Shown here: positions 1 through 47,693 of the stretch, piece after piece
Position numbering within the stretch: the stretch's first letter is position 1
Layout: every line of letters starts with the position of its first letter
Assembly: GCA_013152385.1 (NCBI GenBank)
Contig: JAADGL010000016.1
Coordinates: forward strand, 1-47,693
Reading direction: 5' to 3'
Source: Acidobacteriota bacterium
GTDB taxonomy: Bacteria; Acidobacteriota; Holophagae; Thermotomaculales; Thermotomaculaceae
DNA length: 47,693 nt
The notes under the pieces: model-generated
Seen by the model: the letters and a program-made list of their open reading frames with translations, nothing else
Databases searched by the model: none
Told to the model about the DNA's origin: nothing
Program-made: the position numbers and the translations under genes

Positions 1-2
1 GA

Positions 3-2120
3 AAAGAAGCGGTCCCGCAATGGAAAATTCCCTTTATTGACACGACAATAAAGGTTGACGGTTTACTGAATGAGGCTGCTTATCAGCAGGCATTCCACTG
101 GAATCAATTTGTCCAGACAGACCCCGGGGACAACACCGCCCCATCCAGAAAAACAGAGATTTCCCTTTTCTGTACAAAAAAGGCACTGGTCATCGGTGTT
201 CGGTGCTTTGACCCCCACCCGAAAGAAATTCGCCGGACCCGGTACCGCCGGGACCAGATATATGGTTCTGAATCCATTGAAATTATGCTGGACACCTTTG
301 GCAACGGCAAGCAAATGTATTTTGTTGATGTGACGCCGATGAATGATGTGGGAGACGGGGTATATGATGTATCCAACGGTGGAAACATGGATTATGACAT
401 GGTTTTTCAGCACGCTGCAAGAATCACGAAAGACGGATGGATTGCTGAAATCCGGATTCCCTTTTCCAGCCTCTCTTTCGGAAAGAACGGTTCCGGTAAT
501 AATTGGTTGTTCAGCTTGAATCGATATATTCCAAGAACAGACACGGAAACGGATTCCATGCTCCCGATTGACCGCAACTCCAATGACCCCAAAGACGGCA
601 TGGCCTATTTGTCGTTGGAGATTAACCCGGGAAAAGGTAAAAAAACAAAACGGTGGAAATTCATTCCGAGCCTTGTGGTTTCCGGGCTGAATCACCGGGA
701 CGATTTCAGCGGGGAAGCGGTAACCCGGACATCCAAACGGGGAGACCTCGGCATGACCATAGAATATTCGCCCTCTCCCCACACCAAATGGAAGGCGGCG
801 CTGCACCCTGATTTTTCCCAGGTGGAAGCGGACGACACCTACCAGCGGATCAACAACCGGTATCCGATTTTCTTTCCGGAAAAACGGCCGTTCTTTATGG
901 ACGGAATGGAATCATTCAAAACCCCGTTCATGCTGCTGCACACCCGCACCATTGTGAAGCCCCAATACGGGATGAAATTTTCCACAAAACAGGGGCGCCT
1001 CGGCCTGTTCGGTATTTCCGCCCTGGAGCAGAATGTGCCGGGTGAACGGTTCGGTGAGGGAAATATCACCCGGGACACGTTATGGAATATTTTCCGGGCG
1101 ACCTGGACAACAGACAACCGGGGTTCGTTCATCGGGGGAATGGTGACCCAGCGCAATTTCGGCGGAGACTATAACCGGGTGGTTTCCATTGACGGCGTAC
1201 AGCGGATGAAAAAGCTGACCCTTACCTATCAGGGCGTGGTTTCCACAACTACAGAGGCGGACACAAAGGATTCCGGAAACGGCCTTGGCCTGAATCTGCA
1301 TTACAAGTGGAATCAGTACATTGACAGTTCAGTTGGTTTTTCCCAATTATCCCCGGATTTCCGGGATGATGCCGGTTTCTTTCGACGTGTGGGCTTTCGC
1401 ACGTACTATATTGGCCAGTCTTATTCGTACTCACCCAAAACAGACAGGAGCTTTATTAAACGTTTTTTCGCAAATATTTGGTATTCGGTTTCTTATAATT
1501 ATGATTCTGTGATGATTAACCAGGGCCCTTCTTGTTCGTTCTTTGCCAACTTCCCCGGGAGTATTCAATTCACTGGGACGTATTCATCGGATAATGAAGA
1601 ATATAATGGCAGGGTTTACGATACAAATTTTATTTATTTCAATATTTTATGGGCAGAGAACCCCGGGTTCCAACCATGGTTGTCGTCCCAGAGCGGACAA
1701 TCCATCCTCTATGGGGACAATCCCAAATTGGTGAATATGAAAAGCTTCGGCGGCGGGGTGACTTCCCAATGGGGTGCTTTTTCCCTTGATGTGAGTTCAA
1801 ATTATTATACCTATCGGGACAGGGTTACCGATAAACTGGAAAGGCGCCAGGCTTCCGTTGAGACAGTGTTGACTTATGTCCTGAATGACAGAATCAACAT
1901 AAAACTCTTCCACATCTCGGATATCGCGTTGATGAAGGATTATGATTTCAATGAGCCGTATCACTATTTTAATCTGCTCTTTACCTGGCAGAAGAACGCT
2001 TTCTCAAAGGTTTATATCGGGATTACAAACGGCCATGACACCTATCGGGACGCGAGCCTGGCCCCCATAAACTTTCAGCAGGACAAACAGATATTTGCAA
2101 AAATCACCTGGCTTTTCTGA
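3..2120 (+). CDS. CBM9-like / DUF5916 outer-membrane protein, 5' partial
   Basis: The frame is open from the window edge, so the true start lies upstream; 705 codons are visible. The first visible part (IKVDGLLNEAAYQQAFHW, then the EISLFCTKKALVIGVRCFD stretch) matches the carbohydrate-binding family 9 type fold that opens this family. From about residue 210 the sequence is DUF5916-like, with the signature FFPEKRPFFMDGMESF followed by many alternating aromatic/polar strands and a C-terminal aromatic residue (KITWLF), typical of an outer-membrane beta-barrel. Known family members are putative outer-membrane proteins of unknown substrate, often annotated as carbohydrate binding family 9 proteins. 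No translated neighbour is close enough to suggest a partner. The domain assignment is fairly sure; the substrate is unknown. Confidence 0.85.
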   Translation, partial: KEAVPQWKIPFIDTTIKVDGLLNEAAYQQAFHWNQFVQTDPGDNTAPSRKTEISLFCTKKALVIGVRCFDPHPKEIRRTRYRRDQIYGSESIEIMLDTFGNGKQMYFVDVTPMNDVGDGVYDVSNGGNMDYDMVFQHAARITKDGWIAEIRIPFSSLSFGKNGSGNNWLFSLNRYIPRTDTETDSMLPIDRNSNDPKDGMAYLSLEINPGKGKKTKRWKFIPSLVVSGLNHRDDFSGEAVTRTSKRGDLGMTIEYSPSPHTKWKAALHPDFSQVEADDTYQRINNRYPIFFPEKRPFFMDGMESFKTPFMLLHTRTIVKPQYGMKFSTKQGRLGLFGISALEQNVPGERFGEGNITRDTLWNIFRATWTTDNRGSFIGGMVTQRNFGGDYNRVVSIDGVQRMKKLTLTYQGVVSTTTEADTKDSGNGLGLNLHYKWNQYIDSSVGFSQLSPDFRDDAGFFRRVGFRTYYIGQSYSYSPKTDRSFIKRFFANIWYSVSYNYDSVMINQGPSCSFFANFPGSIQFTGTYSSDNEEYNGRVYDTNFIYFNILWAENPGFQPWLSSQSGQSILYGDNPKLVNMKSFGGGVTSQWGAFSLDVSSNYYTYRDRVTDKLERRQASVETVLTYVLNDRINIKLFHISDIALMKDYDFNEPYHYFNLLFTWQKNAFSKVYIGITNGHDTYRDASLAPINFQQDKQIFAKITWLF

Positions 2121-2733
2121 TGAATTGCCGGAGTGGTTTTTGATAAGGAAACGGAGAACAGAATCTTTAACAATCTCATTAAACTGCCGTGGAATCCCGG
2201 AATTATCTGGATAACCCATCGCAGGGGGGGGTGGAAAAGATGAATCAAATTGTTACCTTACAGAATCGGTTTTTTTGTTCATCCGATAGCCCGATGGGAA
2301 TGTTTTGCCATTATTCTGTTCCCCTATGCCCTTTTCGGCCTGACTGTTTTTATTGAGGCATTCATTCTTTCCAACCGCTTGTTTTTTGCCGCAAACAGTC
2401 TGCTTGCCGGGATTGATACATTAAAATTTTTTGTACTTTTACTGTGGTTTTAAACGATGGGAAATTTTGATTTCCGAATTCCCGGGCCGGGGATGAAACA
2501 GCAGGGTTCACTTTTTCCCCTTTGTTTTTGCCTGAATTCCGATTTTTTCCGCAGGTGCGCCGGTGGGGGGTGAGGGTTTTGCAGGGGCTTGCACAATGGC
2601 GGGCTTTTTCCGTTTCAGCCGGGTAAAGGTTGAATTCCTGTGGTCAGATGTTTAAGGATATGCTACAACCATATCATAATGATTTTGCCGCCTGCTTTCA
2701 TTGAATGCGGGAGAGCTTTCAAAAGGGGTGACT
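2121..2733. other. 613-bp intergenic region without a convincing gene
   Basis: This gap lies between the DUF5916 gene and hpt. It contains a 67-codon open frame (2250-2453) rich in Phe and Leu and a 38-codon frame with a G-rich stretch upstream (2240), but neither has a recognisable product and the region is T-rich, which generates hydrophobic frames by chance. I see no tRNA, no strong terminator and no clear promoter. The hpt ribosome binding site (AAGGGGTG, about 2720) is at its right end. Confidence 0.4.
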
Positions 2734-3273
2734 ATGGCACAGCTTGAACAAATTGAACGTGAATTGATTTCCGAATCGAAAATTCGCAGCCGGGTACGGG
2801 AGCTGGGGCAGGAAATCAGCAGGGATTTTGACGGGGAAACCGTTATCCTGGTCGGGTTGCTGAAAGGGTCTGTTGTTTTTCTTGCAGATCTGGCCCGGGA
2901 GATTACGGTTCCCTGCCATATGGATTTTATGAGTGTTACTTCTTACGGAAATGATACGGAGTCTTCCGGTGAAGTCCGTTTTCTCAAAGACCTTGATGAG
3001 GATATTAACGGGAAAAATGTGTTGATTGTCGAAGATATCATTGATACCGGCTATACGCTGCGGGAAGTGGTCAAGGTTTTAAGTGCCCGGAATCCCAAGA
3101 CACTGAAAATCTGTACACTTCTGAATAAGGCATCCCGGAGGCTGGTGGAAATTCCGGTGGCGTATAACGGGTTTGATATTCCGGATGCGTTTGTTATCGG
3201 TTATGGTTTGGATTATGCTCAGAGATACCGGAATCTCAAATATATCGGGATTTTGAAACTGATTGAAAAATAA
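2734..3273 (+). CDS. hpt: Hypoxanthine (guanine) phosphoribosyltransferase
   Basis: Purine salvage enzyme that transfers hypoxanthine or guanine to PRPP to make IMP or GMP in the cytoplasm. The PRPP-binding loop is clear (VLIVEDIIDTGYTL, about residues 92-105), as are the N-terminal VGLLKGSVVFLADL segment and the SVTSYG flexible loop of type I phosphoribosyltransferases. The start at 2734 gives 179 aa, the usual length, and is preceded by AAGGGGTGACT. An upstream TTG at 2701 would add 11 unconserved residues and was not chosen. The gene stands alone and ends directly in a strong terminator. Confidence 0.93.
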   Translation: MAQLEQIERELISESKIRSRVRELGQEISRDFDGETVILVGLLKGSVVFLADLAREITVPCHMDFMSVTSYGNDTESSGEVRFLKDLDEDINGKNVLIVEDIIDTGYTLREVVKVLSARNPKTLKICTLLNKASRRLVEIPVAYNGFDIPDAFVIGYGLDYAQRYRNLKYIGILKLIEK

Positions 3274-3300
3274 AAAGGGGTGGAAAATCCACCCCTTTTT
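3272..3300. terminator. Bidirectional rho-independent terminator
   Basis: A perfect stem (GGGGTGGA / TCCACCCC with a 3-nt AAA loop) is flanked by an A-run on the left and a T-run on the right, so it can end transcription from both strands. It sits one base after the hpt stop codon, between hpt and the convergent gene at 3323-4804. Confidence 0.9.
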
Positions 3301-3322
3301 ATACTTTGCTGTTTCTGTCGGT

Positions 3323-4804
3323 TTAATGACGGGATGTGCGTGTTTTCCGCGTTGTCACCGGAAGCGGCATGGTTGTTGCCACTGTGGGGACATGGGGGAA
3401 GTAGGTACGTTCCGATGAAATAAAATGACGGTTTGAAGTGCGCGGCATCCGTGTGATTCTTCCCACCTGCTGCCGGTTTCGGACAGCCATGCTGGCCCGG
3501 GCAATCAGCCGGTTGCTGGTGTTCAGGCGCCGTGCCTGCCGTTCGCTGCGAATGCTGCGGTCCACCCGTCTGCGCAGCCATTCTGTTGTATCCCGGGTAA
3601 TCCATCGCGGTGCGCGTACGATTCTGCTCCCTGCAAGTGCCTGCGTCCACGGGTTGGAGCGGGATACCCGTCTTTGTCTGTTCTGGCGGTTTCCCACCAC
3701 CACCGGTGTTTTCCCATAACGCTGCCAGAAGCGCTGGGAGTCGTTCCGGTTTTGTGATCCGGCGGCATATCCCCGGTCATAGTAATGGTAAGAACGCCAA
3801 TTGTATCCTGCCAGTTGCATCAGATAATCATAATCCAGCCCGAAAAATTCGGCAAGATTGTTGTTCCCCATGAAGGCATATTGATATTGTGCTCCGAAGC
3901 CGGCGAGGGGATCCCAGTACCACTGAGCGTGCCAGCCGTTTTCAACGTTCCATGCCCAGCGAACTGAGTTCCAGCGGTTACTGGCGAAGTAAAGTGCCAT
4001 TTGAAATTCGTCCATTCCGATGGTGTACGGGCTCCAGAGCCCCATGGCGTTCATGAATGTTGCATCGTAGAGGAACCAGTTGTCTGCCAGCATTCCTTCC
4101 ATTCTGTAAATCGGGTGGACGGAATTTACTTTTTCCCAATGGGTTTTTCCGTCCGCGCCGGTGTAGGCGATGTAAGGCGGCATTTTGTCCACGTGGGAAA
4201 AGATGTTGGTGCGGGCAATGGTTTTTTTCCAGTCCGCTTCCCGGATGGCGACCCATTTTGTCAATCCGGGGCATGATTTCTTTTCCTGCTTGATTCGACT
4301 GAATATGGTGGCCTTTTTTACGATCAGAGGGCGATCTCCTTTCAGTGTTGTCAAATAGACTTTGTCTTTGCCGAAAGCGTTTTTCATTACAAGATAACGG
4401 CCATGAGCGGGGAAGAACACCGAGCCTGCGCCGCAGATCATGGTGAAAGGGCGCCGGGTTTCAACGACAAAGGCACCTTTCCCGAGAAACATCTTCGTGG
4501 TTTCGCCTTTCGGGCTGATGGATTCGAAGTAAAAGTTTGTGTTTTTATTGAACCAGTACAGGTTTTGGTTCAGTGTAACCAGCTCCAGCCGGCTGTCGTG
4601 GGTTTCAAATGTGGCTCCCAGCAGCACGAGGTAGTCCAGCCCCGGGGAATAGTTTTTCCGGTTAAAGGTGAACGTCGCATCGGAACCCTGCACAAAGCGT
4701 ATTCGTCCGGCAGCAAAATCATCCACTGACGGTTTTTTTACCTGGGCTGCGGTAAGCGGCACTGCCATCAGAATGGCGAGTCCGATTAACAATAGCTTTT
4801 TCAT
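3323..4804 (-). CDS. Secreted FecR-like protein with Arg-rich tail
   Basis: 493 aa with a clear signal peptide (MKKLLLIGLAILMAVPLTAAQ). Residues about 30-170 resemble a FecR-type beta-rich domain (a strand-rich stretch ending in a KGAFVVETRRPFTMICGAG-like segment), which in this setting is usually a periplasmic/secreted module rather than an iron regulator. The middle (about 220-350) is very rich in Trp, Tyr and Asn. The last 130 residues are strongly basic, with many Arg and Ser and few acidic residues, suggesting binding to a polyanion such as cell-surface polysaccharide or nucleic acid. GGGAGG lies just upstream of the ATG. The function is unknown; the FecR link is tentative. Confidence 0.7.
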   Translation of the reverse strand: MKKLLLIGLAILMAVPLTAAQVKKPSVDDFAAGRIRFVQGSDATFTFNRKNYSPGLDYLVLLGATFETHDSRLELVTLNQNLYWFNKNTNFYFESISPKGETTKMFLGKGAFVVETRRPFTMICGAGSVFFPAHGRYLVMKNAFGKDKVYLTTLKGDRPLIVKKATIFSRIKQEKKSCPGLTKWVAIREADWKKTIARTNIFSHVDKMPPYIAYTGADGKTHWEKVNSVHPIYRMEGMLADNWFLYDATFMNAMGLWSPYTIGMDEFQMALYFASNRWNSVRWAWNVENGWHAQWYWDPLAGFGAQYQYAFMGNNNLAEFFGLDYDYLMQLAGYNWRSYHYYDRGYAAGSQNRNDSQRFWQRYGKTPVVVGNRQNRQRRVSRSNPWTQALAGSRIVRAPRWITRDTTEWLRRRVDRSIRSERQARRLNTSNRLIARASMAVRNRQQVGRITRMPRTSNRHFISSERTYFPHVPTVATTMPLPVTTRKTRTSRH

Positions 4805-4881
4805 TGCTGACCTCCCGTCATTTTATTTTCCAATGAAAGAGTGTTGCAAATCCTGTGCCATCCCTTTGTACGGGAAAAAGG

Positions 4882-6711
4882 TCAATTTTCTTTTTTTGCC
4901 GCGGCATTTTCAATAAGGCGGTTGATTCTTTCTACCATTTCATTGACATCCGGGGCCTGGTTGTCCAGCAGCAGGGCATTGTCCAGAAGCTGGTTTGCCA
5001 TTAGTGTTGCCAGTTCCCCATTTTTTCCGGAGGTAACGATTTCCCGTACCGACTGAATCAGCGGATGTTCCGGGTTCAGTTCCAGAATTCGTTTTCCCGG
5101 CTGGAATTCCCGGTTCATCGCCCGCATCATCTGTTCCATGGAGCTGCTCAGCCCGTCTTTGGGCGAAACAACGCAGTAGGGGCTGTCCACCAGCCGGTCC
5201 GAGTAACGGACTTCTTCCGCCCGGCCTTTCAGAATCTGGTTCATTTTTACGAGAAAAGCGTCTTCTTCTTTCTTTTCCTGCGATTTTTCTTTCGAATCCA
5301 GGACCGCATCTTCCCGGGTAATCAATGTCAGTTCTGCGTCTTTGTATTTTTGAAGGTGTGTGACCACAAATTCATCCACCGGAGCCGGAAGCAGCAGAAC
5401 CGGAATTCCTTTTTTCCTGAAATGTTCAAGGTGGGGGCTTTTTTCAAGCAGTTTCTTCTCACCGCCGGTAAGGTAGTAAATTTTCCCCTTTTCCGGCGTT
5501 TTTTCAAGATATTCGTCGAAGGTGATGCGTTTTTCTTCCCCGTCCGGATAAAACAGCATCAAAGATGCCAGCCGGTCTTTTTCCGGGTCTTCCCGGACAA
5601 TCCCTTCTTTCAGGTATATGCCGAATTCGTCGAATATTTTTTCGAATGTATCTCTTTCTTTTTTCAGGAGCTTCGAAAGGTGTTTTACCACCCGGGAAAC
5701 CAGTGTGGCGCGGATTTTACGAATCACCGGATTGTTTTGTATGGTTTCCCTTGCCACATTCAGCTCCACATCCTCCGAGTCTACGACACCCCGGAGAAAC
5801 CGCAGCCAGCCCGGCAGTAAATCCTCTGTTTTGTCTTCGATCAATACTTTCCGGCAGTAGAGCCGTACGCCGCCTTCGTCTTCAAACCCCAGTTTCAGCA
5901 TGGAAAAAGAGGGGATAAACAGCATGGCTTTCAAATCCACCGGCGCGTCGGAGTGGATATGGAGCCAGCTTAACGGTTCCGTATCGCCGTGGGTGAGGTA
6001 GCGGTAGAAAGATTGATACTGTTCTTTTTTGACCTGCGCCGGCTGTATCTGCCACAGGGGTTTTTCCTGTTCCACCTTTTCTCCGTTAATTGAGATGGGA
6101 AACGGGGAAAAGGCGGAATACCGGCGTACAATTGCTTTCAACCGTTCCGGTTTCAGGAATTCCGCCGCGTCTTCCCGCATCCGGAGTTTTACTTCGGTTC
6201 CCCTTGGCCGGTCTTCGGAGAGTACTTCGGTTTCAAAACTGTCCCGGCCGTCTGACATCCACATGGCCGCTTTCTCGTCCGGGTCGGCGGAGCGGCTGGT
6301 TACCGTTACCTGCTCCGCGACCATGAAAACAGAGTAAAAGCCGACACCGAATTGCCCGATCAGCTCTTTCGCATCATCGCTGTCTCCCAGTTTTTCCAGA
6401 AAGGCTTTTGAACCGGAATGGGCGATGGTTCCGATGTTTTGAACCAGTTCTTTTTCATTCATTCCGATTCCGGTATCCCGGACAATCAGTATCCGGTTCT
6501 TTTCGTCCGCCTCAATTTCAATTTTCAGTTCGCTGCCGCGGTCTTTAAGTTCCCCTTCCGATAATTCCCGAATTCTGACTTTATTCAATGCGTCAATACT
6601 GTTGGATACCAGTTCCCGGAGAAAAATTTCCCGGTCTTTGTAAAGGGAATGGGCCAGGATATTCATCAGCTGGCTGACTTCCGATTTGAATTTTTTCTTT
6701 TTTGCCGTCAT
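4882..6711 (-). CDS. htpG: Molecular chaperone HtpG (Hsp90)
   Basis: ATP-dependent cytoplasmic chaperone that remodels client proteins as a dimer. The GHKL ATPase motifs are all visible: the LRELVSNSIDALNKVR helix near the N terminus, DTGIGM, and GQFGVGFYSVFM. The middle and C-terminal dimerisation domains follow, ending near ALLLDNQAPDVNEMVERINRL. The start at 6711 (MTAKKKKFKSEVSQL) is preceded by GGAGGTGGAA, gives 609 aa and matches the family N terminus; a longer reading from 6789 would add an unrelated hydrophobic leader. It is a monocistronic gene divergent from the lipoprotein gene at 6829. Confidence 0.96.
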   Translation of the reverse strand: MTAKKKKFKSEVSQLMNILAHSLYKDREIFLRELVSNSIDALNKVRIRELSEGELKDRGSELKIEIEADEKNRILIVRDTGIGMNEKELVQNIGTIAHSGSKAFLEKLGDSDDAKELIGQFGVGFYSVFMVAEQVTVTSRSADPDEKAAMWMSDGRDSFETEVLSEDRPRGTEVKLRMREDAAEFLKPERLKAIVRRYSAFSPFPISINGEKVEQEKPLWQIQPAQVKKEQYQSFYRYLTHGDTEPLSWLHIHSDAPVDLKAMLFIPSFSMLKLGFEDEGGVRLYCRKVLIEDKTEDLLPGWLRFLRGVVDSEDVELNVARETIQNNPVIRKIRATLVSRVVKHLSKLLKKERDTFEKIFDEFGIYLKEGIVREDPEKDRLASLMLFYPDGEEKRITFDEYLEKTPEKGKIYYLTGGEKKLLEKSPHLEHFRKKGIPVLLLPAPVDEFVVTHLQKYKDAELTLITREDAVLDSKEKSQEKKEEDAFLVKMNQILKGRAEEVRYSDRLVDSPYCVVSPKDGLSSSMEQMMRAMNREFQPGKRILELNPEHPLIQSVREIVTSGKNGELATLMANQLLDNALLLDNQAPDVNEMVERINRLIENAAAKKEN

Positions 6712-6828
6712 TTCCACCTCCGGATTTCTACGTTTTGCCACTGCAGCAATAAGATATGTCAGAACCATAAACCCGTCAATAGTGTACAATAAATACGGAT
6801 ACCATGTTTTTCCAAAACAGGAGGGAGT

Positions 6829-7266
6829 ATGTTTCGCAAACTGATTGTGATGATTATTCTGATTGGCGCTGTGGCAGCCTGCTCATCTTTGAGCCCGCTG
6901 GAACGGGCAAAACGCTACCGTTCCGGTTACCGGGTCGAACTTCTCGGGTTCAATGTCAAGTCTGATGATGCCGGGAATCCCGTTGCCGTAAATATGGAAA
7001 TTTCGGTGGAAAACCGGAATTCGGATGAGGGGCTCAGTGTTCTGACCCTCCGTGTCCGTCAGTATGCCGCAGACAACAGCCTCCTCGGTGAAGACTTGCT
7101 TGCACTTCCGCTTGGAGACCTGAAACCCTATCAGAAAGAACGCTATTACCCGATACTGAAGAAAATTCACGGGAAAATCGCTGCGGTTTCCGTTGTGAAG
7201 GCGCCGATGGATGACCCGAAAGTTTATATGAAATATCGCGAATTCGCCCATCTTCCGGAAGAGTGA
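6829..7266 (+). CDS. Small lipoprotein, LEA/WHy-like
   Basis: 145 aa. A short hydrophobic leader ends in a lipobox (VAAC, Cys18), so the product is expected to be lipid-anchored after signal peptidase II cleavage. The mature part (YRVELLGFNVKSDDAGNPVAVNMEISVENRNSDEGLSVLTL is spread over two strands) resembles the single beta-sandwich of LEA14/WHy-type proteins, including the conserved idea of an NxxN-rich strand; this is a structural guess from pattern only. GGAGGGAGT precedes the ATG closely. It lies divergent to htpG and convergent to the gene at 7360-8493, so it is probably transcribed alone. Confidence 0.65.
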   Translation: MFRKLIVMIILIGAVAACSSLSPLERAKRYRSGYRVELLGFNVKSDDAGNPVAVNMEISVENRNSDEGLSVLTLRVRQYAADNSLLGEDLLALPLGDLKPYQKERYYPILKKIHGKIAAVSVVKAPMDDPKVYMKYREFAHLPEE

Positions 7267-7316
7267 AGCTGTATTTTTCTTTTTGATTCGTCGGATATGA
7301 TTGTTCGGGTGCAACC

Positions 7317-7354
7317 CCGCACAGGGAGGGGGCTTTGTTCCCTTCCCTGTGCGG
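7317..7354. terminator. Strong hairpin between convergent genes
   Basis: CCGCACAGGGAGGG pairs with CCCTTCCCTGTGCGG across a loop of about 9 nt (GGCTTTGTT), with one G-T pair. There is no T-run on either side, so it is a terminator-like hairpin of uncertain efficiency lying between two converging genes. Confidence 0.5.
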
Positions 7355-7359
7355 AAAAT

Positions 7360-8493
7360 TCAGTATGAAAAGAGAATAAATTTCCCCCCGTCCACTTTCA
7401 GCCCGTAAAATTTGTATTTTCCCGTTGTTTTGCCCATCTTCCGGGACAGAAAACTGCCTTTTGCAAATGGCAGGGAAACACTGGAGTGCACCGCTTCTTT
7501 CGTCACCCCGGCGATGGTGGCGTTGCCCTGCGCAGCGGGCCGCATCGTCAGGAGATATCGTGTTTCCCCGTTGCTTGCGGCAATCACCACCTTGCCGTTT
7601 TTGTAATTTGCCGTATCCCAGTTTCCGATGCGGTATTGTTTTAATGCCGGGTCATTTGCGAAAAGAGATGCCAGTCTGCGGCCGGTTTCAATATTTACAA
7701 AAATTATTCGGGAAACCGTGCTGATTTTCAAAACCGTCCGGCCGGACATTGAAATATTGGTAATTTCGTCTCCCACATTCCGGATTTTCCAGTGCCGAAC
7801 CCGTGTTTTACCGGATTTCCGCCAGACGCTTGCGCCCATTGACACAATGTAATCCAGATTCGGGCCGCCGAGATAAACAAACCCGGAAGGAACATTATCT
7901 TTAAATAGAAGGGCAGCCTTCACAGAAAAAATTCTGTCTGCTTTTTCGCCCCGGGGCGGGGCCAGCCGAATTAAGGTAATGTTCCGGCTGTACCCGTCTT
8001 CGGTACCGCCAATCATAATGCCGTCTCCCGCAACAGCCGGGACGGCAAGCCGGCCTTTCAAGTCCGGTATCTCAAATACCTGATTGCCTCCGGCGTCAAA
8101 AACAATGAGCCGGCGAGAAGAATCATCTGCTTTCCCGGTGCGGTTTTCACTGACAAGGTAATATCCGGCACCACCTTTTTCCGGGGCGAGTTTATTTACG
8201 GTGGCCAGTCCCGGAAACTGCCGCTCTGCTGCCTTTTTCCCATCGGGAGAAAGAAATATCAGATCCGACAGCCAGGGCCCCTTTTCCGCATCGGCAATTT
8301 TCCCGTTTTGCCGCAACAAGCCGGCAAGCAAAACCAGTTTGCTGTTGTCCGGCAGCACCTTCAGATTGATATTTCGTCCGAACTGTCTGTTTTCCAGGTA
8401 AATCGAAGCGGGGCATTTTCCGCTGTATTCTATGTTCTGTGCCATTAGCCCGCTTGCCAGCAATGCGCAGACAAACATAACAAACAATTTCAT
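7360..8493 (-). CDS. Secreted propeller-like protein of unknown function
   Basis: 377 aa with a signal peptide (MKLFVMFVCALLASGLMAQ). The mature region shows repeated short blades of the type strand-turn-strand with GG/NG/DG turns (for example RLIVFDAGGNQVFEI, TRVRHWKIRNVGDEIT), as in PQQ-like or WD-like beta-propellers. No catalytic motif is visible and I do not recognise the family. AGGAGGATTC precedes the ATG. It is a single gene divergent from the kinase gene at 8696. Confidence 0.6.
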   Translation of the reverse strand: MKLFVMFVCALLASGLMAQNIEYSGKCPASIYLENRQFGRNINLKVLPDNSKLVLLAGLLRQNGKIADAEKGPWLSDLIFLSPDGKKAAERQFPGLATVNKLAPEKGGAGYYLVSENRTGKADDSSRRLIVFDAGGNQVFEIPDLKGRLAVPAVAGDGIMIGGTEDGYSRNITLIRLAPPRGEKADRIFSVKAALLFKDNVPSGFVYLGGPNLDYIVSMGASVWRKSGKTRVRHWKIRNVGDEITNISMSGRTVLKISTVSRIIFVNIETGRRLASLFANDPALKQYRIGNWDTANYKNGKVVIAASNGETRYLLTMRPAAQGNATIAGVTKEAVHSSVSLPFAKGSFLSRKMGKTTGKYKFYGLKVDGGKFILFSY

Positions 8494-8695
8494 TTGAATC
8501 CTCCTGTTGTTGGTGTTTAAATAATAACACGCGTATAATAATTTGCCATTTATATTTTCTTTTTATTGAGGGAATGAAAGTTTACACAGTGTTTGTCTCT
8601 GCGGCACAGAAGGCAGGTGATGTTCTCCTTTCGCTGGACTTATGGGCCGATTTATCTGATAATTTCAACAGCAGGCAGATTCGGGGAGGAGGCAC

Positions 8696-10369
8696 ATGAG
8701 AAGATTAATTGAAATTCACTGCGAAAACACAGGAGAAAAGAAACAGTGGGAGCTGGGGACTTCGCTTACCGAAATCGCGGAGAAGTTGAACATTCAAACC
8801 CGATTCCCCATTGTCGGGGCAATGGTCAACAATGAACTGAAAGAACTGGATTACAATATTGTTAAACCCAAACGGGTGAGATTTATTGACATTACCCATC
8901 CGGACGGGATGCGGATGGTGGTCCGGTCCCTGTGTTTTGTTCTTCATAAGGCGGTGAGAGATTTATTTCCCAATGCGTTTCTGACCATTGAACATTCGGT
9001 GTCAAAGGGATTTTACTGTGAAATTGAAGGGATGTCGGGAAAGCCGGATCGGGACACGGTTTCCCGTCTCCGGGAACGGATGAGAACCCTTGTTCAAAAC
9101 AATATGCCTTTCCGCCGGGTGGAAATGGAAACGGAAAAAGCGGTGGAGCTGTTTCACATGGCGGGTATGGAGGAAAAGGCGCAGCTGTTCAAAGACCGGG
9201 TGGAGCTTTACACCTCCGTATATTATTTGGATGACACTATCGGTTATTTTTACGGTTATCTGGTTCCTGCCACCGGGATGTTGAAGGTTTTTGATCTGGT
9301 TCCGTACTATGAAGGGATGCTTCTCCGGTTTCCCCGCCCGTCTGATCCTGAAAAATTGGAGGATGTGGTTCCCCAGGAAAAAATGTTTGAGATTTTTCAG
9401 GAACACAAACAGTGGGCGGAAATTCTGAATCTCGGTTATGTCTGCAATCTCAATGCGGAGATGAAAAAAGCGGATCACGGGCAGGAAATTATCCGCATTG
9501 CCGAAGCGCTTCAGGAAAAAAAGGTTGCTCAGATTGCGGACCGAATCAGCCGGGAGCGGGACAGAATCCGTATCGTACTGATTTCCGGCCCCTCGTCTTC
9601 CGGAAAAACTACCTTTTCAAAACGCCTGAGAGTGCAGTTGAAAGTAGCAGAGATGAAACCGGTTGCCATTTCTCTGGATAATTATTTTGTGGATCGGGAG
9701 AAGACGCCGAAAGATGAAAACGGTGATTACGACTTTGAGGCGCTGGAAGCGCTTGATATCAAACTTTTTAACCGGAATCTCAATGATTTGCTGGCAGGGA
9801 AGGAAGTTCAGCTTCCCCGCTATGATTTTCAGCAGGGGAAATCCATACCGGATGGCAGGACTCTCCGCCTTTCCGACGGCCATGTCATTATAATCGAAGG
9901 GATTCACGGTCTGAATCCCCGGTTGATTCCGGAAATTGATTCCAACTTGACCTACAAAGTGTATGTGTCGGCATTGACGCAGATTTCAGTGGACGGCCAG
10001 AACCGGATTCCCACCACGGATAACCGTCTGATCCGGCGGATTGTCCGGGATTACAAATACAGAGGGTACAGCGCGTTGAAAACCCTTCGCCGCTGGCCGT
10101 CGGTGCGCCGGGGAGAGGAAAAGAATATTTTCCCCTACCAGGAGAATGCGGATATTATGTTCAATTCGGCACTTCTCTATGAACTGGCAGTGTTAAAGGA
10201 ACATGCCGAACCGCTGTTGAAAGCGGTATTTCAGAATCAGCCGGAGTTCGCGGAAGTGAAACGGCTGCTGAAATTCCTTTCTTATTTTAAACCGCTTTCT
10301 TCCCGTTTTATTCCGCCGACATCCATACTCCGGGAATTTCTCGGGGGGTCCAGTTTTCATTATGATTGA
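8696..10369 (+). CDS. Nucleoside (uridine-type) kinase with TGS and tRNA-SAD domains
   Basis: 557 aa in three parts. Residues 1-65 form a TGS-like ubiquitin fold; about 75-240 resemble the threonyl-tRNA synthetase second additional domain; about 290-500 form a P-loop kinase of the phosphoribulokinase/uridine kinase family, with Walker A GPSSSGKTTFSKR and SLDNYFVDREKTPKDENG. This architecture is known in several anaerobic and Bacteroidota-type lineages, where it is annotated as nucleoside or uridine kinase; the role of the synthetase-like half is not established. GGGGAGGAGG precedes the ATG. It is followed after 57 bp by the beta-CASP gene, possibly co-transcribed. Confidence 0.88.
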   Translation: MRRLIEIHCENTGEKKQWELGTSLTEIAEKLNIQTRFPIVGAMVNNELKELDYNIVKPKRVRFIDITHPDGMRMVVRSLCFVLHKAVRDLFPNAFLTIEHSVSKGFYCEIEGMSGKPDRDTVSRLRERMRTLVQNNMPFRRVEMETEKAVELFHMAGMEEKAQLFKDRVELYTSVYYLDDTIGYFYGYLVPATGMLKVFDLVPYYEGMLLRFPRPSDPEKLEDVVPQEKMFEIFQEHKQWAEILNLGYVCNLNAEMKKADHGQEIIRIAEALQEKKVAQIADRISRERDRIRIVLISGPSSSGKTTFSKRLRVQLKVAEMKPVAISLDNYFVDREKTPKDENGDYDFEALEALDIKLFNRNLNDLLAGKEVQLPRYDFQQGKSIPDGRTLRLSDGHVIIIEGIHGLNPRLIPEIDSNLTYKVYVSALTQISVDGQNRIPTTDNRLIRRIVRDYKYRGYSALKTLRRWPSVRRGEEKNIFPYQENADIMFNSALLYELAVLKEHAEPLLKAVFQNQPEFAEVKRLLKFLSYFKPLSSRFIPPTSILREFLGGSSFHYD

Positions 10370-10426
10370 GGGAAACGGGATTTTTTATAACCAACACCGG
10401 CAATCAAAGCCGAAAAAGGGGGCAAA

Positions 10427-11821
10427 ATGACTGCCATTACATTTTATGGTGCAACAGGAACAGTGACCGGATCCCGGCATCTGCTGGACATTGGCGGCAA
10501 ACAGATTCTCATTGACTGCGGACTTTTTCAGGGGCCAAAGGAAAACCGGCTGAAAAACTGGGAAAAGTTTCCGGTTCCGGCGGGGATGATTGACAGTGTT
10601 TTTCTGACCCATGCCCATCTGGATCACTCCGGTTATCTGCCCAAGCTGCAGCGGGAGGGGTTCAAGGGAAAAATCTATGCCACCCATGCCACCGGAGAGC
10701 TCTGCGAAATTCTGCTGAAAGACAGTGCCCATATTCAGGAAGAAGATGCAAAATGGGCCAATAAAAAGAAATTTACCCGTCATTCTCCGGCACTGCCCCT
10801 CTATACCACTGCGGATGCAGAAGGGGCACTTTCCCGATTCCATACGGTTCACTATGGGGATGAAATCCGGCTGGATGACATTACCCGGGTCAAATTCCGG
10901 GATGCCGGGCATATTCTCGGTTCTTCTTTTGTGGATATCAAACGGGGCCACAACGATGAGGCCAGGAAAATTCTGTTTTCCGGTGACCTGGGCCGTCCCG
11001 ACCGGCCGGTACTTCGGGACCCCACCCAGATTTATAACGTGGATTATCTGATTCTGGAATCTACCTACGGAGACCGCCGCCACGGGCCCAATCCTTCAGA
11101 TGATGATTTGGTCCGGGTGGTGACGGAAAGTATTGACCGGGGCGGAATACTGGTGGTTCCGGCTTTCGCCGTGGGCCGGACCCAGACTTTTCTCTACACC
11201 CTTCGGAGGCTGGAAGAAGAAGGGCGGATACCGGTTCTTCCGGTGTATGTTGATTCTCCCATGGGAATTGCGACAACCGAGGTGTTCGGCCAGCACATTC
11301 CGGATCTGAACCTGAAAAACCGGCGCCTGGCACTGGAACACAAAGAACTGTTTCAACCCAAAAATCTCCGGGTCTGCCGTACCCGTGAAGAGTCCAAATC
11401 CATTAACAATGAAAAAGGGCCGGGGATTATCGTGTCTTCCAGCGGCATGGCCACCGGCGGCCGGATTCTTCATCATCTGGAACACCGGCTTCCGAACAGC
11501 CGGAACACTGTGTTGTTTATCGGGTATCAGGCCAGGGGTACCCGTGGCCGGACCATCCTTGAAGGCAAGCCTACAGTAAAAATTCATGGCCGCCAGGTAC
11601 CGGTTCAGGCCGCTATCGAAACCATTACCGGCTATTCCGGCCACGCCGATTACGAAGAGATTCTGGCCTGGCTCATGGGGTTTAACCGGCCGCCGGAGCG
11701 TGTCTTCATTGTGCACGGCGAACCGGAAGCCTCCCGGTCGCTGGCGGAAAAAATCCGGAAGCAGTTTCACTGGAAAGTGACAATTCCCGAATTCGGCCAG
11801 CGGTTCGATTTGAATTTCTGA
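10427..11821 (+). CDS. Metallo-beta-lactamase/beta-CASP RNase-type protein
   Basis: 464 aa. The metal-binding motif THAHLDHSG is at residues 61-69, followed by the FRDAGHILGSS and FSGDLGRPDRP motifs. A beta-CASP insert spans about 240-370, including SSSGMATGGRILHHL. The last zinc-ligand motif is in TGYSGHADYEE, and IVHGEPEAS follows. This is the CPSF73-like single-domain group without KH domains, likely a cytoplasmic RNA endo/exonuclease; the exact RNA target is not shown by sequence. GGGGGCAAA precedes the ATG. It ends 30 bp from the convergent SDR gene. Confidence 0.9.
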   Translation: MTAITFYGATGTVTGSRHLLDIGGKQILIDCGLFQGPKENRLKNWEKFPVPAGMIDSVFLTHAHLDHSGYLPKLQREGFKGKIYATHATGELCEILLKDSAHIQEEDAKWANKKKFTRHSPALPLYTTADAEGALSRFHTVHYGDEIRLDDITRVKFRDAGHILGSSFVDIKRGHNDEARKILFSGDLGRPDRPVLRDPTQIYNVDYLILESTYGDRRHGPNPSDDDLVRVVTESIDRGGILVVPAFAVGRTQTFLYTLRRLEEEGRIPVLPVYVDSPMGIATTEVFGQHIPDLNLKNRRLALEHKELFQPKNLRVCRTREESKSINNEKGPGIIVSSSGMATGGRILHHLEHRLPNSRNTVLFIGYQARGTRGRTILEGKPTVKIHGRQVPVQAAIETITGYSGHADYEEILAWLMGFNRPPERVFIVHGEPEASRSLAEKIRKQFHWKVTIPEFGQRFDLNF

Positions 11822-11851
11822 GCTTTGATTCCGGAGTCCGAGTTTTGTTGT

Positions 11852-12589
11852 TTACAGTGAGGTGATGGTTTCAAATGTCTGCGGGTGTTTGATTATTTCC
11901 ATGATTTCTGCGGCGGCCTGCCGGGGGGATTTCAGTGTGCCTGAATTATGGTAGGCGGTAAAATCCGCCACAAGGGGAAATTGAGTGGAAGAAAATCCCC
12001 GGATTTTCTTTTGCATATCGGTTTCGACAATACCGGGTGCCACTGATATTACTTGAAGGCCGGGATGCTCTTCTTTTGCCATTACCCTTGAAAACATATC
12101 CAGCCCCGCTTTTGAGGCACAGTAGGCACCCCAGGATACAATGGGAAACCTTCCGGCTCCGGAAGAAATATTGATAATTAATTTCTGCCGGGGAGCAGTG
12201 CCGGCCCAGTGAAGAAAAACATCGGAGAGAATCAGCGGGGCGGTCAGGTTTATCCGGATATTCTCTTCCAGTTCTTCCATATTCAGTGTACCGGTTTCCC
12301 CCACCGGCGGCAGTACCCCGGCATTGTTGATCAAAATCAGCTGTTCGAAATCTGCCGGATTCAAATCCGAAAGCAATGAAGCTGTTTTCCTGCCTGCCGG
12401 GCCGGGCATGGAAAGGTCTGCGGCCAGTAAGCGGACATCTCCGCTGAGCCGGTTCCCCACAAACTGCAGCTTTTCAGCATTCCGGGAAATGAGAAGGGCG
12501 CATAGATTTTTTCCGAAACAATTTTCCAGTTCCAGGGCAATTGCCCGGCCGATTCCCCTCGTCGCCCCGGTGAGCAGACAAAAAATCAT
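11852..12589 (-). CDS. Short-chain dehydrogenase/reductase
   Basis: 245 aa classical SDR. The nucleotide-binding motif TGATRGIG is at the very N terminus, NNAG lies in the middle, Ser is in the INISSGAG strand and the catalytic pair sits in GAYCASKAGL (Tyr-x3-Lys). The PGIVETDMQ segment is typical of the sepiapterin-reductase/benzil-reductase-like group, but the substrate cannot be read from sequence. The start at 12589 has GGAGGGGGATT upstream and begins right before the Rossmann strand; a longer reading from 12640 has no support. Its promoter region is shared divergently with hsp20. Confidence 0.88.
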   Translation of the reverse strand: MIFCLLTGATRGIGRAIALELENCFGKNLCALLISRNAEKLQFVGNRLSGDVRLLAADLSMPGPAGRKTASLLSDLNPADFEQLILINNAGVLPPVGETGTLNMEELEENIRINLTAPLILSDVFLHWAGTAPRQKLIINISSGAGRFPIVSWGAYCASKAGLDMFSRVMAKEEHPGLQVISVAPGIVETDMQKKIRGFSSTQFPLVADFTAYHNSGTLKSPRQAAAEIMEIIKHPQTFETITSL

Positions 12590-12720
12590 AATCCCCCTCC
12601 GGTACTTTTCATTATTATACCGGGTAAACATGGTATCCACCTGTTTTTTTCTTTGAAATCCGCATATTTTTCAAGATATTACGAGTTTATATAAAAAAAT
12701 CTAAAAAAAATTTTGCAGAT

Positions 12721-12751
12721 TTCTTGACAAGAATAGATTTCGGACTATATT
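12721..12751 (+). promoter_or_regulatory. hsp20 promoter with inverted repeat over the -35 box
   Basis: TTGACA (12724-12729) and TATATT (12746-12751) are spaced by 16 bp, a near-consensus sigma-70 promoter 35 bp before the hsp20 start. The -35 box lies inside a perfect inverted repeat, TTCTTG-A-CAAGAA (12721-12733), which could be an operator. It is neither the CIRCE nor the HspR consensus. Confidence 0.7.
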
Positions 12752-12785
12752 GTCAGTGTAAAAAAAGAGGAAGGAGGACGAAGAC

Positions 12786-13232
12786 ATGGCAATTACCAAG
12801 TACAATCCAATTCGTGAAATGATGACTCTTTCTGACAGGCTGAATAAGATGTTTGAAGAGATGACCGGTTTCAACGCGGACAATGAAATTACCGGCTCCT
12901 GGGCTCCGGCGGTTGACGTTTACGAGTCCGAGAACGCCATTGAGATTAAGGCGGATCTGCCGGGTATGACGGAGAAGGACATTGATGTCAGCGTTGAAAA
13001 CAACACCCTGACCATCCGGGGCGAAAGAAAGTTTGAGAATGAGGAAAAGCGGGAGAATTACCATCGGATTGAACGGCAGTACGGCTCGTTCTATCGCTCG
13101 TTCCAGTTGCCGAATACTGTGGAAGTAGCTAAAATCAATGCGAATTTCAAAAATGGTATTCTTGAACTGACACTGCCCAAACGGGAAGAAACCAAGCCTA
13201 AAAAAATCGCCATTAACGTCAAGTCGAAGTAA
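12786..13232 (+). CDS. Small heat-shock protein Hsp20
   Basis: 148 aa alpha-crystallin-type holdase that binds unfolding proteins in the cytoplasm. The N-terminal region IREMMTLSDRLNKMFEEM is typical, the alpha-crystallin domain runs from about residue 38 (PAVDVYESENAIEIKADLPG) to the IxI-type tail region, and the signature GILELTLPK is present. GGAAGGAGG lies upstream of the ATG. It is a single gene with its own promoter and terminator. Confidence 0.95.
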   Translation: MAITKYNPIREMMTLSDRLNKMFEEMTGFNADNEITGSWAPAVDVYESENAIEIKADLPGMTEKDIDVSVENNTLTIRGERKFENEEKRENYHRIERQYGSFYRSFQLPNTVEVAKINANFKNGILELTLPKREETKPKKIAINVKSK

Positions 13233-13257
13233 ATTCCACAATTCGATGATTCGTTGG

Positions 13258-13294
13258 AAAAGGCCTGCCGCCATCGGCAGGCCTTTTGTTTTTT
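13258..13294 (+). terminator. Rho-independent terminator of hsp20
   Basis: AAAAGGCCTGCCG pairs perfectly with CGGCAGGCCTTTT across a CCAT loop and is followed by GTTTTTT. It is the textbook form, 25 bp after the hsp20 stop. Confidence 0.95.
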
Positions 13295-13455
13295 GAAGCG
13301 TCTGCGGATGAGAATGTATACGTTGTTTGTGATGCGGTTGTTAGCTTGTTCTTTTCGGAACCCGTATCAAAACGGGAGATACCCATATCTTTCTGGACTG
13401 CACCGGCCCGGGGGAGTAGAATCAACTGGAAACACCGGAGGGAGGAAGGTTTCCA

Positions 13456-15024
13456 ATGGATTCTGATGTGCTGATAATCGGTTCCGGAATTGCGGGGTGC
13501 AGCGCGGCACTGCATCTGGCGGATGCCGGCCTCCGTGTGCTGATGATAACGAAAACTTCCGAACCTCATATTTCCAATACCTACTTTGCTCAGGGAGGGA
13601 TTATCGGCCAGTGTGAAGGGGATACGCCCGGGGGCCTTGAAGCGGATATCCTCGCGGCCGGTGCCGGGCTCTGCAATCCGAAGGCTGTCCGGCAGCTTGC
13701 CGAAAAAGGCCCCCGCATGACCCGGGAGTATCTGTTGGAAAAAATGGGGGTGCCGTTCAGTTTGAAGGGGGGAGAGCCGGATTGTACAGCCGAGGCGGCC
13801 CACAGTTTGAGGCGAATTTACCACGCGGATGATATTACCGGCCGGAAAATTGAACTTTCACTGTTACGGGCTGCAGCTGCTCATTCCGGAATTGAGCTTC
13901 GGACAAATGCCATGGCTGTGGATTTGATTACCAATACCCATCATTCCCTTGACCCGCTGGAGCGTTACCGGAATCCCCGGTGTTTCGGGGCGTATGTACT
14001 GGATATGAAAACCGGGAAAGTGGAACGGATGCCGGCGGGTGCCACCGTCCTTGCCACCGGCGGGGCCGGTGCCGTTTACCTTCATTCCACCAATCCGGAC
14101 GGTGCCACCGGAGATGGAATTGCTATGGCGTACCGGGCGGGAGTTCCGGTAATCAACGGCGAGTTTGTTCAGTTTCATCCCACGACCCTTTATCTGCCGG
14201 ACAGCAACGAACGTTTTTTGATTTCCGAATCTGTCCGGGGCGAAGGCGCGGTGCTGGTGGACCGGAAGGGGCAGCCTTTTATGGGGGCATTTCATCCCGA
14301 TGGTGATCTTGCGCCGAGGGATGTGGTGGCCCGGGCGATTTTTACAAAAATGCTGGAAGAAAATGTCCCCAGCATGTATCTTGACCTGTCCGGTATTCAA
14401 AAGAAGATGGATTTTGCCGCACGTTTTCCCAATATTACCGAAACCTGTCGGCAGCGGGGAATTCAAGTTCCATCGGATCCGGTTCCGGTAGTGCCCGCTG
14501 CCCATTACTTTTGCGGAGGAATCAAAACCGATATGGCCGGGGCTACTGCTGTTCCCGGGCTTTACGCAATCGGAGAGTGTGCCTGTACCGGCCTCCATGG
14601 GGCCAACCGCCTTGCATCCACATCTCTCCTTGAAGGCCTGGTCTGGGGACGGGAGGCTGCCCGGAAGATTGTTGTACTTTCTGAAAAAATTCAGGAGGAG
14701 CGGGTGCGCTTCATTCCCCGGTGGGAAATGCCTTCGGGGGAGAGTGCCGATCCGGTTCTGATCCGGAACGATGTCCGTCAATTGAAAACCACCATGTGGA
14801 ATTATGTGGGCATTATCCGAAACCGGTCCAGACTGGATCGGGCAAAACAGGATTTATCCCAGCTTTCTGCTTCGATTGACAGCTTTTACCGTCTGAACCG
14901 CCTTTCCGCCCCGCTTCTGGAGCTTCGAAATATGGTTACCGTTGCCCGGATTATTGCCTTTGCCGCCGGCCGTAATTCCCGCAGCATCGGCTGCCACTAT
15001 CTTGAATCCGACTCAAGAAAATGA
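13456..15024 (+). CDS. nadB: L-aspartate oxidase
   Basis: FAD enzyme that oxidises L-aspartate to iminoaspartate, the first step of de novo NAD synthesis. The FAD-binding motif GSGIAGCSAALHLADAG starts at residue 9; SNTYFAQGGI and the RIYHADDITGR segment are family-specific; FVQFHPTTLY, the SVRGEGAVLVD active-site stretch and GLYAIGECACTGLHGANRLASTS follow. The length (522 aa) is usual, and GGAGGGAGGAAGG precedes the ATG. The quinolinate synthase genes nadA/nadC are not in the window. It is followed by the heptamer-repeat element. Confidence 0.94.
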   Translation: MDSDVLIIGSGIAGCSAALHLADAGLRVLMITKTSEPHISNTYFAQGGIIGQCEGDTPGGLEADILAAGAGLCNPKAVRQLAEKGPRMTREYLLEKMGVPFSLKGGEPDCTAEAAHSLRRIYHADDITGRKIELSLLRAAAAHSGIELRTNAMAVDLITNTHHSLDPLERYRNPRCFGAYVLDMKTGKVERMPAGATVLATGGAGAVYLHSTNPDGATGDGIAMAYRAGVPVINGEFVQFHPTTLYLPDSNERFLISESVRGEGAVLVDRKGQPFMGAFHPDGDLAPRDVVARAIFTKMLEENVPSMYLDLSGIQKKMDFAARFPNITETCRQRGIQVPSDPVPVVPAAHYFCGGIKTDMAGATAVPGLYAIGECACTGLHGANRLASTSLLEGLVWGREAARKIVVLSEKIQEERVRFIPRWEMPSGESADPVLIRNDVRQLKTTMWNYVGIIRNRSRLDRAKQDLSQLSASIDSFYRLNRLSAPLLELRNMVTVARIIAFAAGRNSRSIGCHYLESDSRK

Positions 15025-15142
15025 ATAGTGCATGGTGAATAGTGGATAGTGGATAGTGGATAGTGAATGGTGGACAGTTAACAAATGGAGAAAAATTTTC
15101 CACTCTCTTTCCGCTATTCACCATTCTCGATTCACTATCCAC
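15021..15142. repeat. Inverted array of degenerate 7-bp repeats
   Basis: The left arm (15028-15076) is a run of seven heptamers: GTGCATG, GTGAATA, three exact GTGGATA copies (15042-15062), GTGAATG and GTGGACA. The right arm (15115-15142) carries four heptamers of the same family in reverse orientation (TATTCAC, CATTCTC, GATTCAC, TATCCAC). The arms flank about 38 bp and can pair into a long imperfect hairpin. It lies directly after the nadB stop. Such GTGGATA-type arrays resemble short interspersed repeats seen between genes in some bacteria, but no family name is claimed. Confidence 0.8.
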
Positions 15143-15224
15143 GAAGGCTTTGCTTTTCTGTCAAAAAACAGTGAAACTATGGGTAAAACTTACCTAAATG
15201 CTTTGAAAATTCCCCGAAAAAACC

Positions 15225-15238
15225 GGTATGTTTTTTGC
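15225..15238 (+). promoter_or_regulatory. Candidate sigma-54 (-24/-12) promoter of the pilin operon
   Basis: GGTATGTTTTTTGC has the invariant GG and GC separated by exactly 10 bases, and TTTTTTGCA matches the -12 side well. The expected start of transcription is near 15250, 28 bp before the first pilin gene. Sigma-54 control of pilin genes is established in other bacteria; here it is inferred. Confidence 0.55.
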
Positions 15239-15277
15239 ATAAATAATTAAGTGAACAAAAAATTCGAAGGAGGGGAT

Positions 15278-15694
15278 ATGGAAAAGGAAAATGGGTTTTC
15301 ACTGATTGAAGTTCTGATTGCGGCCACGATTTTTTCCATCGGCCTGATTGCACTGGCAGGGGCGCAGCTGGTTTCAATCCGATCCACCCAGAGTAACTAC
15401 AATTTTACCGCCGCCACTTCACTGGTGGAGCAGAAACTGGAAGATCTCCATGCCGTGGGATCTGCGGGGTTGGTGAACGGCAATGACGGGCCGCTGGATA
15501 TGTTGGGACGGACTTCAGGTGATTACCAGAATCCGCCGGATGCGGCAAATTTCATTTTCAATCGGACCTGGACATGTACACCGGCAAATCCGGGAACCGG
15601 GAACCCCAGTGTGGTTCATGTGGAAGTGAGGTGGACCGAGGCAAGAACCGGGGCAAACCGAATGGTATCGTCCGATGCGATTATCACACCGTGA
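15278..15694 (+). CDS. Type IV pilus minor pilin, PilV-like
   Basis: 138 aa. It has a type III (prepilin) signal, EKENG|FSLIEVLIAATIF, with Gly at -1, Phe at +1 and Glu at +5, followed by the hydrophobic N-terminal helix; cleavage and N-methylation by PilD-type peptidase are expected. The C-terminal part is a short beta-rich pilin head. The ATG at 15278 has GAAGGAGGGG upstream; the GTG at 15251 would precede the ribosome binding site and was rejected. It is first in the operon pilV-, pilW-, pilX-like, pilY1, gspH-like. PilV/PilW/PilX-type minor pilins prime pilus assembly together with PilY1. Confidence 0.88.
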   Translation: MEKENGFSLIEVLIAATIFSIGLIALAGAQLVSIRSTQSNYNFTAATSLVEQKLEDLHAVGSAGLVNGNDGPLDMLGRTSGDYQNPPDAANFIFNRTWTCTPANPGTGNPSVVHVEVRWTEARTGANRMVSSDAIITP

Positions 15695-15704
15695 GGAGGC
15701 GTAC

Positions 15705-16736
15705 ATGAACAGACAGAGAACAAAAGGCTTCAGCCTGGTGGAACTCCTCATCGCAGTGGTGGTGGGCGGCCTGATTATGGCAGGGATTTACTCTGCCTTT
15801 ATGAGTTCCATCAATGTATTTTCCTCCCAGCAGCAAATCAGTGAAATGCAGTTCAATGCCAAGGCGGTGGTCAGTTTTATGACAGAAAAACTTGCCAACG
15901 CCGGAAGCGGGGTGTCAAAAGATGTTCCCATTCCGCCCATTGCGTTTTTAGACAATGCGGCCACCATCAGTTCCACAAGCTATCTGAACGGAACGGATGC
16001 TCTGCAGGTGCGGATGTACGGAAATATCGGGGATGTGATGATTATCAACAGTTATAATGGCTCCGCAGCAAATCTCAGGCTGGAGAGGCCGAATCCGGTG
16101 GATACAAACCCGAATTCAAATCAGAATACTTCTGTTGGGAATCTGCTTCTTGTCTGGAATCCGGGGACAACACAGTATAGATTAGTAGAAATTACACAGG
16201 CAACGGATGTAGCGGCAGGGGGCGGAACAACAAAAGTGAATTTTTCACCGGGGCTTTCTATCTATAACGATTCCGGAGGCCTGGGCGCCAATTATACGGG
16301 CGGCCGGGCGATCATGATTGACCAGAGCGCCATGAGCACTTTTACTTTTTTTGTGGATACCAACGGAGTGCTTCGGATGGCGGACGGGGCATTTGATTTA
16401 CTAAATCCGGGGGCTTCCGGCAATCCGCCAGCATTGCCGCTTCTGGATAACGTGGAAGATTTTCAGGTTCAGATTGGCTACGACACTAACGGAGACAATA
16501 TTGTGGATACCTGGAGCTGGAATTACAATGCCACAAGTAATACACCGGATATTAAGCAGGCACTGGTACTGCGCTGTTATCTTCTGGTCCGCTCACCTAA
16601 AGCGGAGCGGTTTGTCAGCAATGTTTCCCGGCCGGATATTGATCCGAATGACGGGGTAACGTACGCCGGGGCGCCGACAAACGTAAGACGCCGAATCTAT
16701 TCATTTACGGTTCAACTTCGCAACCGGTTGAATTGA
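15705..16736 (+). CDS. Type IV pilus assembly protein, PilW-like
   Basis: 343 aa. The prepilin signal RTKG|FSLVELLIAVVVGGLIMAG is clear (residues about 7-25), followed by a large head domain of about 300 residues rich in Asn, Gly and Thr, and a DTNGDNIVD loop (about residues 260) that could bind calcium. The length fits PilW. The start at 15705 is 10 bp after the upstream stop with GAGGAGG before it; the longer reading from 15675 overlaps the previous gene and disrupts the signal peptide. It is the second gene of the minor-pilin operon. Confidence 0.87.
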   Translation: MNRQRTKGFSLVELLIAVVVGGLIMAGIYSAFMSSINVFSSQQQISEMQFNAKAVVSFMTEKLANAGSGVSKDVPIPPIAFLDNAATISSTSYLNGTDALQVRMYGNIGDVMIINSYNGSAANLRLERPNPVDTNPNSNQNTSVGNLLLVWNPGTTQYRLVEITQATDVAAGGGTTKVNFSPGLSIYNDSGGLGANYTGGRAIMIDQSAMSTFTFFVDTNGVLRMADGAFDLLNPGASGNPPALPLLDNVEDFQVQIGYDTNGDNIVDTWSWNYNATSNTPDIKQALVLRCYLLVRSPKAERFVSNVSRPDIDPNDGVTYAGAPTNVRRRIYSFTVQLRNRLN

Positions 16737-16755
16737 TAGGGGAAAGAGGTGAAAA

Positions 16756-17577
16756 ATGAAAATAAACAGTGAAAAAGGCGGCGCGGTATTGATTACAACG
16801 ATTCTGATTTTGTTAATCAGTGCGGTGATTGCCATGTCGCTTCTGAATTCTTCCCGTGTGGGGTCCAGGGTGAGCTCCAACTACAAACTCCAGCAAAATG
16901 CCTTCAATGTGGCGGAAGCGGGGTTTGAAAAAGTGAGAAGCCAGATTTTGAGTTTCGGGACAGTGACTGCGCAGCTTTTCTGTGATCCGTCGAACAAAAC
17001 CACGCTGTATGATCCGAACTTTAACCTGTACAGTCAGATTACGTCCAACAGCGGGCTTTATGGGGCGTATTATGCCAATTATCCTCAGTATAAAGGGACA
17101 ATGGCCATTACCCTTCCGGGTGGGCAGTCTCTGACCGGAGAATGGTATGTACGCATTATTGATAATGATCTGGTTTGCAATAAACCCTTGTCGGGAGATT
17201 ATCTCCAGAATGGCTACTTGAATGTTCAGAAGATAAAAAATATTCTGGCAAATACTACGGCGGGAAGCGACGCCCGGATTCAGCAGATGAACGGAATTAT
17301 GCTCAATTGCCGCGAATTGAATAACGGAGGCGCCGGGACCTGCGATTCAATGCCTACCATTGATTTTTCGCAGAATCAAGACAATGCCGTTTTTGTGGAA
17401 TCCAGAGGCATTATCCGCCAGGGGACACAGATTGTGGCATCCCGGCTGGTTCGGGTATTGATCCGGGTCGGACAGACCAGTGGTGGCGGCCGGAACCCGT
17501 CCCAGAAGGGCGGTGCCGCAGGTGGCACACGCTCCAACATATCCGGGGGAACTGCTCCCATCGGATATGGGAACTGA
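16756..17577 (+). CDS. Pilus assembly protein, PilX-like
   Basis: 273 aa. The N terminus EKGGAVLITTILILLISAVIAMSLLNSS has the prepilin-like Gly and hydrophobic helix but with the atypical order seen in PilX (the family has G-x-x-L/V rather than GFTLIE). It is followed by the NVAEAGFEKVR motif (AEAG), which is diagnostic of the PilX N-terminal family. The C terminus is low-complexity and Gly-rich (GGGRNPSQKGGAAGG). GGGGAAAGAGG precedes the ATG. It sits between the PilW-like gene and pilY1, the usual place for pilX. Confidence 0.85.
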   Translation: MKINSEKGGAVLITTILILLISAVIAMSLLNSSRVGSRVSSNYKLQQNAFNVAEAGFEKVRSQILSFGTVTAQLFCDPSNKTTLYDPNFNLYSQITSNSGLYGAYYANYPQYKGTMAITLPGGQSLTGEWYVRIIDNDLVCNKPLSGDYLQNGYLNVQKIKNILANTTAGSDARIQQMNGIMLNCRELNNGGAGTCDSMPTIDFSQNQDNAVFVESRGIIRQGTQIVASRLVRVLIRVGQTSGGGRNPSQKGGAAGGTRSNISGGTAPIGYGN

Positions 17578-17592
17578 GGAAAGGAGGACAGT

Positions 17593-20500
17593 ATGAGAAA
17601 AGAAACAAAATTGTTTTTTCTGTTTTTGATTTTGAGTTTAGCGGCAAGTGTCCGGGCGGGGGAAAAAATTTATGACCCTATGGACGTTTTTAAGCGGGAT
17701 GTACCGCCGAACATTCTGGTGGTGGTGGATAACTCCGGTTCCATGAACCAGGACACAAATAACCATAGTATCTATACATTTAACAGTCTTTCTCATGTGT
17801 ATCCCGGCCTCAGCGGTGTTTATTTGTATAGGAGCCGGGCAGCATACAACTATACCAGTAATTTCGGGTCCATGTGGGCATACAATGAGCCGACAGAATA
17901 CGCTTTGAAAAAGTTCGGCGCCATGAAGAGTGCCGCAAACCTCAGTGGGAATAAAACCAAGACCTTTTCATTGCCCATTACTGCTACGGGGAAGGTGAGC
18001 TTTGTGTCTCTTGATATCATGTTTGATGATATCGGAGATGGAATTGACGCGTTGTCGCATGTTACTTCCATGATATTGGAAGATCCATCCGGCCGCCAGG
18101 TACAGATTCTGGATATTATCCAGGGAAAGTACAACCAGACTTTAAGCGGGGTTACCTACTACAATAAAAATTCCAAGAACACCAAGTGGTTGGATCATGT
18201 GAAATATACGCTTTATCACAAATGCTTTCGCATGGCACTTGGCGGTGCGAATATTAATGATGATACGGTTCCGGACAGTGAAAAATACTTTCGGGGGCTT
18301 GAAAAAAATGGTACCTGGCGTCTCATTATTACCCACCATGGTTCGGACAAGCTCTATGTCCGGGCAATTAAACTGGGAATGAACCCGGTACTGTCAAAAT
18401 TTACGGTTTTGAAATCCGTGCTTCAGGACGTGTTCCGCCGGGCGAAAAACGCGAGATTTGCGTTTGGCTGCTATAAAACAGTTTGGCAGTACAGGGGAAA
18501 TCAGCGCCTTCCCGACCATACCAGCCACAATATTTACAGCTACTCCGGCAGCAGGACTGCAACCTATGACGGGGCGCAGATACTGGAAAATTTTCCCTCC
18601 GATCCCATGGCAACTATGGACAACCGGGCCGACATTCTGGACTGGGTGGATATGAGTGTCAATCATAACAATGCCGGGGAGTGGAGCCACTATGCGAATC
18701 CAAGGCCAAAAGATATTTTTGCGTACACCTGGACTCCCATCGGCGGCACATTTCGGGACATTCTCACTGACCTCGGGCCAATTATCAATGGAGACCCATC
18801 CGGGGAATGCCGGAATTATTCTGTGATTTATCTGACAGACGGGTACTGCACACTGGGGCCCTGTGGCAGATCGTATGTTACCGGAAAAATTGCCGATATC
18901 TATCGGATGCATACCGTCAACAAAGATCTGAACGGAGACGGTGTTATTGACAGTGATGATTTTATCCCCACTCCGTCTTATATTATCGGTTTCGCAATGG
19001 GGACAAACTCTAATACATTAAACGCATATGCCGCTGCCGGCCATACGGATGGAAATCCGAACAAGCCGGGGAATCAGGCTTATATGCCGGATGATGCGGA
19101 TTCACTTCTCCAGGTGTTCAAAGATGCGGTGGCCCATGCCAGTACTCAAACCTTTACCGGAGAGACGCAGGTAATTCCGGTAAAATTGAATCCCGACCTT
19201 CAAAATAAGAAGGACAGCAACGGCAGCCCTTATCTTGTCTGGCAGGATCATGTGGAAGATGCCATTATTCAGAGCTTTTTTACCTATTCCAATGGAGATG
19301 GATTTAAAGGTCATCTCCGTGCATATGGAATTTTGAAACCGGACGGCACCCTGCTCGGGAACGCACAGTACCGGCCTATCTGGGATGTGTCTGACTGGAA
19401 AGAAACACTGCGGGATGATCAGGGGCAGCCACTGGCATCGGAACCGGTGGACCGCCGGGGAACCATTGACGAGCGTATTGATCATATCAAGGTTTATCTG
19501 AAGGCGGATCCTACGGAAAATAATTATGTAGGCAGCAGCGCATCCAAGGTGCCTTTCCGGGAATCTTTCCGCTGCATTGTAACTCCAAGTTCCGCAACGA
19601 ATGGCAGCTCGGTTGTTTATCTGAATCAGTATGCCTATGACCACAGAAAACACCGTTATTACCCCTCCTCTCAGTTGATCAGTTTTGTAAAGGGGCGGAC
19701 CGGTATTCAGACTGATGCGGAGACAGTGGAGTTTATTGACTTTCTTCAGACTAAGACCATGGGAGATTCCACCTATTCCACCCCGGCAATTATCGGGGCA
19801 CCGGATTCCCATTACCCTGATGACACCTACAATACCTTTGTGAATGCCCATAAAGACCGGGAAAAAGTTATTTACATCGGAGCAAACGACGGAATGCTCC
19901 ACTGTCTGGATGCCCATACCGGAGATGAGCTCTGGGCCTTTATCCCCTATGATCTGTTTCCGAGGCTGATGAATATCTTCAATGAATACAAACTGACAGG
20001 GGATAAGTCCGGGCAGCCTGACCCGAAGGGTGCAAGTACGGACCCGCTGGGGCGGAAGCCGCACTATTATTATCTTGCTTCATCTCCCCGTTACACTGAC
20101 ATTAAGGACAGCCAGGGCCACTGGATGACGATTCTGACCATTGGAGAGGGCGGCGGCGGAAATTCGTACACCACGCTGAATGTGACCGACCCGGCCATCA
20201 GCGGATTCAACGACGATTTTTACCCGGGCAATGATTCCGTGACGCCGGATGATGCCATGGACAATCCCTCTCGGATCAATCTGGCATATACAATTGACAA
20301 TGGAAATGACTTGTACCTCTGGTCTACCGCTTCCGGCGGAGATTTCAGTGATATGGGCGAAACCTGGTCTACTCCGTCTTATACCCGCTATGACAAAGAT
20401 AAGTTTGTAGGATATTTTGCTTCCGGATATGCGGGATATGGCGGCACCGGCCGTACTTTATACGCGGTGGATTTAAGTAACGGTGAAAAATTGGATGGCA

Positions 20501-21348
20501 AATCAATTTCTTCCGGTCGCAGCATTATGTGTTCACCGGGGGCGCTGATCGGTTCCGACAATACTGTATACGCGGTATATTTCGGAGATACAAAAGGCGG
20601 ATTGTGGCGTTATGTGCCGGATATGAATGGTATTGATTCTCTTGGCAACAGTCATCTGGATAAAATATTTCAGTCTATGTACGATACTACTATTTTTGAT
20701 ACCCCGGCACTGCTGCTGGATTCCAGCGGTGTGGTCTGGATTTCCACCGGGGAGATGGGCTCTGAAGCCGGGGGAAATGTGGTGGATGATTCTGTGCTCT
20801 ATACGGTGAAAGACGATGCCGGCTATGATCAGCATCCGGCACCGGTGTATACCCCTTCGGATATGGTGGACATGAACGCTTTTGAAGCTGCCAACGGTGT
20901 CAATACCGTCGTCAGCCGGGATGATGTAATGGGGCCGGATGACAAAGGTTATTTTTACCAGCTGCCGGTTCGGGAAACCCTTTTTACCAGTCCGATTATT
21001 ACCGGGTATACTCTGAATCAGCTTGCATATACCACAACACTTTATCTGACTTACCGATATCCGCAGGTGGGGAACTATTGTTCTCTTGGTGAGTCAAACC
21101 TGTATATTTTCGGCCTCGCGTCCATGTTTATTGCCGATGAGGAAGGAGATAATAACGGCGCCAATCTGGTGGGTGAAGGGAAGCCGGGAAGCCCCTTTGA
21201 AAGTGAAGCCGGTGATATCTGGCTCAATACGCCCAGCGGCCCGGTTCGTGTGGTCAATGCTCAGGGTGAAGGCCTTGGCACCGGTTCCGCCAGCCAGGAT
21301 GTGAATGCACAGACCCTCGGAAAGAGCGGCGGATGGTATACGAAATGA
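17593..21348 (+). CDS. pilY1: PilY1-type adhesin / pilus assembly factor
   Basis: 1251 aa secreted protein with a signal peptide ending near AASVRAG. Residues about 38-520 form a von Willebrand A-type domain with the MIDAS start DNSGSM (46-51). A dockerin/EF-hand-like loop DLNGDGVIDSDDF lies near residue 445. From about 720 to 1150 is the PilY1 C-terminal beta-propeller, opening with TPAIIGAPDSHYPD and IYIGANDGMLHCLDAHTG. PilY1 sits at the pilus tip, aids pilus extension and acts in adhesion and surface sensing in other bacteria. AAAGGAGG precedes the ATG. The stop overlaps the start of the following pseudopilin gene, so the two are translationally coupled. Confidence 0.93.
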   Translation: MRKETKLFFLFLILSLAASVRAGEKIYDPMDVFKRDVPPNILVVVDNSGSMNQDTNNHSIYTFNSLSHVYPGLSGVYLYRSRAAYNYTSNFGSMWAYNEPTEYALKKFGAMKSAANLSGNKTKTFSLPITATGKVSFVSLDIMFDDIGDGIDALSHVTSMILEDPSGRQVQILDIIQGKYNQTLSGVTYYNKNSKNTKWLDHVKYTLYHKCFRMALGGANINDDTVPDSEKYFRGLEKNGTWRLIITHHGSDKLYVRAIKLGMNPVLSKFTVLKSVLQDVFRRAKNARFAFGCYKTVWQYRGNQRLPDHTSHNIYSYSGSRTATYDGAQILENFPSDPMATMDNRADILDWVDMSVNHNNAGEWSHYANPRPKDIFAYTWTPIGGTFRDILTDLGPIINGDPSGECRNYSVIYLTDGYCTLGPCGRSYVTGKIADIYRMHTVNKDLNGDGVIDSDDFIPTPSYIIGFAMGTNSNTLNAYAAAGHTDGNPNKPGNQAYMPDDADSLLQVFKDAVAHASTQTFTGETQVIPVKLNPDLQNKKDSNGSPYLVWQDHVEDAIIQSFFTYSNGDGFKGHLRAYGILKPDGTLLGNAQYRPIWDVSDWKETLRDDQGQPLASEPVDRRGTIDERIDHIKVYLKADPTENNYVGSSASKVPFRESFRCIVTPSSATNGSSVVYLNQYAYDHRKHRYYPSSQLISFVKGRTGIQTDAETVEFIDFLQTKTMGDSTYSTPAIIGAPDSHYPDDTYNTFVNAHKDREKVIYIGANDGMLHCLDAHTGDELWAFIPYDLFPRLMNIFNEYKLTGDKSGQPDPKGASTDPLGRKPHYYYLASSPRYTDIKDSQGHWMTILTIGEGGGGNSYTTLNVTDPAISGFNDDFYPGNDSVTPDDAMDNPSRINLAYTIDNGNDLYLWSTASGGDFSDMGETWSTPSYTRYDKDKFVGYFASGYAGYGGTGRTLYAVDLSNGEKLDGKSISSGRSIMCSPGALIGSDNTVYAVYFGDTKGGLWRYVPDMNGIDSLGNSHLDKIFQSMYDTTIFDTPALLLDSSGVVWISTGEMGSEAGGNVVDDSVLYTVKDDAGYDQHPAPVYTPSDMVDMNAFEAANGVNTVVSRDDVMGPDDKGYFYQLPVRETLFTSPIITGYTLNQLAYTTTLYLTYRYPQVGNYCSLGESNLYIFGLASMFIADEEGDNNGANLVGEGKPGSPFESEAGDIWLNTPSGPVRVVNAQGEGLGTGSASQDVNAQTLGKSGGWYTK

Positions 21349-21977
21349 TGAGAGTCAAACCGGAAAAGGGATATTCGCTGATAGAAATCCTTGTGGTTAT
21401 TGCCATTCTTGCCATTGTAATGGGGGTTGCGGCATTTTCTTACCGCACCGCCATGCGGGCGACCCGGGTGAAACAGGGCTTGTCCGATCTTTACGACGGT
21501 TTTGTTGCCGCAAGAAGTCAGGCCATCATTCAAAATGGTGAAATTTCTGTGGCCTACAATGCCGGGAGCCGGAGCATTACATTTACCCGAAACGGAACAG
21601 TACTGGACCGGATTGTATTCAGTAAAAGCAATGTAGACCCCGGGCGGCAGGCAGGGGATCAGAATTATCATTTTGAGAAGTACACGGTGCTTCGCAGCAG
21701 TACGCGGGAGGGGGATACGGCGGTTACCGGCCTGGATGTGGATGGAGACGGGTCAACCGACAATATTCCTTTTCTTTCAGCCGGCTCAGTGAATCTGACA
21801 ATTGAGCAGACCGGATTCATCAACGGTGTCGGAAATGCTTCGGCCATTTTAGTGATGCACCAGGGAGATATTGATGATAATGATACCTCCGGTGAACGGG
21901 AGTATGCTCTGGTGATTTTCAGTACCGGGCTTTTGAAAAGGGTTCGGCACAGCTCAACCGGTTGGGAATTGTTCTGA
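21345..21977 (+). CDS. GspH/FimT-type pseudopilin
   Basis: 210 aa. The prepilin signal PEKG|YSLIEILVVIAILAIVMGVAAFSY starts at residue about 8, followed by the FVAARSQAIIQNGEISV segment, the hallmark of GspH/FimT/FimU proteins (an AARSxAi-xxxG-like motif). The later part carries a DVDGDGSTDN loop that may bind calcium. The start at 21345 overlaps the pilY1 stop as ATGA. In the well-known Pseudomonas operon FimU comes first, so its position last, behind PilY1, is unusual. No major pilin or PilE is present in the window. Confidence 0.87.
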   Translation: MMRVKPEKGYSLIEILVVIAILAIVMGVAAFSYRTAMRATRVKQGLSDLYDGFVAARSQAIIQNGEISVAYNAGSRSITFTRNGTVLDRIVFSKSNVDPGRQAGDQNYHFEKYTVLRSSTREGDTAVTGLDVDGDGSTDNIPFLSAGSVNLTIEQTGFINGVGNASAILVMHQGDIDDNDTSGEREYALVIFSTGLLKRVRHSSTGWELF

Positions 21978-21988
21978 TTAAGATTTTT

Positions 21989-22012
21989 CCGGGAGGGCAG
22001 AAGCCCTCCCGG
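21989..22012 (+). terminator. Perfect GC-rich hairpin after the pilin operon
   Basis: CCGGGAGGGC pairs perfectly with GCCCTCCCGG over an AGAA loop, 12 bp after the last pilin gene. It lacks a following T-run, so it may be a transcription end or a 3' stabilising hairpin. Confidence 0.5.
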
Positions 22013-22226
22013 TGCCGGCCTGCCAAACGGGGGATGATGGCTGATAAAATCAAAGCGGGGATACTGTGATTGTAAATGCGGATGCTGGTTTTTAAAACAG
22101 CCGGCGGTGGCAGAATGTCATCGGATATAATTTATTTGTGCCTTTCTTTTTTATTTACACAAAGATAAACTACATACCTTATAAAACCTGTCGGTTTCAT
22201 TTTGGAGCCTGCTCAGGATAGTACCT

Positions 22227-22260
22227 CTGAATTTTCTTGCAATTCAGTTCTGCTTATAAT
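22227..22260 (+). promoter_or_regulatory. Candidate regulated promoter of the RiPP locus (P1)
   Basis: A perfect -10 box TATAAT (22255-22260) lies 7 bp after a perfect inverted repeat, CTGAATT-N7-AATTCAG (22227-22247), that covers the place of the -35 box. No good -35 sequence is present, as expected for an activator-dependent or operator-controlled promoter. It would give a leader RNA of about 430 nt before the first precursor gene. The whole 21978-22693 gap holds no convincing gene. Confidence 0.45.
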
Positions 22261-22280
22261 CATCAAACCGGTGTGTTTTG

Positions 22281-22305
22281 GGTCCGATTCGTGATGGATC
22301 GGACC
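22281..22305 (+). other. Hairpin in the long 5' leader
   Basis: GGTCCGAT pairs perfectly with ATCGGACC over a 9-nt loop. It falls about 15 nt downstream of the expected start from P1, so it could stabilise or attenuate the transcript. There is no T-run directly after it. Confidence 0.4.
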
Positions 22306-22528
22306 TGTTCTGCTTTGGATTGCATCATTTTTTTCTTTAATAAGCAGTAAAATGTGTATTTATATAAAAAATGTCAGGCGAATATTGATAAAAATCATTT
22401 TAGGCTGCATTTCGGGGCTGTAGCAGGGAATGTTTCCCATTCAATGTGGGGTTGGCGGCATTGCTGAAAGGCTTCGAATCCTGTCCCCATGCATTGGCCC
22501 ATGTAAAAAAATATCACAAAAAAGATAC

Positions 22529-22555
22529 TTGACAAATCAAAAAAAATTGTAACAT
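22529..22555 (+). promoter_or_regulatory. Candidate second promoter (P2) close to the precursors
   Basis: TTGACA (22529-22534) is a perfect -35 box in an A-rich stretch. The best -10 is TAACAT (22550-22555) with a short 15-bp spacer, so the promoter is weak by sequence. It lies about 140 bp upstream of the first precursor start. Confidence 0.35.
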
Positions 22556-22693
22556 CAAGAATTAAAAGTACATAAATTTTTACTTTTAAGCCGGAATATG
22601 ACACAAAATGGAGTCTTGTTAATCGTTCTTTTCTTAAGTACATTGAGGTTACAATCTCGGATTGTAAAAAAATCACGGAAAGGAGGTGAAATG

Positions 22694-22840
22694 ATGTTAA
22701 ACCCTATGGCGTTTGTGCCTGAAGATGTTCTGGAAAAGAACACGGTATGCAGCTGCGGCTGGTTAGAGGGCGGCGGGCACAATGGTTGTCAATGTGCGTG
22801 GGTCCACGGAAGAGGAACCGATGAGGTCGAAACTAAGTAG
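22694..22840 (+). CDS. RiPP precursor peptide 1 (CxC-x10-CxC family)
   Basis: 48 aa. The leader begins MLNPMAFVPEDVLEK, and the core has CSCGWLEGGGHNG (19-31) followed by CQCAWVHGRGTDE (32-44): two 13-residue units of the pattern C-x-C-[GA]-W-x2-G-x-G-x3. Of two adjacent ATGs, 22694 is chosen because it gives the leader start shared by all four copies and sits 7 bases after AGGAGG; 22691 would add one Met. A frame open from 22598 has no supporting ribosome site. It is first of four paralogous small genes directly before two radical SAM maturases. Precursor identity is inferred from that context; the modification is unknown. Confidence 0.87.
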   Translation: MLNPMAFVPEDVLEKNTVCSCGWLEGGGHNGCQCAWVHGRGTDEVETK

Positions 22841-22866
22841 AACTCAGTAAATTCAAGGAGGAAAAA

Positions 22867-23016
22867 TTGTTAAATCCAATGGCATTTATTCCGGAGGATA
22901 GTCTGGAAAAAATGGACAAATGTGCTTGTGGTTGGTTTTCCGGTTTCGGAACCGGACATTGTCAGTGTGGCTGGGGAAGTGGAGGGGGGTTGCCCCAGGA
23001 TGAATCTACTAAATAA
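22867..23016 (+). CDS. RiPP precursor peptide 2, TTG start
   Basis: 49 aa starting at a TTG codon, 5 bases after AAGGAGG (22855-22861). Read as Met, the sequence begins MLNPMAFIPEDSLEKMDK, nearly identical to copies 1 and 4. The core holds CACGWFSGFGTGH (19-31) and CQCGWGSGGGLPQ (32-44), the clearest example of the internal duplication: Cys, Gly, Trp, Ser and Gly recur with a period of 13. It starts 26 bp after copy 1. Gene callers are likely to miss it because of its size and start codon. Confidence 0.87.
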   Translation: MLNPMAFIPEDSLEKMDKCACGWFSGFGTGHCQCGWGSGGGLPQDESTK

Positions 23017-23055
23017 GTGCGATTATGCACTTAGAATTGAAATTTGGAGTGATGT

Positions 23056-23223
23056 ATGTTGAAACCGTTAGCTTTTATTCCGGATGAATCAGTAAATTTT
23101 CAGCTTGAGAAAAAGGATAAATGCAGTTGTGGCTGGCTGGAAGGAACCGGTGTAGGGGATTGCCTTTGTGGCTGGTCAGATGGCGGAGGTTTCCCACCTG
23201 ACATTCATCCGATTACCCTGTAA
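23056..23223 (+). CDS. RiPP precursor peptide 3
   Basis: 55 aa. The leader MLKPLAFIPDESVNFQLEKKDK carries a 4-residue insertion relative to copies 1 and 2, but the core spacing is unchanged: CSCGWLEGTGVGD (23-35) and CLCGWSDGGGFPP (36-48), then a short tail. The start is the ATG at 23056, 7 bases after TTGGAGTG; the ATG at 23052 is in another frame. It lies 39 bp after copy 2. That insertions occur in the leader while CxC-x10-CxC is kept points to selection on the core. Confidence 0.87.
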   Translation: MLKPLAFIPDESVNFQLEKKDKCSCGWLEGTGVGDCLCGWSDGGGFPPDIHPITL

Positions 23224-23301
23224 GGAGATAAAGATCTCGGAGATAATAATTCTGAAAAAAAGCAAACTTGAGAGTGCATAGTTTGGCAACTGGAGGTTAG
23301 T

Positions 23302-23460
23302 ATGCTGAATCCAATGGCATTTATTCCGGAAGATGTTGACTTGATGAAGCAAAAACCGGGCTGTTCCTGTGGCTGGTTTCAGGGGGCTGGAACAGGGACT
23401 TGCGAATGCGGCGGGCTTGCCGGCGACGGGTTTCACCTGCCGAAGGAGTCTATGGCATAG
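23302..23460 (+). CDS. RiPP precursor peptide 4
   Basis: 52 aa, beginning MLNPMAFIPEDVDLMKQKPG. The core has CSCGWFQGAGTGT (21-33) and CECGGLAGDGFHL (34-46). The second repeat has Gly where the other three copies have Trp, so any chemistry on that residue would be missing here; all four Cys remain. TGGAGG precedes the ATG. It lies 78 bp after copy 3 and 138 bp before the first maturase gene. Confidence 0.87.
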   Translation: MLNPMAFIPEDVDLMKQKPGCSCGWFQGAGTGTCECGGLAGDGFHLPKESMA

Positions 23461-23478
23461 TATTCCATAACCCATGAT

Positions 23479-23575
23479 GAGTGCCCATATCGTGGAAGTT
23501 TTGTTGTTTGCGCTTTTGCAGTTAAAAGCCTTGGCGGATGCGAAGAAACATTCCCTGTGGGCACTTTTCATTTTT
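23479..23575 (+). promoter_or_regulatory. Structured spacer between precursors and enzyme genes
   Basis: GAGTGCCCATA (23479-23489) can pair with TGTGGGCACTT (23556-23566; 11 pairs, two G-T), and the right arm is followed by TTTCATTTTT, terminator-like. Inside the loop a second hairpin, GCTTTT-N6-AAAAGC (23512-23529), forms. The arrangement suggests a partial terminator or processing site that keeps enzyme expression below precursor expression. There is no open frame here on the plus strand with a ribosome site. Confidence 0.5.
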
Positions 23576-23598
23576 AAATTGCTTCGAGGGAGTAATCA

Positions 23599-24927
23599 GT
23601 GAAATATATTGTTCCGCCTTCTCAAAGGATTTTTCGCAAAGATGAATGGTATTTGTTGTATGATCCTCAAAATATCAAATGGGTGAAGCTAAACGAGGCA
23701 GGATATCTGATCATTCGCCAGTTGGAGAAAACACCGGAGTTGGATCAGGCTATCGAGAAGATTTCGGATGAATTTGGGATTGATGGTAATGCTGTAGTGG
23801 CGTTTGTCGAAAACATGGTGAATGTCGGCTACCTGAGCCGGGGGATGTATGTACAGCGAACTCCCCGCCGGATGATCGCGAATGAGTCGTATCCGGATAT
23901 TCTCTACCTTCATATGACGTATCAATGTAACTTAACTTGTAAATATTGCTATAACTTTAATGAACGTGACCAGTGTATGCGTCAGTCATCATTCCGGGAG
24001 TTGGCGGAGAGTGAGTACATAAGCCTTATTGAAGAAGCAAAGTCCATTGGTGTGAAACAGATTGTGTTTACCGGTGGTGAACCTTTGTTAAACAAAGCTC
24101 TTTTCAGAATTGCAGATTTCTCGAAGTCCATTGGTTTATACAACAGTCTGATTACAAACGGGACCCTGATTTCAAAGCAGAATGCACCTTTGGTTTCAGC
24201 ATCATTCCACCAGGTTTCCGTGAGCATAGACAGCCATTTGCCGGAGCTGAATGATTTGATGAGAGGGGTTGGCAGTTTTGAAAGAGCAATGCGAGGCCTC
24301 CGGCTTCTTCTCGAACATAAAGTAAGTACCTCGGTTCTGGGTGTTGTTTATGAGCACAATATTGATTCTGTGATGGAAACACAACGCTTTTTTCGAGAGG
24401 AAATGGGTTGTTCGTTTTTGGCCCAGTTATACATACCGGAAGATGAGAAGGAGAGAGAAAAAGTCAGAAAGCTCTATACCAGATATGCAGAGATTCGATC
24501 CGCGATAAACAGCTCAAACTGTAGTTTCAGAAGTATGGGTATTTCACCTCTTTGTGGAATGTGTAATGGTGAAATTGCAGTGGGAGCGAATGGAGATGTA
24601 TTTCCGTGCCAATCTCTCTTGGGTGAAGAATTTTGTGGTGGAAATGTAACTCAATTACCACTGAAAGTCATTCTGGACACCTCAACAAAGTTTAAAGGAA
24701 TCAGAAGGTTATCGGTTGATTCTTTTGATGTCTGTAAAGATTGTGACTTTAAATATCTCTGCAGCGGAGGATGCCGGGCGGTACATCACGGATTAACAGG
24801 TGATTTGAAAAAAACCGATTCTGATATTTGTAGAATGAGTAAACATCTGATTCTTGAACTGATGTGGAATTCCGCTTGCAAATCAGTTCAAGAGAAGAAT
24901 ACCGTCGAAATTGGAGAAGGACAATGA
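23599..24927 (+). CDS. Radical SAM/SPASM peptide maturase 1 with N-terminal RRE
   Basis: 442 aa. Residues 1-86 form a PqqD-like RiPP recognition element (DEWYLLYDPQNIKWVKLNEAG, then a helical stretch ending in MVNVGYLSRG). The radical SAM cluster motif CNLTCKYC gives Cys110, 114 and 117, and GGEP is at 159-162. The C-terminal SPASM domain has the expected Cys set for two auxiliary 4Fe-4S clusters: 319, 322, 337 (with G-x4-C), 346, then CKDCDFKYLCSGGC (379, 382, 388, 392) and 411. Such enzymes form thioether, C-C or related crosslinks on peptide substrates. The start is GTG, 6 bases after GAGGGAG. The stop overlaps the next gene as ATGA. Confidence 0.93.
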   Translation: MKYIVPPSQRIFRKDEWYLLYDPQNIKWVKLNEAGYLIIRQLEKTPELDQAIEKISDEFGIDGNAVVAFVENMVNVGYLSRGMYVQRTPRRMIANESYPDILYLHMTYQCNLTCKYCYNFNERDQCMRQSSFRELAESEYISLIEEAKSIGVKQIVFTGGEPLLNKALFRIADFSKSIGLYNSLITNGTLISKQNAPLVSASFHQVSVSIDSHLPELNDLMRGVGSFERAMRGLRLLLEHKVSTSVLGVVYEHNIDSVMETQRFFREEMGCSFLAQLYIPEDEKEREKVRKLYTRYAEIRSAINSSNCSFRSMGISPLCGMCNGEIAVGANGDVFPCQSLLGEEFCGGNVTQLPLKVILDTSTKFKGIRRLSVDSFDVCKDCDFKYLCSGGCRAVHHGLTGDLKKTDSDICRMSKHLILELMWNSACKSVQEKNTVEIGEGQ

Positions 24928-26354
24928 CACACACGGAAACGGCACTCCCGTTACAAGAGTTGAAATCGACTCTGAAACCGAATCAGGAATTCAGTTTGCC
25001 TCCCAAATATTATACTTTTAAAAGGGCTGAATGGTATTTACTCTATGATCCTGCGAATGTTACATGGGTGAGGGTGAATGGGGACGGTTTGAAAATTGTG
25101 AAGGCGTTACAAAAGTTTAATACTCTGGAAATGCTGACAGACCATTTGGCAGAAAACTTTCCGTATGAGTTTCCTGAACGGGAAGAGTTTCGACAGCGGA
25201 TACTGGATTTCCTTTCTTATCTTATCATTGCAGGATTTCTTCATGCCGGTGAATATAAGAATACCGATTTTCCATTTTTTTGCCAGCAAGTTCCAACGGA
25301 AGTGTATCTGCTCATGGAATACAAATGTAATTTGAAATGTAAATACTGTTATAACGAGTCGGATCGGGCAAACTATAACACTAAATCGTTGGATTATCTT
25401 TCATTTGAAGAATATGCACGTCTTGTTGATGAGATGTTTCAAATGGGAATTAAGAAAATTATATTTACGGGGGGAGAGCCGTTACTTAACCCTCTGACTG
25501 TGGATGTTGCGATATATGCGCGCAGAAGCGGCATTGGCACAGAGCTGATTACCAATGGCCAGCTGGTTGAAAAAACGGATGTTGAGAAGATGCGAGATGC
25601 TTTTGATATTGTAACGGTTAGTCTGGATTCAAAGGATCCGGAACTGCATGAGAAGTGGAGGGGAAAAGGGACGTACACTCATACGGTGCATGCTATAGAA
25701 AAAATGAAAGAGAAGAATATTGTTGTACGTGTGAACTCTGTTATCTGTAAGCACAATGTCTCCTCAATGGTGGAAACATGGCGGTATGCATTGGGTGAAT
25801 TGGAGGCTGATTATTATACGCCGGCCTTGTATACACCGACTCTTGGCAGTGATGATGAACTCAGGGAAATGCTTCCAGGCTCGAAGGAGCTGATATCAGA
25901 ACAAAAAAGGGTTCGATCTGTGTTCAAAGATAAGATCGGAGTCGCCTTTAAGTCCGCCGCATTTCGTTTTAGCTGCGGTGTGGCAAACGGGGAAGTGAGT
26001 ATCGGGCCGGATGGCGGTGTATTCCCCTGCCATACGCTGCATAAGCCGGAACTGCTGTGCGGAAATATTCGGGATCATGGATTACAGTACGTTTTGCAAC
26101 ATTCTAAAATTATTGAGGAGTTAAAGAATTTTTCTGTCACTGATATAGAACAATGCAGGAACTGTGACTTTAAATTTTTATGTGGCGGAGGGTGTCTCGC
26201 GATGAATTACAACATGTTCGGCCATTTCGGAAAAGAGAAGAATGTATATTGCAACTATTTGAAACTGGAGCAAATCGAGCGCATGTGGACCAGTACAACG
26301 CTGGGGTTAAACTCTGCCCGAACACCGAATTATGCTTCCGACGGAGGGATTTGA
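24924..26354 (+). CDS. Radical SAM/SPASM peptide maturase 2 with N-terminal RRE
   Basis: 476 aa, a diverged paralogue of the preceding enzyme. The PqqD-like region (about 25-112) shares the AEWYLLYDPANVTWVRVNGDG signature. The radical SAM motif CNLKCKYC gives Cys135, 139, 142, with GGEP at 184-187. SPASM Cys are at 351, 369, 379, then CRNCDFKFLCGGGC (411, 414, 420, 424) and 443; one Cys of the first auxiliary group present in maturase 1 (C322) is Ala here, so cluster ligation may differ. The ATG at 24924 follows GGAGAAGG and overlaps the previous stop; the longer frame from 24864 was rejected. Two maturases for one precursor family suggests two reactions or division between the two core repeats. 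Confidence 0.93.
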   Translation: MTHTETALPLQELKSTLKPNQEFSLPPKYYTFKRAEWYLLYDPANVTWVRVNGDGLKIVKALQKFNTLEMLTDHLAENFPYEFPEREEFRQRILDFLSYLIIAGFLHAGEYKNTDFPFFCQQVPTEVYLLMEYKCNLKCKYCYNESDRANYNTKSLDYLSFEEYARLVDEMFQMGIKKIIFTGGEPLLNPLTVDVAIYARRSGIGTELITNGQLVEKTDVEKMRDAFDIVTVSLDSKDPELHEKWRGKGTYTHTVHAIEKMKEKNIVVRVNSVICKHNVSSMVETWRYALGELEADYYTPALYTPTLGSDDELREMLPGSKELISEQKRVRSVFKDKIGVAFKSAAFRFSCGVANGEVSIGPDGGVFPCHTLHKPELLCGNIRDHGLQYVLQHSKIIEELKNFSVTDIEQCRNCDFKFLCGGGCLAMNYNMFGHFGKEKNVYCNYLKLEQIERMWTSTTLGLNSARTPNYASDGGI

Positions 26355-28159
26355 TGACCGACCTGAAAAGAGATTCTTTTTCCGCCTCTAAACGCAAACG
26401 GATTGATTGGAGATTAATTAGAAGATTTTTTGCCACATTCCGGCCTTATTGGAAATATGCTTACTGGGGTGCAGCGGGCGTGTTGTTTGCTTCGTTGCTG
26501 CAGATTCCGGGCCCTTTTCTGACCGAATATCTGGTTGATTCGGTTTTGCCTCAAAAAAGTAAGAATCTGGTGTTGATTGTCAGTGCCGGGATATTGTTTT
26601 TGTTGGTGTTAAAATCAGTTACAAACATTATCAACAAATACGTCATGACCAAATACAGAGAAGATATGATGATGAAACTTCGGCTTGGATTATTTGAACA
26701 CACATTGAACCAGCCTGTTTCTTTTTTTAAGGCGAATGACACCGGTTATCTTCTTTCGCGTATCTCAAATGATGTTTATCAGACCCAGGGTGTATTCGCG
26801 GACAGCCTTCTTTCTGCGCTGTCAAGTTTATTGACGTTCATGTTCGGGGTGGCGGCCCTGTTTTATATTCATTGGAAAATGGCACTTGTTTCCCTTGCTG
26901 TTCTTCCTGTTTATTTGCTGGTAGGAGATGCATTCGGGTTGAAGGTTAGAATTCATTCGAGAAAAATTCAGGAGAATGCCGCACAAATCGGGGAGTTGAT
27001 AGGTGAGAGTTTGCTGGGTGCTTTTGCGATCAAAATATTTTCTTCCGAACCGGATGTTCACCGGAGAGCGGTGAAACTTTTCGAGAAAGCAAAGAAAGAT
27101 AATATATGGATGGCAGTTCTGAATTCTCTCAACGGCAGTGCCAGCGGCCTTGTCGGAGGGATCGGCAGTTTAATTGTTCTTGGCTATGGCATTATCGAAA
27201 TTATGGGGGGGAGTCTTACCATCGGAAAGCTCATGGCGTTTAATGGTTTTCTCGCATATTTGTATAGTCCTCTGGGCAATTTTTCCGGGCTGTACGGGAA
27301 TGTGCAGAATTCCATTTCTGCAATCGAAAGGATTTTTGAAATTATGAGTTTGCCAAATGAATTTGCCGGTGATGACGGTGAGAATCAAAAAAGCCGGATT
27401 CAAATACAGGGAAGGGTTCGGTTCGAGAATGTTTCATTTTCATATTCGGAAGGAAACAACATAATCAAGAATATGAGTTTTGAAATTCTGCCCGGGGAAA
27501 ATGTGGCGATTGTCGGCAAGACCGGTGCGGGCAAATCTACCCTTATCTCAATGATTCCAAGGCTCTATGAACCAACGTCCGGGGACATCTTTATTGATGA
27601 TTTGCCGTTGACGGAAATTCCAAAAAGGACGCTTCGAAAACAGATCGGGTATGTGTCTCAGGATACTTTTCTGTTCAAAGGTTCTATTTTGGAAAATGTA
27701 AGATTGGGCCGGTCCGATGTAACCAAAGAGGCGGTTGAATCCATTATTGAACCTTCGGGCCTGGGTTCTTTGATGCGCAGTCTTTCGATAAATTTGGATA
27801 CCGAGGTGGGGGTTTTGGGGTCCAAGCTGTCAGGGGGGCAAAAACAATTGATTTCAATTGCACGGGTTATGGTGATAGATCCGCCGCTTATCATCCTGGA
27901 CGAAGCGACTGCTCATATGGATTATGAAACAGAAGAGGCCCTGAAGCGGGCCATCGATGTATTGATTTCCGGCAGGACAACCATAACAATAGCCCATCGT
28001 TTATATACCATTCAGAAGGCTGATAAGATCCTTATGTTGGATGACGGCAATTTGATTGCCATTGGAACGCACGGGCAATTATATGAATCGGTTCCATATT
28101 ACAGGCGTTTTTTTGAGGAGAAGTTCAAGGTTGAAGAGCCGATGGCAAAGCTTGTGTGA
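26354..28159 (+). CDS. ABC exporter, fused membrane and ATPase domains
   Basis: 601 aa. Residues about 25-320 form a six-helix type I exporter domain; 350-590 form the ATPase with Walker A GKTGAGKST (388-396), signature LSGGQ (492-496), Walker B LIILDE (512-517) and the H-loop His in TIAHRL. There is no N-terminal C39 peptidase, so it cannot remove a leader itself, and the precursors carry no double-Gly site. It most likely exports the modified peptide as a homodimer; a drug-export or self-protection role is also possible. The ATG overlaps the maturase 2 stop (ATGA) and has GGAGGG upstream. A frame open from 26180 lies inside maturase 2 and is not the start. Confidence 0.93.
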   Translation: MTDLKRDSFSASKRKRIDWRLIRRFFATFRPYWKYAYWGAAGVLFASLLQIPGPFLTEYLVDSVLPQKSKNLVLIVSAGILFLLVLKSVTNIINKYVMTKYREDMMMKLRLGLFEHTLNQPVSFFKANDTGYLLSRISNDVYQTQGVFADSLLSALSSLLTFMFGVAALFYIHWKMALVSLAVLPVYLLVGDAFGLKVRIHSRKIQENAAQIGELIGESLLGAFAIKIFSSEPDVHRRAVKLFEKAKKDNIWMAVLNSLNGSASGLVGGIGSLIVLGYGIIEIMGGSLTIGKLMAFNGFLAYLYSPLGNFSGLYGNVQNSISAIERIFEIMSLPNEFAGDDGENQKSRIQIQGRVRFENVSFSYSEGNNIIKNMSFEILPGENVAIVGKTGAGKSTLISMIPRLYEPTSGDIFIDDLPLTEIPKRTLRKQIGYVSQDTFLFKGSILENVRLGRSDVTKEAVESIIEPSGLGSLMRSLSINLDTEVGVLGSKLSGGQKQLISIARVMVIDPPLIILDEATAHMDYETEEALKRAIDVLISGRTTITIAHRLYTIQKADKILMLDDGNLIAIGTHGQLYESVPYYRRFFEEKFKVEEPMAKLV

Positions 28160-29681
28160 CCGGTCTTTCAAAGCATTTCTTTTCCTGTCCCTGTTCGCTT
28201 TGGCCTGTTTTTTATTTACACCATACAAAAAAATATTGAACCTTGACACCTGTCTGGTCGTTATTAACGGGAAAGTAATCAGTCAGGAAACTGTGGTGCG
28301 GTTCACCACAGGTTCAATTCTGCAAAGGAAGGTCGTGAATACAAAAATGGATGTAAGCCTGGTCTCGGAAGCTTCATTAAAAATTTTGCCGATTCACCGT
28401 AGTATCAGTTACCGCGAATCTCTTGAATGCACTCCTGTTTCTCTCGTTGTCCGGGAGCGGGTTAAAAATGTTTTGAAAGACGCCATGAATGTGACTTTTA
28501 AGTCTGAATGTTTTTGTGAGGTGAGGGGAACATCAGGGAAATCAGCCCGGTTAAGGAGTAAAAGAAAGGTATTTTCCCCGTGGTCGATATGGAGTTTTAT
28601 TGCGGACCGAAGTCAGCAGCATAAAAAGATTCCACTTCCGGAAACTTTCACGGTTTTTGATGCCTGGTCCGGAAGTTTGGCTGAAATGAGAGTTGATGAG
28701 ATAACAGAAGATGAGAATTTTCCAAATTCAATTCGACCGTTCGTGGTAAGGGGAAGATACAAAGTACCTTCATTTACATATCGTTTTATTGCCTGGGTGA
28801 ATCATGATGGTTTGTGCAAGCGGATTGAATACCCGGACGTATATATGAACAGAATCAGCGTTGATTGGCTTCCATATTTCCCAAATCTTATCGGGAGCGC
28901 AGATACTTTTGATAATTTGTGTGTCGAACACATACGGAATCCGAGACAAGTGCCTGTGTTATGGCTGAAAGTGCTGGGGCATGATGTCCGGGATGTTTTT
29001 AGTGAAGCCGGGCGTTTTTCCCGCCAGACAATTCGGAATGAATCCGATAACGGGCTTCAAATTATGATTCACAAGACACAAAATGCCGAAGAGCAATTAC
29101 AGGTTTACAGCTTTGATTTGAATTTGTCATCGGTAAAAAACTTTTTGGTTTCAACGGCATTTGCGGATTCGGATAATCTTAAGATCAAATCTTTTGTCCG
29201 GTCTTTATCGCAGAAAAGAAAACGCCCGGTTTTGTATATTGTCCGGTCTTTAATTGACCTTGTTACGGATCACTTTTCCCGATCAGGCTCTACGGAAAAA
29301 CCACATGTGGGAATTGTTTCGGGCAGTGAGAGCCTGAATCTTGACAGGGGAGACTGTACCGAATATTCGATTCTTCTTGTTACGCTTTTAAGAGCACTCG
29401 GGATTCCTTCCCGGGTTGTTGCGGGGTTAATTTACGATGATGGAAGATTTTCGTATCACATGTGGGTTCAGGTTTTCGGGAGAAACGGATGGGTTGATGT
29501 TGATCCGGCCTATCATCAGGTGGGGGTGGATGCCACCCATTTTGCGGTGTGCAGTTCTGATCTGAGCAGGAGTTCCGTGCAGAGGATGCAACAGAAAATT
29601 TTTCGTCTTTTGCATCAGATAAAGATTGAGCTTTATACAGAATCGAAGACAACAAAACAATTGGAGGGGAGGCTTAGATGA
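28131..29681 (+). CDS. Membrane-anchored transglutaminase-fold protein, candidate leader protease
   Basis: About 516 aa. An N-terminal segment FLFLSLFALACFLF preceded by Arg/Lys looks like a signal anchor, placing the rest outside the cytoplasm. About 370 residues of unrecognised, beta-rich sequence follow, then a transglutaminase-core domain: Cys409 in DRGDCTEYS, His443 in SYHMWVQVFG and Asp458 in WVDVDP, so the triad is intact. This fold includes real crosslinkers and many Cys proteases. In this operon, which has no other peptidase, leader removal is a reasonable guess. The start is uncertain: TTG 28131 (after GAGGAGAAG) is preferred, TTG 28152 is possible, and both overlap the exporter gene end. 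Confidence 0.8.
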   Translation: MKSRWQSLCDRSFKAFLFLSLFALACFLFTPYKKILNLDTCLVVINGKVISQETVVRFTTGSILQRKVVNTKMDVSLVSEASLKILPIHRSISYRESLECTPVSLVVRERVKNVLKDAMNVTFKSECFCEVRGTSGKSARLRSKRKVFSPWSIWSFIADRSQQHKKIPLPETFTVFDAWSGSLAEMRVDEITEDENFPNSIRPFVVRGRYKVPSFTYRFIAWVNHDGLCKRIEYPDVYMNRISVDWLPYFPNLIGSADTFDNLCVEHIRNPRQVPVLWLKVLGHDVRDVFSEAGRFSRQTIRNESDNGLQIMIHKTQNAEEQLQVYSFDLNLSSVKNFLVSTAFADSDNLKIKSFVRSLSQKRKRPVLYIVRSLIDLVTDHFSRSGSTEKPHVGIVSGSESLNLDRGDCTEYSILLVTLLRALGIPSRVVAGLIYDDGRFSYHMWVQVFGRNGWVDVDPAYHQVGVDATHFAVCSSDLSRSSVQRMQQKIFRLLHQIKIELYTESKTTKQLEGRLR

Positions 29682-30676
29682 CAAAGAAACAGGTAACTTT
29701 ATGGATTTTTTTGACATTGACGGTATGTATCGGATTGACTGTATTTGCTCTGATAAGTTTTGCCCGGACTTCCACCAAAAATGCAAAATTCTGGGGAACC
29801 GAAGTTTATGAGTTGGGCAAAAATGAGACTGATCATGAGATGTTCTATGGGGTGTCGAATGTCTTTTCAGATGAAGATGCCAATATTTATGTGGTTGATC
29901 AGGGGAACCATCGGGTTCAGGTGTTTAACAGGAAAGGAAAATTTCTCCGGACAATTGGCCGGGAGGGGCAGGGTCCCGGAGAATTTATGATGCCCATTGC
30001 CGGAGGATGTTTTCGGGATAAGGTTTTTGTTGCGGATGAAAAAACACAGAGAATACTGGTTTTTGACAGAAAAAACGGCACTCATCTATATGATTTCAAG
30101 TTGAGCGGAACACCGTCGGATTTCTGTATTACCCGATCGGGAGACCTGCTTGTCGGATATATGTCCTCGAACGGGAAAATCATTCATCGTTATAGTACAA
30201 ATGGGGATTATATGTATTCATTCGGCGCACTGGATAACAAATACAAGATGCTCATGTATTTTAATAAAATTTGTACCCTTTCACTGGATAAGGAAGAAAA
30301 CTTATATGTGAGTTATAATTATGTAAATCTGATACAGAAATATGACCGTGGCGGACAGCTTGTCGGTGAAACCGGGACAAATTTTCATTTTGATGATAAG
30401 GCGGGAGTCCATGCGAATGGTTCCGGCGGGTTTCATGCGCGATCAATGTTCTGGTCCTCATTTTATTGTGACGGCTCAATATATCTTGTTACGGCATGCA
30501 GTGGCCCGATTTCAACAATTTTTAAGTTAAATAATTATACGATTATTGTGAGTGCTGATTTCAAAACTCAAAAAGTTATTCGAAATCCATTTCCTGTCTT
30601 GTGCGGATCGGTCTTGACTGACGGACGATTGGCTCTTTGTGATTCGGATTTTGTGCTCCATGTTTTCCGAAGGTGA
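29678..30676 (+). CDS. Membrane-anchored six-bladed beta-propeller (NHL-like) protein
   Basis: 332 aa. An N-terminal hydrophobic anchor (VTLWIFLTLTVCIGLTVFALI) is followed by propeller blades of the NHL/6-bladed type: NIYVVDQGNHRVQVFNRKGKF, REGQGPGEFMMP and KVFVADEKTQRILVFDRKNG are characteristic. Proteins of this kind often accompany radical SAM peptide loci in Gram-negative bacteria, but their role there (binding the product, immunity, partner of the exporter) is not established. The start overlaps the previous stop as ATGA and follows GGAGGGGAGG, so it is the last gene of the coupled run. Confidence 0.85.
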   Translation: MTKKQVTLWIFLTLTVCIGLTVFALISFARTSTKNAKFWGTEVYELGKNETDHEMFYGVSNVFSDEDANIYVVDQGNHRVQVFNRKGKFLRTIGREGQGPGEFMMPIAGGCFRDKVFVADEKTQRILVFDRKNGTHLYDFKLSGTPSDFCITRSGDLLVGYMSSNGKIIHRYSTNGDYMYSFGALDNKYKMLMYFNKICTLSLDKEENLYVSYNYVNLIQKYDRGGQLVGETGTNFHFDDKAGVHANGSGGFHARSMFWSSFYCDGSIYLVTACSGPISTIFKLNNYTIIVSADFKTQKVIRNPFPVLCGSVLTDGRLALCDSDFVLHVFRR

Positions 30677-30697
30677 TTTCGCTTTTTCCAAACAGGG

Positions 30698-30726
30698 AAA
30701 GGGGTTTTGCCGAATGGAACCCTTTT
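30698..30726 (+). terminator. Possible terminator or hairpin after the RiPP operon
   Basis: AAAGGGGTT (30698-30706) pairs with AACCCTTTT (30718-30726), one G-T pair, loop of 11 nt. It lies 22 bp after the propeller gene and is followed by only a few T residues, so it is a weak terminator at best. It would separate the regulator gene from the operon. Confidence 0.4.
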
Positions 30727-30802
30727 GAGTTGTTAATCGGCAATAAGTTCAAAGATGGAAATAAATCTTCTGAAAATTGTCTGTGAAGAAAGGATGTAAG
30801 CA

Positions 30803-31486
30803 ATGAACAGTATGGGAAATACTCTGGTTCAGACTGTGGCGGGGCATCTTGTCTCCGTTTATCATGGTCATGGGTTGGAGTTTTTCCAGTTTGAACTCGA
30901 ATTGCTGATTAATCGGATTCTTGAGTCCACGGATTACGATTCTTCTGCTCTTTCTTCGATTTTGTTTCGCCTGGGGATGAAGATTCTGGAGAAAATGGAT
31001 CTTTCTGAACATGAGTTTGACTGTCATTGCCTTGCGATTATTCATAATATTAATGCGGGGAAAGGGGTAATGGAAAAATGTATTCGTTTTCGGAAGGTCA
31101 TCTTATCATGTCTGTCCCAGAAGGATTCAAACACAAAACTTGCGGTTCGAACCAGGAATTATTTGAAAAATTGTACACTTGACCAGTTGAAAGCGCTGAA
31201 CACCGAAATCCTTGCAGACAGCCTTTCTGTTTCCCGCAGTTATTTATCCCGCTGTTGTCACCGCTTTTTTGGTTACACCCTGTCGGAGATGATTACTTCC
31301 GAACGGATAAAACGTGCTTTTGATTTACTCGGTAATCGTGAGACCGATTATAAAGTGTGGCAGGTGGCTGAAATGGTGGGGTATCAAAATATACATGTTT
31401 TTCGAAAGGTGTTTAAGCAGTATTCCGGTCTGGACCCCGGACGTGTTCGGCAACTGGAACATGATCAGACGGGGGGAAGGTTGTGA
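30803..31486 (+). CDS. AraC-family transcriptional regulator
   Basis: 227 aa. The last ~100 residues are a double helix-turn-helix of the AraC/XylS family (LADSLSVSRSYLSRCCHRFFGYTLSEMI, then WQVAEMVGYQNIHVFRKVFKQYSGLDPG). The N-terminal ~120 residues match no sensor domain I know and include a C-H-C pair and scattered Cys. AAGGATG precedes the ATG. Its place next to the RiPP operon suggests local control, perhaps at the promoter near 22227-22260; note that AraC proteins usually bind direct rather than inverted repeats, so the fit is not assured. Confidence 0.88.
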   Translation: MNSMGNTLVQTVAGHLVSVYHGHGLEFFQFELELLINRILESTDYDSSALSSILFRLGMKILEKMDLSEHEFDCHCLAIIHNINAGKGVMEKCIRFRKVILSCLSQKDSNTKLAVRTRNYLKNCTLDQLKALNTEILADSLSVSRSYLSRCCHRFFGYTLSEMITSERIKRAFDLLGNRETDYKVWQVAEMVGYQNIHVFRKVFKQYSGLDPGRVRQLEHDQTGGRL

Positions 31487-31911
31487 AAGTGCTTGATGTT
31501 GACAGTGGGATGAAATTGGAAAAATCACCCGGGCGGGGAGAATCGGGGAAATGCAGAGGAAGTTGCCACGAAGTATTTTTTGTAGGGGACTGACATGTGT
31601 ATTATTGTATATCCATTTGATTTTTGAATAAGATTCTGGTTTTAATATGTTAAATTCTAAGTTAATTGCTGTGATTTTGTTGGGTTCGGCAGCCGCCTGA
31701 CCATGGTATTCAGGTTGGGGTGCTCAATCATCGGAAATTTTTCTTGATCGGACAGGGGGAAAGAAGGAAGATCCCTGTTTTCTTTCTATTCTGTTTGAGG
31801 TGTCCTTATAGAGTCCCACAGAGACTGTTTTTGTTCTAAGCCCCTTTTTCCCGTCTTGTGGTAAAAATGAAGGAAATGTAGGATAATTGAAAAATCAGCG
31901 AAGGAGGCGGT
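31487..31911. other. 425-bp intergenic region at the edge of the RiPP locus
   Basis: No gene is supported here. It is AT-rich on the left (31590-31680) and holds a T-rich end with two weak hairpins. The purM ribosome site GAAGGAGGCGG (about 31900) is at the right end. The region is the natural right boundary of the possibly acquired segment; I see no direct repeat with the 22 kb side and no integrase. Confidence 0.5.
31752..31788 (+). terminator. Possible terminator of the AraC-family gene
   Basis: ACAGGG (31752-31757) pairs with CCCTGT (31773-31778) over a 15-nt loop, followed by TTTCTTTCT. The short stem and long loop make it only moderately convincing. Confidence 0.4.
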
Positions 31912-32931
31912 ATGGGAGGTTCAAAATACCGGGATGCCGGGGTTAATATTGATGAGCAGGATCGGGCGATTTCCGCAATCAAAAAACTGGCGACATCCAC
32001 CTTTACACCGAATGTGGTGACCGGACTCGGTTCTTTCGGGGCGATGTATCAATTGCCCCGGGGGTATGAAAATCCGATTCTGGTTTCCAGTTCGGATGGT
32101 GTCGGTACGAAGTTGAAAATTGCTTTTATGACCGGTATTCACGATACGGTGGGGCAGTGCCTGGTGAATCATTGTGTGAATGATATTCTGGTTCAGGGGG
32201 CGTTGCCGCTTTATTTCCTTGATTATATCGGGACAGGGAAACTGGCTGCCGGTACGGTGGAAGCGGTGGTTTCCGGATTGGCAAACGGCTGCCGGGAAAA
32301 CGGGTTTTCTCTGATTGGCGGAGAGATGGCGGAGATGCCGGGGTTTTACGGAGAGGGGGAGTACGATATTGCCGGTTTCATTACAGGCATTGTGGATAAA
32401 AAAAATCTTCTTACCGGTAAAAATATTATTCCCGGTGATGAAGTGTGGGGATTCCCGTCTTCCGGTCTTCATACCAACGGTTATTCTCTGGCACGAAAAA
32501 TTGTGTTTGATGAAATGAAACTGAGTATTGACTCTTTTGTGGATGAATTGGGCTGTACGGTGGGAGAGGAATTTTTGAAGATTCACCGTTCTTATCGGCC
32601 TGTTCTGTTTCCGGCATTGGAGAGAAATCTTGTAAAGGGGCTTGCCCATATCACCGGCGGCGGTTTTCTGGACAATATCCCCAGAATTTTACCGAAAACG
32701 GTATCTGTGGAGATCCAATTGCAAAATGTCCCGGTTTTACCGGTTTTTGACTTTCTTGTAAAGGGCGGAAAGGTTGAGGCCGAAGAGGCATACCGGGTAT
32801 TTAATATGGGAATCGGGATGGTTGCCATCGTGTCACCGGAAAAGCGGAATGCTTTTACAGATGCTGTCGGGGAAAAGCCGGTTCTGTTGGGGCATGCGGT
32901 GCCGGGTGACGGAACGGTTCGGCTTTTGTGA
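31912..32931 (+). CDS. purM: Phosphoribosylformylglycinamidine cyclo-ligase
   Basis: 339 aa AIR synthetase, the fifth step of de novo purine synthesis: ATP-dependent ring closure of FGAM. The family start YRDAGVNIDEQDRAI, the SSDGVGTKLKIAF phosphate-binding stretch, VNHCVNDILVQGALPLYFLDY, GGEMAEMPGFY and the THITGGGFLDNIPR-like segment (AHITGGGFLDNIPR) are all present. The length is usual. The start follows GAAGGAGGCGGT. It is the first gene of an operon with purN and tyrS; no other purine genes are in the window. Confidence 0.95.
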   Translation: MGGSKYRDAGVNIDEQDRAISAIKKLATSTFTPNVVTGLGSFGAMYQLPRGYENPILVSSSDGVGTKLKIAFMTGIHDTVGQCLVNHCVNDILVQGALPLYFLDYIGTGKLAAGTVEAVVSGLANGCRENGFSLIGGEMAEMPGFYGEGEYDIAGFITGIVDKKNLLTGKNIIPGDEVWGFPSSGLHTNGYSLARKIVFDEMKLSIDSFVDELGCTVGEEFLKIHRSYRPVLFPALERNLVKGLAHITGGGFLDNIPRILPKTVSVEIQLQNVPVLPVFDFLVKGGKVEAEEAYRVFNMGIGMVAIVSPEKRNAFTDAVGEKPVLLGHAVPGDGTVRLL

Positions 32932-32942
32932 GGGGGGAGAGC

Positions 32943-33563
32943 GTGGTTGGCGGAAAACTGAAAGTGGCGGTGCTGCTGTCGGGTAGTGGCCGGACATTGG
33001 ATAATTTCCACCGGGAGATTGAAACCGGCAGGCTGAATGCGGAGATTGTGGCGGTTGCCGCCAGTTCAAGCCGGGCAATGGGTGCGGAAAAAGCAGGCGC
33101 CTATGGATATCCGGTTTTTGTCAGCGATGAACGGAATCATCGGGAGTTGTCCCGGCAGATTAATGAGTTTGTTCTGCCGTATCAGCCGGATGTGATTGTT
33201 CTGGCAGGCTTTATGAAGTTATATTTTATGCCGGAGGGTTTTGATGGGTATGTGCTGAATATTCATCCGGCCCTCATCCCGGCTTTCTGCGGAAAAGGAT
33301 TTTATGGAATGAAGGTACACCGGGCGGTGGTGGAAAGCGGTGTGAAGGTAACCGGATGTACCGTTCATTTTGTATCGCCGGTTTATGATGAGGGGCCGAT
33401 TTTCCTCCAGAAATGCGTACCGGTTTTTTCCGGTGATTCTCCGGAGGATGTGGCGGCCAGGGTATTTGAATTGGAATGCCATTTGTACCCGAAGGCGTTG
33501 AATTTACTGGCGGAAGGCCGGGTGAAATTAAGCGGCGGGAAGGTGTGGATTGAAGAAAGATGA
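32943..33563 (+). CDS. purN: Phosphoribosylglycinamide formyltransferase
   Basis: 206 aa GART, which transfers a formyl group from 10-formyl-THF to GAR (third purine step). The N terminus VAVLLSGSGRTLDNF binds the phosphate, NIHPALIPAF carries catalytic Asn and His, TGCTVHFV and YDEGPIFLQ carry the catalytic Asp. The start is GTG at 32943, 5 bases after GGGGGAG; a GTG at 32928 overlaps the purM stop but lacks a ribosome site of its own. The gene is 11 bp from purM and 12 bp from tyrS, so the three are co-transcribed. Confidence 0.94.
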   Translation: MVGGKLKVAVLLSGSGRTLDNFHREIETGRLNAEIVAVAASSSRAMGAEKAGAYGYPVFVSDERNHRELSRQINEFVLPYQPDVIVLAGFMKLYFMPEGFDGYVLNIHPALIPAFCGKGFYGMKVHRAVVESGVKVTGCTVHFVSPVYDEGPIFLQKCVPVFSGDSPEDVAARVFELECHLYPKALNLLAEGRVKLSGGKVWIEER

Positions 33564-33575
33564 GAGAGGAAAAGT

Positions 33576-34787
33576 ATGGATTTGAAAAATCTGTCGATTG
33601 AAGAGCAACTGGATTATCTGACCAAAGGAACGGTGGATTGTATTCAGCGGGATGATTTGAAAAAGAAACTGGAAAGCGGAAAGACCCTTCGGGTTAAGGT
33701 GGGATTTGATCCGTCTGCACCGGATCTTCATCTGGGGCATACGGTGGTAATTCGAAAGATGAAGCATTTTCAGGATCTGGGACATGAGGTCGTGTTTCTG
33801 ATCGGAGATTTTACCGGGATGATCGGGGATCCCACCGGCAAGAAAAAAACCCGGCCTCAGCTGACCCGGGAAGAGGTTTTACAGAATGCGGAAACCTATA
33901 AAGAGCAGGTGTTCAAAATATTGGATCCGGATAAAACGATTATTGATTTCAACAGCCGCTGGCTGGGAAAACTGGGAAGTGACGGGTTTATTCGTCTGGC
34001 GGGGAAATATACGGTAGCCCGGATTCTGGAACGGGATGATTTTGCCAACCGCCTGGAAAAGGGGCTTCCCATCGGCCTGCATGAGCTTTTGTATCCCCTG
34101 TGTCAGGGCTATGATTCGGTGGCGCTGCAGTGTGATGTGGAACTGGGTGGAACCGATCAGACCTTTAATTTACTGGTGGGACGGGATTTGATGCGGGAAC
34201 ATGGCTTGGAACCGCAGGTGGTGATGACGCTGCCTCTTCTCGAAGGGACCGACGGCGTAGAGAAGATGAGTAAATCTCTCGGGAATTATATTGGTGTCAC
34301 CGAGCCTGCCCGGGAAATTTACGGTAAGGTAATGTCCATTTCGGATGAATTGATGTTTCGGTACTTTGAACTGGTTACCGATATGCAGATGAAGGAAATC
34401 CGGCAGATAAAAAGCGAAATGGAGTCGGGGGCGCGCCACCCCAAAGAAGTGAAATCCATGCTTGCGGAGATGATTATCCGGGATTTTTATGATGAAGATG
34501 CTGCCAATGACGCAAAAGCTCATTTTGAACAGGTATTTGCCCAGAGAGGGGTGCCGGATGATATGCCGGAGATTATTCTCACGGATAAGGACGTACCGCT
34601 GGCAAAGTTGATTGCGGACAATGGAATGGCGAAGTCGGGGGGGGAAGCCAGGCGTCTGATTCGACAGGGTGCCGTGTCCATTGATGGTGAGAAAATTGCT
34701 GATCCCGCGTTTCATCTGACTCTTGATCAAGACGAGTCAATTTTGAAAGTGGGGAAACGCCGTTTCGCCCGCTTGAAAAAAAAATAG
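33576..34787 (+). CDS. tyrS: Tyrosyl-tRNA synthetase
   Basis: 403 aa class I synthetase charging tRNA-Tyr. The HIGH-type motif HLGH is at 52-55 within [19 protein letters not shown] is near 230, and a C-terminal S4 RNA-binding domain follows ([33 protein letters not shown]). The [19 protein letters not shown] stretch is typical of the TyrZ-like subgroup rather than the Escherichia coli-type TyrS. GAGAGGAAAAG precedes the ATG. Confidence 0.95.
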
Positions 34788-34799
34788 GAGAGTTGTGAA

Positions 34800-35162
34800 A
34801 TGTGGCAGCGTTTATTGAGCTGGCTGGGCATTGGCCGTGATGAGGATAAAATTGTGGACTATTTTGTTAAAAAGTCGACACATGCGCTGCTGCAGGAACG
34901 TTATGGAACCGCGATCCGTTATATTGATCGGGCACTGGAATTTCAACCCCGGGCGAATCGGCTTCATCTTGCCCGGGGGGTTATTTACCGGGAAGGTCTT
35001 CACAATTTGTCAGAAGCGCTGGATTGTTTCAAAAAGGCAGCGGCGTTGCCTGCAAATGGAAATCTTGAAAACGAGATGGCGAAGGAACGGGCTCGGGAGC
35101 TGATTCGCGAGATCATGCAGGGAACCGAAAGGGGGGACAAAAATGGTGCTGAAGGAAACTGA
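34800..35162 (+). CDS. Small TPR-like protein
   Basis: 120 aa. Two TPR-like helical pairs can be seen (HALLQERYGTAIRYIDRALEFQP and LHLARGVIYREGLHNLSEALDCFKKAAAL). There is no signal peptide; an amphipathic N terminus MWQRLLSWLGIG could touch the membrane. It probably mediates a protein contact, and the 20-nt overlap with the next gene hints that the partner is the MetH-activation-like protein. GGAGAGTTG precedes the ATG. Confidence 0.75.
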   Translation: MWQRLLSWLGIGRDEDKIVDYFVKKSTHALLQERYGTAIRYIDRALEFQPRANRLHLARGVIYREGLHNLSEALDCFKKAAALPANGNLENEMAKERARELIREIMQGTERGDKNGAEGN

Positions 35163-35787
35163 ATTTAATTTTCAATTGGGAGCAGATGATATTCTCCGGG
35201 AAATGAAATACAAGAGTGCACAAGCAGCGCCGCAAAAACTTGCCGCCCTTGCCGATGCGGCAGTGAAAGAGATTGAACAGACAGCTGAACCGGCATGGGG
35301 CTTGAACCTGGAAGCGGATCTTGAAGATTTTGAATTTACCGAGTATACCGCCGGTTTTCCTGTCCGGCGGCTTTCCCTCGCCGCAGTCACACTGGGGTCG
35401 GAATTGGATACGGCTATGCGGTTTCACCGGGAGAAGGGAGAAGATGCCTACGAATATATGTTGCAGCTGGGCGGTAATTTGCTGGTGGAATCTCTGGCAG
35501 ACCATGTGAATTACCTGATATGCGGAAGCCGGGACAGGGAAAACTTGCTGAAACCGGCATTTCGGAAAAGTCCCGGTGTGGGGAGGGTGCCGCTCCATGA
35601 AAATCGCCCCATTGCCGATTATCTGATGGCAGACAGGATTCAAATTCAGGTAACGGATTTGTTTCAGCTTGTCCCCAAAAAAACAATTCTTTTTTTTGTG
35701 GAATGGGGCCCGAGAAAATTTCGCCACAATGATTTGAAAAAAAGATGTCATCACTGCGGGAAAAATCCATGTGAGTTTCGGATATGA
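35143..35787 (+). CDS. MetH activation-domain-like protein
   Basis: 214 aa. The pattern of the vitamin B12-dependent methionine synthase activation domain is recognisable: LAAVTLGSELDTAMRFHREKG, then LQLGGNLLVESLADHVNYL and a C-terminal segment with CHHCGKNPCEFR. In full MetH this domain helps S-adenosylmethionine-dependent reactivation of cobalamin; stand-alone forms serve reactivation of separate corrinoid proteins. No corrinoid-dependent methionine synthase is in the window. GAAAGGGGGGAC precedes the ATG, and the gene overlaps the TPR gene. The assignment is by pattern and moderately sure. Confidence 0.65.
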   Translation: MVLKETEFNFQLGADDILREMKYKSAQAAPQKLAALADAAVKEIEQTAEPAWGLNLEADLEDFEFTEYTAGFPVRRLSLAAVTLGSELDTAMRFHREKGEDAYEYMLQLGGNLLVESLADHVNYLICGSRDRENLLKPAFRKSPGVGRVPLHENRPIADYLMADRIQIQVTDLFQLVPKKTILFFVEWGPRKFRHNDLKKRCHHCGKNPCEFRI

Positions 35788-36086
35788 GTGATTCTCCTGT
35801 TGTTCTGGCATTGACATCAATTTTCCCGGATCCGGATAAGCAGCGGGCACATGACAGGGAAGTCAAGACATGGCTTGGCCGGGATGCCCTGACCGTGTTG
35901 GATTTATTTGACTTGCCGGATGCGCCGGGCGGTACCGGGCCGGAGGAGAGAATGAGTTGGCTTGTGAAGAAGATTCTTCAATTGAAACCGGAAATTCGGG
36001 ATTGCAGCATTGACCATTACTGGCGGGATGTACTGGAAGAAGCCACCACTTTGCCGGTTATTCATTCTCCTTATCCTGTGAAATAA
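35784..36086 (+). CDS. Small protein of unknown function
   Basis: 100 aa, starting in an ATGA overlap with the MetH-activation-like gene, so it is almost certainly translated with it. It is acidic, with no signal peptide and no membrane segment; conserved-looking elements are DPDKQRAHDREVKTWLGRD and CSIDHYWRDVLEEA. I do not recognise it. Its 3' end overlaps the convergent Mut7-C gene by 29 bp. Confidence 0.6.
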   Translation: MSDSPVVLALTSIFPDPDKQRAHDREVKTWLGRDALTVLDLFDLPDAPGGTGPEERMSWLVKKILQLKPEIRDCSIDHYWRDVLEEATTLPVIHSPYPVK

Positions 36087-36558
36087 TTGTATTGTCATCT
36101 GTCCGGATCATTTCTGAAATGGTTTTTTTAATGTGTTGAATGTGTGTCCCATTCCAATAGATTTTTCCACAACGGCTGCATTGAAGAAAATTTTTCTGTG
36201 TCTGAAAGACGTAAGGTGGGACTTTTTTCGCAACCTCTGATTTTGATATTGAAAGCAGAATACCGTTGCAGATTGAGCATCTTGTCCGGGGGTGAAAGAG
36301 ATAAAGGTGGAATGCGGCCCTGATTTCTGCCAACTGGCCGGGAAGAAGGATGTTGTGAACAAAATAAGCGGAATTTCCCATCTTTGCCGCGAGAGGCCGA
36401 TCCCGGGTCAGGAGGATTCGCTTTTCTCCGGTTGCGAGCGCTGTCAGGAAACTGTCTCCGGCGGAATTGGAATAAAAAGTATCAAATCCCATTAGACGCA
36501 ACCATTTTGCCAGTTTTCCCAGCATGATGTCGACGGCAAAACGCGGCGCTTGTTCCAT
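36058..36558 (-). CDS. Mut7-C RNase-domain protein with zinc ribbon
   Basis: 166 aa. The N-terminal PIN-like Mut7-C domain is clear (DIMLGKLAKWLRLMGFDTFY, then RILLTRDRPLAAK with acidic/basic residues typical of the fold). The C-terminal half holds two CxxC pairs (CSIC and CSRCGKIYW), a zinc ribbon. Members are predicted RNases; no substrate is known. The upstream side has no strong ribosome site, so the start at 36558 is plausible but not proven. Its 3' end overlaps the gene at 35784-36086. Confidence 0.85.
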   Translation of the reverse strand: MEQAPRFAVDIMLGKLAKWLRLMGFDTFYSNSAGDSFLTALATGEKRILLTRDRPLAAKMGNSAYFVHNILLPGQLAEIRAAFHLYLFHPRTRCSICNGILLSISKSEVAKKVPPYVFQTQKNFLQCSRCGKIYWNGTHIQHIKKTISEMIRTDDNTIISQDKENE

Positions 36559-36624
36559 AATTGTATTTTACTGCAATTCGGATGGGAAAGGGCGGTTTCA
36601 TCTTATGAGGCTGTTGCCGGAAAA

Positions 36625-36681
36625 GAAAATTTATGTAAATTTTTTGTGTTTCTTCAGATTTGAGATGAAAATTTATGCAAA
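36625..36681. promoter_or_regulatory. Direct repeat upstream of the papain-like gene
   Basis: GAAAATTTATGTAAA (36625-36639) recurs as GAAAATTTATGCAAA (36667-36681): 14 of 15 identical, start-to-start distance 42 bp, about four helical turns, which places both on the same DNA face. This is typical of a dimeric activator site. The gene start is at 36738. Confidence 0.45.
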
Positions 36682-36737
36682 ACAGAGTATGGTTTTCATG
36701 TTACAAATATATAACCACTGTCTTAGGGGGAGGGGAG

Positions 36738-39700
36738 ATGTCGAAAATCCTGTCTTTTTTGCTTTTGTTTATCAGTACTTTTCCGGTACTTGCCGGAACC
36801 ACTGTACATCGTACCGGTTTGTTGTTTCGGGACCCGAAATTGGACCCCCATGCAAAGCAGGTTCAATCACTTTCTTTGTTGAAACAATACAATAAAGCAA
36901 AATCCTTGCCGGCAAGTGTAGATAATAGTGCTTTTCTACCACCGGTGGACTCTCAGGGGGGACAGGGAAGCTGTGTGGCCTGGGCTGTGGGCTACTACAT
37001 GCGGAGTGAGCTGGAGAATTATGCACTTGGCCGTACGGATTCAGCACAGAAATCTCTGGATTGTAACCGCTTTTCCCCCGCATTTCTCTATGACATGATT
37101 CATTCACCGGGGGACAACGGCGCATATTACACCGATGCTTTTGAAGCATTGGCAACTTTCGGATGCTGTTCGTGGGATACGATGCCGTACACAGATACCG
37201 ATTATACCCGTTGGCCAACAGAGGCGGCTTTCATGGAGTCCATGCGCTATCGAACCGGTGCCGACAACTCAACTGCAAATTATTATTATGAAGATATGAA
37301 AACGGATTCGAATTTGAATGATATAAAACAGCTCCTTGCCAACGGAAAAGCTGTGATTATTTCAATTTTTGTTTACACGCCGTACAATTCACTGAACGAA
37401 AATAACGATGAGTATACAATTGCAAACGGTTTGGCCGGGACGATGGGCGGCGGTCATGCTCAGTGTGTAATCGGTTACGATGATAATCATCAAACAGCGG
37501 ACGGAATGGGGGCATTCCGGGTGGTAAATTCCTGGGGAACCAACTGGGGGGATCACGGTTTTTACTGGATTTCATACAAGGCGATGAAATTTAACGATAC
37601 CAATCACGACGGGCAGGTTACCACTGGGGACAGCGCAATCTGCACCGGGCGGGTGTACTGGGTTGACCGGATTCCCTATCAGACAGCGCAGTATGTTGTA
37701 AAATTTGATATCACACACCCGGGATTCCGCAGTTTGGATATGGAACTGGACCGGGGGGAAGAATCTCTACCGCTCTTTAATTTTTACACCTGGCATCAAA
37801 GTCCTCAGCGGAATTATCAGGATGTTACAGATGGCTGCATGGCGGTGGATGCCGACGTTTTATTTCCGCAGCAGGCAAAAGATTCCTCAGTTCTACAATT
37901 GAAAATCCGGGATGTAAAGCCCGGTGGTTCTACCGGTGTTGTTGAAGATTTTCAGTTGTCCGGCCCGGACGGAACCGTAGTTTCCGACGCGGTGCCGTAT
38001 GCGATTCCGGAAATTCCTGAGAGCCGGGATGATTACGGTGTGCTGGAGTTGAATCCGGGAGATTGCGAAGCTGCATTGAGAGATTTGCCTCAGGTTGCGT
38101 CCTGGGAGGGTAGGGTTATGTACCTGGATGTGGCGGTGAAAGGCGATACTGCCTATGGGGTTTCAAACGGATATTTGGACGTTCTGAATGTTACCAATCC
38201 CACAAACCCGGCAAGAATTGGAGAATATTCCGGCCTCGGATATTGTTACGGTGTGGATGTTTCCGGGACGGTTGCCGTTGTAGCGGATTATTCCGGAAAG
38301 CTGTGGCTGCTGGATGTATCAAATCCGGGGGCAATTGTAGAGTTATCCGAATTTGCCATTTCCGGTGTACACCCGTATAAAGTGGATATCAGTAACGATA
38401 TTGCCTATGTGACACTTCTCGGTGGTGGCGTTGCCATTGTGGATATCAGTGATCCGGCGAATCCGGTGCTGGAAAGCCGGATAACAATGAGCTATTCCCG
38501 GGATGCCAAGATAAGCGGAAATAATCTGTTTGTGGCGGACGGGTACAACGGGCTTCAGGTGTACGATGTTTCCGACCCCACGGCACCGGTGAAAATCGGG
38601 GGGTATTCAAGCGGGAGCTTTGCTTATGCGGTTGCCATTAACGGGAGCAAAGCGGTGCTCGGGGATTCATCTCCCGGATTGACCCTCCTGGATATTTCCA
38701 CGCCGTCTGCTCCGGTAAACCTGTCTTTCGTTTCATTGGCCGGAGTACCTTACCGGGTTGATCTGGACGACAGCCGGGCTTTTGCGGCTGAGGGGAGTCA
38801 CGGCATTGAGGCAATTGATGTTTCAACACCGGCAGCGATTTCAAAGATTTCTGTCATTCAACCGGAAGATTTTACCAGGGGAGTGGCCATTGCCGGGGAT
38901 ACACTCTTTTTCGCAGACCGTGATGCGGGTATGGGAGTCGAAGATGTGACGGATATCAGCTCTATGTCGGAGTTGGGACGTTACGACGGAATTGTTCCGA
39001 GAAAGATTTTTACCGGTGGCGATAACATGTTGATTACCAGTCTGCGCGACAATGAAGCGAGGTTCGCGGTGGCGGAAAAAGATGGGGTAATTCGCACCTG
39101 CGGTGCATTGTATCTGTCTCATCCGGTTGCATTTGCCGCACTGAACAAAAACGGCCTGGCGGTTCTGGTTGCCGGAGAGCGTGATACTGTGTTTGCCGTA
39201 GACGTGACGGATATTGATAAGCCGGTTAAGAAAGGTGAACTGGTTTTTAACGGTAAGCATATTCGAGGTGTGGTGCTGGATGGGAGCCGGGCATATATCA
39301 GTGTTGAGGAAGATGGCGTTTACACACTGGATTTCAGTGACCCCACTCATCCGACAGCGGTGAAATCCTTTGAAATGGCAGGGGCGGCGGCACTGCTTCT
39401 GACAGACAATTTTCTTGCGGTGGCCGATTCTGTTGACAACACGGTACGTCTGCTGAGTATTGTGGCTCCCGAAAATCTGACACAGATGTCTTCTATTCCC
39501 ATGGGGACAGTTGCCGGACTTTCAATTGACAGCGGATATCTGTTTGCCGCGTGCAGTGACAACGGCTTGACAGCTGCGGATGTTTCAGACCCTGTACACC
39601 CAGGCAGTGTCATTGACGTCAGTTCCCTTTCGGTTGACATGATGGTGGTACGGGACAATGTCGCTTACATTCTGAATGGGCCCCGCATTGTAGAGTTGAA

Positions 39701-41102
39701 TGTGGAGAAACCGGCTTCCCCGGTGGAAATCGGAGTTCATAATTTCACCGATGTTTCATTCCTTGCCGCCACATCTTCTTTCATTGCGCTCAGCGATGCC
39801 GGTACGTCAATGCTGCGTCTGGAACCGCTGGTGCAACAGTATGCGATTCCCCATGTGGCGGAGTCCGGCTGGACAACTGCAGTTGTTCTGTACAACGAAA
39901 ATCCGTACGATATCGGAATCCGGGTGAATAAATGGGGAAATGACGGAACATTGGAAATGGAAAACGGTGTATACCGGGTACCTGCGGAATCTTCCCTGTC
40001 TTTGAGCAATGACAATTTTGGCCCGGATGGAACCGCCGGAATCGCCGCCGGAGCGTTAAACTTGAAAACAAAGCTTTCTTATCGTTACAGGCAGTCTCCT
40101 TCTCTTTGCGAGTTCTTTGTAAACCCCGGTGAACTGGCGGATCGGTATATGCTGGCAAATACCTACCGGCCATGGTTTGACTGGTTCGGGCTTGTTGTGG
40201 CAAACGGTGGAGAAAGAACCGCCCACGTATCCCTTTCCGCGTGGAAAGACGGGGTATTGCAGGGGGTGAAAGAGAACGTTGAGATTTTACCCCATACAAA
40301 ATACGTAAAACTCTGCCAGGATATCTGGCCCGGTCTCTCCTATAATGGGATTGATATGGTTACCATTGATTCCGATATTCCGATCGAACCCCCGATTTCC
40401 ATTACCGGGAATACCGCCCAGGACCGTCATGTATTTTTCACAGCCCAGGCGCTGACAACGGGAACAGATACGGAAAACGCGCTGTATCTTACCCATATCC
40501 CGGATGGAAGCTGGCATACGACATTAACTTTTTATAATACGACGGCGGACAGTAAACAGCTGACATTGACCCAGTGGGGGGATGACGGCTCTGTCCTGGT
40601 AAATGGCAGCAGCTACATGGTTCCGGCTATGGACAAGCTGGTTTTAAGTTCAGACAATGGCGATTTTCAGTCCCAGGGAATGGGAAAGATTCTTGCTGAA
40701 AACGGGATTATAGCCAAATTATCTTATCAGTATCAGGATTCCCATTCTTTCTGTGAATTCTTCCTTGACAGGAATCAAACGGCGACAAAATGGTTGTTGA
40801 CAAACAGTATCCAGGATTTTTTTCAGTGGTTTGGCGTTGCGGTTTCCAATCCCACGGATGCTGCCGTAAACATTACTATGAAAGCGATGAAAAACGGTGT
40901 GGTTGTCGGAGTGACAAGTTTCTCGCTGGCAGCGCACAGTAAGCGGGTGGGGACTGTTTCCGATTTCTGGGATGGCCTGAGCTACGACGGGCTGGACAGT
41001 GTGGTTCTTGAATCCGACCAGCCGATTCCGGCGCCGATTTCCATCACCGGAAATTCGGCTCAGGACCGCCATGTCTTTTTCAACGGGAGTGATTTGAATT
41101 GA
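36738..41102 (+). CDS. Secreted papain-like (C1A) peptidase with LVIVD propeller and duplicated C-terminal domain
   Basis: 1454 aa, signal peptide ending near PVLAG. Residues about 58-320 are a papain-family domain without a visible inhibitory propeptide: Gln73 and Cys79 in QGGQGSCVAWA, His240 in GGHAQCVIGYDD, Asn264 in VVNSWGTNWGDHGFYWI. A dockerin-like loop DTNHDGQVTTGD follows. From about 450 to 1020 is a long series of LVIVD-type repeats (about 40 residues each, such as GGGVAIVDISDPANPV) forming propellers. Two copies of a ~205-residue domain end the protein (about 1035 and 1249 onward), each closing with SITGNxAQDRHVFF. The start at 36738 has GGGGAGGGGAG; the frame upstream from 36675 is not used. 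The substrate is unknown; a cell-surface or extracellular role is likely. Confidence 0.87.
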   Translation: MSKILSFLLLFISTFPVLAGTTVHRTGLLFRDPKLDPHAKQVQSLSLLKQYNKAKSLPASVDNSAFLPPVDSQGGQGSCVAWAVGYYMRSELENYALGRTDSAQKSLDCNRFSPAFLYDMIHSPGDNGAYYTDAFEALATFGCCSWDTMPYTDTDYTRWPTEAAFMESMRYRTGADNSTANYYYEDMKTDSNLNDIKQLLANGKAVIISIFVYTPYNSLNENNDEYTIANGLAGTMGGGHAQCVIGYDDNHQTADGMGAFRVVNSWGTNWGDHGFYWISYKAMKFNDTNHDGQVTTGDSAICTGRVYWVDRIPYQTAQYVVKFDITHPGFRSLDMELDRGEESLPLFNFYTWHQSPQRNYQDVTDGCMAVDADVLFPQQAKDSSVLQLKIRDVKPGGSTGVVEDFQLSGPDGTVVSDAVPYAIPEIPESRDDYGVLELNPGDCEAALRDLPQVASWEGRVMYLDVAVKGDTAYGVSNGYLDVLNVTNPTNPARIGEYSGLGYCYGVDVSGTVAVVADYSGKLWLLDVSNPGAIVELSEFAISGVHPYKVDISNDIAYVTLLGGGVAIVDISDPANPVLESRITMSYSRDAKISGNNLFVADGYNGLQVYDVSDPTAPVKIGGYSSGSFAYAVAINGSKAVLGDSSPGLTLLDISTPSAPVNLSFVSLAGVPYRVDLDDSRAFAAEGSHGIEAIDVSTPAAISKISVIQPEDFTRGVAIAGDTLFFADRDAGMGVEDVTDISSMSELGRYDGIVPRKIFTGGDNMLITSLRDNEARFAVAEKDGVIRTCGALYLSHPVAFAALNKNGLAVLVAGERDTVFAVDVTDIDKPVKKGELVFNGKHIRGVVLDGSRAYISVEEDGVYTLDFSDPTHPTAVKSFEMAGAAALLLTDNFLAVADSVDNTVRLLSIVAPENLTQMSSIPMGTVAGLSIDSGYLFAACSDNGLTAADVSDPVHPGSVIDVSSLSVDMMVVRDNVAYILNGPRIVELNVEKPASPVEIGVHNFTDVSFLAATSSFIALSDAGTSMLRLEPLVQQYAIPHVAESGWTTAVVLYNENPYDIGIRVNKWGNDGTLEMENGVYRVPAESSLSLSNDNFGPDGTAGIAAGALNLKTKLSYRYRQSPSLCEFFVNPGELADRYMLANTYRPWFDWFGLVVANGGERTAHVSLSAWKDGVLQGVKENVEILPHTKYVKLCQDIWPGLSYNGIDMVTIDSDIPIEPPISITGNTAQDRHVFFTAQALTTGTDTENALYLTHIPDGSWHTTLTFYNTTADSKQLTLTQWGDDGSVLVNGSSYMVPAMDKLVLSSDNGDFQSQGMGKILAENGIIAKLSYQYQDSHSFCEFFLDRNQTATKWLLTNSIQDFFQWFGVAVSNPTDAAVNITMKAMKNGVVVGVTSFSLAAHSKRVGTVSDFWDGLSYDGLDSVVLESDQPIPAPISITGNSAQDRHVFFNGSDLN

Positions 41103-41127
41103 TTTGATCCCGCTGTTTTGTTTTGTG

Positions 41128-41155
41128 GAAAGCCCACCGTTTTCGGTGGGCTTTC
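41128..41155. terminator. Bidirectional terminator
   Basis: GAAAGCCCACCG pairs perfectly with CGGTGGGCTTTC over a TTTT loop, followed by TTTAT on the plus strand and by CACAAAAC on the minus side. It lies between the papain-like gene and the convergent birA. Confidence 0.85.
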
Positions 41156-41156
41156 T

Positions 41157-41846
41157 TTATGATTTTCTGATTTTTGAAACTTCGGAAACGGTAATACTGC
41201 GTTTTTTATTTCCGGAACGGACAACCATCGCCAGCGTTGAATCATAGCCTTCAAACACACCGTTTGTGAGGATTCCGTTTTCTTTGAACCGGACCGGGTC
41301 TCCGGTTTGAAACCAGCTGAATTTCGTCAGTTTTTTTCCAAGCCGGCTGAAATCCATATCGGATAATGCGTCGAATATGGATTTTGCCAGCAGTTGTACC
41401 GCTGATTCACGGGAAACTTCGGCAGGAAGCGGAAACACAATGGAACTTTTCAGCGGTGAAACCGAAGTATTCAGTCCGATACCGACAGCCACAGAGGCTT
41501 TTACTGCGGTAATCCTCGATTCGGTTAGAATGCCTGCAACTTTTTTGTCATGAAAAAAAATGTCGTTGGGCCATTTTATGCAAAGTTTTTCTCCTTCCAG
41601 AAGCGGATTCAAACGGGACACCACGTGAATTGCGGCCCGGACAGACAATCCGGAAAGAAATGGTGTCTCCGTTGTTGTTCCGACCGATAAATAGATGTTT
41701 CCCGGTGGCGATTCCCAGCGGTTTTTCCCTCTTCCCCGTCCGGAGTGTTGTGAATCTGCGGTAATAACAACAGGATCAAAGTGTTCAAGGTAACGGAAGG
41801 CCTGTGTGTTGGTAGAATCTGTAGAATCAAGATGAATAAATTTCAT
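41157..41846 (-). CDS. birA: Biotin--[acetyl-CoA-carboxylase] ligase
   Basis: 229 aa, catalytic and C-terminal domains only; the DNA-binding domain of bifunctional BirA is absent, so it cannot act as the biotin-operon repressor. The biotinyl-AMP loop SGRGRGKNRWESPPGNIYLS is present, as are KWPNDI and KVAGILTE. The start at 41846 (MKFIHLDSTDSTNTQA) is the family N terminus; an earlier ATG at 41891 adds 15 residues lying inside the nth gene. The gene overlaps the end of the nth fusion gene by 20 nt, so the two are coupled. Confidence 0.92.
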   Translation of the reverse strand: MKFIHLDSTDSTNTQAFRYLEHFDPVVITADSQHSGRGRGKNRWESPPGNIYLSVGTTTETPFLSGLSVRAAIHVVSRLNPLLEGEKLCIKWPNDIFFHDKKVAGILTESRITAVKASVAVGIGLNTSVSPLKSSIVFPLPAEVSRESAVQLLAKSIFDALSDMDFSRLGKKLTKFSWFQTGDPVRFKENGILTNGVFEGYDSTLAMVVRSGNKKRSITVSEVSKIRKS

Positions 41847-42864
41847 TGGCAATCCCGGTGAGGCAAAGGGAAGATATCGGACATTTGTCACACATCGTTT
41901 TCAATGGCTTACAGATATTCTGCCCGTGCTTGACCATCAGCCCGTTGACTTCCCGGATGACACTTTCCGGCAGCAGGGGTTTCAGTGCTTTTTCAGACTC
42001 TTCCGGTGTTCGGGTACGAATCCAGCCCAGCCGGTTGCTGATCCGGTGGACATGGGTGTCCACGCAGATTTCAAAGTGGCCGAACCCGTCTGCCAGCACC
42101 AGATTTGCGGTTTTGATACCCACGTTGGGCAGTGCCATGAGTTTGTTTTTGTCATCCGGAACCGTATCCTGATACTCTGTGTGAATGATTTCTGCCACTT
42201 TCTTCAGGTTCCGGGCCTTGGTTTTGTAGAATCCGGCGGGAAAAATCAGTTTCTCAATCTTTTCTTCCTGCAATGCCATCAGTTCTTTCGGTCCCGGGGC
42301 AGCTTTGAAGAGCCTTGCGGCAGCCGGGCCGGTCACCTCGTCTTTGGTACGAAGTGAAATAATGCAGGAGACCAGAAGCTCCCACGGTTTTCTGAACTTC
42401 TCAACCGGGGTTTTAATTCCGAGATAACGTTTTCTCAGAATCTTTACCGTTTTTTCAATCTGCCGGGCAAAAAGGCGTTTGAATACGCCTTCAATACAGA
42501 GAGAATCGGCATGGAACAGATGAGTGTCGCAGTCGCAGTCCCCGGCACCGAATCCCGGAATACCGGTAACGCCGTCGGTTTCGGACAACAGTTTTGCCAG
42601 TTCGTGTTCCAGCGCGTTGTCCGCGACAATATAAGGTGCGATTGCAAGAATTTCAGCTTTATCCAGCAGGAAGTCAATATGCCAGTGATGCTTTTTTTCT
42701 CTTTTGAAATGCCGGTTTATTCGCGGGGCAAGGCTGTTTATGGCTGAACCGCAATAGAAATAGAAGCCGGGTTTTAAGGAAAAGGAGAGGCTCCGGGTGC
42801 TGATCCGGCAGGGATGGTCCAGTGAGGCGATGATAAGATAAATTCCGGGTATTCTGGAAGCCAT
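41827..42864 (-). CDS. nth: DUF123 (GIY-YIG-like) domain fused to endonuclease III
   Basis: 345 aa. Residues about 1-135 are a DUF123 domain, a GIY-YIG-superfamily relative (GIYLIIASLDHP and GFYFYCGSAIN, then HWHIDFLL). From about 140 is an endonuclease III: helix-hairpin-helix LPNVGIKTANLVLADGFG with catalytic Lys, Asp in VDTHVHRISNRLG, and the 4Fe-4S motif C-x6-C-x2-C-x5-C (CKPLKTMCDKCPISSLC). It is a DNA glycosylase/AP lyase for oxidised pyrimidines. Both domains are known, and fusions of this type occur in some archaea and deep bacteria. It is the upstream partner of birA, and the start is 2 bp from the stop of the gene at 42866-43417. Confidence 0.93.
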   Translation of the reverse strand: MASRIPGIYLIIASLDHPCRISTRSLSFSLKPGFYFYCGSAINSLAPRINRHFKREKKHHWHIDFLLDKAEILAIAPYIVADNALEHELAKLLSETDGVTGIPGFGAGDCDCDTHLFHADSLCIEGVFKRLFARQIEKTVKILRKRYLGIKTPVEKFRKPWELLVSCIISLRTKDEVTGPAAARLFKAAPGPKELMALQEEKIEKLIFPAGFYKTKARNLKKVAEIIHTEYQDTVPDDKNKLMALPNVGIKTANLVLADGFGHFEICVDTHVHRISNRLGWIRTRTPEESEKALKPLLPESVIREVNGLMVKHGQNICKPLKTMCDKCPISSLCLTGIANEIYSS

Positions 42865-42865
42865 G

Positions 42866-43417
42866 TCAGTTGCCCGGTATCAGGATGTGGAGCTCTGTTT
42901 TTCTGGGGATATCCGTTTGCCAGGCACTTCCGCCTTTTTGGGAAAGTAGTTGACGGAGGGCGGAAAGTGCGGCATCCAGTTTCTCCTGAATGGTTCCGGC
43001 TTTCCGGTTAACGGTGAGGGTTACGTGGACCAGTTTCTGGTTTCCGGACCGGACAGCCTCAGTTTTTCCATGCACTTTTATTCCGAAAGCGGCGAATCCG
43101 GCGGCAAGCGCCTGTTGAAATGCTTTTTCATTTACAAATACCATGTTATTTTTGTCTTCGGATTCTAACACCAGCTGAATTTCCGCTTTGTCTGCGGCAC
43201 TTTTCAGAAGATTTGCCAGTTCAATTTGTTTCTCCGGGGACGGGGGGGCGGCTTCGGCCTGCGGGGCCGCAGCGGAGATGGAGAACAGCCGGACCAGAAC
43301 ATATCCGGTAATGACAAGAATAATCAGCACATAAATATAGTGGAAGTTAAAAACAGCGTCCATAATGACGGTGAAAAATGCAACAAAAAGTGCGGCGGCA
43401 AGTGCTTTCAAATCCAT
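42866..43417 (-). CDS. Inner-membrane protein of unknown function
   Basis: 183 aa. Two adjacent hydrophobic stretches (ALAAALFVAFFTVIMDAVF and YVLIILVITGYVLVRLF) form a membrane hairpin; an Ala/Pro-rich linker and a soluble domain of about 125 residues follow (EIQLVLESEDKNNMVFVN onward). I do not recognise the family. The upstream side has no strong ribosome site. It is the first gene of the minus-strand run with nth and birA, which does not suggest a function. Confidence 0.6.
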   Translation of the reverse strand: MDLKALAAALFVAFFTVIMDAVFNFHYIYVLIILVITGYVLVRLFSISAAAPQAEAAPPSPEKQIELANLLKSAADKAEIQLVLESEDKNNMVFVNEKAFQQALAAGFAAFGIKVHGKTEAVRSGNQKLVHVTLTVNRKAGTIQEKLDAALSALRQLLSQKGGSAWQTDIPRKTELHILIPGN

Positions 43418-43552
43418 ATTGCTATTGTAGTGCAGTTTCCGGGAATTTTCAAGTATCGGCTCTTTCGGATATGAGATTTGGCAATTTCCCGTAAGTGTGA
43501 TAATACTATTTCGTGTCCGGCCGGGAAATGGCCGGCATTCAGGGGGAATTCG

Positions 43553-44962
43553 TTGAAAATACTATTGTTGCGCCCATCTTTTACCATAAACCGTTATTCC
43601 AGAAGTGTGCCGTTGGGGTATCTTGTTCTGGCGGCATATCTCCGGGAGAAGGGGCACATTCCGTTTATTCTGGACATGTTGTTTCCGGAAGTGACACAGG
43701 ATGTTGTAGATTCTTTTATTATTGAGAACGGAATTGAAATTGTCGGAATCGGCTGTATGAGCTGTGAATATCATGAGGCAATTGCCCAGGCGAGAGTGAT
43801 GAAGGCGCATCACCCGCATCTGCCGCTTGTATTTGGAGGGGCGCACCCCACCGGAAATCCGCGGCAATGCCTGGATACCGGAGTGGTGGATTACACGGTT
43901 TGCGGTGAGGGGGAAGAGGCATTGACGGCTCTCCTTGACGGATTGAGACGCGGCTTGCCCCTTTCAGCTATCCGGGGCCTCTGGTTTTATGACGACGGGA
44001 AGTTGGTTGCCAATGGAAAATCAGATCCGGTAGATCTGGAAAAGTTGCCGATGCCGGCCTACGATATGGTGGATTTGAATGCATATTTTGCTATGGACCC
44101 GCCCTGGCATTTTCCAAAATCCCGGCGGGTTATCCAGTTTATAACCAGCCGGGGCTGTCCTTTTAAATGTTCCTATTGCCACCGTCTCCACGGCAAACAG
44201 GCAAGGTTGTTGTCTGCGGAGAAGGTATTGGATCAGATGGCACTCTTGCACCGGAAATACGGTGTGGAGGAATTTATTATTGTGGATGATATCTTCAATG
44301 TGGATTTGAAACGGGCCAAGGCAATTTGCCGGGGGATTGTAAGCCGGGGTCTGAAGATTCACATTCAGCTTCCCAACGGTGTCCGCGGGGATGTTTTCGA
44401 TGAGGAATTGATGCGGCTGCTGGCGGAAGCGGGAACCCATTATCTTGCGGTTGCCATTGAGACTGCCACGCCCCGGCTTCAAAAGCTGATTCGAAAAAAC
44501 CTGAAAATTGATGTGGCGCTGAACACGGTTCGCCTGGCAAAGAAATATGGGATTGAGGTCGGCGGGTTTTTTATGATCGGATTTCCAAGTGAGACCCGCG
44601 ATGAAGTGATGAATTCCATTAAACTGGCACTGTGCAATCCCTTTGACGTGGTTTTCTTTTCCATTGTGACACCCTATGAAGGCACGGAGATCAGAACAGA
44701 TATTCTGAACGGGGTTTTCGGGCCGGATGCCAAAGCTGCCCTTGAATCGGATCCCGAGGCGGAATTCCCGGTGATTTACAATGACTCGCTGACACCGGAG
44801 ATCTTGTTTTCTCTGCGGCGGAAGGCGTATCTGAAGTTTTACCTGAAACCGGCAAGGTTGTGGAATCTGATCAAAAAAATGCGTTACCCGGTGTATGCGA
44901 AACAGATTGTTGTGGCAGTTTTCCGCCGTCTTTTCCGAAACGGAGAGGTTACGGTTACGTAA
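43553..44962 (+). CDS. B12-binding-domain radical SAM protein
   Basis: 469 aa. The first ~140 residues are a cobalamin-binding Rossmann domain (MKILLLRPSFTINRYSRSVP opening, VGIGCMSCEYHEA, FGGAHPTGNPRQCLD), followed by the radical SAM core with CPFKCSYC and FIIVDDIFNVD. This is the group of proteins that catalyse methylations or unusual C-C bond reactions; its substrate is not evident. The TTG at 43553 is chosen because AGGGGG lies 6 bases upstream and it starts at the conserved first strand. A perfect CCGGCC/GGCCGG hairpin (43517-43535) lies just upstream of the ribosome site. Confidence 0.88.
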   Translation: MKILLLRPSFTINRYSRSVPLGYLVLAAYLREKGHIPFILDMLFPEVTQDVVDSFIIENGIEIVGIGCMSCEYHEAIAQARVMKAHHPHLPLVFGGAHPTGNPRQCLDTGVVDYTVCGEGEEALTALLDGLRRGLPLSAIRGLWFYDDGKLVANGKSDPVDLEKLPMPAYDMVDLNAYFAMDPPWHFPKSRRVIQFITSRGCPFKCSYCHRLHGKQARLLSAEKVLDQMALLHRKYGVEEFIIVDDIFNVDLKRAKAICRGIVSRGLKIHIQLPNGVRGDVFDEELMRLLAEAGTHYLAVAIETATPRLQKLIRKNLKIDVALNTVRLAKKYGIEVGGFFMIGFPSETRDEVMNSIKLALCNPFDVVFFSIVTPYEGTEIRTDILNGVFGPDAKAALESDPEAEFPVIYNDSLTPEILFSLRRKAYLKFYLKPARLWNLIKKMRYPVYAKQIVVAVFRRLFRNGEVTVT

Positions 44963-45065
44963 TCATGTGGAGAACAGCCTGCGCGCCTGTTCCGGTGTCC
45001 GCGGGTAACATTCGATTCAAAAAGAAAAAGATGTGATTTTATCTGTGATTTCGTAGAATAGAGGT

Positions 45066-47240
45066 ATGAAAAAGATTCGGACCAGAACGGCGGTGGCAAT
45101 TGCCCTGATTCTTATTTTTCTGTTTGGTTACATGATGGTGGATACCATGGGGTCACGCCTGTCCGAATTTTCCATTCTGCTCAATATCCTCGGCATGGTC
45201 AATGTTGTGCTCATCGTTGTTCTGGTTTTCATGATTCTCCGGAGTGTGGTGAAACCCTATCTGGAAGGCCGCCGTTTTCCCCGGCTGAACCTGTCCCTTC
45301 GAACCAAGATGGTGTCACTGACTTTTCTCCTTGTAGTGGTGCCGGCAACGGTGATTGTGGGGATGGGCACGGTAATTATCTATAATATTCTGGACAATTG
45401 GCACAATCCTGAACTGGTTTCGGTAATGAATTCCGCAAAGGACATTGTTTCCCGTTATGAAACCGCAATGGCAAAAGAAACCGCACATTATGCCCGCGTG
45501 TTGGGAGACGAAGTCACAATTAAGCTTTTGAATTCGCCGAAAAAACTTCCGGTTTTTCTGAAACAGCGGCTTGAACGGTATGAACTTTCTTCCATAGAGC
45601 TGTATCGGAACGGACAGATGATTGCCATGATTCGGGACGAAAAATTGCCTATCCGGTCTTTGAAGCCGGCTTCGGTAAACTGGGAGAAACAGTTGAAAAA
45701 AGGGGAGCCCTTCCATGACGTATCGTCGCTTCCCACCGGCGCATATGTGCGGTTCGGCAGCCTGATGCCCCTTGGCAAGGGGATTGAAGACCGGTACATG
45801 GTTGTTACCGGCCGGTTCATTGTACGTAAACTTGCAAATCACCTGGATCAGTTGACGACAGCGGCTCAACGCTATCGTGAAACCCAGCGCAGTATCCGGT
45901 CGTTGAAAACATTCAATGTCAGTTCTTTGCTTCTGATTGCCATTATCGCGGTTTTTTCCGGAACCTGGGCCGGATTAAAATTTACGGATGATTTTTTGAA
46001 AGCCTTCAATTTGCTTCTCAATGGAACCGAACGGGTATCCCGGGGTGAGTTGGATTTCGGGATTGAGGTCAGAGGAAAGGATGAGATGGGCAGGTTGATG
46101 CAGTCTTTCAATGAGATGATTGATCAGCTGCGTACCCATGAGCAGGAGCTGCGGCTTCGGGCCATTGAACTGGAGAGTGTCAACCGGTTTCTGGAAGATA
46201 AAAAACACTATTTTGAAGCTGTGCTGGACGCCTTGCCGGTCGGTGTTATTTCGTTGAATTCATTTGGAAACATTTTCTCCATGAACCGCTTTTCACGTGA
46301 AATGCTGGGAATTCGGGGGCGGGTAGAAGAAGGTACGCGGTTTACAACGCTGCTTTCGGATGAGGGTGGTTCGGGGCAGCTGAAACAGCTTGTTTCCCGT
46401 GTTACATTGGATCCGGAGCCCAGCGTCAGGCAGTCTATCGTTTTTGAAACCCGGGAAGGAGTTCGGACCACCGATGTGACGTTGACCATGTTGCGGGATC
46501 AGATGGGAGAGGAGATTGGATTTTTAATTATTGTGGAGGATATTACACAGCTTGAACAGGCCCAGAAGACACTGGCGTGGAAAGAGGCGGTCCGGAGAAT
46601 TGTCCATGAGCTGAAGAATCCCCTCACTCCCATCAAACTGGCTGCGGAACGGATTCAGTTTACAGCGAAAAAAGGGAGTGACCGGCTGCGGGAAGTGGTA
46701 CTGGACAGTGTTCAGCCGATGATTGAGGAGATCAATTCAATGCAGAAGCTGATTGAAAATTTTTCCAGGTACGCGAAAATGCCGCCGCCCAGACTGGAAA
46801 ACGTTTCGGTTCACGAACTTCTGGAAGAAACGATTAATTTGCTGGAGAAGGCCGGTGGAAAGGTTATTTTCCGCCGTATTTATGCCGAACATGTTCCGGT
46901 ACAGAAACTGGACCGGGCGTTGATGAAATCCGCGTTTTTAAATATTTTCAGAAATGCCATTGCCGCGATGGAAGGGGACCCGGAAGGCACGATTACGGTA
47001 AAGACGATTTATTTTGCTGCCGGGCGCCGTGTTCAGATTGAAATCAGTGATACCGGAAAAGGGATTGACCCCCGGATTCGCGAAAAAATCTTTATTCCCT
47101 ATTTCTCAACAAAAGCCAAAGGAGACGGTTTGGGGCTGGCGATTGTTCACAATATCGTAACAGCGTTAAACGGGCATATTTCGGTGAAAAGCAATTATCC
47201 CAGAGGGTCTACATTTGTCATTGATCTTCCGGTTGTTTGA
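45066..47240 (+). CDS. NtrY-like sensor histidine kinase
   Basis: 724 aa. Two or three N-terminal membrane helices (ALILIFLFGYMM, VNVVLIVVLVFMILRSVV, VSLTFLLVVVPATVIVGMGTVII), an extracytoplasmic sensor region to about 280, another helix, HAMP (about 305-355), PAS (about 380-490), then HisKA with phosphoacceptor His514 in RIVHELKNPLTPIKLAAERI, which is the NtrY signature, and an HATPase domain (NAIAAM, DTGKGID, GDGLGLAIVHNIV). NtrY partners usually control sigma-54-dependent activators, but no response regulator is in the window. AGAGGT precedes the ATG. Confidence 0.92.
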   Translation: MKKIRTRTAVAIALILIFLFGYMMVDTMGSRLSEFSILLNILGMVNVVLIVVLVFMILRSVVKPYLEGRRFPRLNLSLRTKMVSLTFLLVVVPATVIVGMGTVIIYNILDNWHNPELVSVMNSAKDIVSRYETAMAKETAHYARVLGDEVTIKLLNSPKKLPVFLKQRLERYELSSIELYRNGQMIAMIRDEKLPIRSLKPASVNWEKQLKKGEPFHDVSSLPTGAYVRFGSLMPLGKGIEDRYMVVTGRFIVRKLANHLDQLTTAAQRYRETQRSIRSLKTFNVSSLLLIAIIAVFSGTWAGLKFTDDFLKAFNLLLNGTERVSRGELDFGIEVRGKDEMGRLMQSFNEMIDQLRTHEQELRLRAIELESVNRFLEDKKHYFEAVLDALPVGVISLNSFGNIFSMNRFSREMLGIRGRVEEGTRFTTLLSDEGGSGQLKQLVSRVTLDPEPSVRQSIVFETREGVRTTDVTLTMLRDQMGEEIGFLIIVEDITQLEQAQKTLAWKEAVRRIVHELKNPLTPIKLAAERIQFTAKKGSDRLREVVLDSVQPMIEEINSMQKLIENFSRYAKMPPPRLENVSVHELLEETINLLEKAGGKVIFRRIYAEHVPVQKLDRALMKSAFLNIFRNAIAAMEGDPEGTITVKTIYFAAGRRVQIEISDTGKGIDPRIREKIFIPYFSTKAKGDGLGLAIVHNIVTALNGHISVKSNYPRGSTFVIDLPVV

Positions 47241-47264
47241 CAGTTGCTAAATGAAGGAGGCTGT

Positions 47265-47693
47265 GTGAAAATCATAATTCTTGCCGGTGGAAGCGGTACA
47301 AGGCTCTGGCCGCTGTCACGGGAGGCCAATCCAAAACAGTTTTTGAAGAATTTCGGCGGTGAATCACTGCTCCAAAAAGCTGTGAAATGTGCTTTAACGG
47401 TGACCGGCGAGGACAACATTTTGATTATCACAAACCGCAACTATGAATTCCAGGTAAAAAACCATGTGCGGGAATTGGCTCCGAAAATTCTGAAAAACAT
47501 TATTCTGGAGCCGGCAGGGAAAAATACTGCTCCGGCAATCGGACTTGGGATAAGCTGGATTCGGGAAAAGATGAACGGAGATACCGATGAGACGGTTCTG
47601 GTTATGGCCTCGGACCACCTGATCAATCCCTTGTCTTCTTTCCGGTCGGATGTTGGGAAAGCGGAAGCAGCTGTTGCTGCCGGTATGTTGGTT
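47265..47693 (+). CDS. manC: Mannose-1-phosphate guanylyltransferase, 3' partial
   Basis: 143 codons to the window end. GTG start, 6 bases after AAGGAGG. The GDP-mannose pyrophosphorylase signature is clear: MKIIILAGGSGTRLWPLSR, PKQFLKNFGG, ILEPAGKNTAPAIG and VLVMASDHLI. The product feeds GDP-mannose to surface polysaccharide. The C-terminal part, which would show whether it also has an isomerase domain, is outside the window. Confidence 0.93.
   Translation, partial: MKIIILAGGSGTRLWPLSREANPKQFLKNFGGESLLQKAVKCALTVTGEDNILIITNRNYEFQVKNHVRELAPKILKNIILEPAGKNTAPAIGLGISWIREKMNGDTDETVLVMASDHLINPLSSFRSDVGKAEAAVAAGMLV

Follow-up and report, generated by a model that had tools for sequence, protein, structure and literature searches.

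A probable sactipeptide-type RiPP locus with twin CxCG peptides and two radical SAM maturases in the phylum Acidobacteriota

Several described radical SAM systems share features with the locus reported here. The StsA/StsB system of the Streptomycetaceae, described as a sactipeptide system, combines a precursor with a WxxP leader and a Gly-rich core, which starts with CSCG and holds one CxC unit, with a single observed RRE-dependent radical SAM-SPASM maturase and a discrete RRE protein, StsC (PMC12710340). In thuricin CD, a two-peptide Bacillus system, the paired radical SAM enzymes of one cluster (TrnC/TrnD) act jointly, as one complex (PMC12093266). Ruminococcin C (RumC1, PDB 6T33) carries four Cys in two hairpin units, its core opening with a CxC, and has several precursor paralogues; its motif is CxC-x16-CxxxC and its enzymes, RumMC1 and RumMC2, are highly homologous. 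Streptosactin (GggA/GggB), the product of a single enzyme in a streptococcal quorum-sensing locus, contains unnested small rings in which Cys is joined to an alpha-carbon, one of them with Gly as acceptor, and is a precedent for Cys-Gly links. StsB is presumed here to form sactionine links, in line with its NCBI naming and with PMC12710340, where the system is called a sactipeptide; Precord et al. 2023 reportedly describe such links for StsB, and extra sactipeptide groups as well.

In the window (the whole stretch of 47,693 nucleotides that was analysed), four precursor genes are followed by genes for two RRE-radical SAM-SPASM enzymes, an exporter, a transglutaminase-fold protein, a propeller and an AraC-family regulator (Table 1). 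All ten genes of this order, proposed in a preliminary description, were located at the coordinates given there. The maturase B gene overlaps that of maturase A by 4 bp, and as a small correction to the earlier call the ABC transporter ORF was found to start at an ATG (26354) overlapping the rS2 stop codon. The start of the transglutaminase-fold gene is uncertain (28083 or 28152).

Table 1. Features of the RiPP locus in the window
Feature	Coordinates	Strand	Leader and core	Evidence and remarks
Precursor peptide 1, 48 aa	22694..22840	+	leader MLNPMAFVPEDVLEKNTV; core CSCGWLEGGGHNG/CQCAWVHGRG...	RBS aaaggaggtg (strong); alignment with 10 homologues
Precursor peptide 2, 49 aa	22867..23016	+	core CACGWFSGFGTGH/CQCGWGSGGGLP...	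TTG start; RBS aaggagg
Precursor peptide 3, 55 aa	23056..23223	+	core CSCGWLEGTGVGD/CLCGWSDGGGFPP...	ORF and paralogue alignment
Precursor peptide 4, 52 aa	23302..23460	+	core CSCGWFQGAGTGT/CECGGLAGDGF...	RBS ctggagg
Maturase A (rS1)	23599..24927	+		RRE, radical SAM (CNLTCKYC) and SPASM, seven Cys
Maturase B (rS2)	24924..26354	+		RRE-like N-terminus, radical SAM (CNLKCKYC) and SPASM
MsbA-like ABC exporter	26354..28159	+		Pfam ABC_membrane and ABC_tran; C39 peptidase domain absent
Membrane-anchored transglutaminase-fold protein	28152..29681	+		Transglut_core 3.5e-18
Six-bladed beta-propeller (NHL/DUF5128)	29678..30676	+		DUF5128 3.8e-12; N-terminal membrane or signal segment
AraC-family regulator	30803..31486	+		HTH_18 4.8e-15

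The four paralogous CxC-x10-CxC precursors proposed earlier were borne out by their coordinates, by paralogue alignment and by a pattern count: translation of the window in all six frames gave exactly four matches to C.C....G.G...C.C....G.G, and 200 shuffles gave none. Peptide 1 aligned over its full length with its three paralogues (46-58% identity). Purine-rich ribosome-binding sequences were present 5' of each precursor gene (4/4), and the differences between paralogues were mostly in the third codon position (14/13/31 for peptides 2 and 3), an excess which fits a selected coding sequence. The leader is short and follows the pattern M[LFI]xPxx[FY] (for example MLNPMAFIPED-like), while the core is a tandem pair of the 13-residue unit CxCGxxxGxGxxx, with a period of 13 residues; the motif is better described as twin 13-residue CxCG units than as CxC-x10-CxC. 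Across 11 precursors from the window and related loci, the invariant residues were M1, P4, all four Cys and all four GxG glycines; the remainder was variable.

The biosynthetic module recurs, since related gene sets were identified in genomes G461, G522 and, more distantly, G060. The locus of G461 (L132), a member of another class of the same phylum, was detected by searching with the transglutaminase-fold protein and then with the maturases. Six intact precursors and one truncated copy (L132:9298-9393) were found there, and the gene order is that of the window (precursors, maturase A, maturase B, ABC transporter, transglutaminase-fold protein, propeller), with identities to the window proteins of 44, 48, 52, 28 and 35% for maturase A through to the propeller, respectively. 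A 362-aa ORF, putatively a transposase, lies directly 5' of this precursor array (L132:9580-10668). The G522 locus (L141) is a contig of 4.3 kb; the genome is fragmented and its host assignment less sure. This contig carries a precursor (MLNPLAFSVEF...CSCEGCCGAGSGGVCLCGSSSGGGAG), a terminator-like hairpin, maturases A and B and the 5' part of the ABC gene. The cassette of G060 (L068:1024-5634) contains genes for a 57-aa Cys-rich peptide, a radical SAM enzyme, a transglutaminase-fold protein, a propeller and an ABC transporter. In G172 a single-maturase locus was identified, with a peptide which begins MFNPLAF and has one CxC segment.

A precursor profile gave no convincing match beyond the window among 396 genomes of the phylum and 93 of the class, and with an improved 11-row profile the window was again the sole match; sub-threshold peptide matches from the profile searches (L006-L009) were taken as chance. 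Contigs scanned with the strict patterns CKYCYN[FE] and F..EWY yielded distant radical SAM proteins only, a single distant radical SAM match came from viral contigs, and neither these nor plasmids contained a precursor. The co-occurrence of peptides and maturases expected from the preliminary description held, homologous precursors being found only beside orthologous maturases, the intact ones always upstream, with no intact precursor away from a maturase in the 396 genomes. Other radical SAM loci with small ORFs were observed. At L065:7031-8629 the ORF before a radical SAM maturase ends CAGGGGRCGAGGNCAGY; at L133:3157-6021 a 60-aa Cys-rich peptide adjoins two radical SAM genes, with a transglutaminase-fold gene nearby; and on a Paraclostridium sordellii plasmid (L146:4498-8868) three radical SAM genes and a small ORF adjoin an agr-like autoinducer locus.

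Both window maturases possess an intact CX3CX2C motif and seven SPASM Cys, and they are 33% identical to each other. The PqqD/RRE match was above the Pfam cut-off for rS1 (5.3e-7) and below it for rS2 (0.004). In the AlphaFold model of rS1 (pLDDT 78.8) the N-terminus forms an RRE-like beta/helix domain, and the solved structures nearest to the model were CteB (5wgg, the best at E 9e-19), then TigE and SuiB. This fold does not fix the chemistry, because CteB makes gamma-thioethers and TigE a different modification. In the maturase tree A and B fell into separate, strongly supported clades (100/99 and 99/99), with G172 as the closest outgroup; the maturases thus form two old orthologous clades. 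PADLOC matches to viperin were rejected as indicating a defence function, the shared radical SAM domain accounting for them.

The StsB model was the top NCBIfam match for 7/7 maturases. Against this model (NF045574) the window maturases scored 198.3 and 167.7 bits, below the cut-off of 625, which StsB of S. cattleyicolor, the positive control, exceeded with 686.8 bits. Upstream of the latter gene, at this actinomycete StsB locus on the S. cattleyicolor megaplasmid, lies a small ORF which is likely StsA (MVSSWIKPDITSAEPQMLPPACSCGCGSGGGGGAGS, with an inferred start). This precursor ends CSCGCGSGGGGGAGS, is of the CSCG/poly-Gly type and has a WxxP leader consistent with that published for StsA (PMC12710340). 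Scores for PqqE (101.5 bits against 381) and MftC (102.9 against 265) were below the PQQ and mycofactocin cut-offs. Among the 11 precursors, three gave weak, sub-threshold matches to the StsA model (peptide 4 at E 0.022) and one a sub-threshold match to 'sacti_RiPP_CxC'; the best scores were 14.9 bits (NF045558, cut-off 42) and 13.8 bits (NF045559, cut-off 75). No precursor reached any Pfam or NCBIfam cut-off, no curated family holds these peptides, and the CxC twin-unit motif was not mentioned in the literature searched.

These results, together with the homologues beside orthologous maturases, support the earlier proposal of a radical SAM RiPP locus whose precursors belong to an unnamed family, and the profile check suggested with it returned no strong match to a characterised family. 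The further statement that the peptides match no named class was too strong, because StsB is the best model and the precursor beside StsB in an actinomycete is of the CxCG/poly-Gly type. As in the sactipeptide class generally, radical SAM-SPASM maturases with an RRE accompany leader-bearing precursors, and as in StsA/StsB the core is Gly-rich with CxCG. In contrast to StsA/StsB, this core occurs in two copies per peptide, WxxP is found in none of the leaders of the family, the RREs are fused to the maturases, of which there are two, and the set of exporter, transglutaminase-fold protein and propeller differs. With a shared core, yet two units, another leader and two fused-RRE maturases, the family is judged to be a new sactipeptide-type variant; it looks like a separate new branch of sactipeptide-type, StsA-like RiPPs and not a wholly new class. 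Ruminococcin C is similar in its four Cys, initial CxC, paired units and multiple precursors, but its spacing and sequence (6T33) differ from the twin CxCG of the window, its two enzymes are far closer to each other than A is to B, and no leader or core homology to it was found. Thuricin CD shares the paired enzymes and has other precursors and leaders, and streptosactin has another motif.

The transglutaminase-fold protein has a Cys-His-Asp triad (GDC / HMW / VDVDP) which is kept in the window, G461 and G060 clusters. It resembles the transglutaminase-like core of lasso B2 proteases, with a weak match to the B2 peptidase model (NF033537, 21.8 bits against a cut-off of 33, E 1.9e-4); unlike B2 it is large and membrane-anchored, and a lasso cyclase is absent. 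Its structure model was too poor for a fold search (pLDDT 47.7). Since the exporter has no C39 domain a separate protease is needed, and this protein is a possible leader peptidase. No obvious immunity gene was identified in the window cluster.

The GC content is 42-44% over about 21.5-32 kb, compared with 47-52% on both flanks. In a genome of the same genus (G268) mutS comes after the pilin operon, and the sequence upstream of purM is a different one, which places the locus at a junction absent from that genome. The GC dip and this junction fit acquisition by horizontal transfer. Window positions 17593-21977, directly 5' of the RiPP island, hold a pilin-like gene and a gene for a large protein of 1251 aa which, judged by eye, resembles PilY1 in its features. 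Exact sigma-54-like -24/-12 sites (TGGCACG-N4-TTGC) were identified upstream of the precursors at L132:10760-10774 (-) and L141:279-293 (+), and in L132 the inverted repeats TGTGACAT/ATGTCACA lie further upstream. Neither a sigma-54 site nor a clear promoter was found near the window cluster, where an AraC-family gene is present instead; this regulator probably controls the cluster locally, and no counterpart was seen beside the other clusters.

Taken together, the cluster is interpreted, with a probability of roughly 60%, as a biosynthetic operon for a radical-SAM-modified RiPP family, most likely of the sactipeptide type. Maturases A and B would bind the leader motif through their RREs and act jointly on the core in non-redundant roles. 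Each core Cys would be linked to the alpha-carbon of a nearby residue, perhaps Gly; this would give up to four thioethers per peptide, a mass change of about -8 Da, and a pair of small units in the form of hairpins or rings. With four cross-links and Met retained, the untagged full-length peptides 1 to 4 would have neutral monoisotopic masses of 5195.255, 5201.168, 5911.749 and 5423.344, respectively. Since Gly lacks a side-chain carbon, a thioether to one of the conserved Gly could form only at the alpha-carbon. The MsbA-like transporter would export the peptide with its leader attached, and the transglutaminase-fold protein, with its papain-like triad, may then cut the leader outside the cytoplasm, as the lack of a C39 domain in the exporter and the conservation of the triad suggest. 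The propeller could bind or handle the mature peptide as scaffold, immunity protein or receptor, and the paralogues may form a peptide cocktail, probably directed against competitors or used as signals.

A ranthipeptide-type or other Cys-centred chemistry, with beta- or gamma-carbon thioethers, is unlikely. CteB, the closest structural neighbour, is a ranthipeptide maturase, and the PapB and SCIFF maturase models match weakly; the StsB model nevertheless scored 198 bits against 83 for PapB and 79 for SCIFF (TIGR03974, 79.2 bits, cut-off 425), and the peptides have four Cys, compared with six in about 45 residues in SCIFF. Moreover, apart from Cys the conserved residues of the core are Gly, which lack beta- and gamma-carbons; if Gly is the acceptor, an alpha-linkage alone would be possible. 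It is still less probable that some or all of the four Cys stay free as metal ligands, with radical SAM chemistry taking place at other residues. The CxC pairs do look like metal-binding motifs, and metallophore RiPPs with conserved Cys have been discussed for environmental bacteria (PMC8692599), but the annotated cluster genes included none for metal transport, a DUF692 protein or a metalloregulator, and the StsA-like core and Cys conservation favour thioethers.

Streptide- or darobactin-like Trp cross-links (cyclophane or ether) at CxCGW would account for the Trp in 7/8 window units and for a weak match of the maturases to the WgkB model; they are very improbable, Trp being missing from many G461 units and both G522 units while Cys and Gly are kept. 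Short ORFs are common, so chance or non-functional ORFs beside radical SAM enzymes were considered too. The shuffles (0/200), third-position bias, ribosome-binding sites and cross-class conservation with synteny leave this reading almost no weight, and it was refuted by the syntenic homologues.

A speculative and rather unlikely extension is that this is an undescribed RiPP family in which the duplications of maturase and core unit were coupled. The related G172 locus combines a single maturase with a single CxC segment, and the three loci of the family have two ancient maturase clades and twin units, so in this reading each enzyme may serve one unit. The transglutaminase-fold protein, which is membrane-anchored, and the propeller would in addition form a dedicated extracytoplasmic maturation or immunity module, undescribed for radical SAM RiPPs as far as was found. 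The locus contributes a coherent family of precursors and maturases from a phylum in which few peptides have been characterised, and supplies ready substrates with invariant Cys and Gly positions. It makes testable both the division of a repeated core between two divergent radical SAM enzymes and the use of transglutaminase-fold proteins as leader peptidases for radical SAM RiPPs.
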